Part shown: piece by piece, positions 1 through 40,686 of the stretch
Position numbering within the stretch: position 1 is the stretch's first letter
Layout of the letters: every line of letters starts with the position of its first letter
Assembly (NCBI GenBank): GCA_030649165.1
Contig: JAUSGG010000217.1
Span: 1 to 40,686 of the forward strand
Length of the DNA stretch: 40,686 nt
Reading direction: 5' to 3'
From: Armatimonadota bacterium
GTDB lineage: Bacteria; Armatimonadota; UBA5829; JAUSEB01
Program-made: the position numbers and the translations under genes
The notes under the pieces: model-generated
What the model saw: the letters and a program-made list of their open reading frames with translations, nothing else
Databases searched by the model: none
What the model was told of the DNA's origin: nothing

Positions 1-141
1 CCTACTCGGGGACACGGGCTCGTTGTTTTCGTGCCGGAAAGGTATAGCTCCGCGTTCCCGAGTAGCCGCTCCGGCGGCGTATCGAGGGACAGCACAGCCT
101 ATGGCAGACTGTAGTGTTTTTAGACGTTTCGTGAATAATCC
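1..141 (+). repeat. Contig-terminal repeat, left copy
   Basis: Positions 4-141 match the reverse complement of 40549-40686 without gaps. I count 10 mismatches in 138, nine of them transitions, so about 93% identity. The outer 64 bp fold into a hairpin: 2-18 pair with 49-65 and several differences between copies keep the pairing. The inner edge ends in GTGAATAATCC, 3 bp from the stop of the HerA-like gene. Inference: one end of an insertion sequence or a large dispersed element at which the assembly stopped. No transposase is visible. Confidence 0.85.
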
Positions 142-144
142 AGG

Positions 145-2139
145 TTAGTCCGCGAACGGGTCCGTGGGGTCTGGCGAGCTGAGGCGGGTGAGACTGCCGG
201 GGCCGCCTTCGATCACCTGGAGCCTTGCTTTCTTGCGGATGGCGTTTATGAAGAAGGCCGCCGGGTCTTCGGGACGTTTCTGGAGAGTCAGGTTCATCGC
301 GCGAACAACTTCCTCCTCGTCGCCGCTCGCGGAGGCTATTGCGTCGCGTATTTGCACGCGCATCAGGTCACCGTCAATGCGCTGGAGGTTGCGCCACACC
401 GCTTCGTCGAGCTGCAGGTCGGCCGCGGGAGGGAACAGCTTAACGCCGTCCGGCCCGCGCAGGATATTCGGCCTGGGGAACTTGACGAAGACCGGCTGGT
501 TGAAGTGAGGGTGGCGCACCATAAGCTGTCCCTTGGAAAGCGTGGCCAGCTTCTCTTTGGTAGCAGCCGTCAGGATCTGATAGCCCGGCGTTGCCAGTTC
601 GTCCATATCCATCCGGCCGTACACGCAGCTCGCGCTGTTGCCCACGATGCGTTTGTGGACCTGCGAGCGGAACTGCTGCGCGGAGAACAGCACCATGCCC
701 AGGTATCGCCCGCGTTCGGAAATGTCGAGCAGGGTCTGCCTGAGGTACGTGTCCGGTCCGTCCGAGGGGGCGTACTTGTTCAACTCGTCCACCACGACGA
801 TTACGTGCTTCACACCCAGATCGCCCTTCTCCAGATGCTGCCGTAGACGGCTGACGATTCTGGTAAAGACCAAATCCTGGGCCTGCGGATCGACGTTGGC
901 GACGTCGACCACGTATACGTTCCGATCTTCAAATGCGCCCCACGGGAGATCGAAGGTCGTCTCGTCGCAACTGATCAGGCCGCGGTACCTCGTCGTGAGA
1001 TTGGAGAGGCGGTTGTAGACCTTACGAATGGTGGCGTAGTGATGCGTCTGCCACTGGTCTTTGTTAGTCACTTCCATATGCTTCATCACGGAATCGAACC
1101 AGCGGCTGAGGTCCTGGAAATTGCGCACGACGTGGGTTTCTTCGCCCACTTCGGAAGACTGGCTGATCACGCGCTGCTTGATATACTCGATCAGCGCGTC
1201 GGCTTTTGCGTCGATGTCGTCGCGGTTCAGAACGACGCCGGTGTGTTCGAGTATGTCCTCCAGTCCCCAGGAGAGCGGACGCACGCTGCCGGCCAGGTCG
1301 GGATGAGTGCGGAGGGTGTTCAGATTGACCCGGTCGGGCTTGAACGGCGCGAAATAGGTGACCTTCTCGAATGGCAGCGCGGGCACATCCATCAGCCGGT
1401 ACATCTCTCGGTCTCGCTCATCGAGGCCCTGGATTTCCAGATCGGCGTAAGATTGCGCGAGCGGGCTTTGAGGAGGAGCTTCCGCCGGATGGTCCAGAAA
1501 CAGAAGGTCCGAGCCCTTCACGTTGAAGCACACCACTGCGATGTCCTTCCTGAAGTGCGCGAATGTGCTGCTCAACACGAACTCAATCGAGCTGGTCTTA
1601 GTTGCGAGTCCGGAGACGCCGGTGATGTTCAAATGCGCCGCTTCCGGCCCGATCAGGAAGTCTGAGTCGAGATATACCGTCGAAAGCTGCTCGCCGTTTT
1701 GATAGAGACCGATGGGGATGCCGGTCTTTTCCTTGAAGCCGTCCATTCGGAGGGCCTTTGAAACGGCCAGGTCATCGGCGAGGAATACGGGTCCGACCGG
1801 CGCGGGCTGGAGCGGCTCTTCCGGTTCCACGCGGAGAACGGCGGCGGTATAAAGCCTCACCTCGGGTCGCACGGTGGCGGGTTCGGCCTGGGGATTGCCC
1901 TCCGCGCCGATGAAGTCGTGCAACGCGGAGCCGAGGTCGGTGTAGCTGAAGCCCTCCACTACGACGCCGTACACCTGTACGTTGTCCTGGATGATTGCCA
2001 CAAGGGTGCCGATTCCCACCGGCGAGTCGAGCGGCGTCCAGAAGTTGAAGCTGTATGCCGTGCTGGGCTTGGCCTCGGTGGCGACGACACGCCCGACCTG
2101 CGTCATCTCTCGCGTCGATGTATTCATCGGATCGTTCAA
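145..2139 (-). CDS. HerA-like ATPase (DNA translocase/helicase family)
   Basis: A 664-residue P-loop ATPase of the HerA/FtsK type, expected to act as a hexameric DNA pump beside the nuclease encoded just upstream. The N-terminal 110 residues look like the beta-barrel (HAS-barrel) typical of HerA. The P-loop is unusual: NITGVSGLATKTSS at 171-184 lacks the glycine-lysine pair of the classical Gx4GK[ST] motif. Walker B is clear (VIVVVDELN, 446-454), followed by a sensor-like stretch with SERGRYLG. The start is TTG at 2139: an AGGAGG box ends 8 nt before it, whereas the first ATG (2127) would be 20 nt away. It follows the NurA-like gene by 12 bp, so the two are probably cotranscribed. In archaea and some bacteria HerA-NurA resects DNA ends; a role in phage defence is also possible. 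Confidence 0.8.
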   Translation of the reverse strand: MNDPMNTSTREMTQVGRVVATEAKPSTAYSFNFWTPLDSPVGIGTLVAIIQDNVQVYGVVVEGFSYTDLGSALHDFIGAEGNPQAEPATVRPEVRLYTAAVLRVEPEEPLQPAPVGPVFLADDLAVSKALRMDGFKEKTGIPIGLYQNGEQLSTVYLDSDFLIGPEAAHLNITGVSGLATKTSSIEFVLSSTFAHFRKDIAVVCFNVKGSDLLFLDHPAEAPPQSPLAQSYADLEIQGLDERDREMYRLMDVPALPFEKVTYFAPFKPDRVNLNTLRTHPDLAGSVRPLSWGLEDILEHTGVVLNRDDIDAKADALIEYIKQRVISQSSEVGEETHVVRNFQDLSRWFDSVMKHMEVTNKDQWQTHHYATIRKVYNRLSNLTTRYRGLISCDETTFDLPWGAFEDRNVYVVDVANVDPQAQDLVFTRIVSRLRQHLEKGDLGVKHVIVVVDELNKYAPSDGPDTYLRQTLLDISERGRYLGMVLFSAQQFRSQVHKRIVGNSASCVYGRMDMDELATPGYQILTAATKEKLATLSKGQLMVRHPHFNQPVFVKFPRPNILRGPDGVKLFPPAADLQLDEAVWRNLQRIDGDLMRVQIRDAIASASGDEEEVVRAMNLTLQKRPEDPAAFFINAIRKKARLQVIEGGPGSLTRLSSPDPTDPFAD

Positions 2140-2151
2140 TGTGATTGCCTC

Positions 2152-3210
2152 CTAAATCCCTGAAAACGCGGCCTCGATCATTATGCGGGATGGGGCCAGG
2201 CTTCTCAAGTACTGCTCGCAGTCGCGTATCGGGTAGATCAGGCGGTCCCATCGCGAGTCCGGAAGTGAAATCGGGCTGCGCTCGGCCATAAGCCACCTCG
2301 ATATCTCGTCCGCCATTTCGAGCGTCCTGGGGACGGGCGGCGCCTCGATTCTGACAAGCCCGAAGTAGATGTCGCGTCCCGTGTTGGGGCGCAGGCGCAG
2401 ATACCAGGAATAGGCGCCGAGGCGCCCCGGTGTCCTGAATACGGGGCTGCGCTCACCCTCGGCCAGCGCCAGGACCTTCTTCTGCTCCTCGAACGGGAAA
2501 TACTGCGTGCGGTGACTCTTCACTATTCCTATCGCGTTCAGATCGCCGTCATTATCGACGTATTCCGTTAAGCTGCCATCTATGACCAGCCATCTGTCGT
2601 CGCTGGGCTTATGGTCCCGGATCCATTCCCGCGCAAGTTGCGCTTCCAAGCGCCCGCGCAGCTTCTCCACGGCCTGGTATCCCTTTTCCTGAACCGCCAT
2701 CGGATGGACGGCGGTGACTTTTGAGTGCTGTTCGCTGTCTATCACGGGCAATTGCGCCTCCCGAATCGATGAGGGCTCAACAAGTGAGAACGGGACAAAA
2801 AGGTGCTCCCTATCGTGCGTCGGGGTTATGCTCCAGGTACCCATCGAACGGCCGGCGTCTCGGCGCCGGATGACCGCGGACGTGTAGCCATACACGACCG
2901 GCAGCATCGACTCGAAATAGGGGACGCTCGTGCGTTCTATGCCGTCGAGGAAATCCGTGAAACGGCTCTCCGATGACTGGCCGACGGATATCCCCTCAAC
3001 CCTGTCCCTTTCGACCGGCTCGCCTTTGACCGTGGTTGGCTCCGAGGAAAGCGTTATGTGCCCGGAGGCTTCTCCATCCGGAAAGGGATGTCGGTTAACG
3101 CGAACAGATGGGTCGTGACTTCGGCTCTTGAGGTAATCCGCCAGCTTGCCGCCAAACAATCCCGCATCTCCTTGATTGAATAGAACAAATGATCGCTTTT
3201 GTCGTCTCAA
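2152..3210 (-). CDS. NurA-like nuclease
   Basis: A 352-residue protein with the spacing of acidic motifs seen in NurA 5'-3' nucleases: FLDGIERT (D89), LVIDGSL (D211) followed by GIVKSHRTQYF (228-238), and a C-terminal YPIRDCEQYLR near 330. NurA works with HerA to degrade the 5' strand at DNA ends, and the HerA-like gene lies 12 bp downstream, which strengthens the call. The first in-frame start is TTG at 3210. It sits immediately after a promoter -10 box, so the transcript may be leaderless. The ATG visible 7 nt upstream is in another frame. Sequence conservation with NurA is limited to these motifs, so the family assignment is likely rather than certain. Confidence 0.65.
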   Translation of the reverse strand: MRRQKRSFVLFNQGDAGLFGGKLADYLKSRSHDPSVRVNRHPFPDGEASGHITLSSEPTTVKGEPVERDRVEGISVGQSSESRFTDFLDGIERTSVPYFESMLPVVYGYTSAVIRRRDAGRSMGTWSITPTHDREHLFVPFSLVEPSSIREAQLPVIDSEQHSKVTAVHPMAVQEKGYQAVEKLRGRLEAQLAREWIRDHKPSDDRWLVIDGSLTEYVDNDGDLNAIGIVKSHRTQYFPFEEQKKVLALAEGERSPVFRTPGRLGAYSWYLRLRPNTGRDIYFGLVRIEAPPVPRTLEMADEISRWLMAERSPISLPDSRWDRLIYPIRDCEQYLRSLAPSRIMIEAAFSGI

Positions 3211-3215
3211 AGCTC

Positions 3216-3244
3216 ATCCTAGCGCCGGAAGGGCGACCTGTCAA
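3216..3244 (-). promoter_or_regulatory. Sigma70-type promoter of the nurA-herA pair
   Basis: On the minus strand TTGACA (3244-3239) is followed by a 17-bp spacer and TAGGAT (3221-3216). The predicted transcription start falls at about 3209, on the TTG start codon of the NurA-like gene. Confidence 0.65.
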
Positions 3245-3248
3245 TGAC

Positions 3249-3276
3249 GGTGAACGGTGAACAGTGAACAGTTTAG
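3249..3276 (+). repeat. Heptamer array GGTGAAC
   Basis: Four 7-bp units: GGTGAAC, GGTGAAC, AGTGAAC, AGTTTAG. The same family occurs in inverse orientation at 10724-10777, and one unit (AGTTCAC) occurs at 24758. This copy lies upstream of the divergent nurA and usp genes and does not touch a stop codon. Confidence 0.8.
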
Positions 3277-3371
3277 CGTTAGAGGGGCAGACGGACACTT
3301 CGTTTGTCTGGCTGGCGCGGCGGGGTAACAGGCTAATGGAATGGCTGCAAGCCATGTATTGGGAGGGGCGC

Positions 3372-3821
3372 GTGTATAAACATATTCTGGTCCCCCTGGA
3401 CAGTTCACCTTTGGCGGAGAAAGCTATTCCTCACGCTCAGCAGTTGGCGGAACTAACCGGGGCGCGCATAACACTGATGTCGTGTGTCGAGCCGTACGTA
3501 ATCACCATGCCGATGGTCCCTGCTCCCGTTCCGGCGTACGAGATAGACACGGATATGGAAGCTCTCGTGGCCGACCGGGAAGAGTATCTCGAAGTGGTCC
3601 GCGACGCGCTCGCTGCCAAGCCGCTCAACGTGGACGTGGTCGTGCTCCGGGGCCGGCCCGCGGACGAAATCCTGCGATTTGTCGAGGGAAATGAGGTGGA
3701 CCTGATAGTTATGACCACACACGGACGATCGGGGTTGAGCAGGTTCATATACGGCAGCGTCGCGGAGCGTGTGCTGCACGGCGCAAAGGTTCCGGCGCTG
3801 TTGATCAGGATAACGGAGTAG
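3372..3821 (+). CDS. Universal stress protein (UspA family)
   Basis: A single Usp domain of 149 residues, the usual length. It begins MYKHILVPLDSSPLAEKAIPHA and ends with the nucleotide-binding segment TTHGRSGLSRFIYGS. That segment keeps the G-9x-GS part of the ATP-binding motif of MJ0577-type proteins, with threonine in place of the first glycine. I chose GTG at 3372 because GGGAGGGG lies 3-10 bp before it. The open frame continues upstream to 3264, but that segment has no Usp homology. These cytoplasmic proteins bind ATP or AMP and support survival under stress. The gene is divergent from nurA and convergent with the small gene at 3965. Confidence 0.9.
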   Translation: MYKHILVPLDSSPLAEKAIPHAQQLAELTGARITLMSCVEPYVITMPMVPAPVPAYEIDTDMEALVADREEYLEVVRDALAAKPLNVDVVVLRGRPADEILRFVEGNEVDLIVMTTHGRSGLSRFIYGSVAERVLHGAKVPALLIRITE

Positions 3822-3857
3822 GACCGGCTGGCAGGGACCGGATAAAGTCCAACCACT

Positions 3858-3930
3858 TCAACCCTCACCCCAGCCCTCTCCCTTCCAGGGAGAGGGAGTC
3901 CCCCCTCCTCTTAGGAGGGGTTAGGGGGAG
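3858..3930. repeat. CTCACCCC-type repeat with two hairpins, possible bidirectional terminator
   Basis: Holds a perfect 10-bp stem with a 3-nt loop (3874-3883 with 3887-3896) and a second 8-bp stem (3902-3909 with 3913-3920). It lies between two convergent genes, so it could end transcription from both sides, although no T tract follows. Related repeats lie at 12800-12840, 15022-15062 and 32394-32424. Confidence 0.6.
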
Positions 3931-3964
3931 GTCAATGCGCTGCCTCGACTTTACACGGAGGCTT

Positions 3965-4291
3965 CTACACGACTATCCGCACGTCCGGCCACTGTTCGCG
4001 TACAGACGCCTCTTCGCTTGCGGGCAAATCGAGGAGGATCAGCATCGTTTTGTTCTCTCCGGGGCGGTCTTTCAGGTTTGCCAGCACATCCCTGGTCCTC
4101 TTTTCCGTGATCGCGGCATCCGGGATGATGACTTCGGGCGCTAGTTCGCGCTCCTCCGCCAGCATGTTCGGAACGTCGGTGACCAGCTTCGTGTTCAGTC
4201 CGCGCCGCTCAAACGACCAGCACATCCTGAGCGCGTAACGTCTGTATTCTTTTCTCACGGCGATTAACACCGTTCTGCGAGTTGTTGTCAT
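3965..4291 (-). CDS. Hypothetical small protein, receiver-like fold possible
   Basis: A 108-residue soluble protein I do not recognise. Alternating hydrophobic strands and charged helices are visible: RTVLIAV at 6-12, TKLVTDV, EVIIPDA, TMLILLD. The order is reminiscent of a response-regulator receiver or other flavodoxin-like fold, but there is no phosphoacceptor aspartate in the expected context. The ATG at 4291 lacks a good Shine-Dalgarno sequence. It is convergent with the stress protein and divergent from the FecCD permease. The function is unknown, and an atypical receiver domain is only a suggestion. Confidence 0.6.
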   Translation of the reverse strand: MTTTRRTVLIAVRKEYRRYALRMCWSFERRGLNTKLVTDVPNMLAEERELAPEVIIPDAAITEKRTRDVLANLKDRPGENKTMLILLDLPASEEASVREQWPDVRIVV

Positions 4292-4355
4292 ATCAGACTG
4301 ATCGGACTGATGGGATCAATCCGCTCCACATGTCGCAAAAGCCCTACCGTTACTA

Positions 4356-4361
4356 TATAAT
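4356..4361 (+). promoter_or_regulatory. -10 box just before the FecCD permease start
   Basis: A perfect TATAAT ends 6 bp before the GTG at 4368. No good -35 element is present. If used, transcription would start at the first codon and the message would be leaderless. Confidence 0.45.
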
Positions 4362-4367
4362 AGCCTC

Positions 4368-5438
4368 GTGCGCACAATGGTCAACCCCGGACGTGATAAT
4401 CAGCTCAGACTGCCGCCCGTACTGCCGCGGCTTGCGGCGGCCGTGCTGTTGCTCACGGCGCTGCTACTTCTGGTTAGCCTGATAAGCCTGAGCGTGGGTC
4501 AGGCAAACATTCCGTTGAGCTTGACGCTGCATTCAGCGGCGGTCAAGCTGCATCTTGCTTCGCCCGGAGCTTATCCGATCCTCGATTCAACGGACGCGAT
4601 ACTTTGGGATATGCGCCTGCCGCGAGTGGTTCTGGCCGCGCTCGTGGGTATGCTTCTCGCGGTCGCGGGTGTCGCGCTCCAGGGACTGCTCCTGAACCCG
4701 CTCGCCGATCCGTACACCGTCGGCGTTTCTTCGGGCGCGGCGCTGGGGGCGTCGGCCGCGGTCGTTCTGGGCCTCGGGCGGCTGGCGCACGGGTACGGTG
4801 TGCCCCTCATGGCGTTCGCGGCGGCAATCGGCGCGATGGCGCTCGTTTATTCACTCGCGCGCTACCGCGGGCGGCTGGCGATGCACTCGTTTCTCCTGGC
4901 CGGGGTCGTGGTAGGAAGCTTCCTGTGGGCGCTCCTCACATTCATAATAACGCTCGCTGGACAGGACCTGAGCGTGATCATCTACTGGCTGCTGGGCAGT
5001 TTTCAGGCGCCTGACCCGTGGGGTTACGTGAAGCTCGCGCTGCCGGTTGGGGCAATCGCCCTCGTAACGCTTTACGCCTTCGCGCGCGACCTCAACATAT
5101 TCGCGCTTGGTGAGGAAACGGCCCACCACCTGGGCGTGCGCACGGAGAGCCTGAAGACTATTATAATCACCGTGACTTCGCTCGCCACGGCCGCCGCGGT
5201 TTCCGTGAGTGGGATTATCGGATTCGTGGGATTGATAGCCCCGCACATGGCCAGGCGCTTGTTTGGCCCGGACCATCGGGTTCTGATGCCGTCAGCCGCC
5301 CTTCTGGGGGCAATACTGCTGGTCGCCGCGGACGCCGTCGCCCGCAATGTCGTGCGCGGCGGCGAGCTGCCGGTCGGGGTAATAACCTCGCTCCTGGGCG
5401 CGCCTTTCTTCTGCTATTTGCTGAGGAAGGGAAGATAG
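4368..5438 (+). CDS. FecCD/BtuC-family ABC importer permease
   Basis: A 356-residue integral membrane protein of the iron-siderophore/cobalamin uptake family. It shows about ten hydrophobic segments from residue 20 on. Family signatures are RLPRVVLAALVGMLLAVAG (about 83-101), NPLADPYTVGVSSGAALGA, and the cytoplasmic-loop segment GFVGLIAPHMARRLFG (about 289-304) that contacts the ATPase. It should form a dimer that receives substrate from a periplasmic binding protein, but no binding protein or ATPase gene lies nearby, so it is an orphan here. The GTG at 4368 fits the leaderless pattern; ATG at 4377 is the alternative. Its TAG stop is the first three bases of an 8-bp tandem array. Whether the substrate is heme, siderophore or B12 cannot be told. 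Confidence 0.88.
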   Translation: MRTMVNPGRDNQLRLPPVLPRLAAAVLLLTALLLLVSLISLSVGQANIPLSLTLHSAAVKLHLASPGAYPILDSTDAILWDMRLPRVVLAALVGMLLAVAGVALQGLLLNPLADPYTVGVSSGAALGASAAVVLGLGRLAHGYGVPLMAFAAAIGAMALVYSLARYRGRLAMHSFLLAGVVVGSFLWALLTFIITLAGQDLSVIIYWLLGSFQAPDPWGYVKLALPVGAIALVTLYAFARDLNIFALGEETAHHLGVRTESLKTIIITVTSLATAAAVSVSGIIGFVGLIAPHMARRLFGPDHRVLMPSAALLGAILLVAADAVARNVVRGGELPVGVITSLLGAPFFCYLLRKGR

Positions 5439-5491
5439 GGTTATAGGGTTCCAGGGTTCCAAGGTTCTAAGGTTCTAAGGTTCTAAGGGTT
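5436..5491 (+). repeat. Octamer array joining two convergent stop codons
   Basis: Seven 8-bp units in perfect register: TAGGGTTA, TAGGGTTC, CAGGGTTC, CAAGGTTC, TAAGGTTC, TAAGGTTC, TAAGGGTT. The first triplet is the stop of the FecCD permease. On the minus strand the array encodes the last residues (TLRTLEP) and the TAG stop of the phosphodiesterase. Same family as 8073-8120 and 31435-31490. Confidence 0.95.
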
Positions 5492-6210
5492 TGGAGCAAG
5501 ACGTCGGGGCGGTTGGTGGTAATGCCGTCAACTCCGAGTTCGGCGAAATGTTTTGCCTCCTCCAGCGAGTCGATAGTCCAGACGTACAGCCGCAGGCCGG
5601 CGGCTTTGACCTCCCGCGCGAAATCCGCGTCAATGCTCTCGTTTGCTTCCAAGTCCAGTCCGTCAAGTCCCGCGCGCCGGGCTTCTTCGATCAAGTCTCG
5701 AATTGTCGGAGTCCCGTTTCCGCCAGAGCCTGAAAGAAAACAGGCGCTGCACTCCGGAAGGAAACGTTTGGCCTCCGTCACGGCCCGCGGCGAGAAGCTT
5801 ATTATGGCGATTTGATCGAGCCGCTTGTCGGATGCTCGCACCACCCTGTCGAGTTCAGAGACAATCTCGGGGCCGCCCTTGAGCTCGATGAACATCCTCT
5901 TGCCGTCGGGGATCGTGTCGAGCGCCTCTTCGAGCGTCGGGACCTTTTGTCCGGCCCATTCAGCGCCTTTCCACGAGCCTGCGTCGTGAGCGCGGATTTC
6001 GGAAAGGGTCTGATCGGAGATGAGGCCGGCCGCGCCGGTGGTTCGCGGAGTGTCGTCGTCGTGCATCACGACCAGACGGGCGTCCTTTGTCAGATGGACG
6101 TCGATTTCGACCGCATCCGCGCCCATCCGCCAGGCGAGGTCGATCGATGCGAGCGTGTTCTCCGGCGCGACGTGCGAAGCCCCTCGGTGGGCAATGATCT
6201 CAAGAGCCAC
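5467..6210 (-). CDS. Glycerophosphodiester phosphodiesterase
   Basis: A 247-residue GDPD-family TIM barrel that hydrolyses glycerophosphodiesters to glycerol 3-phosphate and an alcohol. The catalytic and metal residues are all in place: HRGA (8-11), PENT, EIDVHLTKD and VVMHDDD near the N-terminus, ELKGG in the middle and WTIDSLEEA near the end. It has no signal peptide, so it is probably cytoplasmic and close to the UgpQ type. The start is GTG at 6210 with GGAGG 5 bp upstream. The final seven codons and the stop are made of the 8-bp repeat array, so the natural C-terminus has probably been replaced or extended by it. DsbD lies upstream on the same strand, separated by a palindromic repeat. 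Confidence 0.93.
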   Translation of the reverse strand: MALEIIAHRGASHVAPENTLASIDLAWRMGADAVEIDVHLTKDARLVVMHDDDTPRTTGAAGLISDQTLSEIRAHDAGSWKGAEWAGQKVPTLEEALDTIPDGKRMFIELKGGPEIVSELDRVVRASDKRLDQIAIISFSPRAVTEAKRFLPECSACFLSGSGGNGTPTIRDLIEEARRAGLDGLDLEANESIDADFAREVKAAGLRLYVWTIDSLEEAKHFAELGVDGITTNRPDVLLQTLRTLEP

Positions 6211-6232
6211 GACGACCTCCAGCGGACAGTCT

Positions 6233-6310
6233 AATCACGAAAGTACGAAAATACGAAAATACGAAATGGGGTGTCTGATTTCGTGCTTTCGCCGTTTCGT
6301 GTCTTCGTGA
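6233..6310. repeat. CGAAAATA octamer repeat forming a long palindrome
   Basis: Starts ATCACGAA, AGTACGAA, AATACGAA, AATACGAA, then after a short spacer the inverse units TTTCGTGC, TTTCGCCG, TTTCGTGT, CTTCGTGA. The two arms can pair over about 30 bp. It lies between dsbD and the phosphodiesterase gene, and a half-copy is at 36621-36655. Repeats of this wording are widespread in environmental genomes. Confidence 0.8.
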
Positions 6311-6324
6311 TAAAAGTTCAATCT

Positions 6325-8097
6325 CTAATGTACCGCGGACATACGGTCCAGGAATTCCTTAGGTGGGACAAATCCGACGACCCTTCTGGCCCGGACCTCT
6401 TGCCCAGCGGAGTCGATGAAAATGACCGTCGGCAAACCTCTCACATCGAAGCGCTTGACCAGCGCGTCGGTTTCCGGCGATCTCCTGGTCAGATCGGCGC
6501 GGAGACGCGCGAATAGACAGCTTTGCTGAACAACCGTCGGATCGGTAAACGTCTTATCGTCCAGTTCCTTGCACGCGCCGCACCACTTTGCGGTGAAATC
6601 GATGATGACCGGCCTGCCGTCCGCGGCGGCCTTTTCGAGGGACTGAGGAGTATATGCCGTCCACCCTACATGCTGCCGCGGCGCGTGCGGAGCGAGGAAC
6701 CACAGCGCCGCGAGCCCGACTGCTATTCCAAGAACGGGGCGGGCAAACACCGAGGCGCGGCCCACGGCAAGAGACGACTTGAACGCCGTGAGGTATACCG
6801 CGACCACCAACAGGAACACGGGCAGAACAAACCGCTGAGCCTGCAACGGGAGCAGGAATTGGATGAAATAGGCAGCCGCGCCGAGCAGAACCAGGCCGGA
6901 TAGCTTCTTGACGCTCACCATCCACATTCCCGCCTGTGGCAGACGGCTGATCGCTCCGGAGAACATCGCCAGGATCAGGAACGGCAGCCCAAGGCCGAGC
7001 GCCAGACTGAAGAATATCCAGAAACCAAGCACGGCGTTCCCCAATTGGGTCACCCATACGGCCACCCCGACCACGGCAGGTCCGATGCACGGGGACGCGA
7101 CTACACCGAGCATCAGTCCCATCAGCAACGCGCCGAACGCTCCGCTTTTGGCGCCGGTACGGTTCATAATGAAAGCCGGCGGCTGAATGTCGTACATACC
7201 GAACATCCCCAGCGCCAGTGCCACAAAGACGGCTGCGACGAGACCGACGACGTAAGGATTCTGAAACGCGGCGCCTACAATAGTCCCGAATGACGCGGCA
7301 AGGACTCCGAGCGCCGAGTACGTTATCGCCATTCCGATTACGTACAGCAGCGCCAGAGTGAAAAGCTTCTCTTTTCGGCCTTCCGATTGTCCTGCGAAGA
7401 AGCCGATGGTTACCGGGATCATCGGGTATACGCACGGCGTCAGGCACAACGTCAGTCCGAGCAGGAAACTGATCAGAGCGGCGATCAGGGGGTTGCTCCT
7501 CTTCAGAGCGCCCAGCAGCTTGCCGGCCATTCCCTGCGCCTCGACGCCCGGCTCGGGCTCGACTTCGCAGAAGACCGCGCCGTTGGCCGGTTTGGCCGTG
7601 CCCGCGGGGGCTACGCGAGTGGATATCCTGGTCGCGGCCTCTCCCGGCGGGTAGCAGGCGTTATCGTCGCAGGCTTGATACGTAAGCGATACTCTCAGAG
7701 TCCGCGGTCCCACCTTTGCGTTCTTCGCCACCTCGCCCGGAACGATGATCTTGAACCTGCCTTCGTACACGGGAATTGGCGTCTCGGTAAAGGCGAACTT
7801 CTTCTTGACCGGCGGCGGGAATTCGGGGCGACCGAGCTTCACACCGGGTCCCGCGCTGATGCTTAGAACAGGGGGAATAACGGCCGTGTCGGAACTGGGG
7901 GCGTTTACGTGTAGTCCCGGTCTAACCTCAGCGACTACCGCGGCTTTGAACTTGGAGCCGGCTGCCAGCTTATCGACCGAAAGCGCCGCGGTGATCTTGA
8001 CAAGGTCTGAGGAGGGCGCCATCTGCGCGCGCGCCGAACTCGCCGTCGCCAGCGTGACGAGAATTGCGATAATAGGTTTGTAGGTTCTTAGGTTCAT
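6325..8097 (-). CDS. dsbD: Thiol:disulfide interchange protein DsbD
   Basis: A 590-residue protein with the complete three-part DsbD layout. A signal peptide (1-24) leads to a periplasmic alpha domain with the redox pair C143/C148 (ACDDNACYPPGE). The membrane domain has cysteines in TPCVYP (C222) and ASPCIGP (C337). A C-terminal thioredoxin domain carries FTAKWCGACK (C506, C509). It passes electrons from cytoplasmic thioredoxin to periplasmic thiols, for protein repair or cytochrome c maturation; no other ccm or dsb gene is nearby. The start codon and the first eight residues are encoded by an octamer repeat array (8073-8120), and no Shine-Dalgarno sequence precedes the ATG. A TATAAT -10 box (8152-8147) lies about 50 bp upstream without a good -35. 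Confidence 0.96.
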   Translation of the reverse strand: MNLRTYKPIIAILVTLATASSARAQMAPSSDLVKITAALSVDKLAAGSKFKAAVVAEVRPGLHVNAPSSDTAVIPPVLSISAGPGVKLGRPEFPPPVKKKFAFTETPIPVYEGRFKIIVPGEVAKNAKVGPRTLRVSLTYQACDDNACYPPGEAATRISTRVAPAGTAKPANGAVFCEVEPEPGVEAQGMAGKLLGALKRSNPLIAALISFLLGLTLCLTPCVYPMIPVTIGFFAGQSEGRKEKLFTLALLYVIGMAITYSALGVLAASFGTIVGAAFQNPYVVGLVAAVFVALALGMFGMYDIQPPAFIMNRTGAKSGAFGALLMGLMLGVVASPCIGPAVVGVAVWVTQLGNAVLGFWIFFSLALGLGLPFLILAMFSGAISRLPQAGMWMVSVKKLSGLVLLGAAAYFIQFLLPLQAQRFVLPVFLLVVAVYLTAFKSSLAVGRASVFARPVLGIAVGLAALWFLAPHAPRQHVGWTAYTPQSLEKAAADGRPVIIDFTAKWCGACKELDDKTFTDPTVVQQSCLFARLRADLTRRSPETDALVKRFDVRGLPTVIFIDSAGQEVRARRVVGFVPPKEFLDRMSAVH

Positions 8098-8120
8098 AGG
8101 TTCTTAGGGTTCCAGGGTTC
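8073..8120 (+). repeat. Octamer array running through the dsbD start codon
   Basis: Six 8-bp units: TAGGTTTG, TAGGTTCT, TAGGTTCA, TAGGTTCT, TAGGGTTC, CAGGGTTC, then a degenerate TAAGGGTT. The dsbD ATG (8097-8095) is formed by a variant unit, and the array continues into the coding sequence for residues 2-8. Confidence 0.93.
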
Positions 8121-8256
8121 TAAGGGTTCGCATCAAAATCCACTCTATTATACAACTCATGTGCGTCGCAGGCATAATGGTTCCGCGAGGCGTTGAGTCG
8201 GAGTTGGACGGATCAGACGAATAGGACGGATACGACATCGCAACCAACAACCCCAT

Positions 8257-8284
8257 TTGACACCCGACAAGCTCTATGTACAAT
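8257..8284 (+). promoter_or_regulatory. Sigma70 promoter of the cysteine desulfurase gene
   Basis: TTGACA (8257-8262), a 16-bp spacer, TACAAT (8279-8284). The predicted start of transcription coincides with the ATG at 8291, which is only 6 bp past the -10 box and has no Shine-Dalgarno sequence. This is the clearest leaderless candidate in the window. Confidence 0.8.
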
Positions 8285-8290
8285 TGAGCT

Positions 8291-9433
8291 ATGAGGAAAA
8301 CAATCTACCTTGACCATTCGGCCACAACTCCGGTCGAGCCCGCCGTGTTCGCGGCTATGACGCCATATCTGACCGAGAAGTTTGGGAACGCTTCGAGCAT
8401 TCACTCTTTCGGCAGAGACGCCAGGGCGGCGGTTGACGAGGCGCGAGACACCATCGCGTCCTCTGTCGGAGCTTCGGCGGCGGAAATCCACTTTACCAGC
8501 GGCGGCACTGAAGCGGACAACCTGGCAGTCCTTGGCGCCGCCAGGGCGAACAGGGACAGGGGAGACCATATCGTCACCTGCGCCACCGAGCATCACGCCG
8601 TGCTGGAATCGTGCAAAAGACTTGAGGAGGAAGGATTCCGGGTTACGTATCTGCCTGTGGACAGCGAGGGCCTGTTCGATCCCTCGGATGTGGCCTCCGC
8701 AATTACAGATCGCACGATTCTCGTGTCGATAATGCACGTTAACAACGAGATCGGAGTCATACACCCGATTTCGATCATCGGGCGCAGCGCGAGTGAAAGA
8801 GGCGTTCTGTTTCACACTGATGCGGTGCAATCGTTCGGCGTCCTGCGGGTGGACGTGGACCGTCTGAACGTAGACCTTCTTTCGGCGTCGGCGCACAAGA
8901 TATACGGGCCGAAGGGGGCCGGCTTTCTCTACGTCAGGAGCGGCGTCCGGATAGAGCCACTTCAGTTCGGAGGAGGACAGGAGCGGGAGCGGCGGCCCGG
9001 CACGGAGAACGTGGCCGGGATCGTCGGTCTGGGCGCCGCGGCGGAGCTGGCGCTCTCGCAGATAGAAACAACTCCGCCGAGACTTGCGGCGCTGCGAGAC
9101 TACCTTATAGACAGCATCCTTTCGCGTTTTCCCGACGCTCACGTAAACGGCCACAGGCAGCTCCGCGCTCCGGGAAACGCCAATATCAGTTTTGCCGGGG
9201 TGGAAGGCGAAATACTCCTGCTCAATCTGGACTTGGAGGGGATAGCGGCATCCAGCGGCTCGGCGTGCACCGCGGGCTCGACGCACGCATCCCACGTGCT
9301 CACGGCGCTGCAACTCTCTCCGGAGCTGGCGCGGGGCTCGCTGCGCCTGACGGTAGGGCGGGGGACAACGAAGGAGGACATCGACGAAGCGCTCGTGGCG
9401 TTGGAGACGATCGTTGGTCGGTTGAGAGAGTAA
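8291..9433 (+). CDS. Cysteine desulfurase, IscS/NifS family
   Basis: A 380-residue class I PLP enzyme that takes sulfur from cysteine for Fe-S clusters and thio-modified tRNA. Visible elements: YLDHSATTP at the N-terminus, TSGGTEADN (69-77) in the cofactor site, ATEHHAV (H101/H102) over the PLP ring, HTDAVQ (175-180), the Schiff-base lysine K203 in SAHKIYGPKG, and the catalytic cysteine C326 in SSGSACTAGS. Length and the short cysteine-loop sequence fit IscS/NifS rather than SufS. No iscU, iscR or mnmA is beside it, so it appears to be a single-gene unit with its own promoter. It is convergent with htpX. Confidence 0.95.
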   Translation: MRKTIYLDHSATTPVEPAVFAAMTPYLTEKFGNASSIHSFGRDARAAVDEARDTIASSVGASAAEIHFTSGGTEADNLAVLGAARANRDRGDHIVTCATEHHAVLESCKRLEEEGFRVTYLPVDSEGLFDPSDVASAITDRTILVSIMHVNNEIGVIHPISIIGRSASERGVLFHTDAVQSFGVLRVDVDRLNVDLLSASAHKIYGPKGAGFLYVRSGVRIEPLQFGGGQERERRPGTENVAGIVGLGAAAELALSQIETTPPRLAALRDYLIDSILSRFPDAHVNGHRQLRAPGNANISFAGVEGEILLLNLDLEGIAASSGSACTAGSTHASHVLTALQLSPELARGSLRLTVGRGTTKEDIDEALVALETIVGRLRE

Positions 9434-9443
9434 GCTGTCATTT

Positions 9444-9475
9444 AACCACAGAACACAGATGGACACGGATAGATC
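9444..9475 (+). repeat. CACAGATGGACACGGAT dispersed repeat
   Basis: The motif ACCACAGAACACAGAT, GGACACGGATAGAT recurs in shortened or varied form at 31567-31600 and 32313-32357, always between genes. Confidence 0.7.
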
Positions 9476-9508
9476 CGGACATCGCGCCTGAGGGTTTACA
9501 CGCCTTGC

Positions 9509-9570
9509 GGGAACTAGCTTTACCTATATCCGATAGTTAGCGGTATTATGCCGTTCCCGCACGATAGAAA
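9509..9570 (+). repeat. Dispersed repeat GGGAACT..GATAGAAA, copy 1
   Basis: About 62 bp matching 12728-12790 at roughly 80% with one 1-bp indel. Shared words are GGGAACT, AGTTAGC, ATTATG, CGTTCC and GATAGAAA. Shorter tails of the same element (CGTTCCCGCA) occur near 26193 and 32459. Confidence 0.7.
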
Positions 9571-9627
9571 ATGCTGTGCTTGCCGGGCGGACGTCCCACA
9601 AGCCCGGACAGTCCAAACTCAGCACCC

Positions 9628-10542
<915 letters not shown>

Positions 10543-10609
10543 ATTGGTAACCTCTCGGACTAGACCAGTACATTATACGCATTTATCCGCCAGGCTGGTT
10601 TCAGAAAGA

Positions 10610-10638
10610 ATTATACCCCTGGCGACGGGGGCAGTCAA
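10610..10638 (-). promoter_or_regulatory. Sigma70 promoter of htpX
   Basis: Minus-strand TTGACT (10638-10633), a 17-bp spacer and a perfect TATAAT (10615-10610), giving a leader of about 60 nt. A second TATAAT without a -35 lies at 10577-10572. Confidence 0.75.
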
Positions 10639-10723
10639 TGCGCCCGCCCAACGGAGGGAGTGGAGAGAGTGGGAGGTGGGGATTCGGGGGCGATTGCGAA
10701 TGCGCCCGATCGGGGCTTTCCGT

Positions 10724-10777
10724 TCACAGTTCACTGTTCACCGGTCACTGCTCCGCTCACCGTTCACTAATCACTGC
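10724..10777 (-). repeat. GTGAACG heptamer array over the end of the corrinoid-activator gene
   Basis: On the plus strand TCAC recurs seven times at 7-bp spacing, with one 12-bp step. On the minus strand this reads GTGAACN and encodes the last six residues (AVISER) and the TGA stop of the gene at 10757. Same family as 3249-3276. Confidence 0.88.
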
Positions 10778-12634
10778 CGGGAACAACATCATGTCCATGA
10801 ACTCGTTCTGGTAGTCCGGGTGGTTGGCGAGTTCGACATGCTCCGTGGTCTCGGCCAGATGGGAGGCCAGTTCGCGTTCTTTGACGGACAGGAGAGCCAG
10901 TTTTGCCCCGGTCCCGGCTGCGTTGCCGAGGGAGGTTATTCTCTCCACGGGGATGTCGGGCACGAGGCCGATGCGGACGGCGCTCTCCTTGCGTATGTAG
11001 CTGCCGAATGCGCCGGCGAGGAGCAGTTCCGAGATGCCGGAAACGTCCGCGCCCGCCACTTTTACCAGCGTGCGAATGGCTGCGTGGATGCTGCCCTTGG
11101 CCAGTTGAAGCTGGCGGATGTCTCTCTGTTTGAGAGTGAGCGCTTTGCCCGTCGCGGAACGATTGGCGTCGGCCAGGACAAACTCGGGGCCTTTTTCGCC
11201 CATGATCAGATGCTGACGAACGGACGGGGAAAGCTCCGTCACCTCGTCAGGATAGAGAAGCCGGCCCATTTCGTCCACTATCCCCGCGTTGAGCATCTCG
11301 GCCACCGCGTCCACGAGTCCCGATCCGCAGATGCCGCGGGGCTTCCGATTGTTGATGGTGGAGATCGTGACCTCGTCGGTAATCCGAACGCTGTCGATTG
11401 CGCCTGGGCCGCCGCGTATCCCGCAGCTTATTCTGGCTCCTTCAAACGCCGGCCCGGCGGCCGCGGAGCAGGCCAGCGTTCTGCCGTTGTGCCGCAGAGC
11501 CATTTCTCCATTCGTGCCGATATCGACCGCGAGGCGCGTGCGGCCATCATCCTCCCACATGCTCGCGAGAAGGACTCCAACCAGATCGGAGCCGACAAAT
11601 CCGGCTACGTTGGGCAGGACCTGGATGAGGCCGCGCGGGTTGATCTTGACGCCGATTTCGCCGGCGCGGGCGGTCATCTGTCTGCACACGGTTGGAACGT
11701 AAGGCGATTGGCCGAGACTCGCGGGGTCGATGCCGAGGAGGATGTGGGTCATACAACTGTTTCCGACGACTGTTGCCTCATAGATGCTGTGCGGGCTGAT
11801 GTCGGCGGCGGTTACGAGCTGTCTTATGATCCTGTTCAGCGCGTCGATCGCCGCTCGGGTCAGATACTCCAGACCGTGGGGTTCCGTGGAGGCGAAGTTG
11901 ATGCGCGAGATCAGATCGTCGCCGTACGCCATCTGTGGATTTGTGGTGGACGCGACGCCGGCCTCGTGTCCGGTGTTCAGATCGATCAGGTATCCGACGA
12001 CCGTCGTGCTGCCGAGATCGAACGCCACGCCGTACTTGCTGGAGGTGGTGTCTCCGGCTTCGAGGGACAGCAGTTCCGATCCGGCGACCACGGCAGTCAC
12101 TTTGTACCCCGCCTCGCGGACGCGCGCGGAGAGTCTTCTCGCGGTTTCCAGGTCCATTTGGAGTTCGGCGGGGCGCAGACCAAGGGTTTCGGCTATGCGC
12201 TCAAACTCGGCGCGCTCGTCCTGGAGCGTCGGTTCGGGCGCGGCCGCGTACAGTTTCTGGATGTTGCTCTGGGGGGTCACCTGGCGCGAAATGCCGCTGC
12301 AGAGTATCTTCTGAACGACCGAGCGGCTGGTTTCGGGCACTGTTATCACGGTATCCGCCTGAATACGGGACCGGCAGGCGAGGCGGACGCCCTCAGCCAG
12401 TTCAGCCGGATCGAGGAGGCGTTTCTCGCTTGCGTCAGGGGCGGACACGCCTTCGGTAACGATGACTTTGCACTTGCCGCAAATGCCCATGCCGCCGCAC
12501 GGCGTCTCCACCGCCGTCCCGGCGATGAGGGCCGCTTCCGCCACTGTGGAGCCTGACGGCACGTGTATCTCTATGTTGTCCGGCTGGACGATTACCCGAA
12601 CGAGCCGGCCCTTGGTTGTCGATCGGAGACTCAA
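10757..12634 (-). CDS. Corrinoid-protein reductive activator: 2Fe-2S ferredoxin plus ASKHA domain
   Basis: A 625-residue protein of the RACE/RamA-like group, which uses ATP to re-reduce the cobalt of corrinoid methyl carriers after accidental oxidation. The N-terminal ferredoxin domain has C46, C52, C55 and C87 (PCGGMGICGKCKV, RLACRS). A linker leads to the DUF4445 ASKHA domain with FDLGSTTVVG (205-214), AVDIGTNGEMAL, GRISCG-like ARISCGIRGGPGA, GICGSGLVDAV and a C-terminal LAGAFGSY. No corrinoid protein or methyltransferase gene lies near it. The only usable start is TTG at 12634, with AGGAG 11 bp upstream. The last codons and stop belong to a heptamer array. Methionine synthase-like or methylamine/glycine betaine substrates cannot be decided. 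Confidence 0.9.
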   Translation of the reverse strand: MSLRSTTKGRLVRVIVQPDNIEIHVPSGSTVAEAALIAGTAVETPCGGMGICGKCKVIVTEGVSAPDASEKRLLDPAELAEGVRLACRSRIQADTVITVPETSRSVVQKILCSGISRQVTPQSNIQKLYAAAPEPTLQDERAEFERIAETLGLRPAELQMDLETARRLSARVREAGYKVTAVVAGSELLSLEAGDTTSSKYGVAFDLGSTTVVGYLIDLNTGHEAGVASTTNPQMAYGDDLISRINFASTEPHGLEYLTRAAIDALNRIIRQLVTAADISPHSIYEATVVGNSCMTHILLGIDPASLGQSPYVPTVCRQMTARAGEIGVKINPRGLIQVLPNVAGFVGSDLVGVLLASMWEDDGRTRLAVDIGTNGEMALRHNGRTLACSAAAGPAFEGARISCGIRGGPGAIDSVRITDEVTISTINNRKPRGICGSGLVDAVAEMLNAGIVDEMGRLLYPDEVTELSPSVRQHLIMGEKGPEFVLADANRSATGKALTLKQRDIRQLQLAKGSIHAAIRTLVKVAGADVSGISELLLAGAFGSYIRKESAVRIGLVPDIPVERITSLGNAAGTGAKLALLSVKERELASHLAETTEHVELANHPDYQNEFMDMMLFPAVISER

Positions 12635-12669
12635 AGCTCATTCTCCTGGTTGGTATGCGGTTTGCTGAC

Positions 12670-12697
12670 CTTATACCACGTATGGCGGATGGGGCAA
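12670..12697 (-). promoter_or_regulatory. Possible promoter of the corrinoid activator
   Basis: Minus-strand TTGCCC (12697-12692), a 16-bp spacer and TATAAG (12675-12670), about 36 bp before the TTG start. A moderate match to consensus. Confidence 0.4.
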
Positions 12698-12727
12698 CCT
12701 AACCAACCGGCGATGCCGGCCCCCCCT

Positions 12728-12840
12728 TGGGAACTGGCTTTGCCGAGGTCCGACAGTTAGCTGCTATTATGGCGTTCCAGCAGGATAGAAACACCAAAGG
12801 TTTCACCCTCACCCTGGCCCTCTCCCTCAAGGGAGAGGGG
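12728..12840 (+). repeat. Composite repeat: GGGAACT element (copy 2) followed by CTCACCCT hairpin
   Basis: 12728-12790 is the partner of 9509-9570. It runs directly into a CTCACCCT element with a perfect 10-bp stem (12818-12827 with 12830-12839). The rest of this gap, up to 12894, shows no gene. Confidence 0.7.
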
Positions 12841-12894
12841 ATTGCGCTCGTCTGTTTGCGGCGCGGGCTGCTTGGAAATAAGCTGTGCTTCAGC

Positions 12895-13242
12895 TCAGAA
12901 ATACGTCAGGTTCTTCTTTGCGACCTGGTTTTCCGGGTCAGCCGTCAGCACGGCGAGAAAGTGTGACTTCGCCTCCTCGACCATACCCAGCATGGCATAG
13001 GTCAAAGCAAGGTCGTTTCTTGCGTTTGTATCGTCGCTGTCGAGCTCGACCGCGGTCTGAAGCTCTTCGATAGATTCGTCAAACAGGCCCATGAAGCCGT
13101 AGACCAGTCCCAACTGTCGATGGGCGGCGGCGTGAGATGGATCGAGGTTGAGGATTTCCCGGAAGTCGATTACTGCATCGTCGTAGTTGCCGTCGTTCTT
13201 ATGCGCAACACCGCGATCGTACAGGTCATCGATCGGGCCCAT
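12895..13242 (-). CDS. Small TPR-repeat protein
   Basis: A 115-residue protein made almost wholly of three tetratricopeptide repeats: LYDRGVAHKNDGNYDDAVID (from residue 7), then AHRQLGLVYGFMGLFDESIE, then ARNDLALTYAMLGMVEEAK. Each has the usual small-residue and aromatic pattern. There is no signal peptide or membrane segment. It probably acts as a protein-protein adaptor, with the partner unknown. The ATG at 13242 follows GGAGATGGAAC. A TATACT box lies at 13282-13277. It stands alone between the corrinoid activator and fmt on the same strand, separated from each by more than 250 bp. Confidence 0.8.
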   Translation of the reverse strand: MGPIDDLYDRGVAHKNDGNYDDAVIDFREILNLDPSHAAAHRQLGLVYGFMGLFDESIEELQTAVELDSDDTNARNDLALTYAMLGMVEEAKSHFLAVLTADPENQVAKKNLTYF

Positions 13243-13412
13243 AGCAGTTCCATCTCCCAGCGCCGGTTTGTACGAAGTATAGATGATGGTCGGGGACTAT
13301 CTTTTCGTCGGCGGTCTCTCACCCGCCCGCGGCCTTGACCTTGGCCGCATTCGCGCTTATCAGGTAGCCATTTGCAGTATAGCGTATCAAGGGGGACAAA
13401 TCAACCGCTGAG

Positions 13413-13466
13413 GAGGAGTCGAAGGAGTCGAAGGAGTCGAAGGAGTCGGAGGGAGTGGAGGGAGTC
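13413..13466 (+). repeat. Nonamer array GGAGTCGAA
   Basis: Units of 9 bp: GGAGTCGAA at least three times, decaying into GGAGTCGGA, GGGAGTGGA and GGGAGTCGG. A related array lies at 20832-20868. As 9 is a multiple of 3, this array stays open in frame (SFDSFDSFD on the minus strand), unlike the 7- and 8-bp arrays. Confidence 0.9.
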
Positions 13467-13521
13467 GGGAGAGCGGGGGGCTGACGGGTCTGACTGGTCG
13501 GACGAACGGAGTCTGTTCGCG

Positions 13522-14451
13522 TCAAGCTCCGAAGCGCGCGTTGGGTTTGAGGTGGAGGCCTCTTGCGAATTCAGCGGCTGACATGCGCTTGCGGTTTTCG
13601 GGCTGGACTTCCGTTATGAGAACGGCCCCCGTTCCGCCGGCGAGCGTTATGCCGTTTGCGTCTGTGGTCAGGATCGATCCGGGAGATCCTTCGCCCGCGA
13701 CGGCGACACGCGCCCGCCAAATCTTGAGGATCGCGCCGTCGAGTAAAGCGTAGGCCCCCGGTCGCGGCGTGAACGCTCTGATGGTGTTGACTATGCGTTC
13801 GGCGGGCAGGTTCCAGTCGATCGCCGCGTCCTCTCTTTTGAAGGACCGGGCCAGGGTAGCCTGCGAGTCGTCCTGCGGGGTCGGCTTCAGGTCGCCGCGG
13901 TCGAGACCCTCCAGCGTTCGTATCAGCAGACGGGCGCCGATTTCGGCCAGGCGCGCTTCGAGGTCGCCGGCGGTCTCGTCGGGACCTATTCCGGTTTCTT
14001 CCTGAAGGAGGATCGGCCCGGTGTCGAGGCCGGGGTCCATGAGCATGGTGGTTACGCCGGTGCGCGTCTCGCCGTTCATCACCGCGTGCTGGATCGGGGC
14101 GGCGCCGCGGTACTTCGGGAGGAGCGAACCGTGGACGTTAACGCAGCCGAGACGCGGGATATCGAGTATGGATTTGGGGATTATCTGCCCGAATGCGGCC
14201 ACTACGATCGCGTCGAGCGGACCTAGTTCGCTCATGCGGTCAACGAAGCTCTGTTCTCTGACGCGCTCGGGCTGGAGGATTGGCGAGTCGAACGGCTTTG
14301 CGGCCTGCTTCACGGGGGATTCCGAGACGTGCCGGCCTCGCCCGCTCGGCCTGTCAGGCTGCGTGACTATGGCGATGACGTCCGCGTATTCCCGTAGCTC
14401 CGACAGCACGGGCACGGCGAAAGCGCTTGTGCCCATGAACACTACGCGCAT
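13522..14451 (-). CDS. fmt: Methionyl-tRNA formyltransferase
   Basis: A 309-residue enzyme that formylates initiator Met-tRNA with 10-formyl-THF. The N-terminal Rossmann domain starts MRVVFMGTSAFAVPVL and holds QPDRPSGRGR. The catalytic region shows NVHGSLLPKYRGAAPIQHA (the N-H-D formyltransferase triad, with the aspartate in MDPGLDTGPIL). The C-terminal OB-like domain carries the usual FTPRPGAYA. Length is normal. The ATG follows the def stop with no gap (TGA then ATG), and AGGAG sits inside the end of def, so translation is coupled. It is the last gene of the cluster. Confidence 0.97.
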   Translation of the reverse strand: MRVVFMGTSAFAVPVLSELREYADVIAIVTQPDRPSGRGRHVSESPVKQAAKPFDSPILQPERVREQSFVDRMSELGPLDAIVVAAFGQIIPKSILDIPRLGCVNVHGSLLPKYRGAAPIQHAVMNGETRTGVTTMLMDPGLDTGPILLQEETGIGPDETAGDLEARLAEIGARLLIRTLEGLDRGDLKPTPQDDSQATLARSFKREDAAIDWNLPAERIVNTIRAFTPRPGAYALLDGAILKIWRARVAVAGEGSPGSILTTDANGITLAGGTGAVLITEVQPENRKRMSAAEFARGLHLKPNARFGA

Positions 14452-14940
14452 TCAAATCTCCTGTTCCCCGCCCTTTTGCTCCTCCACCCAGGAAAGCGTG
14501 TCGGGATCGGCTCGGTCGATGAAGAGATGTCCGTTAAGGTGGTCTATCTCATGCTGAAAGACCCGCGCCAGCAGCCCTTCGGCCTGTATCCGCACCTTGT
14601 TGCCGTCGATGTCCAGTCCCTCCGCGACGACCGAACTGGCGCGGCGCACCTCTCCCTGCAGGCCGGGAACGCTTAGGCAGCCTTCGGTCCCGGTCTGGCT
14701 GCCTCTTCGCTTGATTATCTTCGGGTTGAGAAGCGCCGCCGGTCCTTCTCCCACATCATAGACGAAGATATGTTTGTCCACGCCTATCTGGTTGGCGGCG
14801 AGGCCGACGCCTGGCGCCTGGCGCATCACCTCGATCATGTGATCGACGAGTTCCTTCAAGCCGGGTTCGGAGGGATCTACGTGTTTGGTTGTCGTGGTGA
14901 GTATTGCGTCACCGTAGAGAACTATCTCATCAGACGGCAT
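14452..14940 (-). CDS. def: Peptide deformylase
   Basis: A 162-residue metal enzyme that removes the formyl group from nascent proteins. All three motifs are intact: GVGLAANQIG (about 44-53), EGCLSVPG (about 86-93) with the metal-binding cysteine, and QHEIDHLNG (about 129-137) with the two histidines and catalytic glutamate. The ATG at 14940 has AAGGA 7 bp upstream. It abuts fmt, as in many bacteria. A composite repeat of about 100 bp separates it from priA, so it may not be on the same transcript as the upstream genes. Confidence 0.97.
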   Translation of the reverse strand: MPSDEIVLYGDAILTTTTKHVDPSEPGLKELVDHMIEVMRQAPGVGLAANQIGVDKHIFVYDVGEGPAALLNPKIIKRRGSQTGTEGCLSVPGLQGEVRRASSVVAEGLDIDGNKVRIQAEGLLARVFQHEIDHLNGHLFIDRADPDTLSWVEEQKGGEQEI

Positions 14941-14959
14941 GTTTTGTCCTTAGTTGCCT

Positions 14960-15062
14960 CCTTCGGCAGCGTTGCTGCCGCTGTGCTACCGAAGGATCGG
15001 GGTCGATTCGGTTCGCAGACTTCCACCCTCACCCCGCCCTCTACCTCATAGGGAGAGGGGGT
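14960..15062 (+). repeat. Composite repeat: 41-bp CCTTCGG palindrome plus CTCACCCC element
   Basis: 14960-15000 is copy 1 of a 41-bp element whose ends pair (CCTTCGGCAGC with GCTACCGAAGG). Copies 2 and 3 are at 26048-26088 and 31526-31566, all in the same orientation. At 15022-15062 it is followed by the CTCACCCC hairpin element. Confidence 0.88.
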
Positions 15063-15085
15063 TGCGTGGTTTTACGGTCAAACGA

Positions 15086-17512
15086 TTATAGCATCCAGGC
15101 TGGGTCTACATCTACGCTTATACCCTTCCACGTGTGGCGGCCTATCACAAACTCTTTCAGCAGGGCGAGCGCCTGGCTCTGGTCCGTCGCTTTGAGCACG
15201 ATCTGCCAGCGATACTGACCGCGAAGGCGTCCTATCACGCACTGCGCGGGCCCCAACATCTCTATATCGAGTCTTCCCGCGTCGATCTGTTGCCGGAGGA
15301 GGGCCGCCAGATCGGTCATCGCCGCATGCGCCACTCGGGACTCGATGTCACTGGCGACCAGGCTGATGAGGTTCGAGAACGGCGGGTAGTTCAGTTCTTC
15401 GCGGCTCGCTATCTCCTGCTTGTAAAAGCCCACATAGTCGTGCCGGAGGGCGCACTGCACGGCGTGGTGCTCAGGCAGAAACGTCTGGATGATGACCTCG
15501 CCCGGCTCCGATCCCCGGCCCGCGCGGCCCCCGACCTGGGACAGCAGTTGGAAGGTCCTTTCGGCGGCGCGGAAATCCGGGAGGTTGACGGAAGTGTCCG
15601 CACTGATCACTCCGACCAGTGTCACTCCGGCGAAGTCGAGGCCTTTTGCGACCATCTGCGTTCCGATCAAGACCTGCGCTTCCCTCCTCCGGAATGCGTT
15701 GAGAATTGCCGCGTGAGAGCCGCGCGCCGACGTTGTGTCCCTATCCATTCGCAGGACCGAGACGTCGGGGAAGCAGCGGCGGGTCTCGTCCTCCACCCGT
15801 TCAGTCCCTACACCGAAGCCGCCGAACCTCCGGCTGTTACACTTCGGGCAGAGGTCCGGGGCGGCCTGGCCGAAATCGCAATGGTGGCACCGGACCCGTT
15901 TGCTCAGACGGTGGTATTTGAGCGCAACCGCGCAGTTCGGGCATTGCATGACGTGCCCGCAGTCTCTGCAGAGCAGGAACGACGCATAGGCGCGCCTGTT
16001 CTGAAAGAGTATGATCTGCTCTCCCGCGGCGAGACGCCTGCGCATGGCCTCCATCAGCGGATCGCTGAATATGGAATGCAAGCCTTTGGTGTACTCTTCT
16101 CGCAGGTCAACGAGCCGCACGGAGGGGAGGGGCTGGCTTAGGGCGCGCTCAGGGAGCTCCAGCAGAGTGTAATCTCCTTTGAGCGCGCGATAGTACGACT
16201 CGATCGACGGTGTCGCGCTTCCCAGCACGACGGCCGCATTGCTCGCCCTGGCCCGCTGAATCGCCGCGTCCCGGGCATTGTACCGCGGCTCGACATCCTG
16301 CTTGTAAGTGGCCTCGTGTTCCTCGTCGATTATCACGAGGCCGAGGTTGCGCACCGGAGAGAATATTGCCGACCTGGCTCCGACCACGATTTGCGCCTCG
16401 CCGGAGCTGATCCTGCGCCACTCGTCGTACCTCTCGCCGGTGGAGAGATAGCTGTGCGCGACGGCGACCGTGTCGCCAAACCGGGACTTAAAGATATCGA
16501 CAACCTGCGTCGTAAGGGAAATCTCCGGCAGGAGGACGATCGCGCCCATGCCTTTGTTCACGGCGTGGGCAAGAGCGCGAAGATAGACCTCGGTCTTGCC
16601 GCTCGCGGTCACGCCGAAGAGCAGGCTCGTCGTGCTCTCGCGGCGGTCAATGGCTTCGCAGACGGCCCGGACGGCCGTTTCCTGCCGCGCGGTCAGTCTG
16701 ATCTCCTGCCGCGCAATTTTGGTAAAAGCCGGGGCGCGCTTGACCTCCAGGTCGGATATCGCAACCAATCCCTGTTGGGCCAAAGCGGCGACCACGGCGC
16801 TTGTTGTTCCGCACGCCTCAGCGACGTCGGACACGGCAATCGGCCCGGATTGCGGCAGAAGGAAACGCAGGACCGCGGCGCGTTTGGGCGCGCGCTTTTC
16901 CATTGCGGCGGCCGCGGTTTCGGCATCCTCCGGCGCAAGCGCTATCTGCGCCGCGCGAACGATGCGCGGCTTCGCCTGGCCGATAGTCGGAACGGTGACC
17001 TGTTCGACCAGCCCTTTCTTGTGAAGTCCTGAGATCACGCGGCTGACGGACGGCATGCGCAGCCGGACCTTCAGACTCTGAGTGGTCAGTTCCCCGCCGG
17101 CTTCGACGAGCGCGTCAAGGGCCTGGCGTTCGGCAGGCGGCAGCGGGACCTCGGCTGTGTTTCCGGTTAGTCGTACGACCGTGCGCATACTGGAGCTGAG
17201 GGTTCTGGGAAGGACCGCCCGAAGACAGCGAGGCAGGGGAGATAGATAGCGCGCTGACAGCCACTGGGCAAGTCGGAACAGGTCCGGCTCCAACCGCACC
17301 GGGCTGTCCACGACGCTTATGATATCCTTGATCTTTACTGCTGGGGCGGCGGTTTCAAACCCCACAACGTAGCCGATGACCTCCCGCGGACCGAGGGGCG
17401 CCAGCACGCAAGCGCCGGGCGTTACGGATTGAGCGAGAGACTCGGGGACATTGTAGGTGTACGCGTCGAACATCGACGCGGCGCCGGCGTCCACAACCAC
17501 TCGCACATACAA
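15086..17512 (-). CDS. priA: Primosomal helicase PriA
   Basis: An 808-residue superfamily 2 helicase that restarts stalled replication forks. The N-terminal DNA-binding domain is followed by a winged-helix region (about 125-265), then Walker A GVTASGKT (300-307), DEEH in motif II (about 392) and GSATPS. The zinc-binding insert has eight cysteines (CRDCGHVMQCPNC, then CHHCDFG, CPKC). Helicase motifs V/VI (GTQMVAKGLDF, QVGGRAGRG) close the core. The start is TTG directly after the metK stop (TAG, TTG); the nearby ATG is out of frame. It is part of the remA-gmk-coaBC-metK-priA run. Confidence 0.97.
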   Translation of the reverse strand: MYVRVVVDAGAASMFDAYTYNVPESLAQSVTPGACVLAPLGPREVIGYVVGFETAAPAVKIKDIISVVDSPVRLEPDLFRLAQWLSARYLSPLPRCLRAVLPRTLSSSMRTVVRLTGNTAEVPLPPAERQALDALVEAGGELTTQSLKVRLRMPSVSRVISGLHKKGLVEQVTVPTIGQAKPRIVRAAQIALAPEDAETAAAAMEKRAPKRAAVLRFLLPQSGPIAVSDVAEACGTTSAVVAALAQQGLVAISDLEVKRAPAFTKIARQEIRLTARQETAVRAVCEAIDRRESTTSLLFGVTASGKTEVYLRALAHAVNKGMGAIVLLPEISLTTQVVDIFKSRFGDTVAVAHSYLSTGERYDEWRRISSGEAQIVVGARSAIFSPVRNLGLVIIDEEHEATYKQDVEPRYNARDAAIQRARASNAAVVLGSATPSIESYYRALKGDYTLLELPERALSQPLPSVRLVDLREEYTKGLHSIFSDPLMEAMRRRLAAGEQIILFQNRRAYASFLLCRDCGHVMQCPNCAVALKYHRLSKRVRCHHCDFGQAAPDLCPKCNSRRFGGFGVGTERVEDETRRCFPDVSVLRMDRDTTSARGSHAAILNAFRRREAQVLIGTQMVAKGLDFAGVTLVGVISADTSVNLPDFRAAERTFQLLSQVGGRAGRGSEPGEVIIQTFLPEHHAVQCALRHDYVGFYKQEIASREELNYPPFSNLISLVASDIESRVAHAAMTDLAALLRQQIDAGRLDIEMLGPAQCVIGRLRGQYRWQIVLKATDQSQALALLKEFVIGRHTWKGISVDVDPAWML

Positions 17513-18661
17513 CTACGATCCCGCTTCCTTCTTGAGAGTGCTCGCCATGTCCGTGTCTTCCCACGGAACGTCCAGATCGGTGCGGCCGAAATGGCCGTAC
17601 GCGGCAGTCTGGCGGTAAATCGGCTGTTGAAGCTGCAGTTTGGCGATTATTCCATGAGGCGTCAAATCGAAGTACTTGAGGACGAGGTCGACGATCTTCT
17701 CTTCGGGAATCTTGCCCGTGCCGAACGTGTCAACAGCTACGCCCATAGGATTTCGCTCGCCGATCGCGTAGGCTATCTGCAGTTCGCACCTCTCGGCGAT
17801 TCCCGCGGCGACGATGTTCTTTGCGATATAGCGCATCATATACGCGGCGGAGCGGTCCACTTTCGTCGGGTCCTTGCCGGAGAAGCACCCACCGCCGTGC
17901 CTGGCCATGCCGCCGTAGGTATCCACGATGATCTTACGTCCCGTGAGCCCGGTGTCGGCCTGCGGACCGCCGACGGCAAAGCTGCCTGTGGGATTCACGA
18001 AGTACTTCGTGTCCTTGTCCAGCATGGAGGTCGGAAGCACGGGCTTGACGACGTGCTCCATAATGTCGGCTTTGATGGTCGATTGGGGAATGTTGGGCTG
18101 GTGCTGCGCGGAGACAACTACTTTGTCAATGCGGACCGGCTTGTAGCCCTCGTACTCTACGGTAACCTGCGATTTGCCGTCAGGGCGGAGATACGTGATG
18201 TCGCAGTTCTTGCGGACCGCCGCAAGCTGGCGCACGAGCTTGTGCGCGAGCATTATGGGCAGGGGCATCATCTCAGGCGTCTCGTCACAAGCGAACCCGA
18301 ACATCATGCCCTGATCGCCCGCGCCCCCGGTATCGACGCCCATTGCGATGTCCGGCGACTGCGACTGGATGGACGTAAGCACTCCGCAGGTTTGAAAATC
18401 GAACCCGTACTTGGCCCGCGTGTAGCCTATGCCTTCGAGGGTCCGCCGGACGATCTCAGGGATATCCACATAGGCCCTGGTCGTTATCTCTCCGGCCACC
18501 ACGACGAGGCCGGTGGTCAACAGCGTCTCGCAGGCGACCCGGCCCGCCGGGTCGTTTTCGAGAATAGCGTCAAGCACCGCATCGGAAATTTGGTCGGCTA
18601 TTTTATCCGGATGCCCTTCCGTAACGGATTCAGATGTGAAACAGTAGTGTTGACTCTTCAA
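17513..18661 (-). CDS. metK: S-adenosylmethionine synthetase
   Basis: A 382-residue enzyme making SAM from methionine and ATP. Signatures: [17 protein letters not shown] at the N-terminus, [12 protein letters not shown] (about 120-131) and the P-loop-like [20 protein letters not shown] prefer TTG at 18661 over TTG at 18676: GGAGGG lies 7 bp before it, and it overlaps the coaBC stop as TTGA, a coupled junction. The product then starts [12 protein letters not shown]. metK between coaBC and priA is an unusual insertion in this otherwise common gene order. No SAM riboswitch is visible, and expression should follow the upstream promoter. Confidence 0.97.
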
Positions 18662-19884
18662 ATTCCGGCCCTCCAATGATTATCTCTGACGAAATCCAGT
18701 ATGTTGTCGGCGACCTCCAGCTTGGTCATCCGCGGCAGTTCCCTCGCGGCCCCTGCGGCGGTGATCAGTGTGACCGTATTGCTGTCGCTGCCGAAGACTC
18801 TCTCTTCCTGCGCGACCTCATTCGCGACGATGAGGTCGAGGTTTTTCTCTTTGATCTTTTGCGTTGCGTTCTCTATAAGGTTCTCGGTTTCGGCGGCAAA
18901 TCCTACCAGGATTTGCTTTGTCTTGCGTTCGCCCAGAGTCTTGAGTATATCTTCCGTCGGTTCGAGCTGCAGCGTCCGCGGCGCGTCGGTCTTCTTGATC
19001 TTGCCCGCGGCGGGATTCGACGGCGTGTAGTCGGCCACGGCGGCGGCCGATATGACCACGTCGATGTCGCCAAATCGGTCGATCACAGCGTCGCGCATCT
19101 CTTTCGCCGACTCGACAGGGACAATATCCACGTTCGCCGGCGCGGACATGTGAGTTGGGCCGCTGACCAGGGTTACGGCGGCGCCTCGCGCGGCCGCGGC
19201 CCGGGCGAGAGCGTAGCCCATCTTGCCCGACGAGTCGTTGGAGATAAAACGCACGGCGTCTATCCGCTCGCGCGTCGGACCGGCCGTCACCAGGAGTCTC
19301 ATCCCAGCCAGGTCCCGTTTGCGCAGTTTGGAGACGACTTCCGCGATTATGACCTCCGGGTCGGCAAGCCGGCCGACTCCCTCGGTCCCGCACGCCAGTC
19401 TACCCGACTCCGGCTCTACGAACGTGTATCCCAACTCCTCCAGCCGCTCGACGTTGCGCTTCACAACAGGATTGGTGTACATGTTGCAGTTCATGGCGGG
19501 CGCAATAACGACAGGGCATTGGACCACCATCGCCGCGGTCGAGAGCCAGTCGTCGGCGATTCCGCTCGCCATCTTACCGATTATGTTCGCGGTCGCGGGC
19601 GCGATGAGGAGCAGATCGGCGCCGGTCGGAATGTCAATGTGCGCCATACCCGTCTCGCGCGGCTCATCGAACAGGCCCGTCAGAGGCGGATTGCCGGTCA
19701 GCGAACGGAACGTGAGCGGGCTGATGAACTCGCAGGCGTTCTTCGTCAATATGGCGTGCACGGTCGCGCCGAGCTGCGTCAGCCTGCTCGCCAGTTCGGC
19801 GGCCTTGTACGCGGCGATGCTGCCGGTTACGCCCAATATGATCCGCTTGCCGTCGAGCGGTTTGTCAGTCCGTTCATCGCTCAA
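18658..19884 (-). CDS. coaBC: Bifunctional phosphopantothenoylcysteine decarboxylase/synthetase
   Basis: A 408-residue coenzyme A biosynthesis enzyme. The N-terminal CoaC flavoprotein half shows [13 protein letters not shown] (about 16-28), the catalytic histidine in [14 protein letters not shown], and the flexible-flap cysteine in [12 protein letters not shown]. The CoaB half begins near residue 195 with [20 protein letters not shown] and includes [19 protein letters not shown] and GKIKK. The start is TTG at 19884 (GGAG 5-6 bp upstream), overlapping the end of gmk by 11 bp. In many genomes rpoZ lies between gmk and coaBC; here there is no room for it. Confidence 0.96.
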
Positions 19885-20470
19885 TTTTGCTCCGCTCCGC
19901 CAGGATTATGCACCGCAGCCGGTCAACCGCGTCCTGCAGCGAGTCGTTTTCCACCAGGTAGTCATAATCAGGAATACGTTCCAGCTCGCCTTTTGCGTCC
20001 GAAAGCCGTTTCTCTATGTCCCGTTCAGAATCGGTCAATCGAGACCGCAGCCTGCGCTCCAGCTCCTCCACGCTCGGGGGCGCGAGGAATATCGCAATTG
20101 CCCGCGGCATCAGCTTCTTGACCGCCAGCCCGCCCTGGACGTCGATTTTCAGAATCACGTCCGTGCCGGTCGCCAGGGTGTCCTCCACCCATTTGCGGGG
20201 AGTGCCGTAATAGTTGTTATGTACCTTCGCGTACTCCAGGAGTTCGCCGGCCTCCACCATGCGGCGGAACTCGTCAAGATCGAGGAAGTGATAGTCCCTG
20301 CCCGGCTCTTCCCCTTGACGCGGCGCGCGGGTGGTTGCGGTCACACATCTTACGACGCCGGGACAGGTGGCAAGGAATTCGGCGAGTACGGCGTCTTTTC
20401 CCACGCCGGAGGGGCCGGAAAGCACGATCAGCAGGCCCTTTCTCCGGCGGTGGGTGTCACTAATCGACAT
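19874..20470 (-). CDS. gmk: Guanylate kinase
   Basis: A 198-residue enzyme that phosphorylates GMP to GDP. The start is set at ATG 20470, just before the family's normal N-terminus; the open frame runs further up only because it overlaps remA. The P-loop is GPSGVGKD (19-26), with aspartate where serine or threonine is usual; this variant is known in some guanylate kinases. GMP-binding residues follow in TTRAPRQGEEPGRDYHFL and EFAKV-like EYAKVHNNYYGTP. It overlaps remA by 11 bp and coaBC by 11 bp, so the three are translationally coupled. Confidence 0.96.
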   Translation of the reverse strand: MSISDTHRRRKGLLIVLSGPSGVGKDAVLAEFLATCPGVVRCVTATTRAPRQGEEPGRDYHFLDLDEFRRMVEAGELLEYAKVHNNYYGTPRKWVEDTLATGTDVILKIDVQGGLAVKKLMPRAIAIFLAPPSVEELERRLRSRLTDSERDIEKRLSDAKGELERIPDYDYLVENDSLQDAVDRLRCIILAERSKIER

Positions 20471-20765
20471 CGCCCGGCTCCCCGGAAACGTGGCTGTCCC
20501 CCAGTCGCCTGGCCAGCGTCTCCTGGTTGAGGCCCGAAATGATGATCTGCCTGCCGTCGGTGAAGATGGCGCTTCTGGTCCGGCGTCCCTGTGTCGCGTC
20601 CACCAGTTGGCCAACCCTCCTCGCCTCCTGGATCGCTCGCCGCATCGGAGCCGAATCCGCGCTGACAACAGCGACGACCTTCTCCTTAACGACGTAATTG
20701 CCGAAGCCGATATTCATGACGCTGACGGGCAATCTGATACTCCAGGAGCCGCGGAAAGCGGACAT
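20460..20765 (-). CDS. remA: RemA-like DNA-binding regulator (DUF370)
   Basis: A 101-residue protein (85 if ATG 20717 is used). The core MNIGFGNYVVKEKVVAVVSA, PMRRAI, DATQGRRTRSAIFTD and SGLNQETLARRL matches RemA, an arginine-rich octameric DNA binder that controls biofilm and osmoprotection genes in Bacillus and is conserved beside gmk. I chose ATG 20765 because a perfect promoter ends 9 bp before it and no Shine-Dalgarno sequence supports 20717. Its position at the head of an essential-gene operon is conserved, but its targets here are unknown. Confidence 0.9.
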   Translation of the reverse strand: MSAFRGSWSIRLPVSVMNIGFGNYVVKEKVVAVVSADSAPMRRAIQEARRVGQLVDATQGRRTRSAIFTDGRQIIISGLNQETLARRLGDSHVSGEPGDVD

Positions 20766-20774
20766 TTTGTCGAA

Positions 20775-20803
20775 ATTATAGCACGGCGACGGAGTGGTGT
20801 CAA
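20775..20803 (-). promoter_or_regulatory. Perfect consensus sigma70 promoter of the remA-gmk-coaBC-metK-priA run
   Basis: Minus-strand TTGACA (20803-20798), exactly 17 bp, TATAAT (20780-20775). The predicted transcription start is near 20768, 3 nt before the remA ATG. Confidence 0.88.
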
Positions 20804-20831
20804 CGAAGTTACGAACAGGCGTTTGTGGGGC

Positions 20832-20868
20832 GGGGGAGTCGGAGGAGTCGGACGAGTCGGACAGGTCC
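20832..20868 (+). repeat. Nonamer array GGAGTCGGA
   Basis: Units GGAGTCGGA, GGAGTCGGA, CGAGTCGGA, CAGGTCCG in the divergent region between remA and the sugar importer. Related to 13413-13466. Confidence 0.85.
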
Positions 20869-20905
20869 GTCAACCGACAACGAACAACCACGCCTGCATT
20901 TACCC

Positions 20906-20935
20906 TTGCAAATCCGTCTTTCGTTCGGCTAGAAT
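20906..20935 (+). promoter_or_regulatory. Promoter of the sugar ABC importer
   Basis: TTGCAA (20906-20911), an 18-bp spacer, TAGAAT (20930-20935), with the predicted start near 20942. It points away from the remA promoter, 100 bp off. Confidence 0.6.
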
Positions 20936-20943
20936 AGTGTGGC

Positions 20944-20994
20944 ATGAACAAGCACATCAACAGGAGCTTGGTAACTAGTGCAGAAAGCCAATAA
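20944..20994 (+). CDS. Possible 16-codon leader peptide
   Basis: ATG lies 8 bp after the -10 box and would open a leaderless peptide, MNKHINRSLVTSAESQ, ending at TAA 20992-20994. It overlaps the GTG start of the transporter gene (20978) in another frame, so its translation could affect initiation there. It could equally be chance; no pausing motif is evident. Confidence 0.25.
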   Translation: MNKHINRSLVTSAESQ

Positions 20995-23437
20995 CTACCT
21001 CCTCCGCCCGGCGCTCTCCCTCCTATTTCTCGCAGGCGTCATAGTCTGTGTTTTTGGGCTTGCGGGATGCGGCAAGCAGCAGCGCGGCGTCCGGCTGATG
21101 GTATGGACCTACGTCCTTCCGGATCTGCAGGCCGGACAGACGGCGATGGACAAGGAGTTCGAGCGCCGCCATCCGGGAGTCAAAGTTTGCCGTCTTGCCA
21201 CCGGCGCGGGCCAGATGAGCCCTCAGAAGCTGATGACGGCGATCGTGGGCAAGGTTCCGCCGAATATCGTCAATCAGGACCGTTTCACAATCGGCGACTG
21301 GGCTTCGCGGGATACGTTCCGCCCGTTGAACGATCTCATGGAGCGCGATCTCAAGAGAAACGATCGCTACGCCATTCGCGAAAAGGACTATTACGAGGCG
21401 TGCTGGAAGGAAGCGCAGTACGGCGGCAATACCTTCGCCATCCCGAACAGCACCGACACAAGGCTTTTGTTCTACAACAAGGAGCTTTTCCGGGAGGCCG
21501 GTCTCGTTGACGCGAGGGGCGAGGCAACCCCTCCGAAGACCTGGGACGAGCTTCTGGATTACGCGAAGAAGCTGACAAGGTACTCGAAGGACGGCTCGTT
21601 TGAGCGCATCGGCTATATTCCCAACTACGGGAACTGCTGGCTTTACCTGTACGCGTGGCAGAACGGCAGCGGTCCTGAGAGCGAGTTCATGGACCCGACC
21701 GGCCGCCGCTGCACGCTCAATAATCCCCACGCGGTCGGCGCTCTGGAATACATGGTAAAGGTCTACGACTCGTTCAAAGGCGTGGAGAAGATCAACCAGT
21801 TCCAGTCGACTTTCCAGCCAAACGAGCTTGACCCGTTCCTGACCGGCAAGGTCGCGATGAAGATCGATACGAACGGCTCGATCTTTGGCTGCGCCCGTTA
21901 CAATCCCGATCTGGACTTGGGCATCGCGCCCGCGCCCGTCCCGAGGGACAGGTACCTGCAGAAGGGCCGTTTCAAAGGACAGCCGAAGTTCATCACGTGG
22001 TCGGGCGGCTTCTCCTACGCGATCCCTCGCGGCGCGAAGCACGTCGATCTTTCGTGGGAGTACATCAAGTGGATGTGCAGCGTTGAGGCGAACGTTATCT
22101 GCGCCAAGGCGCAGAAGGCTTACAATGACGCGCAGGACAGGCCGTTCATCCCCGATATGCACGCGAACATCAGGGTGAACGAAGCGCTTTTCACCCAATT
22201 CGCCCCGCCACAGAAGAAGTTCCGCCACGGTATGCGGGTGGCTTTGGATATGATGGAGTACTCCAAGTTCCGCCCCGTAACATTCGTGGGGCAGCAGCTT
22301 TGGGATGAGCACGTTCTGGCGTTCGACAAGGCGACCCGGCACTATCAGGGGTTGACGGCGAAGCAGGCCCTCGATGAGGGGACGTATAAAGTCCAGAAGG
22401 AACTGGACAAGATCTACGACCGGGGCAAGAACCCGATCATCAACATGGGGTACATCTACGGCATTCTCGGGCTGGCCTTGCTGGGCATGGTGATCATCCT
22501 TTATGCAAAGGCGCGTCAGTCGGGCCCGGTTGGGAAGCTGATGCGCGGTGAGGCGCTGGCCGGCTACGTGTTCGCTTCGCCATGGATCATCGGATTCCTG
22601 GTGTTCACCATCGGCCCGATCATTGCGTCGATCATATTCAGCTTCTGCGACTACGACGTGCTTCACGATGCGAGGTGGGTGGGCCTGCAGAACTATCGCG
22701 AATGGTTTACCGACGACTGGAAGCATTTGTCGAAGGCGTTTGTGAATGTGGCGTTCCTTTCCGCAATAGGCATTCCGCTGGGAATTGTAACCGGTCTGGG
22801 CATCGCCATGCTGTTGAACACGAAGGTCAAGGGCATGAGCTGGTATCGGACGGTGTACTACCTGCCGTCGATCGTGCCGGCGGTCGCGGCGGCGTTCCTG
22901 TGGCTGTGGATTATGAACCCGGAGTATGGGCTTCTGAACGGTCTGTGGAAAGCGACCCTGACCACCTGGTTCGGCCTTTCCCCGCCCGGATGGTTCGCGT
23001 CGGAGGCCTGGGCGAAGCCTGGTCTGATCGTTTGGGGGATCTGGGGCGCGGGCGGAGGAATGATACTCTGGCTTGCCGGCCTGCAGGGGATTCCGCAGCA
23101 GCTTTATGAGGCGGCGGACCTGGACGGCGCAAACTGGCTGCAGAAGTTCCGCAACGTTACTCTGCCGATGCTGTCGCCGTACATGTTTTTCAACCTGATA
23201 ATGGGCACAATCGGCGCGCTGCAGATGTTCGACCAGGTCTACCTGACGACCCTGGGCGGACCGGTGGAAGCGACGATGGTGCCGGTGCTGCTATTGTTCA
23301 ACAACGGCTTTACGTACTTTAAGATGGGCTACGCGTCGGCGCTCGCCTGGATAATCTTCGCGATCATCCTGACCTTGGCCCTCGTTCAGCTCAAACTTGC
23401 GCCCCGCTGGGTGCATTACGAGTCGGAGAAGAAATAA
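20978..23437 (+). CDS. Sugar ABC importer: binding lipoprotein fused to MalF-type permease
   Basis: An 819-residue fusion. Residues 1-31 are a lipoprotein signal ending in GLAGC (lipidated C31). About 35-470 form a family 1 solute-binding protein (LMVWTYVLPDLQ, then NSTDTRLLFYNKELF and VAMKIDTNGS). A membrane anchor spans about 488-510. About 525-815 form a MalF-type permease with ASPWIIGFLVFTIGP and the EAA loop AADLDGANWLQKFRNVTLP near 710, which docks the ATPase. Fusion tethers the binding protein to its own channel. The start is GTG with AGGAG 12 bp upstream. The second permease follows directly. There is no ATPase gene, so a shared MsmK/MalK-type subunit is likely encoded elsewhere. Substrate unknown, probably an oligosaccharide. 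Confidence 0.93.
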   Translation: MQKANNYLLRPALSLLFLAGVIVCVFGLAGCGKQQRGVRLMVWTYVLPDLQAGQTAMDKEFERRHPGVKVCRLATGAGQMSPQKLMTAIVGKVPPNIVNQDRFTIGDWASRDTFRPLNDLMERDLKRNDRYAIREKDYYEACWKEAQYGGNTFAIPNSTDTRLLFYNKELFREAGLVDARGEATPPKTWDELLDYAKKLTRYSKDGSFERIGYIPNYGNCWLYLYAWQNGSGPESEFMDPTGRRCTLNNPHAVGALEYMVKVYDSFKGVEKINQFQSTFQPNELDPFLTGKVAMKIDTNGSIFGCARYNPDLDLGIAPAPVPRDRYLQKGRFKGQPKFITWSGGFSYAIPRGAKHVDLSWEYIKWMCSVEANVICAKAQKAYNDAQDRPFIPDMHANIRVNEALFTQFAPPQKKFRHGMRVALDMMEYSKFRPVTFVGQQLWDEHVLAFDKATRHYQGLTAKQALDEGTYKVQKELDKIYDRGKNPIINMGYIYGILGLALLGMVIILYAKARQSGPVGKLMRGEALAGYVFASPWIIGFLVFTIGPIIASIIFSFCDYDVLHDARWVGLQNYREWFTDDWKHLSKAFVNVAFLSAIGIPLGIVTGLGIAMLLNTKVKGMSWYRTVYYLPSIVPAVAAAFLWLWIMNPEYGLLNGLWKATLTTWFGLSPPGWFASEAWAKPGLIVWGIWGAGGGMILWLAGLQGIPQQLYEAADLDGANWLQKFRNVTLPMLSPYMFFNLIMGTIGALQMFDQVYLTTLGGPVEATMVPVLLLFNNGFTYFKMGYASALAWIIFAIILTLALVQLKLAPRWVHYESEKK

Positions 23438-24751
23438 ATGGCGCCTGTGCTATGGATACTTGCCGCGATTTCCGTCTATGCGGCTTTGGGGTTCTGGTTC
23501 TTCAGCATCTCGGACGGGATCAAGAGGCCGACGATTGCCAAGTTCGCGTCCGCTCTGATCGCGGTGGTCGTGGCGGTCGAGGTCTGGCGAGTGGCGCCGC
23601 TGACCGGGACGCCGAAGATCATCGTTGCTTTCGGCGCGGCCGCGCTCTATCAGCTCATCAGCTACTACGCGCTGCATGCCGGCAAGCTCAAATGGCAGGA
23701 CGCGAAGCAGCGCCACGAGATGCGCCGGCAGACGATCGTTCATCTGGTTCTGCTGACCGGCTCGGTCTTCTTCATCTTCCCATTCGTATGGCTTGTCAGC
23801 ACGTCGGTCAAGGAAGACGTGGAGATATTCCGCATTCCGCCGATCTGGTTCCCGACCCAGCAGGTGAAAGTGAAAATCGACGGCAAAGAGCGCAAGCTGT
23901 TCGAGTCCAAACTCGACGGCCGGCCGGTCAAAGCCGCGCTCTTGAAGGAACTGAACGACGACGCCGGCAACCGCAGGATGATCGTAGTAGAGCCCGCGGA
24001 GTTAAAGGGCCGGGTGTACCTGGCGCTGAAGGACAATCTCACGCAAGTCCGGCTCGTCTCTCCGGTGTGGGCGAACTATCCCAGGGCGCTCAAATTCCTT
24101 CCGGAAGGCTACGTGTACGGCCTGGTTCCGTTATGGAATACGGTCCAGATTGTCGTATTGTCGATCCTGGGGACGATATTCTCGTCGTCCCTGGTTGCGT
24201 ACTCGTTCGCGAGGCTCAAATGGCCGGGTCGGGACGCTCTGTTCTACGTGCTGCTGGCGACGATGATGATCCCCGGGGCGGTTACCATGCTGCCGGTCTT
24301 CCTGATCTTCCGATGGCTCGGTTGGGTGGATACGCTTCGCCCGCTGTGGTTTCCCGCCTTCTGCGCCGGCCCGTTCGGGGTATTCCTGCTGCGGCAGTTC
24401 TTCATGACGATCCCGAACGACCTGGAGGACGCAGCCAAGATCGACGGCTGCAGCCTCTTCGGCATCTACTGGCGAATCATGCTCCCGCTGATCAAGCCCG
24501 CCCTCGCCGCGCTCGTGATTATGAGCTTCATAGGCGCGTGGGGCAACTTCATGGGTCCTCTCATCTACAGCAGCAGCCCCGAAAAGATGCCTCTTGCCTA
24601 CGCGCTCGCCCTCTTCGCCGGCCAGCACGGCGGCGAACAGTCCCTTATGATGGCCGCCTCGACCATGGTCATGCTGCCCGTGCTTCTGGTATTCTTCTTC
24701 ACGCAGAGGTACTTCATTCAGGGCATTACGTTGACGGGGATAAAGGGATGA
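23438..24751 (+). CDS. Sugar ABC importer, MalG-type permease with extra N-terminal segments
   Basis: A 437-residue permease, longer than the usual 270-300. Extra membrane helices occupy about 1-85. The MalG core begins near 100 (VHLVLLTGSVFFIFPFVWLV). Its first external loop carries an insertion of about 70 residues (about 145-215, rich in K, E and V) that could form a small extracellular domain. The EAA loop EDAAKIDGCSLFGIYWRIML is at about 329-348. The ATG follows the fused binding-protein gene with no gap, so the two form an operon and one heterodimeric channel. The TGA stop abuts a 7-bp repeat array. Confidence 0.92.
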   Translation: MAPVLWILAAISVYAALGFWFFSISDGIKRPTIAKFASALIAVVVAVEVWRVAPLTGTPKIIVAFGAAALYQLISYYALHAGKLKWQDAKQRHEMRRQTIVHLVLLTGSVFFIFPFVWLVSTSVKEDVEIFRIPPIWFPTQQVKVKIDGKERKLFESKLDGRPVKAALLKELNDDAGNRRMIVVEPAELKGRVYLALKDNLTQVRLVSPVWANYPRALKFLPEGYVYGLVPLWNTVQIVVLSILGTIFSSSLVAYSFARLKWPGRDALFYVLLATMMIPGAVTMLPVFLIFRWLGWVDTLRPLWFPAFCAGPFGVFLLRQFFMTIPNDLEDAAKIDGCSLFGIYWRIMLPLIKPALAALVIMSFIGAWGNFMGPLIYSSSPEKMPLAYALALFAGQHGGEQSLMMAASTMVMLPVLLVFFFTQRYFIQGITLTGIKG

Positions 24752-24778
24752 GTTGAGAGTTCACGGTTTATAGTTGAG
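24751..24778 (+). repeat. Heptamer array AGTTGAG at the end of the permease gene
   Basis: Four 7-bp units, AGTTGAG, AGTTCAC, GGTTTAT, AGTTGAG. The first base is the last base of the TGA stop of the preceding gene. Confidence 0.8.
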
Positions 24779-24795
24779 AGAGGAAGAACGCCGCA

Positions 24796-25749
24796 CTGAA
24801 CAATATTGCGCACAAGCACCACTATCTGCCACGTTCGTACCTAGCGGGATTCACTGATACTGGCGACAAGAAGACCGGTAGACTCTACGTTCTTGACAAG
24901 CAACTATATAAGTTTATAGGGCCCAGTGCCGTAAGCGGAAGAGCATTCGAGTGGGATTGGCATGCCGTGTCCTTCCTGGGCGTTGCTCCAGATGTGTTCG
25001 AGAAAAAAGCTCTGGGCCAGTTTGACCAGTGTTCTGCGGAGACTATCAAGAAGGTCAGCGAAGACACAAACGTCAACGCCGATCAGCTCGATGTGTTGCT
25101 CAATTTCGTATCCCTAACTGCGGCGCGCGTGCCTTACTACCGTAGAGGTGTCATCAGCGCGTTGGAGTCGGAGACAGGCAAGCCTTTTGATGAAGCCGTT
25201 GCGTTATCCAAGAGTTGGCAGTTCATTATGAAGTGGCTGCCGTCCATGAATATTGGATGGGATTCCAAAGACTGTGAGGCGTTCTTGGCGCAAGAGCAGC
25301 CTGAATCAGCAAAGGCAGAAAACTATCATTTCTTCTCGATGCTGTTGGCACAAGGCACCATTCTGGACCTGTTGGGGCAAAGAACATGGTCCTTGCTTGT
25401 GGCAGAGGATGATGCTGGCGATTTTATCTGTTCGGACAACCCAGTTGGTTTGCACTCCCTATTGCCGCCTCCACCTGAGTATGTGTCACCATTCTTCAGC
25501 CACGAGGACACAATCGTAACGTTTCCCTTGACTAGGGAATTGGCGCTGAAGGGCATCTATACCGAGGACAATAGCTATCTGAGCATTGAGTATGTTCCAC
25601 TACAATTGGTCGCTGGGGTAAATAGTCAAACAATGGAGAAAGCTGTACGCTATTTCTACAGCCATAAGGATGACTTCTCATTCATCTCTGCAAGCGGCGA
25701 CGTTGGCAGGATTGGCGACACTCTTGACCATCTGAGGGCAAAGTCATGA
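24796..25749 (+). CDS. DUF4238 protein with non-standard start
   Basis: About 317 residues. A GTG at 24967 would give only 260, but the same frame is open upstream from 24778 and encodes AHKHHYLPRSYLAGFTD, the hallmark N-terminus of DUF4238. A second family motif, FICSDNPVGLHS, lies in the middle. The reading must begin at a rare codon (CTG 24796 or ATT 24805), with GAGGAAG upstream. Base use differs from its neighbours: 29 of 60 bases are G/C at 25321-25380 against 39 of 60 at 24481-24540. That points to horizontal gain. DUF4238 function is unknown; members are often scattered singletons in accessory DNA. An inverted repeat (ATCACC..GGTGAT, 25747-25768) with TTTT after it may be its terminator. 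Confidence 0.8.
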   Translation: MNNIAHKHHYLPRSYLAGFTDTGDKKTGRLYVLDKQLYKFIGPSAVSGRAFEWDWHAVSFLGVAPDVFEKKALGQFDQCSAETIKKVSEDTNVNADQLDVLLNFVSLTAARVPYYRRGVISALESETGKPFDEAVALSKSWQFIMKWLPSMNIGWDSKDCEAFLAQEQPESAKAENYHFFSMLLAQGTILDLLGQRTWSLLVAEDDAGDFICSDNPVGLHSLLPPPPEYVSPFFSHEDTIVTFPLTRELALKGIYTEDNSYLSIEYVPLQLVAGVNSQTMEKAVRYFYSHKDDFSFISASGDVGRIGDTLDHLRAKS

Positions 25750-25842
25750 TCACCGATGAGTATTGGTGATGTTTTGGCTCAACGGGAATGAGACGAAGCA
25801 CGATGGATGAACGATTTGTCTTGCCTGACACCCTCACACGCG

Positions 25843-25953
25843 CTGTGACATAATCCTCCCGGATGCGCAGTGGCAGCCGGGGTTGCATTCGCGTCCCCGG
25901 TTTTGCAGTAGATGCCATCCCTGGACACTGGGGTTCGATTCCCCGCTCACAGT
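25843..25953 (+). other. tRNA-like segment, possible degenerate tRNA or integration scar
   Basis: 25929-25945 has the form of a T-arm (TGGGG TTCGATT CCCCG). The following CTCACAG pairs at six of seven positions with CTGTGAC at 25843-25849. Between them lie a strong hairpin (CCGGGG with CCCCGG, loop 12 nt) and a small one (CCA TCCC TGG). The total of about 111 nt, the poor D-arm and CCG instead of CCA argue against a working tRNA. Confidence 0.3.
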
Positions 25954-26047
25954 CCGTTCCCGTTTCGGGCGGCCGGCTTCGGCGGCAGGCGCGTGATGCT
26001 GCAGGATTAGACCTCCACGCGCGTTTGTGGCCGTCGCGCTTGTGTGC

Positions 26048-26088
26048 CCTTCGGCAGCGCCGCCGCCGCTCTGCTACCGAAGGATCGG
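26048..26088 (+). repeat. 41-bp CCTTCGG palindrome, copy 2
   Basis: Same element as 14960-15000 and 31526-31566. The ends (CCTTCGGCAGC and GCTACCGAAGG) can pair, and the middle differs mainly by C/T changes. Confidence 0.9.
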
Positions 26089-26233
26089 AATATCAAGTCT
26101 ACGAAATGACTCCACCCCAACCCTCCTCTTTCGACGGGCTCAGGACAGGCCCGAATGGGGGGCAAGTGGCGCACGCTCCAGTGCCTGGATGGCGTTCCCG
26201 CAGAATTGAACAGTGTCCCATCGCTGTCCCGCC

Positions 26234-26265
26234 TTGACCTCTCAGGGATAGTTAATATATATTAA
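26234..26265 (+). promoter_or_regulatory. Promoter and candidate MarR operator of the efflux operon
   Basis: TTGACC (26234-26239) and TATATT (26258-26263), 18 bp apart. A perfect 14-bp palindrome, TTAATATATATTAA (26252-26265), covers the -10 box. It is the most AT-rich spot in the region and would suit the MarR protein encoded at the end of the operon. Confidence 0.55.
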
Positions 26266-26298
26266 GTATATAGCTGAGCTGGTTTGAGGTTCTCCCCC

Positions 26299-27867
26299 AT
26301 GAAACGTTGGTTTGGTGTTCTGATCCCCGTGATCGTGTTCGGGTCGTTGATCGCCTGGCGGATAGCGCAGAAGAAGGCCGAGGTGTCGGGCCAGGCGCAG
26401 CAGCGCACGGCGCGGATGAAGGGTCCTGTTGTCGCATCCATCGCGGTCGTACAGGTGAGGGATTTGGTAAAGACGTTCGAGGCGCCGGGCTCGGTCGTAG
26501 CTCCTATGAATGTGAAGATCGCGCCCAAGATCACGGGGCGGATCGATTCCATTGGCGTGCAGGAAGGCGACCGGGTTCGGAGAGGCCAGACGCTCGTGCG
26601 GATCGATGATTCCGACGTGGAGGCCGAGGTGCAGCGCCAGATGGCCTCGGTGGCGGAGGCGCGGTATCGACTGGCTCAGGCGCAATTGAACCAGAATCCG
26701 ACGGACGTTGCCGTCGGCTCACAAATCCGCCAGCAGCAGGCGGCGGTTGGCAGCGCCGAGGCGGATTTGAAACAGGCGGGAGAGAGCAGCAAGGCGGAGG
26801 TCGCCGGGGTTTCGGCGGACGTGACTGAGGCGCAGTCCGGGATCGATGACGCCAAGGCCGGGTTGAACAGCGCGGAGGCAAACCTGGCCAACGCGCGGTC
26901 AAAGCTCGACCGCGCCAACAGCCTGTACAAGCGGGGGTTCATCTCCGCTCAGGACGTCGATAACGCCAAGACGAGCGTTACGGTGTATGAGTCAGCGTTG
27001 GAGACGGCGCGCGCCCGGTTGAGGTCCGCCAAGGCGCAGAAGGAAGCCTCGGACGAACGATTGGCGAGCGTCAAGACGAAAGGCAAGGCCGATGTAGAGG
27101 CGGCGCGAGCCAGGCTCGTCCAGAGCCGGGCCGCGTTGGACAGCGCGCGGGCCAACATATCGCAGAAGTCCGCGTACCGCCAGAGCATTTCAGCGCTGAA
27201 CGCGAGCGTCGCGGCGGTGCAGGCGTCTTTGCGAAGCGCCCAGTCGAGAAGGCGGGACACCGTGCTGATCTCACCGCTCGACGGGTACGTTACGGGCCGT
27301 TACGCCGATCCGGGGGCAATCGCGTCGCCTACTCAGCCGATTCTGTCGGTCCAGTTCGTGAAGCACGTCTGGATAGCGGTCGCGGCGCCCGAAGAGGTGT
27401 CCGCGAGACTGCACATCGGACAGACGGCACAAGCCAGGTTCGACTCGCTTCCGGACAGGGTCTTTGACGCCACGATCGCGCAGATCAACGCGGCGGCGGA
27501 CCCCGCCAGCCGGCAATTCACGGTGCGCGTCGTCGTGGGGAACGAGGGGAATCTTCTCAAGCCGGGCATGTTCGCGCGGGTAGCTTTTCAGACCGAACGC
27601 TTTCCGCAATGTGTTGTGGTTCCGCGGGAAGCCATACAGCGGGACCGGCAGGGCGCGACGGTCGTGGTTGTCGGTCCCGATCAGAAGGCCAGGCGAACGC
27701 CGGTCGTCACGGGGGCAGATGATGACGCTTTCGTGGCAGTGATCGACGGAATCAGGCCGGGGGACAGGGTAGTCACGTTGTCTTCCTTCCCGATCAGGGA
27801 CGGGCAAGTGGTTATCTCCGGGGCGGGCAAGCGGGACGGGGGCCGGCGTGGGGCGTGGACAAAATGA
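26299..27867 (+). CDS. RND efflux membrane fusion protein (HlyD/AcrA family)
   Basis: A 522-residue periplasmic adaptor. An N-terminal membrane anchor (about 4-22, FGVLIPVIVFGSLIAWRI) is followed by a lipoyl half with KITGRIDSIGVQEGDRVRRG. A very long alpha-helical hairpin runs from about 100 to 320, rich in A, Q, R and S heptads. The closing lipoyl half and beta-barrel follow (DGYVTGRYADPGAIASPTQP, then a C-terminal VVPREAIQRD). The hairpin is longer than in AcrA, suggesting a deep periplasm or direct outer-membrane contact. The ATG at 26299 has TTGAGG upstream; TTG 26284 is the alternative. The stop overlaps the pump start as ATGA. Confidence 0.93.
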   Translation: MKRWFGVLIPVIVFGSLIAWRIAQKKAEVSGQAQQRTARMKGPVVASIAVVQVRDLVKTFEAPGSVVAPMNVKIAPKITGRIDSIGVQEGDRVRRGQTLVRIDDSDVEAEVQRQMASVAEARYRLAQAQLNQNPTDVAVGSQIRQQQAAVGSAEADLKQAGESSKAEVAGVSADVTEAQSGIDDAKAGLNSAEANLANARSKLDRANSLYKRGFISAQDVDNAKTSVTVYESALETARARLRSAKAQKEASDERLASVKTKGKADVEAARARLVQSRAALDSARANISQKSAYRQSISALNASVAAVQASLRSAQSRRRDTVLISPLDGYVTGRYADPGAIASPTQPILSVQFVKHVWIAVAAPEEVSARLHIGQTAQARFDSLPDRVFDATIAQINAAADPASRQFTVRVVVGNEGNLLKPGMFARVAFQTERFPQCVVVPREAIQRDRQGATVVVVGPDQKARRTPVVTGADDDAFVAVIDGIRPGDRVVTLSSFPIRDGQVVISGAGKRDGGRRGAWTK

Positions 27868-30800
27868 GTATCGCGAGATTCGCCGTCACGCGGCCTGTTG
27901 CCGTCGTAATGCGCATCGCCGCGCTCGTGCTGCTCGGCGCGGTTTGCTTTTTCAGGCTGCCTGTGGACCTTCTCCCGGACGTGACACTGCCGACGGTTAT
28001 TATCACCACGCAGTGGCCGAACGTCGCGCCGGAGGAGATCGAGGCGCAGGTAACCCGTCCGCTCGAAAGGGCCGTTTCATCCGCGCCGAATATGTACCAG
28101 GTCAGCTCCAGCAGCGTCGAGGGCAGTTCCGTCGTGCGCGTGCAGTTTCGCTGGGGCGCGGACATCGGCCGGGCCGCGGTCGATGTGCTTCAGCTCGTGG
28201 AGCGCGCCAGGCGTCAGTTTCCGACCGATCCGACTCTCCAGACCCCCATAGTCGTAAAGGCGGACCCGAACCAGTTTCCCATCCTCGTGTTCGGCGTATC
28301 CGGGATAAGCGACCGCGTGAGACTGCGGACGCTGCTGGACAATCAAGTGACCCCGATACTCGATTCGGCGAACGGCGTGGCCTCGGCGACCGTTACCGGA
28401 GGACAGCAGCGGGCAATCATCGTCGATGTCGATCCCTACAAGCTGCACGCGCACCACGTGTCACTCTCCGACGTGATGCGACGGATAATGGAGGAGAACC
28501 TCAACCTGCCCGCGGGAATAGGGAAAGAGGGCAAGACCGAATACGTCATCCGCAGCCTCGGGTGGTTTAAGAGTCCCGACGAGATTGCCGCAATCCCGCT
28601 GGGGGCGTTCGATGGCCAGATCGTCTCGCTCGCGGACGTAGCCACCGTTCGGGATTCGCATACGGAGACGAGGCTGTTCACGCGGCTGAACTCCAAACCC
28701 GCCGCGGGAGTTACCATCACCAAACAGAGCGGGGCAAACACCGTCGAGACCGCCAACGCGGTGTTCGAGAAGCTCGAAACGGTGAAGAAGCTGTATCCGC
28801 ATCTCAAGTTCGGTGTGGTGTACAACCAGGCGCAGTTCATAGAGGCGTCGGTCAGGAACGTGAGAGATTCGGCCATCATCGGCGGCATACTGGCCATTCT
28901 GATACTGCTGTTCTTCCTCAGGAACATCCGCAGCACGTTGGTGGTCGCGCTGTCGATTCCTACCTCGATCATCTCGACATTTGCGCTGCTGTACCTCTGC
29001 GGGTTCACGATCAACACGATGTCGCTTGGCGGTCTGGCGCTTGCCACGGGCCTGATCGTCGATGACGCGGTCGTCGTGCTGGAGAACATATTCCGGCACA
29101 TGGAGCGGGACAAGAAGTCGTCTATGGAGGCGGCGGTGAGCGCAACCGGCGAGATACTGTCGGCGGTGGTGGCGTCCACGTGGACCGTCATGGTGGTCTT
29201 CCTGCCTCTGCTGCTGATCAAGGGCCAGGCGGGGCAGATGTTCACGCAGTTCGCGCTCGTGGTCATCTTCTCGCTTGCTGTCTCACTGCTGGACGCGACG
29301 ACGGTCGTGCCGATGCTGGCGACGCGGCTGATATCAGGCGAAGCGCATTCGGACCCTCCAGGTAAGGTACCTGGAGGGATAGGGAACGGGCACAGGCGCG
29401 GGGTCACGTCGCGGATGTTCCACAGATTCGGCGTGTGGTTGAACGCGCTGGACAACGGCTATCGCCGGCGTTTGAAATGGGCGCTCTGTCACAGACCGAT
29501 TGTGTTGGCGGCGGCGGGGTCGATTACACTGGGGAGCCTGCTTTTGGTCCCGTACATCGGCTCGGAGCTCATGCCTATGACCGACAGCGGCGACTTCTCG
29601 GTCGGGGTCAAGATGCCGATCGGCACGGCTCTGTCCGAGACGGACAACGCCATAAGGCGAGTCGAGGGCGTATTGTCGCGCAATCCGAACGTGCAGACGG
29701 TCTTTTCCACGGCCGGGTCCGGCGGAGGACGAGGGCCCGGCGGCGGGCAGTTGCGGCCCTATCAGGGTTCGCTGACCGTGAAGCTCAAACCGGACCGGGA
29801 AGAGTCCACGCTGGAAGTGATGAAAGGCTTGCGCCGGCAGTTTGCCGCCATCCCAGGTGTAAACGCGCGCCCAAGCCAGAACGACATCGTAGCAAGGATA
29901 ATGAGCGGCGGCGACCAGAATATCGAAATCGACATCTTCGGCGACGATTTGACCGTGCTGTCGGCCCTGTCCAGAGAGTTTCTGCAGCGGATGAGAGGCA
30001 TACCCGGACTGGAGAACCTGGATGTCAACTGGCAGGAGGCAATGCCGGAGATCCAGTGGAAAGTCGACCGCCAGAAAGCCCAGCAGATGGGGATCAGCTT
30101 TCAGGACGTGGCGAATACGATCAATACAGCCACCAACGGCTCCATCGCCAGTTATTTCCAGGAGCGGGGTTTCCAGTATCCCATCGTGGTGCAGCTTCCG
30201 GAGGGCCAACGAAAGACCGTGACTGAAATGCGGAACATTATGGTCAAAGTCAGCCCTGCCGGCGGCTCGGCCAATAAGATTCTGTTGAGCCAGGTGGCGC
30301 AGCCGATCTACGGGCTGGGGCCGAGCGAGATCACGCGCCTTGACCGCCAGCGTTTTATCGCGGTCACCGGGGCGCCGCAGGGCAGGTCGCCGGGTGAAAT
30401 CCAAAAGGACGTCCAGGCCGCCGTCAGGGACATCGAGCTGCCGTCGGGTTACTACTGGGACTGGGGGACCAATCAGAAACGCCGCGCGGAGGAGTTCGGC
30501 GGACTGGGAGTGGCGGTGTTCCTGGCGATTGCACTGATTTATATGCTACTGGCTTCGCAGTTCGAGTCGTTCATCCATCCGTTGACCATACTGTTCTCAG
30601 TCCCGCTTGCCGGGGCGGGCGTCGTCCTCGCGCTCTTCCTGTCGGGACGGGCGTTTGGGCTGACGGCGTTCATTGGAGTGTTGATGTTGGTGGGAATAGT
30701 CGTCAAGAACGGCATTCTGCTGGTGGACTATACGAACACGCTGCGGCATCGCGGGATGGCGCGGGATGAGGCGCTGACAACGGCGGGTCCCACCCGGCTT

Positions 30801-31019
30801 CGGCCCATCATGATGACGGCTTCGGCCGCGGTCCTGGGCATGCTGCCGTTGGCTTTGGGCATTGGCGATGGTTCGGAGGTGCAGGCCCCAATGGCGACCG
30901 CCGTGATAGGGGGGCTTCTCACTTCAACGGTTTTGACTCTATTCGTTGTTCCCGTCGTCTATTCGTTGTTCGACGACCTCACGTACCGGCTCAGGGGCAA
31001 GGAGAAGTCTCGTGATTGA
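27864..31019 (+). CDS. RND-family multidrug efflux pump (HAE1 type)
   Basis: A 1051-residue inner-membrane proton antiporter of AcrB type, normal length. It begins MSIARFAVTRPVAVVMRIAA. Landmarks are the two aspartates of TM4 in GLIVDDAVVVLENIFRHMERD (proton relay) and the TM10-TM12 part SQFESFIHPLTILFSVPLAG, then GIVVKNGILLVDYTN. Two large periplasmic loops carry the porter domains. It forms a trimer with the fusion protein encoded just before it. No outer-membrane TolC gene is in the window. The ATG at 27864 overlaps the stop of the fusion-protein gene by 4 bp. Substrates are unknown. Confidence 0.96.
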   Translation: MSIARFAVTRPVAVVMRIAALVLLGAVCFFRLPVDLLPDVTLPTVIITTQWPNVAPEEIEAQVTRPLERAVSSAPNMYQVSSSSVEGSSVVRVQFRWGADIGRAAVDVLQLVERARRQFPTDPTLQTPIVVKADPNQFPILVFGVSGISDRVRLRTLLDNQVTPILDSANGVASATVTGGQQRAIIVDVDPYKLHAHHVSLSDVMRRIMEENLNLPAGIGKEGKTEYVIRSLGWFKSPDEIAAIPLGAFDGQIVSLADVATVRDSHTETRLFTRLNSKPAAGVTITKQSGANTVETANAVFEKLETVKKLYPHLKFGVVYNQAQFIEASVRNVRDSAIIGGILAILILLFFLRNIRSTLVVALSIPTSIISTFALLYLCGFTINTMSLGGLALATGLIVDDAVVVLENIFRHMERDKKSSMEAAVSATGEILSAVVASTWTVMVVFLPLLLIKGQAGQMFTQFALVVIFSLAVSLLDATTVVPMLATRLISGEAHSDPPGKVPGGIGNGHRRGVTSRMFHRFGVWLNALDNGYRRRLKWALCHRPIVLAAAGSITLGSLLLVPYIGSELMPMTDSGDFSVGVKMPIGTALSETDNAIRRVEGVLSRNPNVQTVFSTAGSGGGRGPGGGQLRPYQGSLTVKLKPDREESTLEVMKGLRRQFAAIPGVNARPSQNDIVARIMSGGDQNIEIDIFGDDLTVLSALSREFLQRMRGIPGLENLDVNWQEAMPEIQWKVDRQKAQQMGISFQDVANTINTATNGSIASYFQERGFQYPIVVQLPEGQRKTVTEMRNIMVKVSPAGGSANKILLSQVAQPIYGLGPSEITRLDRQRFIAVTGAPQGRSPGEIQKDVQAAVRDIELPSGYYWDWGTNQKRRAEEFGGLGVAVFLAIALIYMLLASQFESFIHPLTILFSVPLAGAGVVLALFLSGRAFGLTAFIGVLMLVGIVVKNGILLVDYTNTLRHRGMARDEALTTAGPTRLRPIMMTASAAVLGMLPLALGIGDGSEVQAPMATAVIGGLLTSTVLTLFVVPVVYSLFDDLTYRLRGKEKSRD

Positions 31020-31437
31020 TCAAGAGGCTTTGAGGCAGGCGGCGGAGATCGTCGATCTCGCTCCCAGGATGATGCGCCGGCTGTTTGCGCTGGACGCGGA
31101 AGACCCGACCACCGAGCTTCCGTTGGCGCAATTACGGCTTTGCGGGATACTGCGGCAAGGTCCGCTGACGATGTCGGCGATAAGCAGGGAGTTGGGTGTA
31201 TCGTTGAGCGCAACGACCCAGTTGGCGGACAGGCTGGAGAACTCGGGCCTGGTCGAGAGGGCGTGCGAGAGTGGTGACCGGAGGATAAAGTTGCTGAGAT
31301 TGACCCCGGACGGGGAAAGGATAATGCGGGCGCGGCGGGAAAAGCGTGTGGCGTGCGCGGCGGAAGCCCTGGGGCAGTTACCGCGGGCGACCCGGGAGCG
31401 GCTGCTGAGCGCGCTGCGGGAGTCGGTGGAGTCATAG
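31012..31437 (+). CDS. MarR-family transcriptional regulator
   Basis: A 141-residue winged-helix regulator. The recognition region is LTMSAISRELGVSLSATTQLADRLE (about 54-78), and the wing contains VERACESGDRRIKLLRLTPDGE, both typical of MarR. The start is GTG at 31012 with AAGGAG 7 bp upstream, overlapping the pump gene by 8 bp. It is thus the third gene of the efflux operon, while MarR genes more often precede or diverge from the pump. It probably represses its own operon through the palindrome at 26252-26265. The TAG stop is the first triplet of an octamer array. Confidence 0.93.
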   Translation: MIDQEALRQAAEIVDLAPRMMRRLFALDAEDPTTELPLAQLRLCGILRQGPLTMSAISRELGVSLSATTQLADRLENSGLVERACESGDRRIKLLRLTPDGERIMRARREKRVACAAEALGQLPRATRERLLSALRESVES

Positions 31438-31490
31438 GGTTATAGGGTTCCAGGGTTTCGAGGCTGCAGGGTTGTAGGGGTCTTAGGGTT
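31435..31490 (+). repeat. Octamer array starting at the marR stop codon
   Basis: Seven 8-bp units: TAGGGTTA, TAGGGTTC, CAGGGTTT, CGAGGCTG, CAGGGTTG, TAGGGGTC, TTAGGGTT. The first 23 bases equal those at 5436-5458, and in both cases the first triplet is a gene's stop codon. Confidence 0.93.
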
Positions 31491-31525
31491 AAGAACTGGG
31501 CGCCACTGATGTCGTACTTGCGTGT

Positions 31526-31600
31526 CCTTCGGTAGCGTCGCTGTCGCCCTGCTACCGAAGGATCGGAAACACAGATAGACACGGATGAACGCGGATATAT
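31526..31600 (+). repeat. 41-bp CCTTCGG palindrome (copy 3) joined to a CACAGAT repeat
   Basis: 31526-31566 is the palindrome. It runs straight into the CACAGATAGACACGGAT element known from 9444 and 32313. Confidence 0.88.
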
Positions 31601-31612
31601 TCGGATTAGAAT

Positions 31613-31646
31613 GATCGCCCGGGCGGGATTCTCCGCCCGGGCGATC
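31613..31646. terminator. Strong GC-rich hairpin, possible terminator
   Basis: A perfect 14-bp stem (31613-31626 with 31633-31646) and a 6-nt loop, between the marR end and the convergent RDH-rich gene. No T tract follows on either side, so termination would be atypical. Confidence 0.5.
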
Positions 31647-31726
31647 TGCTTGTCCCTGGTCACGTTCACCAGTCTCAGTCAGTCCCGATGTTCGGGATGA
31701 GCCGGCTCACGACGGTCTTGTCGTAA

Positions 31727-32173
31727 CTACCAACGGCGATCGCGGTCATGCTTGTACCAACCTAGATGCCTGCCGCGATCCCAATGGTGTTTGTGTTTCC
31801 TGTTCCTGTCTCGGTCCCAGTCCCAACGCCAGTCCCGGTGGCGATCTCTATCCCAGTCCCGGTCTCTGTCCCGGTCCCGGAAGTAGTAGTGATGCCTGTC
31901 CCGATGATGGCGGAATCGTCTGTGCCTGAAGAACCGATCGTCTCTAAAGTCGCTGTACCGGTCCCACGCCAGGATGGCGCCCGCGGCGCTCGCCAAGCCG
32001 GCCCCGGTCTTGCCCTTGGACAGGAAGTATACGGAGGCGCCGGTCAGGGCGATAGCCGTATTACGTCTGCCCTCCGACCCGGCGAAACTGGCCAATGGGG
32101 CCATGATAGTCAGCGCCAGAACCGCGACCAGGGTTATTCCTAAGACTCTCGTCGCTGATCTGTTCATTGTCAT
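31727..32173 (-). CDS. Secreted low-complexity protein rich in Arg, Asp, His and Trp
   Basis: A 148-residue protein I cannot assign. A signal peptide (about 1-31, cleavage after SFAG) is followed by a glycine/alanine-rich hydrophobic stretch (ALTGASVYFLSKGKTG, then GLASAAGAILAW, about 42-70). The second half (about 74-148) is almost pure RDRD-, RHRD-, HH- and WDRD-type sequence with no cysteine. It may bind metals, nucleic acids or cell-surface polymers, but this is a guess from composition. The ATG at 32173 has GGAG 8 bp upstream. A 7-bp-stem hairpin (32200-32219) lies in the leader. The same signal-plus-glycine-stretch layout occurs in small exported proteins of Armatimonadota-like genomes, as far as I recall. 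Confidence 0.7.
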   Translation of the reverse strand: MTMNRSATRVLGITLVAVLALTIMAPLASFAGSEGRRNTAIALTGASVYFLSKGKTGAGLASAAGAILAWDRYSDFRDDRFFRHRRFRHHRDRHHYYFRDRDRDRDWDRDRHRDWRWDWDRDRNRKHKHHWDRGRHLGWYKHDRDRRW

Positions 32174-32538
32174 GATGTTTCTCCTGCCTTTCGGCTCGTC
32201 GCGACCGCGATGGGTCGCGGAACTCTGTAGAGTACTCTCATGTTCTTTGACGAAAGGGGGAGGTTGGGGGTTACGGGGGGAACGCTAGCACAGCACGGTC
32301 TGGTTCAGGGAAGAACGCAGATAGACGCAGATATCCGCCGATGAACACGGATAGATGGGGATTGGGTGATGGGTGTTGGGTGATGGGCCGGAGACCTCAC
32401 CCCGGCCCTCTCCTGGGAGGAGGGGGCGGCACGTGGCGCATGTTCCGTTACCTGGATACCGTTCCCGCAAGACCGAACTCTTCATCTATGCTTGGCTGTG
32501 GCGGGGGGGATGTTGTATGATAGCTGCGGAGGGTTGGC
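32174..32538. other. 365-bp divergent gap filled with repeats
   Basis: Contains the leader hairpin of the RDH-rich gene (32200-32219), a run of three G tracts (32255-32280), a CACAGAT-type repeat (32313-32357), a heptamer array with GGG every 7 bp (TGATGGG, TGTTGGG, TGATGGG; 32353-32387) and a CTCACCCC element (32394-32424) with the GTTCCCGCA tail. TATGAT at about 32517 may be the -10 of the hydrolase gene. No reading frame here looks genuine. Confidence 0.7.
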
Positions 32539-33363
32539 ATGGGATTTGGTTACTTGTCGGGTGTGGCGCTCCTTTGCGTTTTGTGCTCGGTTTCGGCGGG
32601 TCACGGGGGAGGGAATACGTCGTGTCCCGATTGTTCGTGGTCCAAAAAATACGGCTATGAACGGGCCGAATTTGATGTGGCGGGCGACCGCGGATTCGCG
32701 ATTCTCCCGCCCGAAGACAAGCGGCGAAAGAGAATGCCGTGGGTATGGTATGCGCCTACGTTCATCGGAATGCTTCCCAACGAGTCGAACGGCTGGATAG
32801 CCGGGCGGTTGTTGGCCAAGGGCATCGCCATTTGCGGAGTAGATGTGGGCGAGTCTTACGGGAATCCCCAGGGCCGTGCGGCGTACACGGAATTCCACAA
32901 GTTCGTTGTCGCCAAATTCGGGCTGTCGCGCAAGCCCTGCTTGTGGGCGCAGAGCAGGGGCGGGCTTATGCTCTTCAACTGGGCGGCGGAGCATCCCGAC
33001 CTCGTGAAATGTATAGGCGCGACGTATCCGGTGGTCGATATGAGAACTTACCCGGGACTTGCCACTGCCTGCTCCGCATACGGAATGACCGAATCCGAGA
33101 TCGGAGCGCATTTGGCTGAGCACAACCCGATCGACCGCCTGGCCCCGCTCGCGGCGAAGAAAGTCCCCATTCTCCTCATTCATGGTGATAGTGACGGTGT
33201 TGTACCCCTCGAACAGAACTCCGCGGAGCTGGCGCGGCGCTATGAGGCGCTGGGCGGGCCGGTCGAGCTGATCCTTGTCAAAGGCAAGGGCCACGTCGAG
33301 ACACCTGAGTTCTTCGAGCGTCAGGAGATGGTGGATTTCTTTGTTGGGAAGGCCGGGAGATAG
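32539..33363 (+). CDS. Secreted alpha/beta-hydrolase
   Basis: A 274-residue alpha/beta-hydrolase fold protein. The signal peptide covers about 1-20 (cleavage near SVSAG). The nucleophile elbow is WAQSRGGLM (about 134-142), with alanine in place of the first glycine of GxSxG. The acid is in LIHGDSDGVVP (about 214-224), and the base is the histidine in GKGHVETPEF near 256. An oxyanion-hole region (YAPTFIGMLPN) precedes them. It probably acts outside the cytoplasm on an ester, amide or peptide; prolyl oligopeptidase-like and esterase functions are both possible. The ATG has GGAGG 6 bp upstream. It is convergent with the AAA gene, 9 bp apart. Confidence 0.88.
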   Translation: MGFGYLSGVALLCVLCSVSAGHGGGNTSCPDCSWSKKYGYERAEFDVAGDRGFAILPPEDKRRKRMPWVWYAPTFIGMLPNESNGWIAGRLLAKGIAICGVDVGESYGNPQGRAAYTEFHKFVVAKFGLSRKPCLWAQSRGGLMLFNWAAEHPDLVKCIGATYPVVDMRTYPGLATACSAYGMTESEIGAHLAEHNPIDRLAPLAAKKVPILLIHGDSDGVVPLEQNSAELARRYEALGGPVELILVKGKGHVETPEFFERQEMVDFFVGKAGR

Positions 33364-33372
33364 CGCAGGTCG

Positions 33373-34596
33373 TCACAGCGCGCTGACCGCAATCGAAACA
33401 GCCAACTCCGTGAGCGGCAGTGACTGCTGAGCGAGGCATATGACTCCGCCCGGGCCGACGGGCAGGCCGAGTTTCTCAAGGGCGCCGAATACCCTGATGT
33501 CGGCGATTCTGGGAGAGGCGGTCTTTTTGATCTCAAGCGGGTGGATGACCCCGTTCCGCAGAATCAACAGGTCTATCTCCCTCTTGTCCTTGTCGCGGTA
33601 GTAGTAGAACGGCGCGTGCTTGCCGTTGTGCAGGTAGCCCTTGAGCAGTTCCGAGATCACCCACGTCTCCAGAATCGCTCCCGACATAGCGCCGGCTTCG
33701 AGCGTCTCAGGACTGGACCACTCGGTGAGATAGGCGCAAAGGCCGGTGTCCAGGAGGTAGAGCTTCGGCGTCTTGACAAGACGCTTGGTCAGGTTCGTAT
33801 GGTACGGCTCCAGCAGATAGACTACCCCGGAAGCCTGAAGGATAGAGAGCCACGTCTTTGCTGTGTTGACCGCGATATCGGCGTCTCGCGCGAACTCCGA
33901 AAGATTGAGAAGCTGACCGGTTCGGGCTGCCGCAATCCGCAGGAACCGTAGGAACGCCATTTCGTCACCAACTCTGGCCAGATCGCGAACGTCGCGCTGG
34001 AGGTATGTCTGGATGTATGAGGCGTAGAACAGATCGCGGTCCACTTCGGGATTAAGGGCGATCGCCGGCAGCGAGCCTCTCCATATAAGGCTGTATAGTT
34101 CCTTCAACCCAAGCGTTCCGCCCGTGTGCTCTCGCTCGGCAATCTCGTTTGGCGTCGGCACAAATGGCCGCGACTCGGAACTTCGCCCCGTCAACTCCCG
34201 CCTGGAAAACCCCAGCAACTGCAGGATGGCGACGCGGCCCGCCAGAGATTCGGAGACGCCTTTCATCAGGTGGAACTGCTGGGAACCTGTGAGCCAGAAA
34301 AGGCCCGGCTGCGTGGAGGCGTCCGCTTCCATCTTGATATAGGGCAGGAGTGCCGGAGCATACTGAATCTCGTCGATCAACAGCGGCGGGCGGAACCTCT
34401 GGAGGAACAGGACCGGGTCCCGTCTGGCCAAATCCAGTACGAGTGGGTCGTCCAGTGAGACGTACGCGCGCTCCGGCTCGCTCAGGTGGCGAAGGAAAGT
34501 GGTCTTGCCGACCTGGCGCGCGCCTGTGATCAGCAGGACCGGAAACTGTCCCGCCGCGGACTTGGCGAAGGTTTCGAGGGTGCGCGGTAGGTACAT
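33373..34596 (-). CDS. AAA ATPase with DUF4143 domain
   Basis: A 407-residue protein of the widespread AAA_14-DUF4143 group. The P-loop is LLITGARQVGKTTFL (about 21-35) and Walker B is PPLLIDEIQYAP (about 89-100), then a sensor in FWLTGSQQFHLM. A winged-helix part lies near 215-245 (ARTGQLLNLSEFARDADIAVNTAKTW runs through it). The C-terminal DUF4143 region has a PD-(D/E)xK-like core: EIDLLILRNGVIHPLEIKKT. The biological role of these proteins is not settled; stress or toxin-related and DNA-related roles have been suggested. The ATG at 34596 sits 10 bp after a -10 box and has no Shine-Dalgarno sequence. Confidence 0.92.
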   Translation of the reverse strand: MYLPRTLETFAKSAAGQFPVLLITGARQVGKTTFLRHLSEPERAYVSLDDPLVLDLARRDPVLFLQRFRPPLLIDEIQYAPALLPYIKMEADASTQPGLFWLTGSQQFHLMKGVSESLAGRVAILQLLGFSRRELTGRSSESRPFVPTPNEIAEREHTGGTLGLKELYSLIWRGSLPAIALNPEVDRDLFYASYIQTYLQRDVRDLARVGDEMAFLRFLRIAAARTGQLLNLSEFARDADIAVNTAKTWLSILQASGVVYLLEPYHTNLTKRLVKTPKLYLLDTGLCAYLTEWSSPETLEAGAMSGAILETWVISELLKGYLHNGKHAPFYYYRDKDKREIDLLILRNGVIHPLEIKKTASPRIADIRVFGALEKLGLPVGPGGVICLAQQSLPLTELAVSIAVSAL

Positions 34597-34606
34597 ATCA
34601 ATTGAG

Positions 34607-34636
34607 ATTATCGGCTAATTTGCAATGCTACTGCAA
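34607..34636 (-). promoter_or_regulatory. Promoter of the AAA/DUF4143 gene
   Basis: Minus-strand TTGCAG (34636-34631), an 18-bp spacer, GATAAT (34612-34607). The predicted start is about 4 nt before the ATG, so the mRNA is probably leaderless. Confidence 0.55.
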
Positions 34637-34706
34637 TGTAGACGATATATTCCGGCTTGTCAACTGCCCGGGGCTTCAGAAGACATCACGCAGGTGAGAG
34701 CGAATC

Positions 34707-36569
34707 CTAGATCACCGTCTCGCGGTCTTCTTCTGCCCCGCCGTCTTCTTCGCTCATTCCTTCTTCGTCCAACCAATACTGCTGCCTGTACATCCTCGCG
34801 TACCAGCCGTCGGCGTCTACGAGTTCTTCGTGATCGCCGGTTTCTACTATATTGCCGCCTTCCAAGACGAGAATCGTGTCGGCGCCGCGGACGGTGCTCA
34901 GGCGGTGGGCGATGATGAAGGTCGTCCGACCGACCATCAGCCGGTCGAGGGCCTGGTGGATGAGGAACTCGGACTCCGAATCTACTGAGGAGGTCGCTTC
35001 GTCGAGGATTAGTATGCGGGGGTCTGCCAGGACGGCGCGCGCGATGGCCAATCGCTGCTTTTGGCCGCCGGAGAGCTTGACGCCGCGTTCGCCGATCTGC
35101 GTGTCATAGCCGAACTCGAGTCGCTCGACGAACTCGTGCGCGTTGGCGATTTTCGAGGCGGCGATCACTTCATCGTCGGAAGCGCCGGGTTTGCCGAAGA
35201 GCAGGTTTTCTTTCACGGTCCCGTTGAAGAGGAAGGTTTCCTGAAGGACCATCGCTATGTGCTTGCGAAGGTCGGATTGGCGCAGGTTTCGCACGTCGTT
35301 ACCGTCCACCAGCACGGCGCCTTCGGTCACGTCGTAGAACCGGCCTATGAGGTTGATGAAGCTGGACTTGCCCGCGCCGCTCTGGCCGACCAGCGCGACC
35401 CTTTGGCCTGGAAGCGCGCGGACGCTGATATCACGCAGGACCTCTTCGCCAGTGGCGTAGCGGAATGAGACGTTTTGGAACTCGACGTCGCCGCGCACTT
35501 CGGGCAGCGGAACCGGTTCCGGCGGGTCCTGTATCTCCGGCTTCGTGTCCAATACCTCGAATATCCGCTCGCCGGAGGCAAGGGCGCGCTGGATCGAGTC
35601 GAACGTGCGCATGAAATCGCCGATTGGCTGGTAGAAGCTGGTCACGAACATCAGGAACGCGGTCAGCTCTCCGACGCGGAGCTCTCCGTGCCTGACGAGA
35701 TTCGCGCCAACACCGAGTACGATAACCATACCCGTCGTGGTGATCGTATGGATGGCGGGGTAGAAGATGGAGGTCATCTTCGACGCGCGGGTGTTCTGAG
35801 ATAGCAGGAACCGACTCGTCTCATCGACCGCGTCGTGCTCCTGTTCTTCGCGGTTGAAAGCCTTGATTACGCGAATCCCGGAGAGGTTCTCGGTCAGCTT
35901 GGCGTTGAAATCGCCGGTCGATTCGCGGATCGACCGGTAGACCATGCGAACTCGACGCGTGAATATGAAGAGGCTGAGACCGATGATCGGGACGGGAATG
36001 GTGACCAGCAGCGTCAATTTCCAGTTATAGCCGAGCATGTAGTAGAGCGCGAAGCCGACGCCGAAGACCTGGCGCACGAGCGAGTTCGAGGTGTTGACGA
36101 TCATGCTCTCCAGATGGTTCACGTCGTGGGAAGCGCGGGAGACAAGATCGCCGACGCGCTTGCTGTCGAAATAGCTGAGCGGGAGGCGCTGGAAATGGTC
36201 GTAGAGCGCCATCCGGAGGGTATGGAGGAGCCGTTGGCCCGCGACACTCATCCAGTAGCCGCTTGCGGAGCCAATGATCTGGCCGAGAACCACGATTCCG
36301 ATGTACAGGGCTATGACGCGGGTAAGGAGATGCCACATTCCGCGGCCGATGACGGTGTCGATGGTGTATGCGAATATTCGCGGGGGCTGCTGGCTCAGAT
36401 AGACGCCTATCAGCGTGCAGACAAGGCCGAAGACCAGAAGCGGCAGGAGCGGCTTCGCCCAGCGGGCGCTCTTGCGGAAAGCGGTTCGGGCGTCTTCGGG
36501 CCTCCGCGGGCCAAGGCCGCCCCAGCGTCCGCCGCCCTGGGCCGGTTTGGATGTAGATGGCTTGGGCAT
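34707..36569 (-). CDS. ABC exporter, fused permease-ATPase (MsbA/BmrA type)
   Basis: A 620-residue half-transporter that should work as a homodimer in the inner membrane. Six membrane helices lie in about 40-330. The ATPase shows Walker A GQSGAGKSS (about 395-403), Q-loop VLQETFLFNGT, signature LSGGQKQR, Walker B RILILDEATSSVDSESE and H-loop IIAHRLST. The last 20 residues are acidic. I prefer ATG 36569 over 36590, because a promoter -10 box (TATACT) lies between them and no Shine-Dalgarno sequence supports either. Drug or lipid export are both possible, and no partner gene is nearby. Confidence 0.94.
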   Translation of the reverse strand: MPKPSTSKPAQGGGRWGGLGPRRPEDARTAFRKSARWAKPLLPLLVFGLVCTLIGVYLSQQPPRIFAYTIDTVIGRGMWHLLTRVIALYIGIVVLGQIIGSASGYWMSVAGQRLLHTLRMALYDHFQRLPLSYFDSKRVGDLVSRASHDVNHLESMIVNTSNSLVRQVFGVGFALYYMLGYNWKLTLLVTIPVPIIGLSLFIFTRRVRMVYRSIRESTGDFNAKLTENLSGIRVIKAFNREEQEHDAVDETSRFLLSQNTRASKMTSIFYPAIHTITTTGMVIVLGVGANLVRHGELRVGELTAFLMFVTSFYQPIGDFMRTFDSIQRALASGERIFEVLDTKPEIQDPPEPVPLPEVRGDVEFQNVSFRYATGEEVLRDISVRALPGQRVALVGQSGAGKSSFINLIGRFYDVTEGAVLVDGNDVRNLRQSDLRKHIAMVLQETFLFNGTVKENLLFGKPGASDDEVIAASKIANAHEFVERLEFGYDTQIGERGVKLSGGQKQRLAIARAVLADPRILILDEATSSVDSESEFLIHQALDRLMVGRTTFIIAHRLSTVRGADTILVLEGGNIVETGDHEELVDADGWYARMYRQQYWLDEEGMSEEDGGAEEDRETVI

Positions 36570-36578
36570 TCTCAGTTC

Positions 36579-36607
36579 AGTATAGTTCATCGAGGCGGGG
36601 TTAGCAA
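36579..36607 (-). promoter_or_regulatory. Promoter of the ABC exporter
   Basis: Minus-strand TTGCTA (36607-36602), a 17-bp spacer, TATACT (36584-36579). The ATG at 36569 is 9 bp past the -10 box, another leaderless candidate. Confidence 0.6.
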
Positions 36608-36620
36608 AACGGCGGGTTCT

Positions 36621-36713
36621 ATCACGAAAGCGCGAAGGTACGAAAACGCGAAGAAGGGAGTATTAGACGACGGATGGAAAGGGACGGGCTTTGAGCTTTC
36701 AGCTATTGGCTAA
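36621..36713. repeat. CGAA octamer half-repeat and AGC heptamer array at the aldo/keto reductase stop
   Basis: 36621-36655: ATCACGAA, AGCGCGAA, GGTACGAA, AACGCGAA, an 8-bp register related to 6233-6310. 36688-36713: on the plus strand GCT recurs four times at exactly 7-bp spacing. On the minus strand this reads AGCCAAT, AGCTGAA, AGCTCAA and contains the TAG stop (36705-36703) of the reductase gene. Confidence 0.82.
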
Positions 36714-37740
36714 GAGGGCCGCGGGTATGCTCCCGGTAGAATATCCTGTAATCGGCCAGCGCCTTTCTCAACAGCGCGGGCGTATCGAGGTCATAGGGAC
36801 AGCGCGCGCGGCAGCTTCCGCAGTCAGTGCAGTTTTCGATGCGGAGCATGTAATCGCGCCATTCGTCGGAAAGGAAGCCTTGATACGGCATTCGGCGCAG
36901 AAGGTGGCTCATCCGCGCGGCCATGTTGATGGGAATCTCAGCGGGACACGGCAGGCAGTAGCCGCACCCGCGGCAGAAATCCTCGGCAAGCTCCCGGCGG
37001 TCCTGCTCGATCGTCGCCAGCAGTTCGTCATCGAGCGCAGGGGGATCGGCGTCCAATTCCAAAAGCTCGTCCAATTCGCTCATTCGCTGGATTCCCCATA
37101 TCGGGACGACGTTCTCATAGCCGCGGAGGAAGGCGAACGCGGGCCGCATTTGCGTTATTATCCCGCCGCACATCGGTTTCATAGCTATGACGCCGACGCC
37201 CGCCTCCCGGCAGCGTCTGACTATGTCCAGGTCTTCTTCGGACGAGATATGACAGATGGGATATTGCACGGTGTCGTAGAGGCCCGAATCCACGGCCGCA
37301 ATTGCTCGCTCCAGGCTGTGGCTTGTGAAGCCGATGAAGCGCGCCATTCCCTTCTCCCGCGCCTCGAGAAGTCCAGCGTACGACGACTCCGGATCGTCCG
37401 GGTCAGGCAGAGCGCGCGGATTGTGCAGTTGCATCAGATCGACGTGATCGGCGCGGAGATTGCGCAGGCTGGTTTCCAACTCCGCAAGAAGCTGGGACCT
37501 CGTCGGCCCGGCGTTTTTCGTGGCGATGACGATCGAGTCCCGCCTGCCGGACAGCGCGCGGCCAAGCTTCTCCTCGGTGTCGCTGTAGCCTCTTGCGGTG
37601 TCGTAGAACGTAATGCCGGCGTCGCAGGCCCGGTTGAGAATCCGTACGGCCTCGTTCATCTCCACTCGCTGCAGGGGCAGAAGACCGAAAGACGTGCGGG
37701 TTACCATTAGGTCCGTGCGGCCGAGTCTTGTCAATTCCAT
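36703..37740 (-). CDS. Aldo/keto reductase with C-terminal ferredoxin domain
   Basis: A 345-residue protein: an aldo/keto reductase TIM barrel followed by two 4Fe-4S motifs. Catalytic residues are visible: D and Y in FYDTARGYSDTE (about 44-55), K in IATKNA and H in MQLHNP. The ferredoxin part has CRGCGYCLPCP (about 268-278) and CTDCGSCRARCPY (about 315-327). Such fusions are common in anaerobes and probably exchange electrons with ferredoxin rather than relying on NADPH alone; the substrate is unknown. I chose ATG 37740, where family similarity begins (MELTRLGRTDLMV); TTG 37788 would add 16 residues. The stop lies inside a 7-bp repeat array. Confidence 0.9.
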   Translation of the reverse strand: MELTRLGRTDLMVTRTSFGLLPLQRVEMNEAVRILNRACDAGITFYDTARGYSDTEEKLGRALSGRRDSIVIATKNAGPTRSQLLAELETSLRNLRADHVDLMQLHNPRALPDPDDPESSYAGLLEAREKGMARFIGFTSHSLERAIAAVDSGLYDTVQYPICHISSEEDLDIVRRCREAGVGVIAMKPMCGGIITQMRPAFAFLRGYENVVPIWGIQRMSELDELLELDADPPALDDELLATIEQDRRELAEDFCRGCGYCLPCPAEIPINMAARMSHLLRRMPYQGFLSDEWRDYMLRIENCTDCGSCRARCPYDLDTPALLRKALADYRIFYREHTRGPLSQ

Positions 37741-37820
37741 GAGGTTGGCAATCTCCAGACAGCGCTGCGCTCCGGTGAATTCTAACACTGAATGGATTGC
37801 TCAGCAATAGGGAGCGCGGG

Positions 37821-40526
37821 TTATTCCTTGTTTCCTATAACCTGAAGCATTCCTCGCGCCTGGTCAACCGCGATGATCTCCAGCAGGCCATCGCCGGTGA
37901 CGTCGGCGACTATCGGGGTTCCCCGGCAAGGAACAGCCCAAACCTCGCTGCCGTCCTTCCCGCTCACGGCGCGCAGCGTGCCGTCTGATCCGGCGAAGAT
38001 CAGTTCCGCGATCCCGTCGCCGTTGATATCCGCGGCGACAACGTCGCCGGTCACAGGCGTCTTGCTTTCCCATTTGTGCGAGCCGTCGGCCGCATTGAGG
38101 CAGAGAAGCCGGCCGCCGAAGACAGGCACGCCGACCTCGATCTTGCCGTCGCCGTCGAAATCGCCCACGGGCCCGAATCCGTCGGAGCCCTGCGAGTTGT
38201 CATGGAACTCGACCCACATGACCTTTCCGTCCGACTCTACCGACGTGTAGCCGCCGCGCGCGTACGAGGCGGAGTTGAGGTAAGCTTCCAACTTCCCGTC
38301 CCCATCCAAATCCGCAACCGTAGGAGAGCAATAGGCAATCCATCTTCCAAGAAAGGAAGGATCGAGGGTCCACTTCGGAGCATAGATGGGTTCGCCGGTC
38401 TTGCCGGACATTACGGCGTAGATGGTGAAGGGCAACTGCACCAGGTCGTCAATGCCGTCGCCGTTCATGTCACCGACCGCGGGAAGATAGGAGAACGGCA
38501 AAGCGGCTTGACCCGCGGAAAGACTCTTACGCCGCCACAGGACTGCGCCCGTGTCGCCCCGGAAAAGCCATGCCTCACCGCTTCCCTTTGACCGTTGATG
38601 GATGGTCGCGTAGACGTCGAGGCCTTTGTCTCGACCGGCGAACCGGCCAAACGTCCAGTTGTCGATCCCCGCCTGCAGGCCGCCCCAGGGGCATTGGTCG
38701 ATCGTCCGCCTCCATCTCAGCTTACCGCGGCTGTCTACGCAAGTGAGAGCGCAGTTACCGGAGTTGTCCTGCGAGCAGAAAACGACCTCGGACCGGCCAT
38801 CGCCGTCCAGGTCACCCGCCTGTGGACTTAGCCCGCCGTTGCGCGTATATCCGGGCTCTCTGGACATCGCAACGCCGGGGATGGCCCATAGGACGGTGGG
38901 CGGCTCGGTTAGAGTTTTCCCTGGCTTGAGCGCGACTATCTCTCCCGCCGCGTTCTGCGCGATTATCTCGCATGCTCCGTCACCGTCGAGATCGGCAGCA
39001 ATGGGCGTCGTCACAAATCCGCCCGGCTTCCCCAGATCGACTTCCGCCATCACCTCTCCTCTGCCGTTCAACGTAATGGTTTTCCCCGCAGTGAGGTCAT
39101 GCACGATGACCGTAACGGCGCCGGTCGCATCCAGTCCGGCCTGGATGATATTCAGCCGATTTCCCGGCCTCGAGAATCGCCATTTCGTCTTGATCTTGCC
39201 CGCAAGTGTGAATGACGCAGCGCAGACAGTATCTTCGCATCTGCCGCGCTTGCTTTTCGCGGTGTAGAAGAGCTCCCGCGGTCCGTCGCCCTCCAGGTCA
39301 GTTCGCAGAATGTCCCTCTGACCTTCCTCCGCTATCGTAGCGGCTGCCGGAGGCATTGTTGTGTCCATCAGGGCGGGGTGAACCCGTCTGACGACCGCGG
39401 ACGACGTGAGTTTGCCGTCGACGATATTGCCGATTCGAAGATCGCAAAGCTCCGACGGCCGCTTTGCGGCAGTGCGCGTGTAGACGATCTCCGCTTTGCC
39501 GTCGCCGTTGAGGTCGGCGATCGACCAAATCCAGACGCCTGTCACGTCCGCCTCGACCTTGCCCGTTTCGCAATCGCGGGCGATGAGACGCCACTGATCG
39601 GTGACTTGAGTTTCGATGAGCATATAGACCATCTCGTCGGCCACGTCGCCATCGACGTCCGCCACGGCATTTGGTCCGACTCGAATATACTTCTCTCTTC
39701 CCTCCGGTATGGCGGCGTCGGGTTCCACGTACTTCTGTCCCCACGCGTGGACCCATTTGCCGTTGCGGTACCGGATGCAGTCAACGTGGACGACGAAATC
39801 GCATATCACAAAAAGGTCTTTCTGTCGCTGGTCTCGTCTGGGCCGGCTCACAAGAAGGCCGTAGTTGCGGCCAACGTCCCAGGGGATTTCCGCTTTTACT
39901 TCGCCCGTCTGACCGTTGAGGATTTGCACGCGGTAGTGCGGGGCCAAAACGACTTCGAGCAAACCGTCGCCGTCCACATCATCAACGATAAGCGTCGGCG
40001 AATGATGGCCTGTGAATTCCTGTGTTTTCCACACCAACTCGCCGTTGGCGGCGCCGTTGTCAAACGCAAAGCAATAGCCGCGGCCCAAGCCGTGGTCCAT
40101 CATACAGGTGAACACGACGACCTGTAGCCCCTTGCGATCAGGGAGAAGTTTGCAAATCCGCACGTTACCCGGCGCGCTCTTCTCCAATGTATACGACCAG
40201 ATGGTCTTCCCACCCGTGTCTATTACAGAGACGTCTGTCCCGCTCGCCAGCACAGTTTCCGCGGTCCCATCGCCATCGAGGTCGGCCTTATATGGCGAAA
40301 CCGGCGCTCTGTCCGTGGCGACCTCGACGGCCTGAGCGCCGAGATAGTACTCCCATCTCACCTTCGGTTTGCTGATCGCGCCTTTCCCCGGCGAGGTCCC
40401 CGTCAGGGCGGTGTCGTGCCTCCACACCGGCCAGTCGGCAGAACTCGCCCCGGCGGCGGTCACCGCCGCAATAACGATGGCCAACAACGCAGGAACGGAG
40501 GGGATACTTGGGAAATGGCGTTTCAT
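37821..40526 (-). CDS. Secreted FG-GAP/VCBS repeat protein (beta-propeller)
   Basis: A 901-residue exported protein. The signal peptide covers about 1-30, followed by DWPVWRHDTALTGTSPG, a start also seen in PQQ/BamB-type propellers. I count twelve calcium-binding loops of the type D-x-[DNET]-G-D, for example DLDGDGTAETVL, DVDGDGLLEVVL, DLNGDGKAEIVY, DMNGDGIDDLVQ and DINGDGIAELIF. That suggests two propellers or one large one. There is no sorting signal or C-terminal anchor, so it is probably periplasmic or secreted. Roles in surface adhesion or polysaccharide binding are plausible but not shown. GAGG lies 5 bp before the ATG. The contig-terminal repeat starts 22 bp upstream of the gene. Confidence 0.9.
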   Translation of the reverse strand: MKRHFPSIPSVPALLAIVIAAVTAAGASSADWPVWRHDTALTGTSPGKGAISKPKVRWEYYLGAQAVEVATDRAPVSPYKADLDGDGTAETVLASGTDVSVIDTGGKTIWSYTLEKSAPGNVRICKLLPDRKGLQVVVFTCMMDHGLGRGYCFAFDNGAANGELVWKTQEFTGHHSPTLIVDDVDGDGLLEVVLAPHYRVQILNGQTGEVKAEIPWDVGRNYGLLVSRPRRDQRQKDLFVICDFVVHVDCIRYRNGKWVHAWGQKYVEPDAAIPEGREKYIRVGPNAVADVDGDVADEMVYMLIETQVTDQWRLIARDCETGKVEADVTGVWIWSIADLNGDGKAEIVYTRTAAKRPSELCDLRIGNIVDGKLTSSAVVRRVHPALMDTTMPPAAATIAEEGQRDILRTDLEGDGPRELFYTAKSKRGRCEDTVCAASFTLAGKIKTKWRFSRPGNRLNIIQAGLDATGAVTVIVHDLTAGKTITLNGRGEVMAEVDLGKPGGFVTTPIAADLDGDGACEIIAQNAAGEIVALKPGKTLTEPPTVLWAIPGVAMSREPGYTRNGGLSPQAGDLDGDGRSEVVFCSQDNSGNCALTCVDSRGKLRWRRTIDQCPWGGLQAGIDNWTFGRFAGRDKGLDVYATIHQRSKGSGEAWLFRGDTGAVLWRRKSLSAGQAALPFSYLPAVGDMNGDGIDDLVQLPFTIYAVMSGKTGEPIYAPKWTLDPSFLGRWIAYCSPTVADLDGDGKLEAYLNSASYARGGYTSVESDGKVMWVEFHDNSQGSDGFGPVGDFDGDGKIEVGVPVFGGRLLCLNAADGSHKWESKTPVTGDVVAADINGDGIAELIFAGSDGTLRAVSGKDGSEVWAVPCRGTPIVADVTGDGLLEIIAVDQARGMLQVIGNKE

Positions 40527-40548
40527 AGGAGCCTCAGTCGCTTAGCCC

Positions 40549-40686
40549 GGATTATTCACGAAACGTCTGAAGACACTACAGTCTGCCATAGGCTGTACTG
40601 TCCCTCGATACGCCGCCGGAGCGGCTACTCGTGAACGCGGAGTTATGCTTTTCCGGCACGAAAACAACAAGTCCGCGTCCCCGAGT
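40549..40686 (-). repeat. Contig-terminal repeat, right copy
   Basis: The reverse complement of this stretch matches 4-141 at 128 of 138 positions. The hairpin at the outer end is kept, with a few paired changes (for example a G-T pair in one copy is A-T in the other). It lies directly upstream of the FG-GAP gene. Confidence 0.85.

Follow-up and report, generated by a model that had tools for sequence, protein, structure and literature searches.

The dsbD gene of this uncultured, Armatimonadota-related bacterium opens inside a short array of degenerate octamers, which supplies both its ATG start codon and the seven codons that follow. The array belongs to a polar family of such arrays, and we consider it probable, taking these points together, that an array of this family has replaced the initiation region of dsbD, that translation now proceeds from the array-borne ATG at position 8097 without a Shine-Dalgarno sequence, and that the array is static. 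Its position, its polarity and its contribution to the coding sequence are matters of direct observation. Positions refer to the window, i.e., the whole 40,686-nucleotide stretch of DNA that was analyzed, unless a locus handle precedes them.

The array occupies positions 8073..8129 and consists of seven units of the form TAGG(G)TT-N on the forward strand, which is the G-rich strand and is antisense to dsbD: TAGGTTTG TAGGTTCT TAGGTTCA TAGGTTCT TAGGGTTC CAGGGTTC TAAGGGTTC. The initial annotation had recognized an array here but had ended it too early, at 8120. Its seven in-period cores compare with a maximum of two in 300 first-order Markov versions of the window. On the reverse strand, the sequence across the dsbD start reads TTGTATAATAGAGTGGATTTTG ATGC GAACCCTTA GAACCCTG GAACCCTAA GAACCTAT GAACCTAA GAACCTAC AAACCTATTATCGCA. 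The dsbD ORF (8097..6325, reverse strand) opens with ATG AAC CTA AGA ACC TAC AAA CCT (8097-8074), and, as the initial annotation had claimed, all eight of these codons are supplied by array units, here read antisense, with NLRTYKP encoded by codons 2-8. The ATG itself (8095..8097) spans the end of the array's fourth unit and is made by a unit of the CATAGG variant. Upstream of it the frame is closed by an in-frame TAA at 8106-8104, and since no other ATG, GTG or TTG is found in frame between this stop codon and the hydrophobic core of the signal peptide, 8097 is the predicted start of dsbD, unless a rare start codon or read-through is used. That no Shine-Dalgarno sequence precedes this ATG had also been noted earlier, and we likewise found none; across the genome, such a sequence accompanies 46% of the starts called with confidence, the background being 11%. 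Gene starts were taken from a simple hexamer-based caller (82% coding), an earlier caller based on codon usage having been dropped because it yielded too few genes (41% coding).

The gene encodes an intact DsbD. Pfam searches recover DsbD_N, DsbD_TM and thioredoxin domains, the cysteine motifs CDDNAC, TPCVYP, SPCIGP and WCGAC are intact in translation, and an orthologue in the same family is 63% identical. The three domains, with their cysteine pairs, lie behind what we judged by eye to be a signal peptide, in which the array-coded n-region is followed by the hydrophobic core IIAILVTLATAS and a cleavage-type site, ARA-Q. Because this core and this site come after the array, the array-coded residues MNLRTYKP (8074..8097) would open a Sec signal peptide and make up its n-region. 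An n-region would tolerate such an array, since all it requires is a few residues with positive charge, and MNLRTYKP provides R and K.

The same octamer had been reported at 5436 and 31435, and arrays were indeed recovered at 5436..5492 and 31435..31491 on the forward strand. At the former, the TAG at 5436-5438 is the stop codon of a FecCD-type gene, and the last codons and stop codon of a GDPD gene lie in the array from 5467; at the latter, a MarR-like gene (31012-31437) uses the first TAG as its stop codon. The GDPD gene ends in array-coded TLRTLEP followed by a stop codon (5467-5492), the same peptide as occurs in a mini-ORF upstream of dsbD described below. For the family as a whole, we sampled 1.78 Mb of the genome in stretches and counted as an array at least three AGG(G)TT cores spaced 7-10 or 15-18. 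This rule returned 103 arrays as against 4 in the reversed sequence, from stretches that were partly chosen for known arrays, so that densities are not genome averages. Genome-wide, the octamer unit occurs about 200 times, compared with once in the reversed control. Cores are spaced by 8 (209 cases) or 9 (84), and the number of arrays declines with the number of units, from 27 with three to 12 with four and 11 with five. Degenerate 7-9-mers of several unrelated kinds seem to be plentiful in the genome: further short tandem repeats, ACGAAAAT, CTCAGCG, CCGTTCA and GATGGGT, are present in the window at 6237-6266, 9638-9669, 10720-10767 and 32354-32387, and these families lie mostly between genes.

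The octamer arrays are a lineage-specific family. Across 291 genomes of the phylum, a 16-mer searched at up to one mismatch was found 43 times in this genome, 18 times in the genome G032 and once each in two others, with no match in 287, so that G032 is the only other genome with many matches. In the nearest relative, G001, the 16-mer is at background when up to two mismatches are allowed. A search of the literature on intergenic repeats in Armatimonadetes found nothing relevant.

The arrays are mostly intergenic, lodged at the edges of many genes, and they are strongly polar. The 5' edge (the TAG end of the G-rich strand) is nearer to a gene than the 3' edge in 72 of 88 arrays (P about 6e-10). 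In 52 of the 88, no more than 5 nt separate the 5' edge from a gene; the 3' edge comes this close in 4, and random placement would give 4.5. Within 50 nt of a stop codon, 53 arrays are in sense and 14 in antisense orientation; near a start codon, 17 are antisense and 8 sense. Neighbouring arrays that share a gap form inverted pairs, all ten of which face inward. The dsbD array obeys the same polarity, with its 5' edge 25 nt inside dsbD and a distance of 161 nt between its 3' edge and the next gene, as do the arrays of G032, which is remote within the phylum (a small sample). Because it is the 5' (TAG) edge that falls at gene boundaries, arrays supply TAG stop codons and, more rarely, start codons. 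The first TAG of an array is the stop codon in 22 genes, and TAG makes up 33 of 39 array-supplied stops versus 443 of 1231 in other genes. Besides dsbD, three genes probably begin at an array-borne ATG. The array-borne starts of an alanine racemase (L184:8175) and a metallophosphatase (L234:8551) are supported by the position of their Pfam domains, which begin at residues 11 and 1. At L224:18706-18748, a DUF2961 gene was called with an array-coded N-terminus (MNLMNFINLYLRTCY), its start being putative.

We propose that octamer arrays lodge with their 5' (TAG) edge against a gene boundary while the body extends away from the gene, and that they may grow, or be added, in the direction away from gene edges, with only selection on coding sequence halting them. 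Were nothing else to stop them, the disposable ends of proteins, such as an n-region or a C-terminus, would come to be rebuilt with repeat codons. In dsbD, the array probably reached through the 5' leader into the n-region of the signal peptide and displaced the original initiation region; the likeliest history is that it took over the stretch between an old promoter or start and the hydrophobic core. Transcription would probably begin from a TATAAT box at 8147-8152, and translation would then start at the ATG at 8097 without a Shine-Dalgarno sequence. A dispersed repeat would in this way remodel gene ends, providing stops in many genes and starts and signal-peptide residues in a few.

The TATAAT box (8147..8152, reverse strand), a -10-like element that was not picked by a two-hexamer promoter scan, lies 13 nt before a second, more upstream ATG (8131-8133). 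This ATG, which perhaps survives from the original dsbD start, opens an array-coded mini-ORF of nine codons, MRTLRTLEP* (8104..8133, reverse strand), with an inferred role. DsbD might instead be expressed by way of this ATG (8133-8131), through reinitiation after the mini-ORF or through read-through, 8097 then being a second start. Against initiation at 8097, the upstream ATG is the one nearest the -10-like box and the first on the transcript, and it shares the dsbD frame, which is closed by a TAA only 6 nt before the ATG at 8097. The close relative G001 (DsbD 63% identical) likewise carries TTGTATAAT upstream of its dsbD, where it has no array. The dsbD starts of relatives lack an array and often follow closely on a -10-like box, as in several orthologues of the order, and the orthologues of genus g3 start with MRTYK behind such boxes, in a comparison whose species are few and not independent. 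However, no read-through context is known for the in-frame TAA, leaderless starts show no enrichment genome-wide, and MRTYK is confined to genus g3, G001 being different; expression by way of the upstream ATG is thus an account that we think rather unlikely. The RTYK of the array-coded dsbD start resembles the MRTYK of the g3 orthologues, a likeness that could make part of the array's end ancestral coding sequence and would to that extent argue against an array origin, although RTYK does appear in 5 of 309 antisense array frames. An MRTYK start inherited across the order is at most suggested by the data, given its confinement to genus g3, and leaderless initiation as a genome-wide habit was rejected for want of enrichment. 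Elsewhere in the window (8257-8293), a TTGACA-16-TACAAT element ends 6 nt before the ATG of the divergent cysteine desulfurase-like gene (8291+), whose transcript is apparently leaderless.

The initial annotation had further suggested that slippage within the array could turn dsbD on and off, as in phase variation. The 8-nt unit is not a multiple of 3, and a change in unit number does shift or abolish the in-frame start if it falls downstream of the ATG or removes it, but not otherwise. Were a unit lost downstream of the ATG, the in-frame start would be abolished, and a deletion of 16 nt between exact repeats 12 nt long would have this effect; in simulations, 4 of 7 deletions between exact repeats of 7 nt or more removed the start. 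In contrast, 46 of 50 distinct single-unit duplications left an in-frame start in place and were thus harmless. Adjacent units of the array all differ, none is perfectly repeated, and perfect repetition extends over 1.88 units at most, as against a floor of three uninterrupted units for octanucleotide simple sequence repeats (SSRs) in Haemophilus influenzae (PMC2651432). The SSR phase-variation loci of that species resemble dsbD in that the repeat is close to the gene's 5' end or spans it and has a unit that is not a multiple of 3, but in them perfect units follow one another in runs, and their length varies (PMC2651432). Moreover, DsbD is a membrane electron-transfer protein, a housekeeping product untypical of contingency genes, and most sibling arrays lie at the 3' ends of genes, where such a switch is impossible. 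Slippage switching therefore finds no support and seems to us very improbable; the dsbD array appears essentially static, a fixed remodelling rather than a slippage switch, and variation in its unit number is unproven. The longest near-perfect arrays, L142:7-86 and L131:1937-2024 (nine and six perfect units), are better candidates for length polymorphism.

The array or its length might be wrong as assembled, so that the real start of dsbD differs. Short tandem repeats can collapse, and the genome is a single draft assembly of 266 contigs; nevertheless, the units are degenerate, a read of usual length would exceed the 57 nt of the entire array, and the same organization recurs at scores of places, which makes an artefact very improbable. 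A different reading is that the arrays are functional cis elements, acting in expression or termination as an RNA or DNA structure or a protein-binding site, and that the dsbD array regulates translation. The strict polarity to gene edges, the inward-facing pairs and the same placement both in distant G032 and in the repeats of Xanthomonas and Nostoc, which form G-quadruplexes in vitro (PMC4692102), would all suit such a role, as would the proposal that TAACTGA repeats near starts are translational regulators (PMC4679880). Yet near relatives all lack the arrays, which are highly degenerate; besides four GG tracts the dsbD array contains three of GGG, too few for a three-tier quadruplex; the fold of its leader RNA is unremarkable (z -0.68) and no terminator-like site was found, so that we regard this role as unlikely. 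Finally, the arrays might be scars of polar repeat addition, in which octamers are added 3'-ward to broken DNA ends in a telomere-like manner and the ends are then rejoined. If so, coding sequence would anchor the 5' edge of single arrays, inverted pairs would always face inward, and gene ends would be rebuilt with repeat-borne stops and starts, dsbD being a rebuilt 5' end; the observed polarity and inward-facing pairs agree with this. A strong match to the end-joining protein Ku (PF02735) is present in this genome (G000:C35:21815-22351), and a search of five other genomes gave none. However, G032 has arrays and shows no Ku (in an assembly 80% complete), and this genome has no RVT_1 reverse transcriptase. 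Reverse transcription as the source of the repeats was accordingly rejected, addition would have to be by slippage or another polymerase, and for these two reasons end addition remains doubtful.

Among known repeats, the closest in placement are the G-rich heptamers GGGAATC and GGGGA(C/T)T of Xanthomonas and Nostoc, for which Rehm et al. (2015) described the same rule and held phase variation to be unlikely (PMC4692102). Like the octamers, these heptamers form many short intergenic arrays, lie on the coding strand downstream of ORFs (overlap with the stop codon included) and on the non-coding strand upstream, keep their 5' side nearer the ORF whatever its orientation, occur in inverted pairs and have no link to surface genes. 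In contrast, the arrays described here consist of octamers, TAGG(G)TTN rather than GGGNATC heptamers, are more degenerate and mix GG with GGG, show no preference for, or peak at, four units, belong to an Armatimonadota-related host and in several cases supply start codons and N-terminal residues. The TAACTGA heptamers of Beggiatoaceae, which overlap stop codons and, rarely, the beginnings of proteins (MacGregor 2015; PMC4679880), are also dispersed arrays; one strand carries stop codons in every frame, some arrays overlap the stop of an upstream gene, Shine-Dalgarno sites are few nearby and the distribution across lineages is patchy. Unlike the octamers, they lie mostly just upstream of starts, are not G-rich and are exact copies. 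Strict polarity at gene edges, with different units in unrelated groups, is something that any account of the spread of short repeats in bacteria must meet, and a genome with array-free relatives makes the question of polarity testable. The arrays of this genome differ from the published repeats in unit, length, degeneracy, host and the supply of start codons.
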